DNA from: Oscillatoria sp. HE19RPO
GTDB taxonomy: Bacteria > Cyanobacteriota > Cyanobacteriia > Cyanobacteriales > Laspinemataceae
Reading direction: 5' to 3'
NCBI RefSeq assembly: GCF_024220515.1
Contig: NZ_JAMXOT010000065.1
Span: 1-40,161 of the forward strand
DNA: 40,161 nt
Shown: piece after piece, positions 1-40,161 of the stretch
Numbering within the stretch: the stretch's first letter is position 1
Layout of the letters: each line of letters starts with the position of its first letter
Position numbers and translations under genes: made by a program
Notes under the pieces: model-generated
What the model was told of the DNA's origin: nothing
Database searches by the model: none
What the model saw: only the letters and a program-made list of their open reading frames with translations

Positions 1-69
1 CCGCCTTCCGGCTTGACGACGGCAATCCTCTAGCTGGGCAAATACTTCAACGATGGCGAGCTGGGACAT
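1..69 (-). CDS. ISAs1-family transposase, N-terminal fragment (runs off window)
   Basis: Reading the minus strand from the ATG at 67-69 gives a peptide beginning MSQLAIVEVFAQLEDCRRQ. It aligns residue by residue with the start of the transposase at 922-2026 (MSQITIVEAFADLEDCRRR). This is the N-terminal segment that precedes the DDE domain in ISAs1 transposases. Only 23 codons are visible, so whether the gene is intact cannot be judged. Confidence 0.75.
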   Translation of the reverse strand, partial: MSQLAIVEVFAQLEDCRRQAGRR

Positions 70-140
70 CTTGACCTGACTCCGAGAGTGAGATTACTCT
101 GTTATTCTATCAAGTTTTACATTAGAATGAAATAGCCCTG
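1..140 (-). mobile_element. Right end of an ISAs1-family insertion sequence (copy 1, cut by window edge)
   Basis: The last 17 bases (124-140, AGAATGAAATAGCCCTG) are identical to the terminal repeat of the complete element at 917-2096. The preceding 120 bases carry the start of the same kind of transposase gene and a similar leader. The two copies differ at many positions, so this is a related but distinct element and not a fresh duplicate. The rest of the element lies outside the window. Confidence 0.8.
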
Positions 141-150
141 CAAAGTAACC
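141..150. repeat. 10-bp target-site duplication, inverted copy (caaagtaacc)
   Basis: These ten bases directly abut the right terminal repeat of IS copy 1. They are the exact reverse complement of the ten bases abutting the right end of IS copy 2 (2097-2106). On the coding strand of the broken HEPN gene both read GGTTACTTTG, so they are the two halves of one target duplication. Ten bases lies in the usual 8-10 bp range of the ISAs1 family. Confidence 0.75.
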
Positions 151-551
151 ACAGTATTATCTAAAACCACTTGAAGGGCTTCCTGGAGATTGTCCGCGAT
201 CGTCTTTTTCTTAATCGTTGCATCTCAGAAACTTTTACTCAAATCGTTGAGAATCCATAATTTCTGAATTTTGGGATGGAGTTCTTGGTAGGTTAATTGC
301 TCAAGTGCAATGGCATCGTGGATAGCCTTAAGCCCATTTCTAATCGAAGGCTCAATTAAATTATAAAGCAGTAAATAGCAATGAGATTTTAAAATGGTCA
401 GGAGTTCCCGATCCACTGTATAATAGGAACCCGTAGGGAAAGCTATGGAACGCCCAGATTGAGATTCAAGCTTTTCCATTTCATTCACTAATTTAAAATA
501 ATTTTCAATTTCAACAACTCTCCCCTGAAAGTCTTGGATAAAGGTTTTCAT
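141..551 (-). pseudogene. MAE_28990/MAE_18760-like HEPN nuclease, N-terminal half (inverted, with an in-frame stop)
   Basis: The minus strand encodes MKTFIQDFQGRVVEIENYFK and then a helical region with LLLYNLIEPSIRNGLKAIHD. This matches, from memory, the N-terminal half of the cyanobacterial MAE_28990/MAE_18760 HEPN family, which is about 220-230 residues long. An in-frame TGA at 225-227 ends the frame after 108 residues, but the same frame stays open to 141 (DATIKKKT through NTVVTL). The frame then continues exactly into the other half at 2097-2403. The gene was broken by IS insertion and this half now points the opposite way. HEPN proteins are usually RNases in toxin-antitoxin or defence systems; this copy must be inactive. 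The HEPN family assignment is recognition, not a search result. Confidence 0.75.
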
Positions 552-613
552 CTGATTAGCTGATTTTTGAGCGCTTCGATTCTTTCCATAATTTTCTAGG
601 GTTGTTGGTGATG

Positions 614-916
614 CTAACGAACCGAGGGAATCCTCACCAGAGATTTGAGATGATTTTTGTCCAATAGATTACGGTCATATTGTGAAAAAAAAATATTTGA
701 TTGGTTCTTAAAAATTAAATGTGTAAATCCCTGAAATTGAATCGACTGGATACATCTTTCCTAACTATTTTATCCGCCTTATCTGATAGAATAATTGTTT
801 TTATTGAAGTATCTTTAAACTTTTTTTGTCGTGATGGAAACAAATCTTTAAAGTAAAAATCATTGAGAGAATCTAATAGGGTTAAGTTTTCTAATTGCAA
901 CTGATTGGTAATAAAA
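614..916 (-). pseudogene. Degraded gene of unknown function, cut by the IS at 917
   Basis: On the minus strand a frame is open from the IS boundary at 916 to a stop at 715, giving NQLQLENLTLLDSLNDF followed by a lysine-rich segment. A second open stretch in another frame (SQYDRNLLDKNHLKSLVRIP) runs to a stop at 614-616. Together they look like the 3' end of a gene upstream of the HEPN gene in the same orientation, damaged by a frameshift and by the insertion sequence. I do not recognise a family. The stretch is AT-rich and contains no HIP1 octamer. Confidence 0.35.
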
Positions 917-2096
917 CAGGGCTATTTCATTCTAAACAACTCCTTAATTAGTTTAAGGCAAAATCCCGCCAGACCTTGGGCTTGAGCCATATTATCAAAT
1001 CCATAAGCGCGGTATATGTGAGCGTGCAAAATTTCGAGCGACCGCCCAAATTTGAACCAAGGGTTTTGTTCTTATACGAGAAGCCTCTTCACCTTGAGTT
1101 ACATCCCGCACATAATGAACCTTGTTTTCGACTCTCCAATCACCTCGAATCCGCTTGGAAAATACTTCAGCCGTTTCAATCAAAGAGGAAACATAAAACC
1201 GAATTTTAACACTGGTTTCAATAATATTTGCTCGATGGACTTCGCGGTATGACTCAATATGAATCACGGTTTTAAGTCCCGGAAATTCCGGAATATTATC
1301 TAACTGATTACTAATACTAACCGTGCGTTTTTCAACTCGACCATGATCAACATTGTTCGATTCATGGGTCTGAATAGCTTGAAAATTGGCTTGGACTGCT
1401 TCAAGTAGACCTGATTGGTTGCCTTTGAGCGCCCCAATATAGTCATTCCCACTGTCTACGATGACTTGAGCCGTTTTTTTTGGGTACTGATTGCATCAAA
1501 AGCGAACACTACACCCTTGAGGGCCATATCTTTGATAAATGCGGGTAAGGCCGTGATTTCATTAGTTTTTGAATCAACTTCATAGGGGTCGAGAATCAGC
1601 CCTCGTTCTACGATGTAAGCACTTGCCTTCCATAATGGCCGGATGAGAATCTACATTAGCGTCATCATTAATCGCTTCATAATACCATAGCAAAACTTTG
1701 CCGTCCACTGCAATAGTTTCGCTTTCTATTGGGTCAATCCCCAAAAAACTGGATAAACAGGCTGAGTAGCGTTGTTGATCAATTCGTAGTAACGTTCGTC
1801 TTATCGTACTGTAGGAGGGTAAGCGGTCTTTTTCAGGTTTGAACAATTCCAACAGTTCATCATAGTAGGCTTTTAACCAATCTTCAATCGCTATAAAACC
1901 CCTATTTCCTGCCGCAACGGCCACGGTAAATAAGGCTAGACAGAGGCTTGGTTGATGACGCATTCCCGCTCTACGACGGCAATCCTCAAGATCCGCAAAT
2001 GCTTCAACAATTGTTATTTGGGACATTTTGACCTAAACCCTCGGTGAGATTAATCTGTTATTCTATCAGGTCTTAAACTAGAATGAAATAGCCCTG
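917..2096 (-). mobile_element. Complete ISAs1-family insertion sequence (copy 2), about 1.18 kb
   Basis: The element is bounded by perfect 17-bp inverted repeats: CAGGGCTATTTCATTCT at 917-933 and its reverse complement at 2080-2096. It contains one transposase gene that starts about 55 bp inside the right repeat and ends with a stop inside the left repeat. Size and organisation fit the ISAs1 family. The ten bases flanking the left end (907-916) do not match those flanking the right end (2097-2106), so the locus has rearranged since a simple insertion. Confidence 0.85.
922..2026 (-). pseudogene. ISAs1-family DDE transposase, frameshifted
   Basis: The frame starts at the ATG at 2024-2026 and gives an ISAs1-type N-terminus and the first catalytic-region motif SETIAVDGKVL. 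It breaks near 1620. In other frames the homology continues as SAYIVERGLILDPYEVDS, then after an 8-T/A run near 1481 as VIVDSGNDYIGALKGNQ, DHGRVEKRTV and WRVENKVHYVRDV. A third break near 1000 precedes the family-typical end LIKELFRMK, whose stop lies in the terminal repeat. With at least three frame breaks the enzyme is dead unless supplied in trans. Full length would be about 370 residues, normal for the family. Confidence 0.85.
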
Positions 2097-2106
2097 GGTT
2101 ACTTTG
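2097..2106. repeat. 10-bp target-site duplication, second copy (ggttactttg)
   Basis: These bases directly follow the right terminal repeat of IS copy 2. They are the reverse complement of 141-150. See that entry for the interpretation. Confidence 0.75.
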
Positions 2107-2403
2107 GACCCGAATAATATTCCGATTTCAGGTAATTTAGATGCTCAGACTATTAAAGGGCTGATGGAAATGTATGGAGTTTTTGGGCTTTTGCCCTTTT
2201 CGGAAAGAATCATCCATCCGGTGCTTAATTTTGTGGTAAAAATTCGCTGTGACTTGGCTCATGGGAATGTTTCTTTTTATGAGGCTTCCAATCAAATCCT
2301 TTGGAGTGAATTGCTTGAAGACAAAGAAAAGATAGCGATCTATTTAGCGCAGGTGTTACAAAATATTGAAAATTACATTGACAATCACAGGTATAAAACA
2401 TAA
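2097..2403 (+). pseudogene. MAE_28990/MAE_18760-like HEPN nuclease, C-terminal half
   Basis: The frame read through the target duplication (GTT ACT TTG) continues LDPNNIPISGNLDAQTIKGL and contains KIRCDLAHG, the R-x4-H motif of HEPN RNases. It ends QNIENYIDNH at a stop at 2401-2403. Joined at the duplicated ten bases to the half at 141-551, it gives one uninterrupted family-length frame of about 235 residues apart from a single TGA. As it stands the fragment has no start codon of its own and follows the IS end directly, so it is a remnant. The low-scoring frames after it (2404-2740) look non-coding. Confidence 0.75.
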
Positions 2404-2707
2404 ATTTGAGAATTGGGATGCCGATCATTTGCTAGATTCGGTTAATTATCATGGAGGGAGTGACCGGGCGGTTAGGATCCATCCCTGTCCCTCGCTCAAT
2501 TTGGACGCTACGACAAAATCGGCTCCCCGGGACAATGCCTGGGATGTGGCAGCATTCCTGGACCCCTATTACCGACAACCGATCAACTCTCGGAATTTTC
2601 CTAAACCGGGGGTCAGATTCAACAGACACCCACAACGCCTTTTGGGTCTCTTGTCGAATCTTCTAACTTTTGCGAGAATGAGAACATCAAACAGTAAGTT
2701 CATAATC

Positions 2708-2738
2708 GGGCTAATCTCAGATTAGACCCAATTTTTTT
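2708..2738 (+). terminator. Terminator-like hairpin with T run, directly before the NACHT start codon
   Basis: GGGCTAAT pairs with ATTAGACCC (one bulged A) around a CTCAG loop and is followed by seven T residues. The T run ends three bases before the ATG at 2741. The rest of 2404-2740 shows no convincing gene. The hairpin may end read-through transcription from the IS side or attenuate the NACHT gene. Confidence 0.5.
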
Positions 2739-2740
2739 AT

Positions 2741-5203
2741 ATGATGATTCCCCGAAAAACGATTGTTGCGGATGGCGCTACCAGTATCGCCCAAATTGCG
2801 ACGGATACGCTGTCGGAAGATAAGAGTAAATTATTGGGGATTTTTCCCCGAACTCTGGATAAAAAAACTAAGGAGGCGATCGCCTCGGCTTCGGAGACTT
2901 ATGTCAATCTCTATCTCCAACGGTATGCCACGATTGATCTGTTAGGAACGCGCGATCCCCTGCCGTTAGAATCCCTCTATGTGGAGATGCAGGTGAGGGA
3001 GATGGATGCGCCGGGAATGGCGAATCTGAATGCTTCCCCAGTGGAGTCTACTCCCCAATCCCCGATCGCCGTGCTCAATGAACGGGATCGGGTGATGCTC
3101 TGGGGTGCACCCGGTTCCGGAAAGTCACTCTTACTGAGGAAAATCGGCCTGGAAGCCCTCCGGGGAACCCGGTTCGGGGGGGTGATAAGGCGCGGGTATA
3201 TTCCGGTGTTTATCCCGGTGAAAACCTTGAGTGGGGGGGATGGGGAAATTGAAAAAGCGATCGCCGATGAGTTTCGTCGCTGTAGTTTTCCGGCGGCGGA
3301 ACGACTGGTGCGAGAGGCACTCGCTCAAGGTCGATTTTTGATTTTACTGGATGATTTGCATACCATTCCCTCGTTTGCAAATGCGGAGGCGACTGCCCGT
3401 CTGGAAGGGTTTATCGAAACTTATCCCAAAAATCGCTATGTAGCTTGTTCCCGATCCGGGGTCTTTCACCATCCCTGGCGCAGCTTTCATTCCGTGGCGA
3501 TCGCCTCGTTAGATGAGGTACAACAGGCGAATTTGATCCGACATTGGTATAACACCCCGTCCGCTACAACCCCGAGTGGTGAGTTGCTGTTAGCGGATTT
3601 ACAACGCCCGGAAAATGCTTACGCCCGGTCCTTGGCAGAGTTCCCCCTCTCACTGACCTTGCTCTGCCTGGTCTACGATCGCTCTCACTCCATCCCAGAA
3701 AATCGGGCAGGGCTTTATCTACAAACTTCTCACATTTTACTGGAAGCCGCAGGAAACATTCCCACGACCCCGGGATCGGCGGCGAGTCCGGAAATGAATC
3801 GGGAATTGGCCAAATTGTGGCTGGCACAATTAGCCTTCCGCAGTGCGATCGCTGAACGTTCGGTTTTTTCCGGGGCTGATTTGAGCAGTCGGATTCCTGT
3901 GCATTTGTTGGATTTGCATAAAGATGAGTATTTCCCCTTTTCTGTACCAACGAATGTCAATGCGAATGCCACGGAAAATTTAAACAAAAATCCCCCCCCT
4001 CTCAACCCAGCGCGTAAAAATTCCTTGCCGACGGTTCCCACGAATCCCCATGAAAAGGCCAATCATCCCTCGAACAAAAATCCCGGGGTATCCCTGACGC
4101 CTACTATTGGGGAAACCCGCTATCGGGTGGAGAAAATGCTGGAGAAAATCGCCTTGCGCTCGGGTTTGTTGCTGCAAATTGGCCCGGATCGCTTTGCCTT
4201 CACTCAAGTGACTTGGCAAGAATATTTTACCGCAATTTATATCGATACTTATTATTTAGCGGCTCAAATTTCGGCTAAAAATCTGACTTTGCGCTACTGG
4301 CAAGAAATCTTTTTATTTGTGTCCGGTATCCGCTATCCCACGGCGGATAAATTACTAATTTTGATGGAATCAGCGGCTCAAAAGTACCTGAAAACCAGTA
4401 AGTTGCGATCGCTGTTGCGATGGGCCTCGGAATCCACGGAGGAGGATGATGGACCGCTTCCCATTGCCGCCAAACGCACGGCAGCGCTGTTTTTAGTGTT
4501 GAGCTTGAACGCCACCTTAGAACCGGATTTATCGTTGGAAAATCCCTATCCTACGGATAGCCTGATTCAGCAATTGAAGCAGCGGGGGGAAGTAGAATCG
4601 CCGGAGAATGTGGCGTTAAGTCTATGCGAAATTTTAGGGTTCAATTTGTCTGAATTGCTCAATCGTGCTGGCCGGTTAGCGGAGGATTTTACCAAAAATT
4701 TGGCGTTTATTTGCGATCGCCCGTTGGATGTGGAAAAATCGGCGGGGGAACTGACTCGGGGTCTGGCGCGAAAATTGGCCCGCGATCGCACGCGACAATT
4801 GGTTCTGGATTGGGATTATTTACTCGATTCCCCCAGCAATTTTGCACTGGATCGCGCCGGAGATTTGGCGTTTGTCAGTATTTTGACTCGCTTGGTGGAA
4901 GAGGTGGGGGTTTTTAAAGATTGCCAAGAGGCGATCGCTGCTTTGCAATCCCTGCAAACGGAGATTCCCGATACCAATGCCGCCTATCAAGTGCATTATG
5001 AGTTTCGCGATCGCCTTCGTCAAACTTGGTTAACTGCTCTCAATTTGTCCAGCGATCGCCTGAAGTTATCCCCGGAGGAAAAGCAGGCATTAGGGGATTA
5101 TTTTTATGCCAATGGGTTGATAGTCCGCTGCTACCATGCCGCATCAAAAGTCACCCCCGCCACCTGGAAAGTCATTCAAGGACGAATGCTACGGGGGAAT
5201 TAG
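2741..5203 (+). CDS. NACHT-domain STAND NTPase (820 aa)
   Basis: The protein has a Walker A motif GAPGSGKS at residues 122-129, Walker B FLILLDDLHTIP at about 199-210, and a sensor-like NRYVACSR at 231-238. A later segment FAFTQVTWQEYFTAIYI is typical of the winged-helix end of NACHT NTPases. Residues 1-115 are a short helical N-terminus without an effector domain I can name. Residues about 395-460 are an Asn/Pro-rich linker, and the last 250 residues are helical with no recognisable leucine-rich or WD40 repeats. NACHT proteins of this type are often signalling or antiphage STAND ATPases; the role here is inferred. The gene stands alone, converges on mscS 14 bp away, and contains many HIP1 octamers, so it is long resident. 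The start is the first ATG after the T run at 2731-2738; no clear ribosome site precedes it. Confidence 0.85.
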   Translation: MMIPRKTIVADGATSIAQIATDTLSEDKSKLLGIFPRTLDKKTKEAIASASETYVNLYLQRYATIDLLGTRDPLPLESLYVEMQVREMDAPGMANLNASPVESTPQSPIAVLNERDRVMLWGAPGSGKSLLLRKIGLEALRGTRFGGVIRRGYIPVFIPVKTLSGGDGEIEKAIADEFRRCSFPAAERLVREALAQGRFLILLDDLHTIPSFANAEATARLEGFIETYPKNRYVACSRSGVFHHPWRSFHSVAIASLDEVQQANLIRHWYNTPSATTPSGELLLADLQRPENAYARSLAEFPLSLTLLCLVYDRSHSIPENRAGLYLQTSHILLEAAGNIPTTPGSAASPEMNRELAKLWLAQLAFRSAIAERSVFSGADLSSRIPVHLLDLHKDEYFPFSVPTNVNANATENLNKNPPPLNPARKNSLPTVPTNPHEKANHPSNKNPGVSLTPTIGETRYRVEKMLEKIALRSGLLLQIGPDRFAFTQVTWQEYFTAIYIDTYYLAAQISAKNLTLRYWQEIFLFVSGIRYPTADKLLILMESAAQKYLKTSKLRSLLRWASESTEEDDGPLPIAAKRTAALFLVLSLNATLEPDLSLENPYPTDSLIQQLKQRGEVESPENVALSLCEILGFNLSELLNRAGRLAEDFTKNLAFICDRPLDVEKSAGELTRGLARKLARDRTRQLVLDWDYLLDSPSNFALDRAGDLAFVSILTRLVEEVGVFKDCQEAIAALQSLQTEIPDTNAAYQVHYEFRDRLRQTWLTALNLSSDRLKLSPEEKQALGDYFYANGLIVRCYHAASKVTPATWKVIQGRMLRGN

Positions 5204-5217
5204 GAATCCCAGGGTTG

Positions 5218-6111
5218 TTAACCTCCATACGAATCACCATTTCCCGAAATGGGACTATTATCCGCAAACTTTTCTTGGTCATAATAATACAGGGTGCGGA
5301 TGGGATAGGGAATATTGATATTGGCGCGATCGCAAGCTGCTTTTAAGGCGATCGCCACTTTCGTTTGAACCCGTCGCACCGAGGGCCTCTCCGGTTCCGT
5401 CCAATATCGCACCATCATATCAATTGAACTCTCCCCAAACCCCAGAACATCAACTTCCGGTTCCGGTTTCGATAACACCCCCGGAACTTGGGACACCGCA
5501 TCCAGTAGCGTATCTACGGCTTTCGGTAAGGGAGTATTATAATCCACCCCAATTTCTAAATCCGTGCGCCGATAGGAAAACGCTGTCCTAACTTGCACCG
5601 CATTGGTAAAAACTGACGCATTTGGAATCACAACTCGTTCCCCTTGATAGGTGCGAATTTGCGTCGAACGAATCGCAATTTCCTCCACCGTTCCCTCATA
5701 TCCTTCTACAACAATTTGGTCTCCTAGTCTAAAGGGTTCCTGCAATAACAGCAAAATTCCCGCTAGGAAATTTTTAAAAATATCCTGAAAGGCAAAACCA
5801 ATGGCAACGGAACTTAACCCCAATAACCCAATAATATCTCCTAATGCCAAACCGGGAAATGCCAGAACACAGGCGACAATAATTCCCACAGACCAGGCTG
5901 CAACATACGCCGTTTGAACCATTAACATTCGGAGGGATTGACTCTTGAAAACTCGCCGTCCTGCCGCCATTGTTAGCCGACGAACTACATTGGCAGCATA
6001 CCAAGTAATACACAAAACAACTAACGCAATAAAAATTGCCGGTAACAGTGCTACTCCTTGAGCAATCAGGTTAATCAGGGTGGCTTGGATTTCTTTCAAC
6101 ACTAGGTTCAT
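5218..6111 (-). CDS. MscS-family small-conductance mechanosensitive channel (297 aa)
   Basis: Three hydrophobic segments lie within the first 130 residues. They are followed by the MscS pore-lining and beta-domain signature, visible as GLSSVAIGFAFQDIFKNFLA and then LLLLQEPFRLGDQI. The C-terminal half is the cytoplasmic vestibule domain. The length is close to the 286 residues of E. coli MscS. The protein acts in the inner membrane, opening under tension during hypo-osmotic shock. It is transcribed toward the NACHT gene with only 14 bp between the two stop codons, so the two may influence each other's 3' ends. Cyanobacteria carry several MscS paralogues, so no specific symbol is given. Confidence 0.93.
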   Translation of the reverse strand: MNLVLKEIQATLINLIAQGVALLPAIFIALVVLCITWYAANVVRRLTMAAGRRVFKSQSLRMLMVQTAYVAAWSVGIIVACVLAFPGLALGDIIGLLGLSSVAIGFAFQDIFKNFLAGILLLLQEPFRLGDQIVVEGYEGTVEEIAIRSTQIRTYQGERVVIPNASVFTNAVQVRTAFSYRRTDLEIGVDYNTPLPKAVDTLLDAVSQVPGVLSKPEPEVDVLGFGESSIDMMVRYWTEPERPSVRRVQTKVAIALKAACDRANINIPYPIRTLYYYDQEKFADNSPISGNGDSYGG

Positions 6112-6237
6112 ATTAATGATTGATTTAAAATGGCAAAAAGGTCACGGTTTTGATGCCGGTGACCCGCAAAGGCGTAGGTTCAAACCGACCCCTTTGATGG
6201 TAATTCAGAGATAATCCCGGGATATCCATTGATTCCC

Positions 6238-6909
6238 TCACGGTTTTATCCCCGTCACCCCGACTCGCGCATCTCCCCAACGATGGATTTTAATCTCGGA
6301 AAAGCCCGACTGCCGAGCATAAGTTTCTAATTCCTCTCCTGTCGAACACATACTCAAATAAGCCGGACGTCGATCGATCGGGTAAGCATAACCCGCCATA
6401 AACACCTCCCATCCATGACTGGAGGTCAAATCTACATTATCAAAAAAGCAGCGTCCCCCGGACTTTAACACGCGAAATGCTTCTTGTAAATACTGATAGC
6501 GGTCCCACTCATACAGATGCATAAACACTACCGTACAGTAGACCAAATCAATGGAATTATCGGCAATTTCCTGTAATCCAACCCCACTCAATTCGATTAA
6601 TTCAATATTATATAACCCGTCCAGACGTTGCGCGGCATAGTGGAGCATATTCGCCGAAATATCGGTGCCGATCCATTTTTGGCATTTGGGACTTAAAAAC
6701 TTGCCAACGCGACCCACCCCACAGCCTATTTCTAAACAAATATCCTGGGGTTGAATCCCGACAAAATTCTCAATTCGATTCACCGTATTCAGTCCGGTGC
6801 GGTCTAATTCGGCTTCGTCCGTATGTCCCGCCACATACAGTTTCGCCTCATCCATATTGGCGGCGAGGTTGTCCCAGGTTGCCTTATATTGCGATCGCTC
6901 CTGAATCAT
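6238..6909 (-). CDS. Class I SAM-dependent methyltransferase
   Basis: The glycine-rich SAM-binding motif ICLEIGCGVGRVGKFL, the acidic loop WIGTDISANML and the post-motif VLKSGGRCFFDN define a Rossmann-fold methyltransferase of the type 11/25 group. The substrate cannot be read from the sequence. I placed the start at the ATG at 6907-6909 (223 residues). An in-frame GTG at 6951 would add 14 weakly conserved-looking residues, and a TATTAT box lies so close to it that transcription probably starts there. The gene is divergent from miaB. Confidence 0.85.
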   Translation of the reverse strand: MIQERSQYKATWDNLAANMDEAKLYVAGHTDEAELDRTGLNTVNRIENFVGIQPQDICLEIGCGVGRVGKFLSPKCQKWIGTDISANMLHYAAQRLDGLYNIELIELSGVGLQEIADNSIDLVYCTVVFMHLYEWDRYQYLQEAFRVLKSGGRCFFDNVDLTSSHGWEVFMAGYAYPIDRRPAYLSMCSTGEELETYARQSGFSEIKIHRWGDARVGVTGIKP

Positions 6910-7081
6910 AGGGTTCTGATTTCCATTCTCAGTGGGTAAAATTGACGGCACGCTTTATAATAATAGTTTATGTTTGCATCCGAGTCATGGCTTTCCCCGG
7001 GGCGACTGCCGCCCATAGCCGGTTGAATGCCAGACTGCCATTGACCCAACAGGCCCGTTCATTTGCGAAAAATAGCACGTT

Positions 7082-8446
7082 ATGTCCTCTATTCCTCGTC
7101 GTTACCACATCACCACCTTCGGCTGTCAGATGAACAAAGCTGACTCCGAACGCATGGCAGGTATCCTGGAAAATATGGGGTTCCAGTTTTCCGAAGACCC
7201 CAACCAAGCCGACCTCATCCTCTACAATACCTGCTCAATTCGGGATAATGCCGAGCATAAAGTTTATTCTTACCTAGGCAGGCAAGCTAAACGCAAACTC
7301 CAACACCCCAACCTTACCCTCATCGTTGCCGGTTGCGTGGCACAACAGGAAGGAGAAGCACTCCTGCGCCGGGTGCCGGAATTGGATATGGTCATGGGAC
7401 CCCAACACGCCAACCGCCTAGAGGATTTGCTCGAACAGGTGTTCGCCGGGAACCAAGTGGTAGCGACGGAGGCGGTGCATATCATGGAGGATATCACCAA
7501 ACCGCGCCGGGAGAGCCAAGTTACTGCCTGGGTGAACGTGATTTACGGCTGTAACGAACGCTGCACCTATTGCATTGTCCCCTCCGTGCGTGGCATCGAA
7601 CAATCGCGCACCCCAGAAGCAATCCGCGCCGAAATGGAAGAACTCGGACGCCAGGGATACAAAGAAGTCACCTTGCTGGGTCAAAATATCGACGCCTACG
7701 GCAGAGATTTACCGGGAACTACACCGGAGGGAAGACATTTACATACCCTGACGGATTTGCTCTATTTCGTCCATGATGTCCCGGGAATTGAACGGATTCG
7801 CTTTGCCACCTCTCACCCGCGCTATTTCACTGAGAGATTAATTCGGGCTTGTCAGGAATTGCCGAAACTTTGCGAACATTTTCATATCCCCTTTCAATCG
7901 GGGGATAACGACATATTGAAGGCGATGGCGCGGGGTTATACCCAGGAAAAATATCGTCGAATTATTGATATGATTCGCCACTATATGCCCGATGCTTCTA
8001 TCAGTGCCGATGCGATTGTCGGCTTTCCTGGGGAAACCGAGGAGCAGTTTGAAAATACGCTAAAGCTGTTAGAAGAGATTAGCTTTGATATGCTCAATAC
8101 TGCTGCCTATTCCCCACGTCCGGGGACACCGGCGGCGGTGTGGGAGAATCAGTTGAGTGAAGAGGTGAAAAGCGATCGCCTGCAACGGTTGAATCACTTA
8201 GTATCTATCAAGGCAGCCGAGCGATCGCAACGGTATCTCGGGCGAATTGAAGAGGTCTTAGTCGAGGAGCAAAATGCCAAAGACCCCACTCAAGTCATGG
8301 GAAGAACACGCGGCAACCGCCTCACCTTCTTCACCGGGGATATCAATCAGTTAAAGGGACAGTTAGTCCAGGTGAAGATTACCGAATCCCGCGCCTTCAG
8401 TTTGTCTGGGGAGGCGATTTCCGTCCCTCAACCGGCTTTGGTTTAA
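7082..8446 (+). CDS. miaB: tRNA-2-methylthio-N6-dimethylallyladenosine synthase MiaB (454 aa)
   Basis: MiaB adds a methylthio group to i6A37 of tRNAs reading UNN codons, using two [4Fe-4S] clusters. The N-terminal MTTase domain holds cysteines 15 (FGCQMN), 51 (YNTCS) and 85 (AGCVAQ). The radical-SAM triad is GCNERCTYC, with Cys157, Cys161 and Cys164. A TRAM domain occupies the last 60 residues (VLVEEQNAK through LVQVKI). Length and motif order fit bacterial MiaB, and the N-terminus [21 protein letters not shown] is that of cyanobacterial MiaB. The gene stands alone and is followed by a strong terminator at 8477. Confidence 0.96.
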
Positions 8447-8476
8447 GGGCGATTACCACCTAAGTGAGTTGTAGAG

Positions 8477-8504
8477 AACCCCGGTTTTTTTACCGGGGTT
8501 TTTC
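8477..8504 (+). terminator. Rho-independent terminator of miaB
   Basis: AACCCCGGT at 8477-8485 pairs perfectly with ACCGGGGTT at 8492-8500 around a T6 loop and is followed by further T residues. It starts 30 bp after the miaB stop codon. The flanking sequence on the other strand is poorer, so it probably works for miaB only. Confidence 0.85.
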
Positions 8505-8574
8505 AGGTTGAAAGGGGGGATATCTCGCTGCTGTTTTCCAGACTTATCAGTACCGGATTGAGTAGAAGTCATGA

Positions 8575-9693
8575 TTAAATCAGCTCCAAAATCTGTCCCA
8601 TTTCAGTAGCGGCATCAAGAAAGGGGAGCTTTTGTAGACGACGGTAGCGGTCTTGATCGGATTGGATTTGAGAGTAACGAATAATCTTTTCACTAAATCC
8701 TAATAGGTAATAAAACAGCAATTGGAACTCGAAAGCTTCAAGGGGTTGCTCGAACCGTTGAGCATAGAGTTGGCGAATGGAGTCGTGAATTTCACTGCCA
8801 ATACTAAAAGAGATAATCAAACGCGCAAACTCTGCAACAATCGGATGCTTTCCCCAGGTTTCCCAATCGAGTAAAATAAAATCGCCTGTGGAGGTAATAC
8901 CAGCATTGTTTATACACATATCCCCATGAGCAATACTGAAGGGAACCTCTACTTTGTCATTGGAGAAGTGATCGACGAGTTGACGAAAAGTATCAACTTG
9001 TGCAGGTTTTATTTCAGCCATTGCTAGACTGGTTAAAGCCTGATGGAAAAGCCGATCTGGCGTCGTCTTACAGGCTGTTGAGAGCGGTTGCCATTCAACG
9101 GGTTCATACCACTGCATCAACAGGGGGATAAACTGGTCTTTCATCCTTTGGCGATCGCGATTAAGCTGAGGATTCAGGGGTTGACAGGAAACTCGTTCTT
9201 CGAGGCAATAAGCAACTCCTGCTTCTTCTCCAAAAGCCAGCACCTTGGGTGTTTTAATAGAATCCCCTAGTTTTTTCTGGAGATCGTCTCTTCCCAGCTT
9301 CTCCCGTTTCCACCAAGCGGGTAGGAATGGATCGGGAGTTCCTGAATAAGCTGATGGACGAGCTTGACGGACTTTAAGAGTGACATTGGGATAAAAAATT
9401 CGGACCCCTTTGTTAATCTGACCGAGCCAAATCGCATGAGCATTGGTCTGGATTTTAAGTCCCTCTCCTAGACAACTTTTTGCAGCAGCAACCAACCGCT
9501 TTTTCCTGTCCCCGGTCTGAGTTAAGCCCCGTAAAATTTGGGGAATATTTTCCGAACTAGCAGGAAGCCAGTATTGTTCGCGAGCTTGCAAAAAAATGCG
9601 AAGTGCTGGGGAAGTGTCCGGTAGTAGCTTCTTCTCCAGGATAGGTAAAGCCGATATTAACCAATTATAGTCGGTTAGTGTGGGATTAGGCAA
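8575..9693 (-). CDS. Aminoglycoside phosphotransferase / choline-kinase-like family protein (372 aa)
   Basis: The kinase-fold catalytic loop AHGDMCINN (HGDxxxxN) and the metal-binding ILLDWETWG are both intact and correctly spaced. The N-terminal 160 residues are a diverged nucleotide-binding lobe. The family phosphorylates small hydroxylated molecules (aminoglycosides, choline, homoserine, sugars). Nothing here fixes the substrate, and chromosomal cyanobacterial members are not usually resistance genes. The start ATG at 9691-9693 is preceded on the minus strand by an AGGTG-type ribosome site. Confidence 0.82.
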   Translation of the reverse strand: MPNPTLTDYNWLISALPILEKKLLPDTSPALRIFLQAREQYWLPASSENIPQILRGLTQTGDRKKRLVAAAKSCLGEGLKIQTNAHAIWLGQINKGVRIFYPNVTLKVRQARPSAYSGTPDPFLPAWWKREKLGRDDLQKKLGDSIKTPKVLAFGEEAGVAYCLEERVSCQPLNPQLNRDRQRMKDQFIPLLMQWYEPVEWQPLSTACKTTPDRLFHQALTSLAMAEIKPAQVDTFRQLVDHFSNDKVEVPFSIAHGDMCINNAGITSTGDFILLDWETWGKHPIVAEFARLIISFSIGSEIHDSIRQLYAQRFEQPLEAFEFQLLFYYLLGFSEKIIRYSQIQSDQDRYRRLQKLPFLDAATEMGQILELI

Positions 9694-9853
9694 TTTTTTT
9701 CACCTCTATTTTATAGTGGGATTGGATAGAGATTTTGACGAAGAGGAATGCCAGCAAAACGCCCATTTTATGAGGTAATATTGCTGCAAACAGTGAACGC
9801 CATCAGCGTTTTGAATGAAGCCTTAGTGAGTCAATGATTATATCCGTCCAGGA

Positions 9854-10000
9854 TTAGTAGGACGAAAAGCCCGCTTGCCCAAAATAATGGCGATCGGCAG
9901 ACATCTTTTGAGTTAACTGTTCTCTTGTCATCACCCCGAAATCAAGAAACACCCTATATCGATCATTAAAAGGTGTGAGATGCTCCCAATCCCTTCTCAC
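9854..10000 (-). CDS. Possible short protein of 48 residues, unrecognised
   Basis: A GTG-started frame on the minus strand encodes VRRDWEHLTPFNDRYRVF and ends SADRHYFGQAGFSSY. The composition looks protein-like (no low complexity, amphipathic), but no family is recognised and the ribosome site is weak. It could be a small gene or the end of a decayed one. It is the only coding-like signal in the 370-bp gap between 9694 and 10062. Confidence 0.25.
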   Translation of the reverse strand: MRRDWEHLTPFNDRYRVFLDFGVMTREQLTQKMSADRHYFGQAGFSSY

Positions 10001-10062
10001 TCCATGTCAAATCGAGTAAAATAAATACTCAATCCAGTTCGGTTTGTGAGGGGAGGGGTTAG

Positions 10063-10308
10063 TTGATGTTAATTGACGTTCTAATGTTATTTGCCCGTGC
10101 TGGATTAGGAGTTGCCGCGACCGAATGTCGCGACTGGACCCAGCGCAAATCTGGGGAACGCAATCATGATATTGAGCAAGCACTGCTCAAAGCGCATCAG
10201 CGCAGCTTAAAAGAGATTCGCACCTGTTGTCAAAAATCACCCGAATGGGACCGATATCATTTGGTCATCATAACCCAAGTTAAGAAAATTACTACTGATT
10301 TTAAATAA
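10063..10308 (+). CDS. Hypothetical protein, possibly the N-terminal remnant of an NTPase-WD40 gene
   Basis: The frame starts with TTG at 10063 or ATG at 10066, after GAGGGGAGGGGT, which is a plausible ribosome site. It gives an 80-residue peptide beginning MLIDVLMLFARAGLGVAATE. It ends about 270 bp before a clear WD40 repeat remnant in the same direction. One reading is that both are pieces of one decayed NTPase-WD40 gene split by the repeat at 10388-10575. Alternatively it is a genuine small protein. No family is recognised. Confidence 0.4.
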   Translation: MMLIDVLMLFARAGLGVAATECRDWTQRKSGERNHDIEQALLKAHQRSLKEIRTCCQKSPEWDRYHLVIITQVKKITTDFK

Positions 10309-10387
10309 ATCTTAACCATAGTCCAGGAGGGAGAGCCAGCGGGAGTTGAGGGGAGTTTGCACAGACCCCACCAGCAGGCGATCGCTC

Positions 10388-10575
10388 ATACGGAATCCGG
10401 TTGGAATCGGTCTGTAAAAACCCACAGGCTCAAGCCCGGAGGCTACAGGCACAAAGCCTGTCCTGAGCTCCGTCGAAGCCTGTCCTGAGTCCTGAGCTCC
10501 GTCGAAGGGGGTCGAAGGGGGCCACCGGGCGCGGGCTAAAAGCGAAAACCGACTTTTACCAACCGGATTTGGTAT
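10388..10575. repeat. MITE-like element, 188 bp, with 17-bp imperfect terminal inverted repeats
   Basis: The left end ATACGGAATCCGGTTGG matches the reverse complement of the right end (ATACCAAATCCGGTTGG) at 15 of 17 positions. Inside are two copies of TCCTGAGCTCCGTCGAAG and a GTCGAAGGGG doublet. The element lies immediately before the WD40 fragment, as if inserted in that gene. No clear target duplication is visible and there is no coding capacity. Confidence 0.45.
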
Positions 10576-10580
10576 CAGAA

Positions 10581-10724
10581 GCGGTTTCCGCATCTTATGA
10601 CAACACCCTGAAACTGTGGGATTTACTCACGGGAAGGGTGCTGGCGACCGTTAGAGGTGAGTTTCGCGTTCCAAATTGTGCAGTAGCCCCCGATGGGCTG
10701 ACCAGAGGGGTTGTCAAAAACTGA
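10581..10724 (+). pseudogene. WD40-repeat protein remnant (C-terminal repeat)
   Basis: The frame from 10581 reads AVSASYDNTLKLWDLLTGR and continues with VLATVRGEFRVPNCAVAPDG to a stop at 10722-10724. The DNTLKLWDL signature and the CAVAPDG ending are typical of the last blades of cyanobacterial NTPase/caspase-WD40 proteins. The preceding repeats are missing and no start codon is available, so this is debris of a much larger gene. Confidence 0.7.
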
Positions 10725-10801
10725 GGGGATTGGTTATAGTTGAAAAAGGTCGGTTTCAACCCTGACTTCTCACTTGTATCTGTACGACTCTCCTTAAGAA
10801 C

Positions 10802-10915
10802 ATGAAGAATCTTCTGAGCTATATAACCGCAACTCGCAACAAACAGGTCATGAGCCAGAGGATTCAGTATGGAAAAAACGAGAAATACCAGAAATACCGT
10901 TGTTTTATGGGGTGA
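10802..10915 (+). CDS. Possible leader ORF (37 aa) overlapping the ABC-F start
   Basis: ATG at 10802 opens a frame MKNLLSYITATRNKQVMSQ that runs 47 bp past the ABC-F start codon in another frame. Antibiotic-resistance ABC-F genes are often controlled by translated leaders. There is no strong ribosome site before this ATG, so it may be chance. Confidence 0.2.
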   Translation: MKNLLSYITATRNKQVMSQRIQYGKNEKYQKYRCFMG

Positions 10916-12491
10916 GAATTTAGCCTACACCGTTGAGCAAACCCGCACCCTGTTTTCCGGGGTGAATGTGACAGTGGAACAAGACGATCGCATTGCCTTA
11001 GTGGGCTCAAACGGCAGCGGTAAGTCTACCCTGATGCAGCTCTTAGCCGGACAGATTCAAACCCATCGGGGTTCTCTGGTGCGTCGAGGTTCTATCTATT
11101 ACTTGCCCCAAGTCGGCACCCTGAGCCCAATCCAGCAAGAACAGACCATTTTTCAGTTCCTCAGCGCCCTGGATGAGGAATGGTGGCGCATTGAGGAGCT
11201 TTTAGGGAGTCAATTCAATACCCATTGTGACTTATCTTTGCCTCTGCACCGCTTGAGTGGGGGAGAATTAACCAAGCTGTTTCTCTCCGTAGGTTTAGCC
11301 CAAACGCCGGATGTTTTGCTGTTGGATGAACCTACCAATCACCTTGATTTACTCACCTTAGAGAGTCTGCGCGCCAGTCTGGAGCAATTTCCCGGGGCTT
11401 TTGTTATTGTTTCCCATAAGCCCTTTTTTCTCGATCGGGTGGTGACAACAACTTGGGAATTAACGCCCCAAGGGGTGAATGTTTATGGGGGCGATTATTC
11501 CTTTTATCGAGAACAGAAACGGATTGCTCTAGCGGCTGCAAGGCGATCGCATGAAGTCGCCAAAAAAGCCTTAAAACGCGCTCAAATCACCGCCCTCGCT
11601 GAACAAAAACGAGCCGCACAATCTCAGAAACGGGGTGAACAAAAAGCCGAGAGTGGCAGTATGGGTAAGATGGCAAAACGCTATTTTGCCAATCGCGCTT
11701 CCTCCACCGCAGGCAAAGCGGCGGAACAAAATGAGGCTATCCTTGCTCAAGCCTCACAAAAGGTAGCTGAGACAAAAATTAAAACCGTCAAAGCAACGAA
11801 TATCCAACTGGAAGAGAAAAGTTTGAAACGGAAAACTCTGGTTGAGATTGACAATGCCTTGCTTAAAGTAGGCGATCGCCTGTTAATCGAGAATTTTCGG
11901 TTGCATCTGGGTTCGGGCGATCGCATCGTCATCGCCGGTCCCAATGGTTCTGGAAAATCCACCCTGATTAAAGCCCTGTTTAACCCCGACGGGGTGGGCA
12001 TTTTAGAAGCAGAGCAAATGCGACTCGCCCCAGCCATGACGGTGGTTTATCTCGACCAAAGCTATGGATTTGTGAATCGTCAGCAAACGATTTTAGAAAA
12101 TATGCAGTCCGCTAATCCCCAGTTATCCTATCAACTGTTACGGCAACAGTTAGGGCATTTTCTGTTCTTGAACGATGATGTGTATAAGTCGGCGGCAGTG
12201 TTAAGCGGGGGAGAGTTAGCCCGATTAGCGATCGCCATGATCAGTATTTCCGAAATTGATTTACTGATTCTCGATGAACCCACCAACAATTTAGACATTG
12301 AAACCGTCGAACAAATGATTCAAGCAATTAATGACTATCAAGGCGCAATCTGGGTAATTTCCCATGATTTGGACTTTTTGAGCCAAATCCAAATTACTCA
12401 AGCCTTTAAACTTAAGGACAAATCCTTACAACCCACTACATTTTTACCCCAAGATACCGAGGCTTATTATCAGGAATTACTCTATTCTTAG
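10869..12491 (+). CDS. ABC-F family ATPase, ribosomal-protection type (540 aa)
   Basis: Two ABC cassettes sit in one chain without membrane segments. The first has Walker A GSNGSGKST (46-54), signature LSGGE (129-133) and LLLDEPTNHLD (150-160). The second has Walker A GPNGSGKST (357-365), LSGGELARLA and LILDEPTNNLD. Between them is a long basic, helical linker (about 210-320), the P-site tRNA-interaction motif region of ABC-F proteins. The family binds the ribosomal E site; some members protect from antibiotics and others rescue stalled ribosomes. The length and long linker resemble the resistance type, but drug specificity cannot be predicted. AGAGG lies 8 bp before the ATG. Confidence 0.88.
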   Translation: MEKTRNTRNTVVLWGENLAYTVEQTRTLFSGVNVTVEQDDRIALVGSNGSGKSTLMQLLAGQIQTHRGSLVRRGSIYYLPQVGTLSPIQQEQTIFQFLSALDEEWWRIEELLGSQFNTHCDLSLPLHRLSGGELTKLFLSVGLAQTPDVLLLDEPTNHLDLLTLESLRASLEQFPGAFVIVSHKPFFLDRVVTTTWELTPQGVNVYGGDYSFYREQKRIALAAARRSHEVAKKALKRAQITALAEQKRAAQSQKRGEQKAESGSMGKMAKRYFANRASSTAGKAAEQNEAILAQASQKVAETKIKTVKATNIQLEEKSLKRKTLVEIDNALLKVGDRLLIENFRLHLGSGDRIVIAGPNGSGKSTLIKALFNPDGVGILEAEQMRLAPAMTVVYLDQSYGFVNRQQTILENMQSANPQLSYQLLRQQLGHFLFLNDDVYKSAAVLSGGELARLAIAMISISEIDLLILDEPTNNLDIETVEQMIQAINDYQGAIWVISHDLDFLSQIQITQAFKLKDKSLQPTTFLPQDTEAYYQELLYS

Positions 12492-12636
12492 TCTATGAAA
12501 GACTAACTTGTTTAGAGAATTTAAGGGGTGTTATTCCTGTTTCCAAAGGGAATTTGAGGTTAAGCGTAAGTCCCTGTAAACAGTAGGGTCCTGGATAATA
12601 ATTCATGCGGGAGATAGAAGAGGCGATCGCAATCCA

Positions 12637-13320
12637 CTACGATTCCGGCTCAATTCCCAACGCCCGCAACTGCGCCGCTAACCGTTCCGCCCGTTCGCGT
12701 TCTGCTGCTGCTGCCTCCCGCGCTGCCGATCGCTCTTGCTCCCGTTCAATCGTCGTCAGGAATCTTTCCCCATCGGGGCGGTAAATTGTCAAAGTTTCGG
12801 GAGTGAACTCGAAGCGAATCCCTAAACGGGGGCTAGTCCATTGGGCGATCGCCTCAATCGTCTGAAATTCCCCCTCCACTCGCTGAAGACCGACAAAATC
12901 ATGATGATCAGGGTCATAAATATAGTATTCCTCCACCCCATAGCGTTGATAAAATTGCTGTTTATTCACCATTGCCTGGAGGCGATTTCCCGGCGAAAGA
13001 ATCTCAAACACGACCTGGGGAGCAATATTTCCCTCTTCCCACTGGCGATAGGAACCGCGATTCTCCTGCGGAGACGCTTCGCGATCGCCCTTGGGCCGAC
13101 CAAACACCACAAACACATCAGGTGCCACCCGAATCTTCGGCTCCCCCTCCACGGGATACCAGAGCAGATCCCCCGCCACAAACACATCGGGCTGATCCGC
13201 AAAGCAGCATTCTAAATTTTCCTTAATCAGGACAATCCATTGGAACTGGCGCGTATTGTGTGCGATCGGTTGACCATCAGAATCGGGATAGAGAACAGGG
13301 CGATGAACGGAAAGAGTCAT
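12637..13320 (-). CDS. Uma2 family endonuclease (227 aa)
   Basis: The PD-(D/E)xK fold of Uma2 (DUF820) is visible as RVAPDVFVVFGRP, QVVFEILSPGN and YGVEEYYIYDPD, in the family order. The C-terminus is a charged coiled-coil-like tail rich in RERAAAAERERAERLAAQLR, common in cyanobacterial Uma2 proteins. The family is greatly expanded in cyanobacteria; the target is unknown. The gene is transcribed away from hicAB. Confidence 0.88.
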   Translation of the reverse strand: MTLSVHRPVLYPDSDGQPIAHNTRQFQWIVLIKENLECCFADQPDVFVAGDLLWYPVEGEPKIRVAPDVFVVFGRPKGDREASPQENRGSYRQWEEGNIAPQVVFEILSPGNRLQAMVNKQQFYQRYGVEEYYIYDPDHHDFVGLQRVEGEFQTIEAIAQWTSPRLGIRFEFTPETLTIYRPDGERFLTTIEREQERSAAREAAAAERERAERLAAQLRALGIEPES

Positions 13321-13416
13321 AGTACAAGCGTTATTGCTGTTTGAGCCATTATACCAACCTTTACCAGGGTCATCAACAGACGTGATAAACTAAAGTAGAA
13401 CCCCCAAATCATATCC

Positions 13417-13641
13417 ATGCCCAGGAAGATTCGAGAGTTGAAAGCTCAAATTGCACGGTACGGATTTGTTTACTTGCCTAAGCGCGGCAAGGGCAGCCAT
13501 GAGCGTTGGCGACATCCTCTGATTGGAAAAACACTGACAATTCCAGGTCAGAATGGAGATGATGTGCCACTTTACCTAGAAAAACAACTGGAAAAACTAC
13601 TGACTGAATTAGAAGAGTTGAAAGAGGAGGGGGATTCATGA
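13417..13641 (+). CDS. hicA: HicA-type toxin (mRNA interferase, 74 aa)
   Basis: The short basic protein has the HicA double-stranded RNA-binding fold with the catalytic-histidine segment KRGKGSHERWRHP, followed by a strand with TLTIPGQNGDDVP. HicA cleaves mRNA when free of its antitoxin. Its stop overlaps the start of the next gene by four bases (ATGA), the usual hicAB arrangement. The gene has a longer than usual acidic C-terminal helix. Confidence 0.87.
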   Translation: MPRKIRELKAQIARYGFVYLPKRGKGSHERWRHPLIGKTLTIPGQNGDDVPLYLEKQLEKLLTELEELKEEGDS

Positions 13642-13856
13642 ATCGATACAGCATGATTGTTCAATGGTCTGATGAAGATCAACTTTTCCTAGTCACAATT
13701 CCCGAGTTTTCTGATTTAGTCGTGATGCCTTGTACTCACGGAAAAACTCGGGAGGAAGCTATCCGCAATGGGGAAGAAGTGATTGAAATGTATCTAGAGG
13801 CTTGGCAAGCCGAAGGTGAAGTGATTCCTGAAGCGAAAACACTGGAGGTGGCTTGA
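13638..13856 (+). CDS. hicB: HicB-type antitoxin (72 aa)
   Basis: The N-terminal partial RNase-H-like fold carries MIVQWSDEDQLFLVTIPEF and the family-typical GKTREEAIRNGEEVIEMYLE. It lacks a separate DNA-binding domain, so it is the short form of HicB. It overlaps hicA by four bases, which implies coupled translation. HicB neutralises HicA and usually represses the operon. Confidence 0.88.
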   Translation: MNRYSMIVQWSDEDQLFLVTIPEFSDLVVMPCTHGKTREEAIRNGEEVIEMYLEAWQAEGEVIPEAKTLEVA

Positions 13857-14089
13857 TGCTTTTGGTGATTCCGACTGCATAACCACGCCCACCGGACGGT
13901 TAAAAGTTCATCGGTTGAGAGTTCGCGGATGTCTGCGGGGGGTGATGGGCAAGGTTGGGTGTAGGAGGGGCGTGCGCTTTTCAAGTAGGCATCGCTTCGC
14001 TATGGCGTCTGCGCGATCGCCTCTTGCTCCCTGACTTTGTTACAAATCATTTAGTATTGTTATGTTTGCAGTTCATAAGCGCGCTACTC

Positions 14090-14098
14090 TGTTATAAT
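14090..14098 (+). promoter_or_regulatory. Extended -10 promoter for the winged-helix/ATPase operon
   Basis: TGTTATAAT is a perfect extended -10 box (TGnTATAAT). It lies 52 bp upstream of the ATG at 14151. No good -35 is found at normal spacing, which is acceptable for extended -10 promoters. The preceding gap (13857-14089) holds one HIP1 octamer and nothing else that I recognise. Confidence 0.5.
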
Positions 14099-14150
14099 CC
14101 GAATTGTTGTGGTTTGTCTCAGCCTAAAATACACATGGGAGTCTAGTTTC

Positions 14151-14738
14151 ATGGCCAACTTATCCACTGGAGAGTTGCTCTATCTTTTGTATGCTTTTGC
14201 TTATACTGAAGAAGAACAGAAGTCTGTGACCCAGGGTACGGTGAAAAGATATCTCCCAAAGTCTTATCGTACTGAAGCCGGGACTATCTGCGACTCCTTA
14301 CTTGAACAAAAATTTTTAGAATCACCTAAATTGCGGCGCGTGACCGTTTCCCTCTCGGGAAAAGAGGCATTAGTTACAAATCTTCAAACTACAGACTATG
14401 AGTTCACGACGGTCAAAGGAAGTCGAGTTGTCAATGCTCTCATGGCTTGCCTGAAACTTACGGCGTCTTTTGGTAAAATGGGAGAAATCAGTCAGGAGAA
14501 AGATTTAGGCTTTGAAGAATTTCTGGAGAAATTCAAGAAATTTTATTTTGAAGAACGGAAACGTCAGTCTATGACCGGAACTTATGTGATGCGGGAAAAA
14601 GAGATTCTCCAGAAATTTTCTCAGGAGTATAATATCTCAGGAGACTTGCTTCAGCGTTATTACAAGCGTTTACAGGAAGAGGGTTTAATTTCAGTCGTGC
14701 AAGGACGAGAAGATAAAAATCTTCAGTGGGTTGAGTAG
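14151..14738 (+). CDS. Winged-helix DNA-binding-like protein of unknown function (195 aa), operon with the ATPase
   Basis: I place the start at ATG 14151 because GGAG lies 9 bp upstream. An earlier in-frame ATG at 14109 would add 14 residues. Residues 1-75 look like a winged helix: three helices (ELLYLLYAFAYTEEE, then VKRYLPKSYRTEAGTICDSLLEQKFL) followed by a two-strand wing ending RRVTVSLSGKEAL. A second helix-turn-helix-like segment lies at the C-terminus (DLLQRYYKRLQEEGLISVVQ). Between them is a charged helical stretch. I do not recognise a named family. It is 16 bp upstream of the large ATPase gene and shares its promoter, so it is probably its regulator or DNA-recognition partner. The DNA is AT-richer than its neighbours and free of HIP1 sites. 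Confidence 0.7.
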   Translation: MANLSTGELLYLLYAFAYTEEEQKSVTQGTVKRYLPKSYRTEAGTICDSLLEQKFLESPKLRRVTVSLSGKEALVTNLQTTDYEFTTVKGSRVVNALMACLKLTASFGKMGEISQEKDLGFEEFLEKFKKFYFEERKRQSMTGTYVMREKEILQKFSQEYNISGDLLQRYYKRLQEEGLISVVQGREDKNLQWVE

Positions 14739-14754
14739 TTTTTGATGATCAATC

Positions 14755-16731
14755 ATGCCAGAAAATGCCGGACAAAAACAAGCGATTACCGATTTTCTGC
14801 TTCGAGTCAAAAAGGGTTTAAAGCTCGTCGAGGAAATTTGGATTGACCGTGAAGTAAAGCCGAGAGGTTCAGAAGGGCCTGAAGGTAACCAAGCTGAGAG
14901 TCTATCGGGTAATTCCATTAACACGATTACTGAACTCATTGAAGATGACTTGAAATTTTGTTTTCAGCAACAAAAATTTATCTTTAGAATGATTGCAGCA
15001 GACTCGGGAAGTGGAAAAACTGCTATTTTGGATTATCTGCATCAAAGACTGGAGGCAAACCGCTCCGATACAGGTAGAATAATTATTCCAATTTCTGCTA
15101 ATTTAAACAGCTTGCTCACCAATCCTAGCGCCGAGGGATTTAGTCGCGAATTTTATTTGCATTTGATTAGTGAAGTCTTTAAGATTGCATTAGTTGAGAC
15201 TCCAGATCCTAGTTTTAAGCAATCAGCGGTTCTTTGCTTGGAAGAATTATTTTTTGATGAGGCAAGCCGTGTTAATCTCATCATAACTTCCAAAAAAAGT
15301 AGCCAGGTCAAAACTAAACTAAAGCAATTATTAATTGACTCAGGTTGTGACCTGATTGAAACGTTCCTGGAAATAGTCCAAAGCTTCAAAAATCAAGGAT
15401 TTGGCTTATTTTTCTTGATTGATGAGTTGGATTCACTTTATCAAAGTGAGAGGTCTAAAGATGCCGTTAATACCTTTCGGCATTTAATTAATGAAATTGA
15501 AGACTCCTATCAAGGGAGTTTACCTTTAGGCTTGTATATTTCGGGTTTATCTGATGATGTTCAAAAATTTATCCAGGAACATGAGGCTTTAAAAAGTCGA
15601 GTTTATCCCGGAGAGATCCGATTAGTTAGATTTAGAAACAAAGAGTGTGAAGAAATACGCTCTAAAATCGACAACCGGCTTTATAGTGCCTATCAAGGCT
15701 ATAAAGATTTCGCCGAATTTCAGAAAGAGGTTCAGAGCATTGACTTAAAAGCAGGAACAGATTTTAATAGTTTGCGAGAATTTTGCCAGCGATATGGCAG
15801 TCAAGTTTTAGAGGTTCATCAACGCTATTTCAAGCATCACGACAAATCTTTTAATCAATTTGAGTTTCAGTCACGAGCTAAACTAGAAGAACTCTGTATT
15901 CAACAATGGAGTCAAAAATTAGGGAACGCACCGAGTCCGATTACTGGTACATTCAATCACCAGGGTCATCAACAATGGAAACGGCTTTCTGGTAAACAAG
16001 GCTATGAGCTAATCGTAGCACAAACCACAACGAATTTAGAGGGTCACAATTTTGATGGTTATGCCGAATTAAGGCATAATGGCGAGGTGATTGCCAAAGC
16101 CTTTGGTGAAGCCAAAAATTATGAGCTTTTAACCAGTCACTTTACAACATTTAGGGACTGGTTAGCTGACGTTCGGTTTGATGGAAAAAAATCTATTCCT
16201 GATTTAGCTTACTTATTCGCTCCGGGTTGTCCCAATCTTCTTGAACTGAAAATTAAAAATACTGAGATTGAGTTTCACCTTTTACCGAAGGAAACGGAAA
16301 GACAATTAGAAAATTCAGCGGATAGCTCTGAAGTTTTAAAACCGCTAGAAACCAAGAATTTTAACAATTTAACTCAGACTGACTCTGTTGTATCAACGCC
16401 TTCCCATCCCCAGGGTTTTCCAACAGATCCAGAAGCTCCAAAAGAGATCAACTCGCTAGACGTGACCCCATCGGAGGTAGAAGCTGTTCCAAAAATTCCA
16501 GAAACCTTTACCAAAAAGTCTGGTGTTAATATTAATACAGCCAGCGTTGGTGATCTGATAAAAGCATTTAAGGGTAGCGGGATGCGTAACAATACAATTC
16601 AACGGATTACCGACCGACGTGATGAAATCACCTATAAAAACTTAGATGATTTATTGCAGGGCTTGGGTTCAACCAACAAGGTGAAAAACAAACTTCAGCA
16701 AAAGCTAGATAATGGAGAAATTTACTTTTAG
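14755..16731 (+). CDS. ATPase fused to a PD-(D/E)xK-like segment and a helix-hairpin-helix tail (658 aa)
   Basis: Residues 75-285 are an AAA/ORC-like P-loop ATPase. Walker A is AADSGSGKT (81-89) and Walker B is GLFFLIDELDSLY (217-229). Residues about 415-510 carry a nuclease-like pattern: D434 in HNFDGYAEL and E452-x-K454 in FGEAKNYE, embedded in predicted strands. This is consistent with a restriction-endonuclease fold but not proven. Residues 515-588 are a low-complexity linker. Residues 590-650 (VNINTASVGDLIKAFKGSG) match a ComEA-like helix-hairpin-helix DNA-binding unit. The combination suggests an ATP-driven DNA-processing or restriction protein working with the upstream winged-helix protein. 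I do not recognise this fusion from any named defence system. There are no HIP1 octamers in the operon, which suggests transfer. Confidence 0.75.
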   Translation: MPENAGQKQAITDFLLRVKKGLKLVEEIWIDREVKPRGSEGPEGNQAESLSGNSINTITELIEDDLKFCFQQQKFIFRMIAADSGSGKTAILDYLHQRLEANRSDTGRIIIPISANLNSLLTNPSAEGFSREFYLHLISEVFKIALVETPDPSFKQSAVLCLEELFFDEASRVNLIITSKKSSQVKTKLKQLLIDSGCDLIETFLEIVQSFKNQGFGLFFLIDELDSLYQSERSKDAVNTFRHLINEIEDSYQGSLPLGLYISGLSDDVQKFIQEHEALKSRVYPGEIRLVRFRNKECEEIRSKIDNRLYSAYQGYKDFAEFQKEVQSIDLKAGTDFNSLREFCQRYGSQVLEVHQRYFKHHDKSFNQFEFQSRAKLEELCIQQWSQKLGNAPSPITGTFNHQGHQQWKRLSGKQGYELIVAQTTTNLEGHNFDGYAELRHNGEVIAKAFGEAKNYELLTSHFTTFRDWLADVRFDGKKSIPDLAYLFAPGCPNLLELKIKNTEIEFHLLPKETERQLENSADSSEVLKPLETKNFNNLTQTDSVVSTPSHPQGFPTDPEAPKEINSLDVTPSEVEAVPKIPETFTKKSGVNINTASVGDLIKAFKGSGMRNNTIQRITDRRDEITYKNLDDLLQGLGSTNKVKNKLQQKLDNGEIYF

Positions 16732-16801
16732 TGCTAAGGGGATGAACTGCTTCTCCTGGGTGAACCGGAACTATTAAACTCCCTTTTAAACTGTCTTTTG
16801 T

Positions 16802-17821
16802 TTAAGTAGCGATCGCTCGGTTGCTGGTATTCTCATTACTTGCGCCAATTAAAACTGGATTTTTCCCTAAGTGATAAGCGGATTTGAGATAACCAGGGTC
16901 AAGTTTCATCAGAGGCAAATCATGCTCTTTTAGAACGGTCTGAATCCGATCGCAGGCTTCAGGAAGCTGATAAAAGGGGATTCCAGGAAAAGCGTGATGA
17001 ATAGCATGATAAGGCAATCCTCCCATTAACCATCCGATCAGGGGATGGGTGGCTATATTTCGTCCGGCATAGAGTTGGGTGAGGTGAGGGGTGTTCGATG
17101 TTCCCCACAAGCCATAATGTTCTATATGGTCTCGGGTTTGCATGACAAGTCCGATCGCCCGTTCTAAAATCAGCCATAACAAAAGATAATGCAGCACTTT
17201 TCCCTGTAGATAAGCGCCGGTGAATAACAAACTGTGAATGCTCAGGCTGCCGAGAATATCCCGGGTTAATTGTTGTCGCAGTCGGGGAATTTGTTCTTGG
17301 AATTGGAGTCCTTTGAGGAGGGTTTTGAGGATGAGTCCGATGCCGCCAAAGATGGCAATATCGATCGCCCATTGGTGGCGAATATAGAATTGCACCACCG
17401 GATGAGCTTCTTGATACTCTTGTTCAGTCCATTGCACTCGTTCCGGGTCCCGCAGATTGATGCCATTCCAGGCATGATGCCAGGGATGCAGGGTGGCATA
17501 AACCCCGTAAGGCCAGAATAGGGGCCAACTGATGAGGTAGGGAAGCAGGCGATCGCAGTTTTTCCATCCGGTGAGGGTTTGATGGGTCATATCATGGGTG
17601 CAAATTAGCCAAAATCCACAGAGGAAGCCTCCGAGGGTGGCAGTGGTGGCGAACAGGATGGGGTTGGCGGTGTTCCAGGCTGTCAGGAGGAGGCTGAGAG
17701 TAAGGCATCCGAGGATAGTAAATCTCAGCAGTCCCGGGACTGGATTGATGGATTGTAACTCAGCGGTGACTTGGTGGAGGGATTGGGTTAGAGAAAGGGA
17801 TTGGGGGAGGCGATCGGTCAT
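16802..17821 (-). CDS. Fatty acid desaturase / carotenoid hydroxylase-like membrane di-iron protein (339 aa)
   Basis: Histidine boxes of the membrane di-iron superfamily are present: HDMTH (76-80), HPWHH (112-116), TRDHIEH and a final YHAIHH. Hydrophobic helices lie at about 30-70 and 90-110, with others between the boxes. The third box pattern and the ending AIHHAFPGIPFYQLP are typical of fatty acid desaturases. Substrate and regiospecificity are not resolved. The stop is 70 bp from the end of the ATPase gene, so the two are convergent. Confidence 0.82.
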   Translation of the reverse strand: MTDRLPQSLSLTQSLHQVTAELQSINPVPGLLRFTILGCLTLSLLLTAWNTANPILFATTATLGGFLCGFWLICTHDMTHQTLTGWKNCDRLLPYLISWPLFWPYGVYATLHPWHHAWNGINLRDPERVQWTEQEYQEAHPVVQFYIRHQWAIDIAIFGGIGLILKTLLKGLQFQEQIPRLRQQLTRDILGSLSIHSLLFTGAYLQGKVLHYLLLWLILERAIGLVMQTRDHIEHYGLWGTSNTPHLTQLYAGRNIATHPLIGWLMGGLPYHAIHHAFPGIPFYQLPEACDRIQTVLKEHDLPLMKLDPGYLKSAYHLGKNPVLIGASNENTSNRAIAT

Positions 17822-17877
17822 GATGTCAAGGGAGTGTTTTTTATTGATGATAAATTAATTGAGTTGGGGGATCCGGA

Positions 17878-18002
17878 AACGACTGAAGTCGTTACTACGA
17901 ACGAAGATAAGAGAACGACTGAAGTCGTTACTACGAACTTAAGAGAACGACTGAAGTCGTTACTACGAACTTAAGAGAACGACTGAAGTCGTTACTACGA
18001 AC
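17878..18002. repeat. Array A: four copies of the AACGACTGAAGTCGTT hairpin repeat, one orientation
   Basis: Each unit is AACGACTGAAGTCGTT (6-bp stem AACGAC/GTCGTT, TGAA loop) followed by ACTACGAAC. The spacers are 7-10 bp, giving a period near 32. The array lies between the divergent desaturase and the 711-residue protein gene. Spacers are far too short and similar for CRISPR. Confidence 0.95.
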
Positions 18003-18041
18003 TAAAACGAAAGCGAGTGTTTAAAAGTCTCTCTTGTCTTG

Positions 18042-18066
18042 AGCCTGCGGAGGCAGGCTTTGTTTT
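18042..18066 (+). repeat. Hairpin AGCCTGC/GCAGGCT followed by TTTGTTTTT
   Basis: AGCCTGC (18042-18048) pairs with GCAGGCT (18053-18059) around GGAG and precedes a T-rich run. It resembles a terminator, but it lies in the leader before the plus-strand gene at 18192, so it is more likely a dispersed repeat or an attenuator. A second small hairpin (CACCCT/AGGGTG) follows. Confidence 0.45.
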
Positions 18067-18191
18067 TGTAGCCGCACCCTTCAGGGTGTAGGGCTTTGCC
18101 AACTCAAGGGGGTCGGGTGATTCCAGATGAGCTCTGGGTGGGTTAAACTGACAGACATAATTGGCAAAAACAACTCAGGCAAGGGTTATCT

Positions 18192-20327
18192 GTGTCGGAA
18201 CCGATGGAAGACTGGGAATTTCTGATCCAGAAAGAAGGCGATCGCTCGTGGCTTTCCGTAGAATCTCCGGAAGTGGAAATTTTGGAAGGGCGCTATCGCA
18301 TGGTTGCGCGGTGTAGCCGGAATAATGTGCCGGTGGAGATTCGGGCGATTTATCAATCGTCGGAAGAGTTTCCGCCAAAGCGTCGGATGCAGAAGCGGGG
18401 GACTCGCACCAATGCAGAGGGTTTGATGGTGGTGATCCCGTTTACTCGTCTCAAGCCCGGATTCTGGGATTTTACCTGTTTTCTGGACCAAACGACTCAG
18501 GGTTCGATTCGGGTTGAGGTGTTATCCATTGAGGAGGAAGGGGGTAGCGATTTCTCTGGGGGTCTGAGTTCGGGTTTCGAGGAGGAAACGGAATCCGATC
18601 GCGAGGAAGAATTTGCCGAGGAGGAAGGGACCGATCGCCTCCAAGCTGCCGCTGAAGCAGTTGCGGAAGATGAGGCAACCGGGGTGGCACTGGAACAGAA
18701 CCCAGGCACTACCACACCCGTTGCGGACCCCTCCCTCCCGGGCAAATTGTACGCTTTTCCCGATCGCATCCCCTCAGTGGCGGAAGGGTCCAGCACTAAT
18801 CCCCCTCCGGTCCCCCCCTTGCCACCCCAGGCAGAGCCTCAAAAACTGCCCTCGTTGCAACTGGTGTTGCAGCGGGAAACCTATATGGTGAAATGGGGTA
18901 AAGTTTTAACCCTAGAGGGACGGATTGAGGCGGTTGATGGCAAAGTCGGCGATCGCCTTCCCGGTTTAGAATTGCGGGTGATGCTGAAAAATCCCCAGAC
19001 TGGGGCAAAAATTGTGGAGGTAGGACTTCCCTTGTCTGCGGGAACGCTACCGATGCAATTTAGCTGTCCGGTGGAGATTCCAGAACAAACCCCGAGTCAT
19101 CTGTTGTTAGGAGAGGTGAGTTTGTCTGATGGCAGTGGGACCCGCTTAGGGGTGCGATCGTTTACGATTACTGCGGATTTAGATGACTTACTCGGGGCGA
19201 TTTCCTCAGACTTGAATGAGGACAAGCTGTTAGAGCATTCTCGGGAATCGATTCATCAGCAGAATGTTGAAGAAATCGATGCCTCGTTTGATGAAATTCT
19301 GGAAACGATTAAGAAGAGTCAACCGATTTCCTTTGAACCCTCGGGAAATCAGGTGTTGCCGCCACAGATTGTTAAACCTCAAGGAAAAGCTCCCCAAGGG
19401 CCGAAACCCTTGGATTTGCCAACCTTTAAGCGTCCTCAACCGCCACCGCCAGTAGAGGAAGTGAAATCGCCAGATCCCGAGACTGCAAAACCGGCAGAAT
19501 CGGAAACCCAGCCTACGAGTGCCCCGGTTCCCCAGGAATTGCCGACTACACCGGCAGAAACTGAGGCGACTCCCCCCTCCCCGGAGGTGAAAGCAGAACC
19601 GGATCTGGGTGATAAAAAGGCTTCTCCGGTGGATCGAGCGTTTCAATCCTTACATTTACAGGATCGGTTCTTTTCTCGGTTGAATGCCTTGGCGGGCGAT
19701 CGCGAGTTGTCCGATTGGCTGAAAATTAGTTTTACTCCGGTTTCCCAGGAGTTGGAAGAGTCGGAATTGGCACAAAATCCATTTGAGATGGATGAGGCGA
19801 TCGCATATCAGACAGGAGAGGAAAATCATCCAGAAGTCCCTGGAGAGTTGCCTCCAGAACCGGAGGAAATTGACTGGGAAGCCCGGGAAATTGTGGTTGA
19901 TGATGAGTTACTCGCAGAAGCATCGGTTACTGCTGCTAGTGCTAAAGAAGGGGCGGCCCTCTTGCTGTTACCGGCAGATCAGCCGGTTCCCAACCCGCGC
20001 TTGAGTTTACCCAAGGGAGAATTAAGCGCAGGGCGATCGGTCAAAGTCACGGTGCAACTGCCCCAGATGCTACCCCGAATTTATGTGAAATTATGGGTAC
20101 TCGATCGCCAGAGTCGGACGGTTCTGGATGGACCCCACTGGTTAACCCAGTTTTGGCCGACGGGATTTGGGGATGTGGAAGGCAGTCGAGAATTGATGGT
20201 GCCTTATGGCAGTTTGCAGGTGCAATTTGAGGCGATCGCTGTAGAAATGCAAACCCAACGCGAGAGTCACAAAGTGTCCATTGAACGGCAAATTTCCCCC
20301 CCAGGTCCCCCGAGTTTACCGCTATAA
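18192..20327 (+). CDS. Large acidic, proline-rich protein of unknown function (711 aa)
   Basis: The GTG start at 18192 is preceded by AAGGG at good spacing; an in-frame ATG follows four codons later. Residues 1-110 form a beta-rich domain (WEFLIQKEGDRSWL through TTQGSIRVEVLSI). Residues 115-220 are an acidic disordered linker. A second beta-sandwich-like domain (about 225-335) contains LQLVLQRETYMVKWGKVLTL. A proline-rich linker with PQPPPPVEE and repeated PxE follows. The C-terminal domain (about 590-700) again looks Ig-like (AGRSVKVTVQLPQMLPRIYV). There is no signal peptide or membrane segment, so it is probably cytoplasmic, with three beta-domains joined by flexible linkers. I recognise no family. 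Its end faces the psbEFLJ operon across repeat array B. Confidence 0.85.
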   Translation: MSEPMEDWEFLIQKEGDRSWLSVESPEVEILEGRYRMVARCSRNNVPVEIRAIYQSSEEFPPKRRMQKRGTRTNAEGLMVVIPFTRLKPGFWDFTCFLDQTTQGSIRVEVLSIEEEGGSDFSGGLSSGFEEETESDREEEFAEEEGTDRLQAAAEAVAEDEATGVALEQNPGTTTPVADPSLPGKLYAFPDRIPSVAEGSSTNPPPVPPLPPQAEPQKLPSLQLVLQRETYMVKWGKVLTLEGRIEAVDGKVGDRLPGLELRVMLKNPQTGAKIVEVGLPLSAGTLPMQFSCPVEIPEQTPSHLLLGEVSLSDGSGTRLGVRSFTITADLDDLLGAISSDLNEDKLLEHSRESIHQQNVEEIDASFDEILETIKKSQPISFEPSGNQVLPPQIVKPQGKAPQGPKPLDLPTFKRPQPPPPVEEVKSPDPETAKPAESETQPTSAPVPQELPTTPAETEATPPSPEVKAEPDLGDKKASPVDRAFQSLHLQDRFFSRLNALAGDRELSDWLKISFTPVSQELEESELAQNPFEMDEAIAYQTGEENHPEVPGELPPEPEEIDWEAREIVVDDELLAEASVTAASAKEGAALLLLPADQPVPNPRLSLPKGELSAGRSVKVTVQLPQMLPRIYVKLWVLDRQSRTVLDGPHWLTQFWPTGFGDVEGSRELMVPYGSLQVQFEAIAVEMQTQRESHKVSIERQISPPGPPSLPL

Positions 20328-20399
20328 AAGGTTAAGGGGGAAAAGATTTAGATTCAGGATTCTGGGTTGACTAACCCACAACTTCAGTAGTTCTCCATG

Positions 20400-20765
20400 T
20401 TCGTAGTAACGACTTCAGTCGTTTCCGGGTTCGTAGTAACGACTTCAGTCGTTTCCATGTTCGTAGTAACGACTTCAGTCGTTTCCATGTTCGTAGTAAC
20501 GACTTCAGTCGTTTCCGGGTTCGTAGTAACGACTTCAGTCGTTTCCGGGTTCGTAGTAAGAATCCTGATGGGGGTGTGGGTTGTTGCGATCGCCGCCAAA
20601 TCTCTGCAAATACTACGAACATTAGAGAAGATAACGACTGAAGTCGTTACTACGAACTTTGATAAGATAACGACTGAAGTCGTTACTACGAACTTTGATA
20701 AGAGAACGACTGAAGTCGTTACTACGAACATGGAGGGGATAACGACTGAAGTCGTTACTACGAAC
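20400..20765. repeat. Array B: mirror-symmetric hairpin-repeat array (5 forward plus 4 reverse copies)
   Basis: Five full TTCGTAGT-AACGACTTCAGTCGTT units (period 30) and a sixth broken one occupy 20400-20550. A unique core follows, and then a broken unit and four full units in the opposite orientation (period about 36), ending at 20765. The array sits between the convergent 3' ends of the 711-residue protein gene and psbJ. Confidence 0.95.
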
Positions 20766-20810
20766 ATGGAGAAGATATTGGAAGGTGTGGGTTTTTTACG
20801 ACTAACTGCA

Positions 20811-20845
20811 ATAAAAATACCGCCTGCTGTAAAGTGGGCGGCATT
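20811..20845 (-). terminator. Terminator of the psbEFLJ operon
   Basis: On the minus strand AATGCCGCC pairs with GGCGGTATT (one G-U pair) around a 12-base loop, then TTTTTAT. It lies about 60 bp past the psbJ stop codon. The plus strand also has T residues after the stem, so it may work both ways. Confidence 0.75.
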
Positions 20846-20903
20846 TTTATTCCGGATGGTTAGATTTTAGAGGTTAACCTCTTGATATAGATAGAACCGA
20901 ACT

Positions 20904-21023
20904 CTACATCGAGGAACCTACACCAACGTAGGCTCCATAGAAGAACAGACCCACAACCGTGAGGACACCCATCCCGGCGATCGTACCGATAATCCACAAA
21001 GGAATTCTTGTTTCTCCAGACAT
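20904..21023 (-). CDS. psbJ: Photosystem II reaction centre protein J (39 aa)
   Basis: The peptide [19 protein letters not shown] continues into a single membrane helix and ends with [10 protein letters not shown], as in cyanobacterial PsbJ. PsbJ is a one-helix thylakoid subunit near cytochrome b559 that influences plastoquinone exchange and PSII assembly. It is the last gene of the psbE-F-L-J operon and is followed by the terminator at 20811. A ribosome site GGAGGC lies 7 bp before the ATG. Confidence 0.97.
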
Positions 21024-21092
21024 TACACTTGCCTCCCCATTAAAAAATTACGGATTTGGTTAAATCAACTCAAACTAGACAAACTTTACCAG

Positions 21093-21215
21093 TTAGTTGA
21101 AGAAATAACTGGAAAACAGAATTCCGAGAACAAAAACCAGAAGTAAGCCCAAGTAGAGGGAAGTCCGGTTAAGTTCAACAGGTTGCTTGTTGGGATTAGA
21201 ACTGCGAGTTGGCAT
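21093..21215 (-). CDS. psbL: Photosystem II reaction centre protein L (40 aa)
   Basis: [20 protein letters not shown] followed by one transmembrane helix and the end FSSYFFN is the PsbL signature. PsbL is required for PSII dimer stability and QA function. The gene lies 15 bp after psbF and 69 bp before psbJ on the minus strand, with CAGGAG just before the ATG. Confidence 0.97.
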
Positions 21216-21230
21216 TGAATTCTCCTGAAC

Positions 21231-21365
21231 TTATCGTTGAATGAACTGCATCGCCGCGATCGCACCCAAGAAGAATACCGTAGGAACAGCTAGGGTATGA
21301 ACAGCTATCCAGCGAACGGTAAAAATGGGATAAGAAATTGGCTCGTTTGAACGATTTGTCGTCAC
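21231..21365 (-). CDS. psbF: Cytochrome b559 subunit beta (44 aa)
   Basis: Read from a GTG at 21363-21365, the peptide is [20 protein letters not shown] and then [20 protein letters not shown]. This is PsbF with the haem-ligand histidine in [13 protein letters not shown] is the only start giving the conserved N-terminus, and AGGAGG lies 7 bp upstream. The subunit pairs with PsbE to bind haem in PSII. Its start lies 24 bp after the psbE stop. Confidence 0.96.
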
Positions 21366-21389
21366 GATGGACTACCTCCTTACATTGAT

Positions 21390-21641
21390 TTACTTAATCA
21401 TCAAGTCGTTAATCTGGTCTTTCGCACTAAAGCGGTCCTGAACGATCGGCACTTCCAAGCGTTCTTGGCTGAAATATTCGTTCGGACGAGGGGTGCCAAA
21501 CGCATCGTAGGCTAACCCAGTGCTCACAAACAGCCAACCGGCGATAAATAAGGCCGGAATGGTGATGCTGTGAATCACCCAATAGCGAATGCTGGTAACA
21601 ATATCAGCAAACGGACGTTCTCCGGTCGAGCCTGTAGACAT
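21390..21641 (-). CDS. psbE: Cytochrome b559 subunit alpha (83 aa)
   Basis: [20 protein letters not shown] precedes the haem-binding segment [18 protein letters not shown], and the lumenal tail ends [15 protein letters not shown]. These are the features of PsbE at normal length. It forms cytochrome b559 with PsbF, needed for PSII assembly and photoprotection. It is the first gene of the operon, with AGAGGAGGA upstream and a plausible sigma70-type promoter at 21680-21708. Confidence 0.98.
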
Positions 21642-21679
21642 TCAGATTCCTCCTCTAACAACGCGCAAAATCTTAATCT

Positions 21680-21708
21680 ATGATACAAAACTTCAGAAAC
21701 CATCACAA
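21680..21708 (-). promoter_or_regulatory. Predicted promoter of psbEFLJ
   Basis: On the minus strand TTGTGA (21703-21708) and TATCAT (21680-21685) are separated by exactly 17 bases, about 40 bp upstream of the psbE start. Both boxes are close to the sigma70 consensus. The 136-bp gap to ycf48 leaves room for a separate transcript, though read-through from rubA-ycf48 is also possible. Confidence 0.5.
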
Positions 21709-21777
21709 GCAAGTTCAGGGAATAAAATCCAAAAACTCCTGCGATCGCCCGATCGCCCCCCGGTTAAGGGCCTAAAC

Positions 21778-22791
21778 TTAGGCCGCTTCGGAGGTCCCGT
21801 GATATTTCAGGAGAATCCCTCGTTGACCGATCGCAAAACCCGTCTCTTCATTCAGGAACAGGACCTTGTAAAAATTAGAAGGCACATCTTCTACCTCACG
21901 GTCTTTTTCCCAGGTGACCCCACCATCGATACTCCGGAGTAAGTTGCCACTACCGCCCCCAATCCACAGTTCATCGGGAGTTCGATAAGCTAAATCCAGC
22001 AGTCCCCAGCTTGTGGAAAACTCCGGATAGATCGCTTCATCCCAATTTTCCGGGTCCTCTGGGGTGCTAAATTGCAACTGACCCCCACGGGCCAACATCC
22101 ACAGACGACCATCAGCGGAAAATCCCATATTTTGGATGCGTCGCGAACTGTTGCGATTATGAGGGGCCCAGGCACTTTGACCCGGTTCCCACATCGAGAA
22201 GAAGTTTCCTTTGGCAGAGACAGCGATATATTTCCCATCCGGCGAGCGATCGAGATTTCTAATCACCCCAACCGCCTCTTCTACCATTGCCTTCCAGGTT
22301 TTCCCACCATCTTGGGTGCGATAAATCGCCCCGACATTGGTAGTCATCTCCGCCGAATCATCACCCAGAGCAACAATAGTTAAAGGACTACCCGGGAGCT
22401 TATCGCTGAGTGCAATTTGTTCCCAAGATTGTCCCGTATCTGTAGTATGCAGCAAAATTGAAGGTTCACCGACGATCCATCCCTCTGAACCCGCAAAACT
22501 GACCGAATTCAGGCGAGCACGTTCGTCATCTAAGCCTAACTGCTTGAGTTCCCAGGTTTTCCCCCCATCGGCAGTTTCCAGCAGCGTCGCTTCAGAGCCC
22601 ACTAACCATCCATGCTGGAGGTCATCGGTAAAGCTAATGTCATTCAGGTTAGCTTCTGTGGGTAACGGGACAACATTCCAAGGGTTGTAGCTCAAAGAGG
22701 GGACCTTGCTGCAACTGACACAGAGTAGGACAACCGCAAGCAATGCAACAATTCGTTTCAAACTTTTTAAGATGGAGTCCATCACCTTCAA
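21778..22791 (-). CDS. ycf48: Photosystem II assembly factor Ycf48 / HCF136 (337 aa)
   Basis: The N-terminus has a signal peptide ending in a lipobox-like LLCVSC, predicting a lumen-side lipoprotein. The body is a seven-bladed beta-propeller with repeated blade endings such as TADGGKTWE, TTDTGQSWE, TQDGGKTW and SIDGGVTWE. Ycf48 binds newly made D1 and promotes early PSII reaction-centre assembly. The order rubA-ycf48-psbEFLJ is conserved in cyanobacteria and supports the call. Confidence 0.96.
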   Translation of the reverse strand: MKVMDSILKSLKRIVALLAVVLLCVSCSKVPSLSYNPWNVVPLPTEANLNDISFTDDLQHGWLVGSEATLLETADGGKTWELKQLGLDDERARLNSVSFAGSEGWIVGEPSILLHTTDTGQSWEQIALSDKLPGSPLTIVALGDDSAEMTTNVGAIYRTQDGGKTWKAMVEEAVGVIRNLDRSPDGKYIAVSAKGNFFSMWEPGQSAWAPHNRNSSRRIQNMGFSADGRLWMLARGGQLQFSTPEDPENWDEAIYPEFSTSWGLLDLAYRTPDELWIGGGSGNLLRSIDGGVTWEKDREVEDVPSNFYKVLFLNEETGFAIGQRGILLKYHGTSEAA

Positions 22792-22906
22792 AATTTATCT
22801 ATTTCTCAATCATGAACGGGGGTAACACCCAAACCAATCGGGCCGTCACCCCGGCAGTTAGCGGCTATTTCGAGCTTAGGGTGAGGGGTTCTAGCAACTC
22901 AGTTTT

Positions 22907-23242
22907 TTAGCGTAAACCATACAAACTCAGAAAAAAGATGAATCCGAGTGCCAAGGCACTAAAAATCAAGATATTTTTCTGCGCCCCAGTCAGGGTATTG
23001 GCCCCAAACCCAAAGCCGTAATTTTCCTTAAACCCCGAGGCGGTCCCTTTCGGTCCAATGTTGCTAAATTGTGTGGGTTTGGCCCCACAAACCGGGCAGC
23101 GCCAAGTTAGGGGAACCTCCGTAAATGCTGTTTCAGGAGCAATTTTACGGCCATCTCCCTTCTCGGGTTCATAAACGTAGCCGCATGAGCGGCATTCATA
23201 CTGATCTAGTTCTTCAGGTTGAAGGGCTTCTTCAGTGTTCAT
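22907..23242 (-). CDS. rubA: Membrane-anchored rubredoxin (111 aa)
   Basis: The two iron-binding loops ECRSCGY and RCPVCGA are followed by a flexible linker and a C-terminal membrane helix (ILIFSALALGFIFFLSLYGL). This is the RubA form needed for photosystem assembly. I start at the ATG 23240-23242 (MNTEEALQPEELDQYECRS), which gives the usual length near 115. An in-frame upstream ATG at 23362 would add 40 residues unlike the family. Confidence 0.93.
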   Translation of the reverse strand: MNTEEALQPEELDQYECRSCGYVYEPEKGDGRKIAPETAFTEVPLTWRCPVCGAKPTQFSNIGPKGTASGFKENYGFGFGANTLTGAQKNILIFSALALGFIFFLSLYGLR

Positions 23243-23375
23243 CGAACTCAAAGGATGGGAAGGTCCAAACATTAAAACGATGTTAAAGATTATGACATAG
23301 TAGTGAACCGCTTTCCATTCATAACGGTTACAGCTTAAATCTTCCTTCGCGATCGGTCCCACCCAATTCTCCCCA

Positions 23376-23995
23376 GTTCGTAGTAACGACTTCAGGCGTT
23401 CTCCGGTGTTCGTAGTAACGACTTCAGTCGTTCTCCGGTGTTCGTAGTAACGACTTCAGTCGTTATCTTCAGTTCGTAGTAACGACTTCAGTCGTTGTCC
23501 CCAGTTCGTAGTAACAACTTCAGTCGTTCTCTTAGGTTCGTAGTAACGACTTCAGTCGTTCTCTTCAGTTCGTAGTAACGACTTCAGTCGTTCTCTTAGG
23601 TTCGTAGTAACGACTTCAGTCGTTTCCGGATGGATAATCACAGCGCCACTGCCCCGGTTGCTACAACCGGCAAGGGTTTAAACTCTCCTGAAAGGGTTGC
23701 TGGCGATCGCCATGTACACCGGATAACGACTGAAGTCGTTACTACAAACACCGGATAACGACTGAAGTCGTTACTACAAACACCGGATAACGACTGAAGT
23801 CGTTACTACGAACTGAAGATAACGACTGAAGTCGTTACTACAAACGCCGGATAACGACTGAAGTCGTTACTACAAACACCGGATAACGACTGAAGTCGTT
23901 ACTACAAACGCCGGATAACGACTGAAGGCGTTACTACGAACTTGGATAACGACTTCAGTCGTTGCTACGAACTTGGATAACGCCTGAAGACGAAC
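23376..23995. repeat. Array C: mirror-symmetric hairpin-repeat array (8 forward, 8-9 reverse copies)
   Basis: Eight GTTCGTAGTAACGACTTCAG units with a 32-bp period run from 23376 to about 23629. A unique core of about 90 bp containing one HIP1 site follows. Then eight units in reverse orientation and a decayed ninth run to 23995. Variants (GGCGTT, AACAACT, ACTACAAAC) show that the copies have drifted. The array lies between divergent rubA and ndhC. Confidence 0.95.
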
Positions 23996-24076
23996 AGTTC
24001 TCTTAGCGGCTGCCTCCACAATTATGTAAAAATGTAAACCAGTCGTACAAGTCCTATCTGGCTAGAGTTACTTATT

Positions 24077-24439
24077 GTGTTTGTCCTCTCCGGCTACGAA
24101 TATCTCCTGGGTTTCCTGTTGGTTTGCAGCCTAGTCCCGATCCTGGCCCTCAGTACATCGAGATTAGTTAGACCCAAAGCAACCTCTCCTGAACGGCGAA
24201 CCACTTATGAATCCGGCGTCGAACCCATTGGCGGGGCATGGATCCAATTTAATATCCGCTACTATATGTTTGCCCTGGTCTTTGTGGTCTTTGATGTTGA
24301 GACCGTGTTTCTCTATCCCTGGGCTGTCGCATTCCACCGACTCGGAGTGTTGGCCTTTATTGAAGCCCTCATTTTTATCACAATCCTTGTGATTGCTCTC
24401 GTGTATGCATGGCGTAAAGGAGCCTTAGAATGGTCATGA
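24077..24439 (+). CDS. ndhC: NAD(P)H-quinone oxidoreductase subunit 3 (120 aa)
   Basis: Read from the GTG at 24077, [20 protein letters not shown] and the conserved [20 protein letters not shown] with [12 protein letters not shown] identify NdhC. It has three membrane helices, the usual number. It is a core membrane subunit of the thylakoid NDH-1 complex for cyclic electron flow and respiration. It is the first gene of ndhCKJ and overlaps ndhK by 10 bp. Confidence 0.97.
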
Positions 24440-25167
24440 AATCTAATTCAACTCCCCCAAATCTGAGTGAAGGACGGCTCATTAACCCGATCGCCAGACC
24501 GGAAGTCACTCAGGAACTCTCAGAAAATGTCATCCTCACCACGGTGGATGACCTCCACAACTGGGCTAGACTCTCTAGTCTTTGGCCCCTGATGTACGGC
24601 ACCGCCTGCTGTTTCATCGAATTTGCGGCCTTAATCGGGTCCCGGTTTGACTTTGATCGCTTCGGGTTGGTCCCCCGTTCCAGTCCTCGCCAAGCGGATT
24701 TAATCATTACCGCAGGCACGATTACCATGAAATACGCACCGATTTTGGTCCGTTTGTATGAGCAAATGCCGGAACCAAAATATGTGATCGCAATGGGCGC
24801 TTGCACCATTACTGGCGGTATGTTTTCCGCAGATTCACCCACCGCAGTGCGTGGTGTGGATAAACTGATTCCCGTGGATGTCTATATGCCTGGGTGTCCT
24901 CCTCGTCCTGAAGCAGTGATTGATGCAATCATTAAACTTCGCAAGAAAATCTCTAATGATGCGATGCAGGAACGGGGTCAGATTAAGCAATCCCACCGCT
25001 TCTACACTCGCGCGCACAATATGAAGGCGGTTGACCCGATTCTGACGGGGACTTATTTGCAGTCTGCCACGCGCCAAAACCCACCGAAGGAGTTAACCGA
25101 GGCGATCGGAATGCCCGTACCCCCGGCCCTCAAAGCGAGTCAGAAGAAGGAGGAAAAACGTGCCTGA
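24430..25167 (+). CDS. ndhK: NAD(P)H-quinone oxidoreductase subunit K (245 aa)
   Basis: The NuoB/NdhK fold with the N2 [4Fe-4S] ligands is visible in [21 protein letters not shown] and [15 protein letters not shown] lies 7 bp upstream of ATG 24430, which favours this start over the ATG at 24436. It is a peripheral-arm subunit of NDH-1. It overlaps ndhC and, at its end, ndhJ (8 bp), so the three genes are translationally coupled. Confidence 0.97.
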
Positions 25168-25684
25168 AGAGAAGAAAGAAACCCAAGGTTCTGAAGAGAA
25201 AATTGTCCCCACGGGGAAAGTTTCTAAATGGTTGACTGAAAATGGCTTTCAACATGAAGCTTTAGAACCGGATCATTTGGGGGTAGAAATCCTCAAGGTT
25301 GATGCTCAATTTTTGATTCCGTTATCCACGGCACTCTATGCCTACGGATTCAATTATCTCCAATGTCAGTGCGGTTACGATCCAGGTCCGGGACAAGATT
25401 TGGTGAGTATGTATCACTTAGTTAAGGTCACGGACTTTGCCGATCGCCCGGATGAAGTTCGCATCAAAGTGTTCGTTCCCCGAGAAAATCCCACGGTGCC
25501 ATCGGTCTACTGGATCTGGAAATCCGCCGATTTCCAAGAACGGGAATCCTATGATATGTATGGCATCGTTTATGAAGGACATCCGAATTTGAAACGGATT
25601 TTGATGCCGGAAGATTGGGTCGGTTGGCCGTTGCGGAAGGATTATATTTCCCCAGAATTTTACGAGTTACAAGACGCTTATTAA
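25160..25684 (+). CDS. ndhJ: NAD(P)H-quinone oxidoreductase subunit J (174 aa)
   Basis: The 30-kDa subunit signature is visible as [20 protein letters not shown] followed by [14 protein letters not shown]. The start overlaps the end of ndhK, with AAGGAGG just upstream. The protein belongs to the hydrophilic connecting arm of NDH-1. It is the last gene of the operon and is followed by a terminator at 25714. Confidence 0.97.
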
Positions 25685-25713
25685 GTTTTGGGAAAGGATT
25701 TCCTGACTGAAAA

Positions 25714-25745
25714 AACCCTCCTTTTGAACAAGGAGGGTTTTATTT
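25714..25745 (+). terminator. Rho-independent terminator of ndhCKJ
   Basis: AACCCTCCTT (25714-25723) pairs perfectly with AAGGAGGGTT (25730-25739) around TTGAAC, followed by TTATTTG. It lies 30 bp after the ndhJ stop codon. Confidence 0.88.
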
Positions 25746-25778
25746 GTTAAGGGGGATTTCTCAGGATTACTCTAGTCT

Positions 25779-25904
25779 CTGACGCAGGGAGCATCTCAAT
25801 TGGGCCTCAAAGAGGAATTTATACGTCTTGCTCCCCCGTCCCTCGTAGGGAAGGGGGCTGGGGGGTTAGGTCTCTTTGCCAAATTGAGATGCTCCCCTGA
25901 CGCA
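25779..25904. mobile_element. 110-bp MITE (25787-25896) with 8-bp direct repeats
   Basis: Terminal inverted repeats GGGAGCATCTCAATT are perfect for 15 bp and imperfect for about 28. The element is bounded on both sides by CTGACGCA (25779-25786 and 25897-25904), a likely target duplication. The interior includes AGGGAAGGGGGCTGGGGGG, related to the palindrome at 27372. It has no coding capacity, so it must have been moved by a transposase elsewhere. Confidence 0.75.
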
Positions 25905-25913
25905 CCATGTTAG

Positions 25914-26831
25914 TTATCTTTCCCGAATAAAGGGTGCGATCGCCTGGACAAATTCGGCAGTGGCTTCATAGGGTAAAACATTCCGCCCATTAATTTTTAC
26001 CCCTTTCCCATTCGGTAAGGCATTCAAATAAGCCGCCAATCGCTCATCAGGGGTTTCCTTTAATCCTTCCCGACTAATATTGGACGTATTTTGCCCAATC
26101 ACCACTAAAGTCGGTTGCTGAATACTGGCGATCGCCTGTTCATAATCTTCCCGCCAAAATCCAGCAAGAAAGGCAAACACCGCGTGTCGAGTTTCCAAAT
26201 TGGCTGCCCCTTTTTCCAACATATTCAGCCAATTCTCATCCACAGAATCGGGATTCTCAAACAGTTGTTTAATCGAAAATGATTTTAAAAACTTGCGACT
26301 GCGGGCATACCGATAAAAAGCTGTTCCCAAAGGTGTATCAAACAACAAATTCCACCGGAGTTTATTCTGTACAGGTGACCCTTCTCGGGTCATAATTTTC
26401 CACCCGGGAGGGCCAGACAAAGCCAGCTTTTGAATCCACGAAGTTTCCCCTAGGGGTAATTCTTTGTCCAGTTGCACTAATTTAATCGCTACGGGAAACA
26501 AAGCCCCTTGAGTAACGATAATTACCGGCTTTTTAACAACAGTTTTAATAAAATACAAGACTTGTTCCGCCCAATCTTGGGGGGTATAAGTCACCCGAGG
26601 CATATCGCTATCCCCACATCCCAGTAAATCGGGATTGTAAATGGGATTGGTGTTACCCGCTTGATACCACTCTTGGCAAAACCGATACCAAAAATTACCG
26701 GATAAACCCACCCCAATCGGATGAATTAAGACAAGGGGAATATTCGAGTCATCGGGATGATGAACTTGATAGGCACATCGATAATTTTTCCAGGTATAAA
26801 ATTGGGTTTGGGTTGGGGATTCCACAAGCAT
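25914..26831 (-). CDS. Alpha/beta-hydrolase-fold protein lacking the serine nucleophile (305 aa)
   Basis: The oxyanion segment VLIHPIGVGLSG, the DLLGCGDSD turn and the cap region match the alpha/beta hydrolase fold. At the nucleophile elbow, where G-x-S-x-G is expected, the sequence is VTQGALFP, with glycine 109 in the serine position. The protein is therefore either catalytically dead or uses other residues. I start at the ATG 26829-26831; an in-frame ATG 33 bp upstream adds an unlikely hydrophobic extension. The 3' end lies just beyond the MITE. Confidence 0.8.
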   Translation of the reverse strand: MLVESPTQTQFYTWKNYRCAYQVHHPDDSNIPLVLIHPIGVGLSGNFWYRFCQEWYQAGNTNPIYNPDLLGCGDSDMPRVTYTPQDWAEQVLYFIKTVVKKPVIIVTQGALFPVAIKLVQLDKELPLGETSWIQKLALSGPPGWKIMTREGSPVQNKLRWNLLFDTPLGTAFYRYARSRKFLKSFSIKQLFENPDSVDENWLNMLEKGAANLETRHAVFAFLAGFWREDYEQAIASIQQPTLVVIGQNTSNISREGLKETPDERLAAYLNALPNGKGVKINGRNVLPYEATAEFVQAIAPFIRER

Positions 26832-26896
26832 GATAGATGACCAAGTTAAATAAAGGACAATCAAAACATCAGCAACTCGCCAGATGACGCCATCGC

Positions 26897-27208
26897 CTAA
26901 TCCACAGAAACCGCATCTACATCAACGGTTTGAGTTTCAGGATGGGATGATTCAGCATGAACTTCCTCCTGGACATTACTGGGATTTAAGCTTTGCATCC
27001 ATTCGGTGAGTAGTTCTGAAATACCCCCCACGAACAAAACTAGCAACGCCACATCATCAATTTGTCCTAAAATCGGGATGAAATCTGGGGAGATATCAAA
27101 CGGACTAATCAGATAGAGTAAACTCCCCAAAATAACGGGCCAACGATATTTTGGATTGCGGAGGACCGTGCGATACAAGCTAGAAATAATCGATAGGGGA
27201 AATTTCAT
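26897..27208 (-). CDS. YkvA/DUF1232 family membrane protein (103 aa)
   Basis: The central motif YLISPFDISPDFIPILGQIDD is the DUF1232 signature, followed by a hydrophobic helix (VALLVLFVGGISELLTEW). The C-terminal 30 residues are acidic and probably disordered. The family's function is unknown; members are small membrane proteins. The gene lies 65 bp upstream of the hydrolase-like gene in the same direction and may share its transcript. Confidence 0.9.
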   Translation of the reverse strand: MKFPLSIISSLYRTVLRNPKYRWPVILGSLLYLISPFDISPDFIPILGQIDDVALLVLFVGGISELLTEWMQSLNPSNVQEEVHAESSHPETQTVDVDAVSVD

Positions 27209-27371
27209 TGAGACCTACTTTATAACAATTTAAACAAATCAACTGGATTCGATTATAAACCAAAATTTGCTAAATTTCGAGGGACTCAAGAGTTGCTGGA
27301 AAAGTTGCTCTCCGGTCCCTTGCCTGTTATATCATGTTTGCTCGATCGCCCACACTGACCTAACCCCCCAA

Positions 27372-27396
27372 CCCCCTTCCCTGCAAGGGAAGGGGG
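27372..27396. repeat. Palindrome CCCCCTTCCCT-GCA-AGGGAAGGGGG
   Basis: The two 11-bp arms are perfectly complementary around GCA. It belongs to the same sequence family as the core of the MITE at 25787-25896. It lies in the 260-bp gap before pmbA, which otherwise shows nothing. Confidence 0.7.
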
Positions 27397-27469
27397 AGAG
27401 GAGGAAGGAATGTTTTTTTAGGTTAATCCAACGGACTTGATATTAACGCTTGAGGTTTTCTGGATGAGG

Positions 27470-28816
27470 TTATATACTATCCGTGTTACTCGTGAAATTA
27501 AAAGATTTGACGCGCACACCGGGAACGACGCTGCCTCCAAAGCGGTGTACCGTTGTGAGGGCATCCACATCCCGCAACAGTTCCGGTAAACTTTGATTAA
27601 AGCGCAGGTTTTCGATGGGGTAAGCAATTTCCCCATTTTCAATCCAGAATGTACCATCGCGAGTCATGCCGGTGACTTCTAAGGTGCGCGGGTTGATATA
27701 GCGCACATACCAAGCACGACTCACAAGAATGCCTTGTGGCGTTTGGGCAATTAAATCGGCGAGACTGGCATCGGAACCCGTCATGGCGATCGGATACATC
27801 ATTCCCGTGGGTTGTTTGCCCTGCTGTTGCGCCCAATAGCGACTGTAGGAGAGGGTTTGGGGAATGCCATTGGTGATGATATCCAAGGCTGTATTACTCA
27901 ATCCATCCTCGAAAAAAGTGCCGGATTGCAATAAGGGATGGGCGGGATTACGCTGGACTTGGACCAAGGGGCTAAACATTGTTTCTCCGACACGATTTCC
28001 GGCAGATTTGCCCGATGAATCGGTGTGAGACATGAACGATCGCCCTTCATCGGCGGCCCTTGCATCTAAATTCCAAATTACCCAAGGGAGTAAGTCGGCA
28101 AACGCTGCTGCATCAAAGATGACGGGATATACACCGGGTTGAATTTTGCGGGGAGACTGGGAGGCAATGGAACGGGCGATCGCCTGTTCGGTCATTTGGG
28201 CGACTGGGAGGCGATCGATCGCAAACGCCGTCCGAGAAGTCCAACTGGAACCCTTGCCAATTTTAGCCGTGACGCTGAACTCTGCCTCGGTTTTGCGATC
28301 GCTTGCCAATACCCCTAGAGAATTGCCGATCGCCCGCATCGTCGCCGCCACACTCAGGGTCCCGGAACTTTCCACCCCGGATTCTGCCGCCTTCTCACAA
28401 ACCTGCTTAACCATTTCTCCTCGCCGCAAGGGAGAAACCGTCGCCGTGGCATCATCAAAAGCGGGAATCCGGCGATCGTAAGATTGGGGTTCGAGGAGGG
28501 GCACCCATTCCGGGTCCTCGGGTGCAATTCGAGCAAGTTCTTCGGATTGGCGCAGGGTTGAGGCGATCGCCTCCGGATCCAACTCCGAAGTCGATGCCGA
28601 AGCACTCCGCTTGCCAAAATAACTGGTAATCGTCAGATTAAACCGACTGCGACTAATATTTTGGGTAATTTGATTTTCAGAAAACCGACTCAGGGAAGAT
28701 TCCCCATCACTCAGACTCACAAACACGCCATCCGCTTGGGATTGCTTCAGGGTCGATTCCACCAAGGATAGGGCTTGGTCCTCACTCATTAAAATCGGGG
28801 CAGTTGCTGGGGTCAT
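27470..28816 (-). CDS. pmbA: TldE/PmbA family metalloprotease subunit (448 aa)
   Basis: The protein has the PmbA/TldD-type N-terminal domain (FVSLSDGESSLSRFSENQIT) and the C-terminal barrel, with GDSxNT-like GTFFEDGLSNTALDIITNGI and RDGTFWIENGEIAYPIENLR. It lacks the HExxxH zinc motif, as expected for TldE, the non-catalytic partner of TldD (33873-35360 here). The TldD/TldE heterodimer degrades unfolded peptides and matures microcin- or RiPP-type leader peptides. Confidence 0.92.
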   Translation of the reverse strand: MTPATAPILMSEDQALSLVESTLKQSQADGVFVSLSDGESSLSRFSENQITQNISRSRFNLTITSYFGKRSASASTSELDPEAIASTLRQSEELARIAPEDPEWVPLLEPQSYDRRIPAFDDATATVSPLRRGEMVKQVCEKAAESGVESSGTLSVAATMRAIGNSLGVLASDRKTEAEFSVTAKIGKGSSWTSRTAFAIDRLPVAQMTEQAIARSIASQSPRKIQPGVYPVIFDAAAFADLLPWVIWNLDARAADEGRSFMSHTDSSGKSAGNRVGETMFSPLVQVQRNPAHPLLQSGTFFEDGLSNTALDIITNGIPQTLSYSRYWAQQQGKQPTGMMYPIAMTGSDASLADLIAQTPQGILVSRAWYVRYINPRTLEVTGMTRDGTFWIENGEIAYPIENLRFNQSLPELLRDVDALTTVHRFGGSVVPGVRVKSFNFTSNTDSI

Positions 28817-29010
28817 AGGAATTTAAAACTTGAGAGCTTATGGTTTATTTTATCACTGTGGAGGCGATGATCTGTTGAATTTCTATTTTTGGGCCAGTGG
28901 TGGGTAATTAAAAATAGCTTTACAAAATAGGGCAAAATAAAGGAACAGAGCTTTAAAGTTTCCTAGCTTTCCCAATTTCTTGTTCTTCCTCTGAATTAAA
29001 GTTGCCCGGA

Positions 29011-29634
29011 CTAAAATTTAATAAAGATTAGGCGAAGCAACAATCCTAAGCATACTCCCATTCCGCAAGTCAACCAATTCATTAATCGATAGATAGACCA
29101 ATTTCTTGTTCTGATTGAATCACTTCCTGCTACCAGACTAATTGTCAGATTAAACAGATTAAAATAAATACAAATTGCCCATTTAAAAAAAGACATAACA
29201 GATTCAAAACTTTTATTGCATTCATTTAATATCGAAACATTATTTAATATTATTTTTATATATGAAACCGACTTTATCATACAAACATGAGATGCAGCAG
29301 GTAACCAAGAAATAAGGAACGTTAGTATGAAAATCATGATTATCGATAGCAAAATAATAATCCTATTTTTGTTGGAATCCTCACTAGCCATGCTTGTTAA
29401 CCTTGTTAACTCATTTATAATAAAATTACCCGTAAAAAAAAGTAACAAAGATTCACCTGAAGCCTCAAAGAGCATCCCGACAATAAATGCAGATACTATC
29501 AAGGTTATAAACAGAAAAATCCACTCACTTGAAGATAGTGATAAACGAATTCCCTCATAACTCATCCAGGCAAGCATGGTCTGGAATATAGCAATTAATA
29601 ATGCTAAAATCGCAATAATTTCCCCAATTGACAT
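29011..29634 (-). CDS. AT-rich multi-pass membrane protein of unknown function (207 aa)
   Basis: About five hydrophobic helices are visible, including IIAILALLIAIFQTMLAW, EWIFLFITLIVSAFIVGMLF and IIILLSIIMIFILTFLISWL. I recognise no family. The gene is strikingly AT-rich compared with its neighbours and contains no HIP1 octamer. It lies 6 bp downstream of the vapC-type toxin in the same orientation, so it may be cotranscribed with the toxin-antitoxin pair. Likely acquired. Confidence 0.7.
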   Translation of the reverse strand: MSIGEIIAILALLIAIFQTMLAWMSYEGIRLSLSSSEWIFLFITLIVSAFIVGMLFEASGESLLLFFTGNFIINELTRLTSMASEDSNKNRIIILLSIIMIFILTFLISWLPAASHVCMIKSVSYIKIILNNVSILNECNKSFESVMSFFKWAICIYFNLFNLTISLVAGSDSIRTRNWSIYRLMNWLTCGMGVCLGLLLRLIFIKF

Positions 29635-29640
29635 CCTATT

Positions 29641-30072
29641 TTACTCCCCCAGTTCCTTAACGTAATCTGGTTTTGCAGTTCCCAAAGAGTTTAGCAGGGT
29701 TTTGTCTGCTGTCCAAAACTCAGCCGATGCTTTTTCAGAACAGGCGAGGAATGCCGCATCATAAAGCGTTGGTAAATTATACTGGTCAGCGATCGCCCAG
29801 GCTCTAGCATAGAGTTCTTCTCCATTGATATACTCAATCGGCAAATCACAAAATGCAGAGAACAGATCTGTCGCTTGTTCTGTCGTCAAAAGTCCGACTC
29901 GGATTTTCTTCCGGAGTACCGAACCGACTTCCGCCCAGGTAAAAGAGGGGGCTACCAATCTGGCTCGCCCCTCAATGACTTCTTCCATCAAAGCGATCGC
30001 ATTAGGATGAGATTCCCCCGCCACCAGATATTTAATCAAAACGTTCGTATCTAAACAAAGGGTTCTACTCAT
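29641..30072 (-). CDS. vapC: VapC-type PIN-domain ribonuclease toxin (143 aa)
   Basis: The PIN-domain acidic residues are in place: LDTNVLIKYL (first Asp), TWAEVGSVL (Glu), LYDAAFLACSE (Asp) and FWTADKTLL (last Asp). VapC toxins cleave tRNA or rRNA and are neutralised by a cognate small antitoxin. The start overlaps the stop of the upstream antitoxin gene by four bases. Confidence 0.88.
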   Translation of the reverse strand: MSRTLCLDTNVLIKYLVAGESHPNAIALMEEVIEGRARLVAPSFTWAEVGSVLRKKIRVGLLTTEQATDLFSAFCDLPIEYINGEELYARAWAIADQYNLPTLYDAAFLACSEKASAEFWTADKTLLNSLGTAKPDYVKELGE

Positions 30073-30299
30073 CTTTCCCCTTCTCTAAGTTGACGAATCA
30101 ATTCCGTATCATCCGGTTGGGGCAATAATTCTTTGTGGAGGGCTAGAATTTTTTGATGGGCAGCTAATCCTTTCCTGCGTCGAACTTCTCGATCCAATGC
30201 GAGGATGACGACATCATTTAGGGTTTCCTCGGGACTGATCAGGCGTTGGGCGCTTTCTAGGAGTTCTTGGGGAATGTGAAGACTTACAGATCCTTCCAT
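30069..30299 (-). CDS. Antitoxin of the vapC-type pair (76 aa)
   Basis: MEGSVSLHIPQELLESAQRL and VILALDREVRRRKGLAAHQK give a ribbon-helix-helix-like N-terminus and an acidic C-terminal tail (DDTELIRQLREGER), which would wrap the toxin. The gene order antitoxin then toxin, with an ATGA overlap, is the standard arrangement. The exact antitoxin family (VapB or a DUF2281-type) is uncertain. Confidence 0.82.
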   Translation of the reverse strand: MEGSVSLHIPQELLESAQRLISPEETLNDVVILALDREVRRRKGLAAHQKILALHKELLPQPDDTELIRQLREGER

Positions 30300-30554
30300 C
30301 GCTAATCACCAATTGGGATAACTCTACAATACCACAATCTAAGCTGGGTTATTGCCCGATCGCCCCCCTCGATCAATCAGGGGTCGTCCATTCGGGACCC
30401 AGGCTAAACAGACGCTCATCCGAGAACCTCTGACTAAAAAGGTGTCGGCAGAGGAGTTTTTAGAGGCGGTTTATGTGGCCTATCACGAACAGGAATCTCA
30501 GGCTTGAAAAACTCAGACCCTTGACCCCAACTCATCAGTTGGGATCGTTGAATC

Positions 30555-33428
30555 TTACCAGTTGGTGACTAACTTCCCCTCCTGAATCAGCAACTGAGAT
30601 GCTTTTTCACTATCCACCGGGGGTGAGAACAGATACCCTTGAGCCATTGCACATCCGAGTTCTTGGAGTTTCTCTAATTGGGCCGATGTTTCCACTCCTT
30701 CCGCAATCACTTCCATGCCCAAATCGTGAGCTAAACTCACAATTGTCATTACAATTTCGGAATTTTCTCCCTCAACTCCAATCCGATTCACAAAGGAACG
30801 GTCAATTTTCAAAGTATCTAGGGGAAACCGATGTAAGTAGCTCAAAGAAGAATACCCGGTGCCAAAGTCATCCATGCAGAGGTGGATTTTTCTCTGTTTA
30901 AGCTGCAACAGCATTTCGGTTGCTAGTTCAGGATTATCCACGATCGCGCTTTCGGTAATTTCCAGCTTTAACATCCTGCCATCAATTCCCGTTTCGGCCA
31001 GAATCCGATCCACTTGTGCGATCAAATCCACCCGGGAAAATTGCCGTCCCGATAGGTTAACCGCTACGGTTAAGGGTAGCGATTGGGGAAATCGTTCTTG
31101 CCAGATTCGCAACTGTTGGCACGCCTCACGGAGTACCCACTGACCCAGGGGAACAATTAAGCCCGTTTCCTCGGCGATCGAGATAAATTCCCCCGGAGGC
31201 ACAAACCCAAGTTCGGGATGTTCCCATCGCAATAGGGCCTCAAATCCTTCAATTCGTCCGGTTTTGAGGCAGACAATCGGCTGATAATGCAAGGTAAAGG
31301 CGGAGGGTTTTTTGACGGAATTAAAGGGCAGGGATGGGGTCTGAATCCCCCCGTCTTCTCCGCTGTCATGACCTTCTGAATCTGGGGTGGGAGAGAGGTA
31401 AAACCGGGGAGTTGGCAGTCGCTTTTCTCCCTCGGAAATGGCACGCCGGAGGTCGTTTTCGAGCTTGAGTAATCGAACGACGCGATCGTGCATGGCGGTA
31501 TCAAACACCTCGTGGCGAGAGCGTCCCAGGGCTTTGGCGCGATACATAACGATATCCGCATCCCGTAACAGGTCCTCGGGGCGTTCGTAACCCCGGGAAC
31601 TCAGGGCAATCCCGATACTCACACTGGTAAACACTTCTTGTCCTTCGATCGCAAAGGGACGGGTTAAGCAAGCGTGAATTCGTTCTGCCACTCGCCTTGC
31701 GGTGCGTAAGGCGCGGATATCTTTGAGGAGGATCGCAAATTCATCCCCTCCCAAGCGGGCGATCGCGTGTTCATTGCGCCGGAAACTATGGGGACGGACC
31801 GCCAGGGTCTTGCGAAGACGTTCGGCAATCTCGATCAACAGGCGATCGCCTACCCCATGACCCAAACTATCATTAATCACTTTGAAGCGATCCAGATCCA
31901 AAAATAGCACCGCAAATAAATAGTTAGGATTTTGTTTCCCCCGTTCCCACTCCTGACGCAGTTCTTGCATAAATAACGTCCGGTTGGGCAGTTCGGTTAA
32001 GGCATCATGAAACGCATTATGGCGCAATTTGTCTTCGATTTTAGCTTTTTCGGAAATTTCCGCTCTGAGTCGATCATTGGCGGCTTTTAATTTAGCGGTG
32101 CGTTCCTCCACGATCGCCTCTAACTGAGCATTCAATGTCGCCAGTTTGGACTCCGCCTGGTGACGGGCGATCGCCCCTCCAATGCTTCCGGCAGTCGCTT
32201 TTAAAATCGATTCTTCTGTTTCGGACCATTGCCGTTGATGATGGCAATCGTTAAAGCCGATAAATCCCCAAAATCGACCTTCAATGGCGATCGGCATGAC
32301 TAAAATGGATTTAATTCCTTGGGCTTCTAAGAGTCTTCGTTCCGTGTGGCTTAAATCTTTAACCCTGCCCCCGATCGCTTTTCCCGCACAGAGAGTCTCG
32401 TACCACCCTGGCAAATTTTCCTCATAAGAAAGGGTTTGGAATTCCGGTTTATCCTTCGAGGAAGGAATTCCCGGACCAACCCATTCCCAGCACATCCTCA
32501 TCAGATGTTCTTCGGTCAGACTTTGGTAATTTTCCACCAGGTAGGCGCGATCGACTCCGGCAGCATTTCCTAATTCAGCCAATGCCTTAGAAATCGCCTC
32601 CGATAGATTGGATGCGGTTAACAGCGCATAGGTTGCTAATGCCACCCCTTCTAACAGGCGATCGCGCTGTTGGAGTTGCACTGCTGCTTCCTTGAGTTCC
32701 GTAATATCTTTCTCATTCACCAGAACCGCGCGATCGCCGGTTACCGGATCCGTCGCATTACGAATCTCGACCGCGTGCCATCGTACCCCCTGCAAGGTTT
32801 GCATCTGGGTTTCGTGATAGAAGACATTCCCCGCTTCAATGCAGTCTAACGCTCGTTCCGCATCCCTGCGACTGACAAATCTCTGTTTCCAGGCATTTTT
32901 AAGCGAATTCTCTCCCGGCTTTTCCTCCCCATAACACCGCTTCGCCACCGGATTCTGCATCATCATCGTGCCATCGGCTTTGTACAGAGAAATCATCACC
33001 GTCGCTTGCTTGAGCACTTCATTCGACCGCCAAAGTTCCCAGTCATGGCGTTTCATGACTTCAGTCATTCCCTCCACCAAGACCCCCATTCTTCCGGATT
33101 CAATCCGAATTCCCGAACAAGCACAGCGAATGGATACGGGTTCACCATCCGCTTGAAAGGTCCATTGTTTCACCACAGTTGTACCCTGTTTTAATTGTTC
33201 TAGATCGAGTTCAATCCCGCTTGAATTCTCGTCAAATGGGTTACTCCAATTTCCTGCTGGCAGTTCTGTTAGATTTTTTACTTTCCACAGACCTAGAGCC
33301 GCAGCATTTGCCCACCACACCTGCTTTTGGTCAAAGTCCCAAATCCAGATGGGGGAAACCAATACATCCAACGACGCTAGTTCTTGGCGATTGAGGATGG
33401 AATCGCTGAGTTTTAGTTGTGGCATCAA
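30555..33428 (-). CDS. PAS-GAF-GGDEF-EAL cyclic-di-GMP signalling protein (957 aa)
   Basis: Two PAS-like regions fill residues 1-270 (starting near SPIWIWDFDQKQVWWANAAA). A GAF domain follows (about 275-440, LLEGVALATYALLTASNLSE onward), then a coiled coil. The GGDEF domain has an intact RLGGDEFAI near residue 557. The EAL domain begins at about residue 715, with EGFEALLRWEHPE and TGYSSLSYLHRFPLDTLKID. Both catalytic domains look intact, so the protein can in principle make and break c-di-GMP; which activity dominates cannot be read. No membrane segment is visible, so it is cytoplasmic. Preferred output partners are unknown. Confidence 0.93.
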   Translation of the reverse strand: MMPQLKLSDSILNRQELASLDVLVSPIWIWDFDQKQVWWANAAALGLWKVKNLTELPAGNWSNPFDENSSGIELDLEQLKQGTTVVKQWTFQADGEPVSIRCACSGIRIESGRMGVLVEGMTEVMKRHDWELWRSNEVLKQATVMISLYKADGTMMMQNPVAKRCYGEEKPGENSLKNAWKQRFVSRRDAERALDCIEAGNVFYHETQMQTLQGVRWHAVEIRNATDPVTGDRAVLVNEKDITELKEAAVQLQQRDRLLEGVALATYALLTASNLSEAISKALAELGNAAGVDRAYLVENYQSLTEEHLMRMCWEWVGPGIPSSKDKPEFQTLSYEENLPGWYETLCAGKAIGGRVKDLSHTERRLLEAQGIKSILVMPIAIEGRFWGFIGFNDCHHQRQWSETEESILKATAGSIGGAIARHQAESKLATLNAQLEAIVEERTAKLKAANDRLRAEISEKAKIEDKLRHNAFHDALTELPNRTLFMQELRQEWERGKQNPNYLFAVLFLDLDRFKVINDSLGHGVGDRLLIEIAERLRKTLAVRPHSFRRNEHAIARLGGDEFAILLKDIRALRTARRVAERIHACLTRPFAIEGQEVFTSVSIGIALSSRGYERPEDLLRDADIVMYRAKALGRSRHEVFDTAMHDRVVRLLKLENDLRRAISEGEKRLPTPRFYLSPTPDSEGHDSGEDGGIQTPSLPFNSVKKPSAFTLHYQPIVCLKTGRIEGFEALLRWEHPELGFVPPGEFISIAEETGLIVPLGQWVLREACQQLRIWQERFPQSLPLTVAVNLSGRQFSRVDLIAQVDRILAETGIDGRMLKLEITESAIVDNPELATEMLLQLKQRKIHLCMDDFGTGYSSLSYLHRFPLDTLKIDRSFVNRIGVEGENSEIVMTIVSLAHDLGMEVIAEGVETSAQLEKLQELGCAMAQGYLFSPPVDSEKASQLLIQEGKLVTNW

Positions 33429-33872
33429 TCGGGGTTTTTATTTAATAAATTTAAATCTGAAAACCGCTTTTAAAAAAATTCGACTGGATTAGCCGGAGGG
33501 TAAGGGTCAAAAGCGATTGTTTCTCGTGGTCCTATTTCAATTTTTTTCTGCTATTCCTGCGCTTTCTCATGGGATTCATATCTGGATTGCTCAAAACTGT
33601 ATTATTAATCTGATTCTATCCGCAATCTCCGTCCTTGTCTCCCTGGGTTTTTGAATTTTTGATAAATTGAGTCGGTCCCCTTGTATTTTCTTAGTAAAGA
33701 GGACCGATTATCATAGGCTAGAACTCCGGTCCAATCATGGATCTGATAAACTGGATCGATTCGGGTCTCGCCTCTTGACCAGACTTGCTCTCTACCTCAT
33801 GGGAAAATCCGAGGCGGGACCGAATCAAAAAGGGACCGATCGCAATCCCGTTATATCCCCAGTCCCCAAGGT
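33429..33872. other. Intergenic region without recognisable gene
   Basis: This is a 444-bp gap between the 5' end of the GGDEF-EAL gene and the 3' end of tldD. It holds AT-rich sequence next to the GGDEF-EAL start, likely its promoter, and a weak hairpin TCGGTCC...GGACCGA near 33671-33706. I see no open frame with protein-like composition. Confidence 0.6.
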
Positions 33873-35360
33873 TCACGAAGGGCCGCCAATGAAAATGTCC
33901 CGCACCCTGACTGGGACGCAAGCGTGAGTCATTTGCGCCACCTGCATCGGTTCTCCTTTTCCACAGAGATTGGTGCCACACTGAATCTGCTCAGATTTTG
34001 GCCCGATCGCATCCACACTTTTCCAAAAATCCGTGGTCATCGACTGATAGGTGACATCTTTTAACATTCCCACGATTTTCCCTTTTTTGACTTGCCAAAA
34101 GGCATCCCCGCCAAATTGAAAATTCCGCCGTTGTTGGTCAATCGAATAGCTACCAATCCCATCAATTAAAATCCCGTCCTCGGTATCGGCGATCGCTTCA
34201 GCAAGCGTCGCGGTATGACTCCCCCCATCCGGTCCCGGTTCTAACCCCAGATTGGGAATCCGCACCATCGGCACGTTATACCAACTATCGGCATAAGCAC
34301 ATCCATTACTACTCCCCCGTCCCAGTCGCGCTGCGGTTTCGCGATCGGTGAGATAATCTACTAAAATTCCATCCTTGACAACGTACCATTCTTGTGATAT
34401 AACTCCTTCATCGTCATATCCCATTGTTCCCCGTCCCCCCGGTTGGGTGCGATCGGCTTTAAAGTTGACCCAAGGGGCGGCATATTGCAGGCTTCCCAAG
34501 CCATCGGTGGTGGCAAAGCTGGTCCCGGCAAAGTTCGCCTCATAACCATACACGCGATCGAGTTCCGTGGGATGTCCGACGGATTCATGAATAGTGAGAA
34601 AAAGATTCGTAGGTTTCAGGATTAAAGTGGTTTTAATTCCCGAGGGTCCCTTGGGCGCGTGAACTTTGGCGATCGCCTCTGTTGCCACTCGGTCCACTTC
34701 TCCCAACAAGTCCGCCTTGTCAATATGTTCATAGCCACAATTCAACGGAGGCCGTTCATAACTGCGACTTTGGGCATCTCCATTGGCAATCGCGGTACAA
34801 TTATATCCTGGATAACTGCGGTAAATCGTTTGTTCAATCAGGGAACCTTCCGTTGAGGCAAAGATTTTCTGTTCCTGGGTAAAGCGCAAGAAAGACGAAG
34901 CTTTTTTAATCCCGCGATCGCCATACCCTAACAACCGCTCATTAATCTCTAACAATAACGCCGCTTGCTCCTCAATGGGAATCGTAAACGGGTCAATGGC
35001 AATCGGGGTCCTATAACTATCCCGATAAGCTTCTACCGGGACTAACTTCACCGGCGTCTGTTGCGTCAGGTGACTGCCTTTCGCAATTTCCACGGCGAGG
35101 GCCACAATTCGTCTAACTTCTGCTGAATTCCTGCGGGGACTCGCCGCAAATCCCCAAGACCCTTGATATAAAACCCGCACCCCAAATCCGGCACTCACCC
35201 GATCGCTCAAGTTGCTTAAAGAGCGATCGCGCGCGGTTAGACTGCGATCTCGATAACGACACAGACGGATCTCCCCATACTCACACCCCGCTTGCCGAAT
35301 CAAGGCGATCGCTTCGGTGGCTAAATCCTGATGGGTGATCTGAGTTGGCGCTTCTAACAT
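33873..35360 (-). CDS. tldD: TldD family zinc metalloprotease subunit (495 aa)
   Basis: The catalytic HExxxH motif is seen in FLTIHESVGHPTELDRVYGY at about residues 255-275. The N-terminal alpha/beta domain and the C-terminal barrel (GDAFWQVKKGKIVGMLKDVT) follow the TldD pattern. It forms a heterodimer with TldE/PmbA, whose gene lies 5 kb away on the same strand. The last residues run to a stop beside poorly conserved sequence, and the length is slightly above the usual 480. Confidence 0.93.
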   Translation of the reverse strand: MLEAPTQITHQDLATEAIALIRQAGCEYGEIRLCRYRDRSLTARDRSLSNLSDRVSAGFGVRVLYQGSWGFAASPRRNSAEVRRIVALAVEIAKGSHLTQQTPVKLVPVEAYRDSYRTPIAIDPFTIPIEEQAALLLEINERLLGYGDRGIKKASSFLRFTQEQKIFASTEGSLIEQTIYRSYPGYNCTAIANGDAQSRSYERPPLNCGYEHIDKADLLGEVDRVATEAIAKVHAPKGPSGIKTTLILKPTNLFLTIHESVGHPTELDRVYGYEANFAGTSFATTDGLGSLQYAAPWVNFKADRTQPGGRGTMGYDDEGVISQEWYVVKDGILVDYLTDRETAARLGRGSSNGCAYADSWYNVPMVRIPNLGLEPGPDGGSHTATLAEAIADTEDGILIDGIGSYSIDQQRRNFQFGGDAFWQVKKGKIVGMLKDVTYQSMTTDFWKSVDAIGPKSEQIQCGTNLCGKGEPMQVAQMTHACVPVRVRDIFIGGPS

Positions 35361-35455
35361 AACGGATTCCCAATGAGTTGTTTCCCTTAATTTTATAACG
35401 CTTCTCCAGCATTCGTGTAGGGGCAGTAGATGGACTGTCCCATCTGTAATATCAG

Positions 35456-35501
35456 ACCCTAACTGTAGAGGCGATTCGCGAATCGCCTCTACAGTTAGGG
35501 T
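35456..35501. repeat. 46-bp perfect palindrome overlapping the M28 peptidase stop codon
   Basis: ACCCTAACTGTAGAGGCG followed by ATTCG is mirrored exactly by CGAAT and then CGCCTCTACAGTTAGGGT, giving two 23-bp arms with no mismatch. The arm includes the TGTAGAGGCG motif, related to the TGTAGGGGCG sequences at 36736 and 36801. It is probably a dispersed hairpin repeat; it could also act as a transcription stop. Confidence 0.85.
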
Positions 35502-36568
35502 TTAGCCTCCAAAAATGTGGAAGTCATATTAGTTTCTAAACTTCCCTGACTCTCTAATAATGTCACCGTCGCATCGGCAATCCGTTGTGCAGAACCGATA
35601 AAAAAGTCTCGATCAATCTGAAGGGGAGTATCACTGGGTTGATGGTAGTGAGGCGATCGCAAATTCCCCGTATCCGTCACTAAAACTGCTCCAATCCCGT
35701 GATACCAAAAGGGCGCATGATCGCTTCGCAAAGTATCAGGAATTAACAACCCTTTAAAGGGAACGGGCAAGGTATAAACCGGCGGTAAATTAGCTCTAGT
35801 TTCCATCAGGAACACTTCCAGCAGGGGTAAATGTTCCGTATCTCCAATCACGGCTACAAAGTCACCGCGATCGCTGGGCGGTTGTATAGGAAGTTGACTG
35901 GGATAATCCTGACATCCGGCTTGATAACAAGCATATCCCACCATATCTACTACAATGGCACCGCGTAAGTCCGCGACTAAGTTGGGATCGCTGGCAAAGG
36001 CAAAACTGCCATGTAATCCGATTTCCTCTAAATCAAAAAAGGCCAACTCTAGCGATCGCTCAGTTTGCCAGTCCTGCAACAGTCGCGCCACTTCCAACAA
36101 CACCGCCACCCCACTGCCATTATCACTGGCACCGGCAGAACCGGGAACGGTATCATAATGTGCGCCAAGGAGGATACTTCCCGCTTCGGGATTCCTCCCC
36201 GGTTTTTTGGCAATCAGGTTGATTCCATCTGCAAAGGGTTGAGATTGCGGAGTCCATCCGGCTGCTACAAGGCGATTGCGGATATACTCTCGGGACTCTT
36301 CTCGGTTATCTGGGGTTGAGCGTTCAAAGGCTAATGCTTCTAAATCGGCCATCAGGCGACTGGGGACGACTGCTGGCGCGCGTCGGAACTCCATGCTGAG
36401 GGGACTGGGTTCGGGAAGGGTGGGGACTGGATCTGCCGGTGGCTGTGAGAGGGGAGCATTCGGGGGATCATCAAAGGATACCGGGGATTGATGGCGAGTC
36501 AGACTCACTAAGATGATGGCGATCGCACTCAGCAGGCACAGCAGCAGAATCCAGATTTTTTGTCTCAT
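35495..36568 (-). CDS. M28-family zinc aminopeptidase, secreted or membrane-anchored (357 aa)
   Basis: A hydrophobic N-terminal segment (IWILLLCLLSAIAIILVSL) acts as signal or anchor, followed by a proline-rich linker. The M28 metal ligands are visible in LLGAHYDTVPGS, ASDNGSGVAVL, FFDLEEIGLHGS (catalytic EE pair), VDMVGYACY and RSDHAPFWYHG. The protein should cleave N-terminal residues from peptides in the periplasm. Its last codons and stop lie in the 46-bp palindrome at 35456-35501. Confidence 0.9.
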   Translation of the reverse strand: MRQKIWILLLCLLSAIAIILVSLTRHQSPVSFDDPPNAPLSQPPADPVPTLPEPSPLSMEFRRAPAVVPSRLMADLEALAFERSTPDNREESREYIRNRLVAAGWTPQSQPFADGINLIAKKPGRNPEAGSILLGAHYDTVPGSAGASDNGSGVAVLLEVARLLQDWQTERSLELAFFDLEEIGLHGSFAFASDPNLVADLRGAIVVDMVGYACYQAGCQDYPSQLPIQPPSDRGDFVAVIGDTEHLPLLEVFLMETRANLPPVYTLPVPFKGLLIPDTLRSDHAPFWYHGIGAVLVTDTGNLRSPHYHQPSDTPLQIDRDFFIGSAQRIADATVTLLESQGSLETNMTSTFLEAKP

Positions 36569-36644
36569 GGTTGCAGGTTAATCTAATCCGATAAAGCAGG
36601 CACCGACATTGCCGGTTGCGGTACATCTCTTATTATGGATTATT

Positions 36645-36703
36645 GGAGTGCGAGCATCTTGCTCGCTCATACTACTCAATAGCGAGCAAGATTCTCGCAC
36701 TCC
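36645..36703. repeat. Hairpin repeat, 23-bp arms with one mismatch
   Basis: GGAGTGCGAGCATCTTGCTC at 36645 pairs with GAGCAAGATTCTCGCACTCC ending at 36703, around a 13-base loop. It is a REP-like dispersed hairpin and overlaps the left direct repeat of the next element. Confidence 0.8.
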
Positions 36704-36890
36704 TTGAACGCTAGCCCTGTCAAGGTGTATTGATTTGTAGGGGCGCTTCGAGAAGCGCCTGTCCAAGAAATAACGATTTTTCGTCATTAAATTTACCTCT
36801 TGTAGGGGCGAAACGAGAAGCGCCTGTCCAAGAAATAACGATTTTTCGTCATTAAATTTACCACCTTGACAGGGCTACTCCTTGAACGCT
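36699..36890. mobile_element. 164-bp MITE (36713-36876) with 14-bp direct repeats and an internal 65-bp duplication
   Basis: Perfect 15-bp terminal inverted repeats AGCCCTGTCAAGGTG bound 36713-36876. On both sides the same 14 bases ACTCCTTGAACGCT occur (36699-36712 and 36877-36890). Inside, a unit of about 63 bp starting TGTAGGGGCG is tandemly repeated with a 65-bp period (36736 and 36801). There is no coding capacity. Confidence 0.75.
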
Positions 36891-36919
36891 GACTTGGGCT
36901 AACCGTCGGGCGATCGGAT

Positions 36920-37084
36920 AACGACTGAAGTCGTTACTACAAACTTAAGAAGATAACGACTGAAGTCGTTACTACAAACTTAAGAAGATAACGACTGAAG
37001 TCGTTACTACGAACTTCAGAAGATAACGACTGAAGTCGTTACTACAAACTTAAGACGATAACGACTGAAGTCGTTACTACGAAC
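36920..37084. repeat. Array D: five copies of the hairpin repeat, one orientation
   Basis: Five AACGACTGAAGTCGTT units with ACTAC(A/G)AAC tails and a 35-bp period precede the 3' end of the GNAT gene. The tail alternates between ACAAAC and ACGAAC. Confidence 0.95.
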
Positions 37085-37096
37085 GGGGGGTTTCTT

Positions 37097-38065
37097 TTAT
37101 AGGGTTTTAACGTAGGATAGCCAACTTTGGACGGGATGGAAGCCCATTGCGTCATACAATCGGGTTGCACCTGTGGCACTATCGGCATCGACTCCGAGTT
37201 TGATGCTGGTGGCACCGGCAGCGTAAAGTCGTTGCATCGCAGCGATGAGCATGGAACGTCCTAAACCCATCCGGCGGAAGCCCCGGCGGGTTCCTAACCA
37301 GCTAATCCAGCCGGTTTTGCTGGAGTGAGGTAAGGTGGTTTGGAGGGAACTTTGGCAGAGGGCGGCAAAGGTGCCATCGGGGGCGACTGCCACTAAATCA
37401 AATTCCGGTTGATAGTTGGGATCCTGTTGCCAATCTTGAAAACTACTGAGGGTTAAATCGTGGTGATCCCAGTGGTCAATAAAGGATTCGTTATATAAGT
37501 CTACCCAGGCTTGATTATCTCTGGGGGCCTCTACCGATCGCACCGTAAATCCCGAGGGAAATTCTGGGGTGGGTAGGGCTTCTAGGTCGGATTTAACCAG
37601 GGTCAAAAAGGTGCGTTCTCGGCTAAAATTATGCCGTTCTAGGATGGAAATTCTAATTAAGGCTTCGGCGCGAGTTTTGGTATGTAAGTGGATACTCAGT
37701 CTACTCTGGTTGCCAATCTCTCGCAGGCGATTTTCTGCCCAATCTAAAATCTCGGTTTCTAAAGGAATAATGCCATCGGTAAAGCTATTTTCCAAGGCAT
37801 CTTTGGGGTCAACGTAGAACCACAAATACCCATCGAGTCGGTCGTCGGGTTCCGGTATCCAAAGTTGTCCAAACCCTCGCAGGTGACCGTTTGAGTCTTT
37901 CCATAACCGCCGGGACCTGACCGATGAGGTAGTGACGATCCATTTGAGATCGGCGATTGATTTATCTTCGTCTAGTAACCCATCGACTTCACAGGTTTTA
38001 ACTAGATCGGCAATCTGTTGTAAGTCTGTTTCGCCCGCTACGGGGCATCTACTGATGATACTCAT
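37097..38065 (-). CDS. GNAT-family N-acetyltransferase, probably tandem (322 aa)
   Basis: The C-terminal half contains the acetyl-CoA loop GFRRMGLGRSMLIAAMQRLY and the family ending LYDAMGFHPVQSWLSYVK. The N-terminal half (about 20-150) looks like a degenerate second GNAT unit (WIVTTSSVRSRRLWKDSNGH). This two-unit form resembles mycothiol-synthase-like GNATs, but nothing here supports that substrate. The gene ends against repeat array D. Confidence 0.85.
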   Translation of the reverse strand: MSIISRCPVAGETDLQQIADLVKTCEVDGLLDEDKSIADLKWIVTTSSVRSRRLWKDSNGHLRGFGQLWIPEPDDRLDGYLWFYVDPKDALENSFTDGIIPLETEILDWAENRLREIGNQSRLSIHLHTKTRAEALIRISILERHNFSRERTFLTLVKSDLEALPTPEFPSGFTVRSVEAPRDNQAWVDLYNESFIDHWDHHDLTLSSFQDWQQDPNYQPEFDLVAVAPDGTFAALCQSSLQTTLPHSSKTGWISWLGTRRGFRRMGLGRSMLIAAMQRLYAAGATSIKLGVDADSATGATRLYDAMGFHPVQSWLSYVKTL

Positions 38066-38925
38066 AAAAAAATCAAGAAATTGGAAAAAAAGGACAGGAC
38101 AAACGCGATCGCGTTGGTTGATATAGGTTGAAATGGAAACAGGAGATCGATTCGGTATAGTTCCGAGGCTGTCGGGACAGAGTGGAGAAACTCAGTTTCA
38201 AAAGCCCAATCTCTGCAACGTCCTCACCCTGTGGAGGGAAGACAAGTCAGTATGCATCAAGGAAACATCCGGACTGGACATCCGGAAATCGGGCCTCTTG
38301 AGCCTATCTCCTCAATTTTTTGTATAAAAATCAAGCAAGATTGAACGGCGATCGCCTATCCGCAACAAGCGATGACAACCGCCCGATCTCCCAGGGCGAT
38401 CGCCTGATGCGATTTGTTTCAGTGATGCTTTTTTTGAGACTCAAACGCTAAGTATGAGGCAGTCTCATACAAGTTTCATCCTTTATATGACTGGGTTTGA
38501 TTGCGGCAGCAAACTCGATCCAAGGCCAACAATTCTGTTCCCTTGCATCCGTAGAGTGACCGAGTTTCCGGGTCTTGACTTATCGATTCGTTATGGTTTG
38601 GTTATATCCAATTAAAGTTATCCACCCCCAGCTTTAGGTTTGGTAAGTCTATTTAGATTATACACCACAACCTGGACAATTTGGGAAAAATTTTATAAAT
38701 CCGGGGGCAATCCCGAGGCTGAAACCGGCTTTGGAAATAGATAAAACCGCCCTTTGAAAATTGCAAAAGTTCAAATTTGCACCCCTAAAAAATCCTGGGT
38801 TATTAATTCTTTATTCTTTATTTTACATCAGTTATAAGCCATAGAATACCAAGGGATGCCCCATCTATCCCCCTCCCGAGCATAGAGATTCCCAGCTAAA
38901 TAAGATAAGATAACGAAGCTAGAGA
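38066..38925. other. 860-bp region without recognisable gene
   Basis: The region between the GNAT start and the riboswitch has two HIP1 octamers and a lone DnaA-box-like TTATCCACC at 38618, and is otherwise AT-rich toward the riboswitch. The short open frames in it have no protein-like composition or ribosome sites. It should contain the promoters for both flanking genes. Confidence 0.5.
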
Positions 38926-39056
38926 AAGGGCGAGGGGAAACTCCGGTGAAAATCCGAGGCTGTGCGGCAACTGTCAGCGATTAGTGGTCTGGGGTCCCCA
39001 GGGTGTTTTCAGCCCAGGGACTCAGAAGCGATCGCAAGCCAGAACGCCCTCGCCGG
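38926..39056 (+). promoter_or_regulatory. Cobalamin (B12) riboswitch
   Basis: The conserved core CCGGTGAAAATCCGAGGCTG, the GCGGCAACTGT segment and the closing B12-box motif AAGCCAGAACGCC are in the right order. The outer stem GGCGAGGG (38929-38936) pairs perfectly with CCCTCGCC (39047-39054). No terminator follows before the ATG at 39110, and a ribosome site AAGGAG lies at about 39093, so control is probably translational. A cobalt-chelatase gene downstream fits a B12-repressed biosynthesis gene. Confidence 0.92.
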
Positions 39057-39109
39057 TTATTTGCTCAATCGATTTCCTGCCTCGCACGGGACAAGGAGCC
39101 TGTATTTTA

Positions 39110-40156
39110 ATGACGAACGTCAAAACATCCGATCTGATCGACATTACATCACCAACTTCCGAGTTACAGTCTGTGGAATTGCCACCTTTACCGATACAGC
39201 GTCCTTTATTACTGGTCGGTCACGGCACCCGCGACGAACGGGGACGGCAAAGTTTCCTGGATTTTGCAGCAGCCTATACAGCCTTAGACTCGTCGCGGCT
39301 GGTTGTGCCTTGTTTCCTGGAACTGACTGGCCCTACGATTCAGGAGGGGATAGATCGGTGTGTGGACCTGGGATATTCTGAATTTTCCGTGTTGCCAGTG
39401 CTGCTGTTTGCCGCGCGCCACAATAAGTTTGATATTACCAATGAATTAGACCGGGCCCGGGAACGGCATCCCCATCTCAAGTTTTATTACGGACGGCATT
39501 TTGGAATCGCGCCGGGAATTGTGGAGTTGTGGCGATCGCGACTGGCGCAACTAGACCAACCGCAGCACAATCCCCATCAAATTGAGCGATCGGACACGGT
39601 ATTACTCTTCGTCGGACGGGGTTCCAGTGACCCGGATGCCAACAGCGATGTCTATAAAATCGCCCGAATTTTGTGGGAAGGCAGCGGTTATAAAACCGTG
39701 GAAGTCTGTTTTATTGGCATTACCCATCCCCGGTTAGAAGAAGGATTCGATCGCGCCCGACTCTTCCAACCCAAACGGATTATTGTGGTTCCTTATTTCC
39801 TGTTTACCGGCGTTTTAGTCCAGAAAATTTTCAATATCACTGCCGCGCAACAAGAACAATGGACGGACCTTTCAATTACCGCCCTCCCCGAAATGGGAAT
39901 TAATCGAGAATTGCTGACCCTCCTGCGCGATCGCGAGATTGAAACCCATCTAGGACAGGTGCAAATGAACTGTGAAATGTGCAAATTCCGATTAATGGCC
40001 AAGTCAGAGGGTCATGCTCACGGCCATAATCACGGTCATAATCATGGTCATGGTCATGATCATGGTCATGGCCACGATCACGGTCATAGCCACGATAATC
40101 CTGACCCCTATGCCAATGTTGATGCCTACCATCAACGGATTTGGCAAACGCCCTAA
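39110..40156 (+). CDS. cbiX: Sirohydrochlorin cobaltochelatase CbiX, long form with His-rich tail (348 aa)
   Basis: CbiX inserts Co2+ into sirohydrochlorin for B12 synthesis; SirB relatives insert Fe2+. Two homologous halves are visible. The first has the catalytic histidine in [17 protein letters not shown]; in the second the equivalent position is [16 protein letters not shown]. An MNCEMC motif (MxCxxC) near residue 285 may bind an [4Fe-4S] cluster, as known for some CbiX. The last 45 residues contain a histidine/glycine/aspartate tract of about 28 residues, likely for metal binding. I chose the ATG at 39110 because the riboswitch and AAGGAG lie just upstream. An earlier in-frame ATG at 38984 lies inside the riboswitch. 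The stop is five bases from the window end. Confidence 0.92.
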
Positions 40157-40161
40157 TCCTG

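What the first reader, a model, noticed from the sequence alone, without database searches (positions are those of the whole stretch)
14090..16731. Candidate undescribed DNA-processing system: winged-helix protein plus ATPase/PD-(D/E)xK/HhH fusion
Two genes 16 bp apart share an extended -10 promoter. The second joins an ORC-like ATPase (Walker A 81-89, Walker B 217-229) to a nuclease-like D434...E452-x-K454 pattern and a ComEA-like helix-hairpin-helix tail. The first has two helix-turn-helix-like segments. I know no named antiphage or plasmid system with exactly this pair. The combination suggests ATP-controlled DNA recognition and cleavage.
Basis: partly seen in the sequence, partly recalled or inferred. 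Interest (0 to 1): 0.75.

Follow-up and report, generated by a model that had tools for sequence, protein, structure and literature searches.

The report
Cyanobacterial two-gene ATPase–nuclease cassette
This is a small two-gene DNA-handling machine, a DNA-binding partner plus an ATP-driven protein with a built-in DNA-cutting domain, that comes and goes between cyanobacterial genomes and probably attacks foreign DNA, though nobody has tested what it does.

Summary
Window 14151-16731 (Laspinema, Cyanobacteria) carries two co-directional genes. The first (195 aa) is modelled as two winged helices. The second (658 aa) is an ORC/Cdc6-type AAA+ ATPase, then a domain with PD-(D/E)xK topology and motif, a disordered linker and a helix-hairpin-helix tail. 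The pair is real and conserved: about 40 cyanobacterial loci, the winged-helix gene directly upstream of every intact ATPase gene whose upstream DNA is available, correlated divergence, purifying selection. D434, E452 and K454 are invariant in a 34-sequence alignment. It is accessory: 2 of 8 Laspinema genomes, 34 of 391 genomes of the order, empty or otherwise occupied sites in sister genomes, decayed remnants. No PADLOC, NCBIfam or Pfam model names it. Domain combinations of this kind (ORC/Cdc6 ATPase plus REase plus wHTH) are already described in counter-invader systems, so it is a new variant of a known kind. A relative of its winged-helix protein heads a more widespread three-gene operon with a different ATPase and a DUF1802-Mrr nuclease, which supports a reader-ATPase-nuclease logic. 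Most likely it is an ATP-gated, two-component restriction-like nuclease against mobile DNA. Fold and motifs are shown; catalysis, the complex and defence are inferred.

The parts
14090..14098 (+). extended -10 element TGTTATAAT, putative promoter of the operon
   Evidence: read directly; conserved in G079; not listed by the consensus scan
14137..14141 (+). GGGAG, putative ribosome-binding site of the winged-helix gene
   Evidence: read directly; GGAG kept in G079
14151..14738 (+). winged-helix partner gene, 195 aa, two winged helices (residues 6-80 and 121-195)
   Evidence: A2/A4 alignments, AlphaFold2 model pLDDT 85.5, MarR-type WH Z about 11 over residues 1-84
14755..16731 (+). ATPase-nuclease-HhH gene, 658 aa
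14755..15834 (+). ORC/Cdc6-type AAA+ ATPase module, residues 1-360
   Evidence: Foldseek E 3.9e-5 to archaeal ORC2; VIA Z 17.0, 256 aligned, residues 7-360
14998..15021 (+). Walker A, residues 82-89 (ADSGSGKT)
   Evidence: G85, G87, K88, T89 invariant in 34 of 34
15406..15426 (+). Walker B, residues 218-224
   Evidence: D223 invariant, E224 at least 90%
15844..16290 (+). PD-(D/E)xK-like nuclease domain, residues 364-512
   Evidence: alpha-beta-beta-beta-alpha-beta order in the model, pLDDT about 84-95 over residues 421-510; motif conservation
16054..16056 (+). D434, putative catalytic Asp
   Evidence: invariant in 34 of 34
16108..16116 (+). E452-A-K454, putative catalytic ExK (in GEAKNY)
   Evidence: invariant in 34 of 34
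16303..16518 (+). disordered linker, residues 517-588
   Evidence: pLDDT below 50; dN/dS 0.66
16519..16728 (+). helix-hairpin-helix tail, residues 589-658
   Evidence: weak T2SSK/HHH_3/ComEA hits; replaced by WD40 in L095

Best explanation
A two-component, ATP-gated DNA nuclease that acts against incoming or mobile DNA. The ATPase would assemble on DNA with that partner, and its nucleotide state would position the fused PD-(D/E)xK domain to cut. The HhH on its flexible leash adds non-specific DNA grip and can be swapped. Shown: gene pair, predicted folds, motifs, co-inheritance, purifying selection, accessory distribution. Inferred: complex formation, DNA binding, cleavage, ATP gating, target choice and the defence role.
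For: ORC/Cdc6 fold Z 17 over residues 7-360, aligned to 1w5t residues 7-279 of 394; TnsC, BrxC and RdrA are also among Foldseek hits. Invariant Walker and D/ExK residues. PD-(D/E)xK order of elements with D434 at the start of strand 435-441 and E452/K454 at the end of strand 444-453. WH gene directly upstream in 35 of 40 loci; the other five are contig ends or decayed remnants. Distance matrices of the two proteins correlate, r 0.84, 0 of 2000 permutations. Variable neighbours; 34 of 391 genomes of the order. Empty site in G144, a toxin-antitoxin-like locus in G203 and an IS-type transposase in G130 at the same spot. Remnants in L108 and L110. A distant homologue of the WH protein (profile E 4.9e-14, 147 columns) heads a three-gene operon with another P-loop ATPase and a DUF1802-Mrr_cat-like nuclease.
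Against: No functional test. Neighbours are not clearly enriched in known defence genes. Absent from phage, plasmid and viral-contig collections. The nuclease fold rests on model topology and motif; no sequence family or solved structure confirms it. One member has lost the catalytic residues.
Confidence: 0.55

Rival explanations
1. A host DNA repair, recombination or DNA-uptake enzyme: the HhH and nuclease process junctions or imported strands and the ATPase loads it.
For: HhH resembles ComEA/GspK-type motifs; chromosomal, not on phages or plasmids; syntenic within some clades.
Against: Patchy: 2 of 8 Laspinema, 34 of 391 in the order; decays to remnants; no recurrent repair or competence neighbour seen.
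Confidence: 0.17
2. A toxin-antitoxin-like or self-maintaining module: the winged-helix protein represses or restrains a nuclease toxin.
For: Small repressor-sized first gene before an effector gene; sits next to a HicAB-like pair and in a spot that carries a VapBC-like locus in G203.
Against: A homologous WH family accompanies a different ATPase and nuclease as separate genes, which fits a reader or adaptor better; ATPase motifs are invariant.
Confidence: 0.13
3. A TnsC-like transposition regulator with a TnsA-like nuclease, part of a transposon.
For: TnsC structures among the top structural matches (Z 13-15).
Against: No transposase recurs next to the pair; the structural likeness is shared by ORC-clade ATPases in general.
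Confidence: 0.05

Closest known systems
ORC/Cdc6 ATPase systems with REase and wHTH, and the CR-type ATPase-REase proteins (PMC10853773; mentioned in PMC12839542)
   Same: ORC/CDC6-clade AAA+ combined with a C-terminal or associated REase and winged helices; mobile, predicted counter-invader role
   Different: Here two genes only, no HerA/FtsK found recurring next to it, winged helices in a separate partner, HhH tail, found only in Cyanobacteria so far; direct sequence homology to those proteins not tested
BREX BrxC/BrxD ATPases
   Same: ORC/Cdc6-type ATPase; the window protein just reaches the Pfam BrxC_BrxD cut-off (22.2 bits); BrxC Z 12.8
   Different: The Pfam match covers residues 195-295 only; 658 aa with fused nuclease, no BREX gene set seen around it
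Cyanobacterial WH + P-loop ATPase + DUF1802-Mrr three-gene operon (seen here, L168-L185)
   Same: Homologous winged-helix protein; same logic of reader, ATPase and PD-(D/E)xK nuclease
   Different: ATPases share only Walker A by profile; nucleases not alignable; separate nuclease gene; more widespread (DUF1802-Mrr protein in 110 of 245 genomes, though not always with WH and ATPase)
Mrr and other type IV restriction enzymes
   Same: PD-(D/E)xK nuclease with winged-helix DNA reader; 19 of 36 WH members hit Mrr_N weakly
   Different: Reader and nuclease on separate proteins, AAA+ ATPase added; nuclease does not match Mrr_cat

Membership tests
ORC/Cdc6-clade AAA+ ATPases | AAA+ core with ORC/Cdc6 fold and Walker A/B | tested here: met
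   Z 17.0 to 1w5t, 256 aligned, residues 7-360; Walker residues invariant
ORC/Cdc6-clade AAA+ ATPases | C-terminal winged-helix domain in the same chain (initiator-type ORC/Cdc6) | tested here: not met
   Residue 364 onward is the nuclease-like domain; ORC matches end at 360. Two winged helices are in the partner
PD-(D/E)xK nuclease superfamily | alpha-beta-beta-beta-alpha-beta core with D at the second core strand and ExK on the third | tested here: met
   Model secondary structure and motif positions
PD-(D/E)xK nuclease superfamily | recognisable homology or fold match to a known member | tested here: inconclusive
BREX | PglZ, BrxX and the rest of the BREX gene set | tested here: not met
   Only WH and ATPase genes recur; neighbours vary; no PADLOC hit for either protein
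HerA/FtsK-Orc capture systems (PMC10853773) | HerA/FtsK ATPase in the locus | tested here: inconclusive
   No third gene recurs beside the pair, but only 25 of 197 neighbour Pfam families were listed
ORC-REase (CR-type) proteins | CDC6/ORC1-clade NTPase with C-terminal REase | tested here: met
   Domain order met, with the nuclease fold resting on topology and motif
ORC-REase (CR-type) proteins | sequence relationship to the described proteins | not tested
   Those sequences were not fetched
Tn7-like transposition (TnsC) | associated transposase | tested here: not met
   No transposase recurs beside the pair
Mrr / type IV restriction | Mrr_cat nuclease domain | tested here: not met
   No Mrr_cat hit for any of 34 members
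Named defence systems in PADLOC 2.0 | match to any model | tested here: not met
   0 families for both proteins at E up to 1

The most novel reading that the evidence does not exclude
A cyanobacterial class of split ORC-type restriction machines in which one homologous winged-helix reader family works with interchangeable ATPase-nuclease engines: fused in this two-gene cassette, separate in the common WH-ATPase-DUF1802/Mrr operon.
Probability: 0.35. Interest if true: 0.7.

Novelty: new variant of a known kind. Interest (0 to 1): 0.5.

Why it matters
If it works as proposed, it adds an unnamed, compact two-gene ATP-dependent restriction-like system to the Cyanobacteria, with genes small enough to clone and test. 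Its link to a much more common three-gene operon gives a comparison set for how an ORC-type ATPase is coupled to a DNA reader supplied in trans and to a nuclease.

Tried and rejected
Single-protein scan of genome contigs found nothing; the alignment scan found 40 loci. Plasmids, phages and viral contigs: no match. PDB by sequence: no useful match; serotransferrin hits of the nuclease profile are taken as chance. Viral fold library: only generic AAA ATPases. Profile comparison of the nuclease with the DUF1802-Mrr protein and of the two ATPases: nothing beyond Walker A. The link of the WH protein to Mrr_N is weak (37 columns) and is not claimed. Transposon reading rejected for lack of a transposase. 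No paper on DUF1802 function was found. Archaeal ATPase-DUF234 proteins were considered from memory and not tested.

Full report
What is there. The window lies in a Laspinema genome: its closest orthologue, in a genome of the same genus, is on a contig titled Laspinema sp. D2d. The genes are 16 bp apart here; in most other genomes the gap is 3 bp.

Folds. AlphaFold2 on alignments of homologues gave the 195-aa protein as two winged helices joined by long helices (pLDDT 85.5); the first matches MarR-type winged helices (Z about 11). The 658-aa protein (pLDDT 80.5) has an AAA+ part, residues 1-360, close to ORC/Cdc6 and TnsC (Foldseek 3.9e-5 to ORC2; Z 17.0). Residues 364-512 show a helix, three strands, helix, strand, helix, strand, with D434 at the start of one central strand and E452/K454 at the end of the next: the PD-(D/E)xK layout. 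Residues 517-588 are disordered and 589-658 form the HhH. The nuclease domain matches no Pfam family or solved structure by sequence, so its fold rests on topology, motif and conservation. Neither protein matches PADLOC.

Family. Searches found the ATPase in 34 of 391 genomes of the order, 8 of 386 in a phylum sample, and 40 loci in the species-level genome collection, all cyanobacterial by title. The winged-helix gene sits directly upstream in 35 of those 40; L093, L104 and L106 are cut by contig ends and L108 and L110 are remnants. Distances of the two proteins correlate (r 0.84, 0 of 2000 permutations). Nostoc mirabile holds two divergent copies. D434, E452 and K454 are invariant in 34 of 34; one divergent copy has lost them. 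In L095 a WD40 propeller replaces the HhH. The two Laspinema copies are under purifying selection, weakest in the linker.

Accessory locus. Of eight Laspinema genomes only the window genome and G079 have the pair. In G144 the ABC-F gene is followed directly by the desaturase, with none of the intervening DNA; in G203 the spot between the Uma2 gene and the desaturase holds a VapBC-like pair, in G130 an IS630-type transposase (the last two names are my reading of the translations). G079 carries the block 14013-16900 after a different gene, with about 100 bp of the desaturase end attached. This is a variable spot and the pair is one of its passengers.

A wider relative. The winged-helix profile matched 75 of 245 genomes. 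In 15 of 18 fetched loci of the distant group the homologue, about 230 aa, precedes a roughly 600-aa P-loop ATPase and a DUF1802 protein with a Mrr_cat-like D-ECK nuclease. The winged-helix families are homologous (E 4.9e-14 over 147 columns); ATPases and nucleases are not recognisably so. The DUF1802-Mrr protein is in 110 of 245 genomes, including Laspinema, where it stands without the other two in the loci looked at. So a related reader is paired with two different ATPase-nuclease engines.

Mechanism. ORC proteins carry their own winged helix after the AAA+ part (established knowledge of the family); here that place is taken by the nuclease and the winged helices are in the partner. The simplest model is an ATPase assembly on DNA, recruited or selected by the winged-helix reader, whose nucleotide state licenses cleavage. 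Complex, binding, cleavage and gating are inferred. Defence against mobile DNA is the likeliest role because of the patchy, decaying, variable-site distribution and the domain company; neighbours do not clearly show a defence island.

Known or new. ORC/Cdc6 ATPases with REases and wHTH proteins are described as recurrent predicted counter-invader systems in PMC10853773, and REase fusions with CR-ATPases in PMC12839542. No description of this pair was found in the completed literature searches, which cover open-licence papers only. I call it a new variant of a known kind.

Noticed in passing
window 17878-18003; also 20381-20559, 20611-20777, 23367-23624, 23716-23989, 36917-37084: Tandem arrays of a 30-36 bp unit built on the palindrome AACGACTGAAGTCGTT plus ACTACRAAC; 113 matches in the own genome and dozens to over 100 in each sister genome; folds far better than shuffles (z -6.2); no Rfam match. 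ORFs at 20384-20870 are translations of these repeats.
   Followed up: partly
window about 10388-10468 and 10529-10575: Short dispersed repeats (about 80 and 47 bp) found at many places in Laspinema genomes.
   Followed up: no
L168-L185, e.g. L174:7750-11766: Widespread cyanobacterial three-gene operon: winged helix, P-loop ATPase, DUF1802-Mrr_cat-like nuclease; not named in PADLOC or NCBIfam.
   Followed up: partly
window 13417-13856: HicA/HicB-like gene pair next to the cassette (naming from the translations; no NCBIfam match).
   Followed up: no
window 12637-13320: Uma2-like gene with weak PDC-S03 hits in PADLOC, shared with G130 and G203 at this variable spot.
   Followed up: partly
L095:8001-10451: Family member whose HhH tail is replaced by a WD40 propeller.
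   Followed up: no
L060:9440-11629: Family member with intact Walker A but lost D, E and K of the nuclease motif.
   Followed up: no
window 10869-12491: ABC-F gene above the NCBIfam cut-off for ribosomal protection-like ABC-F proteins.
   Followed up: no
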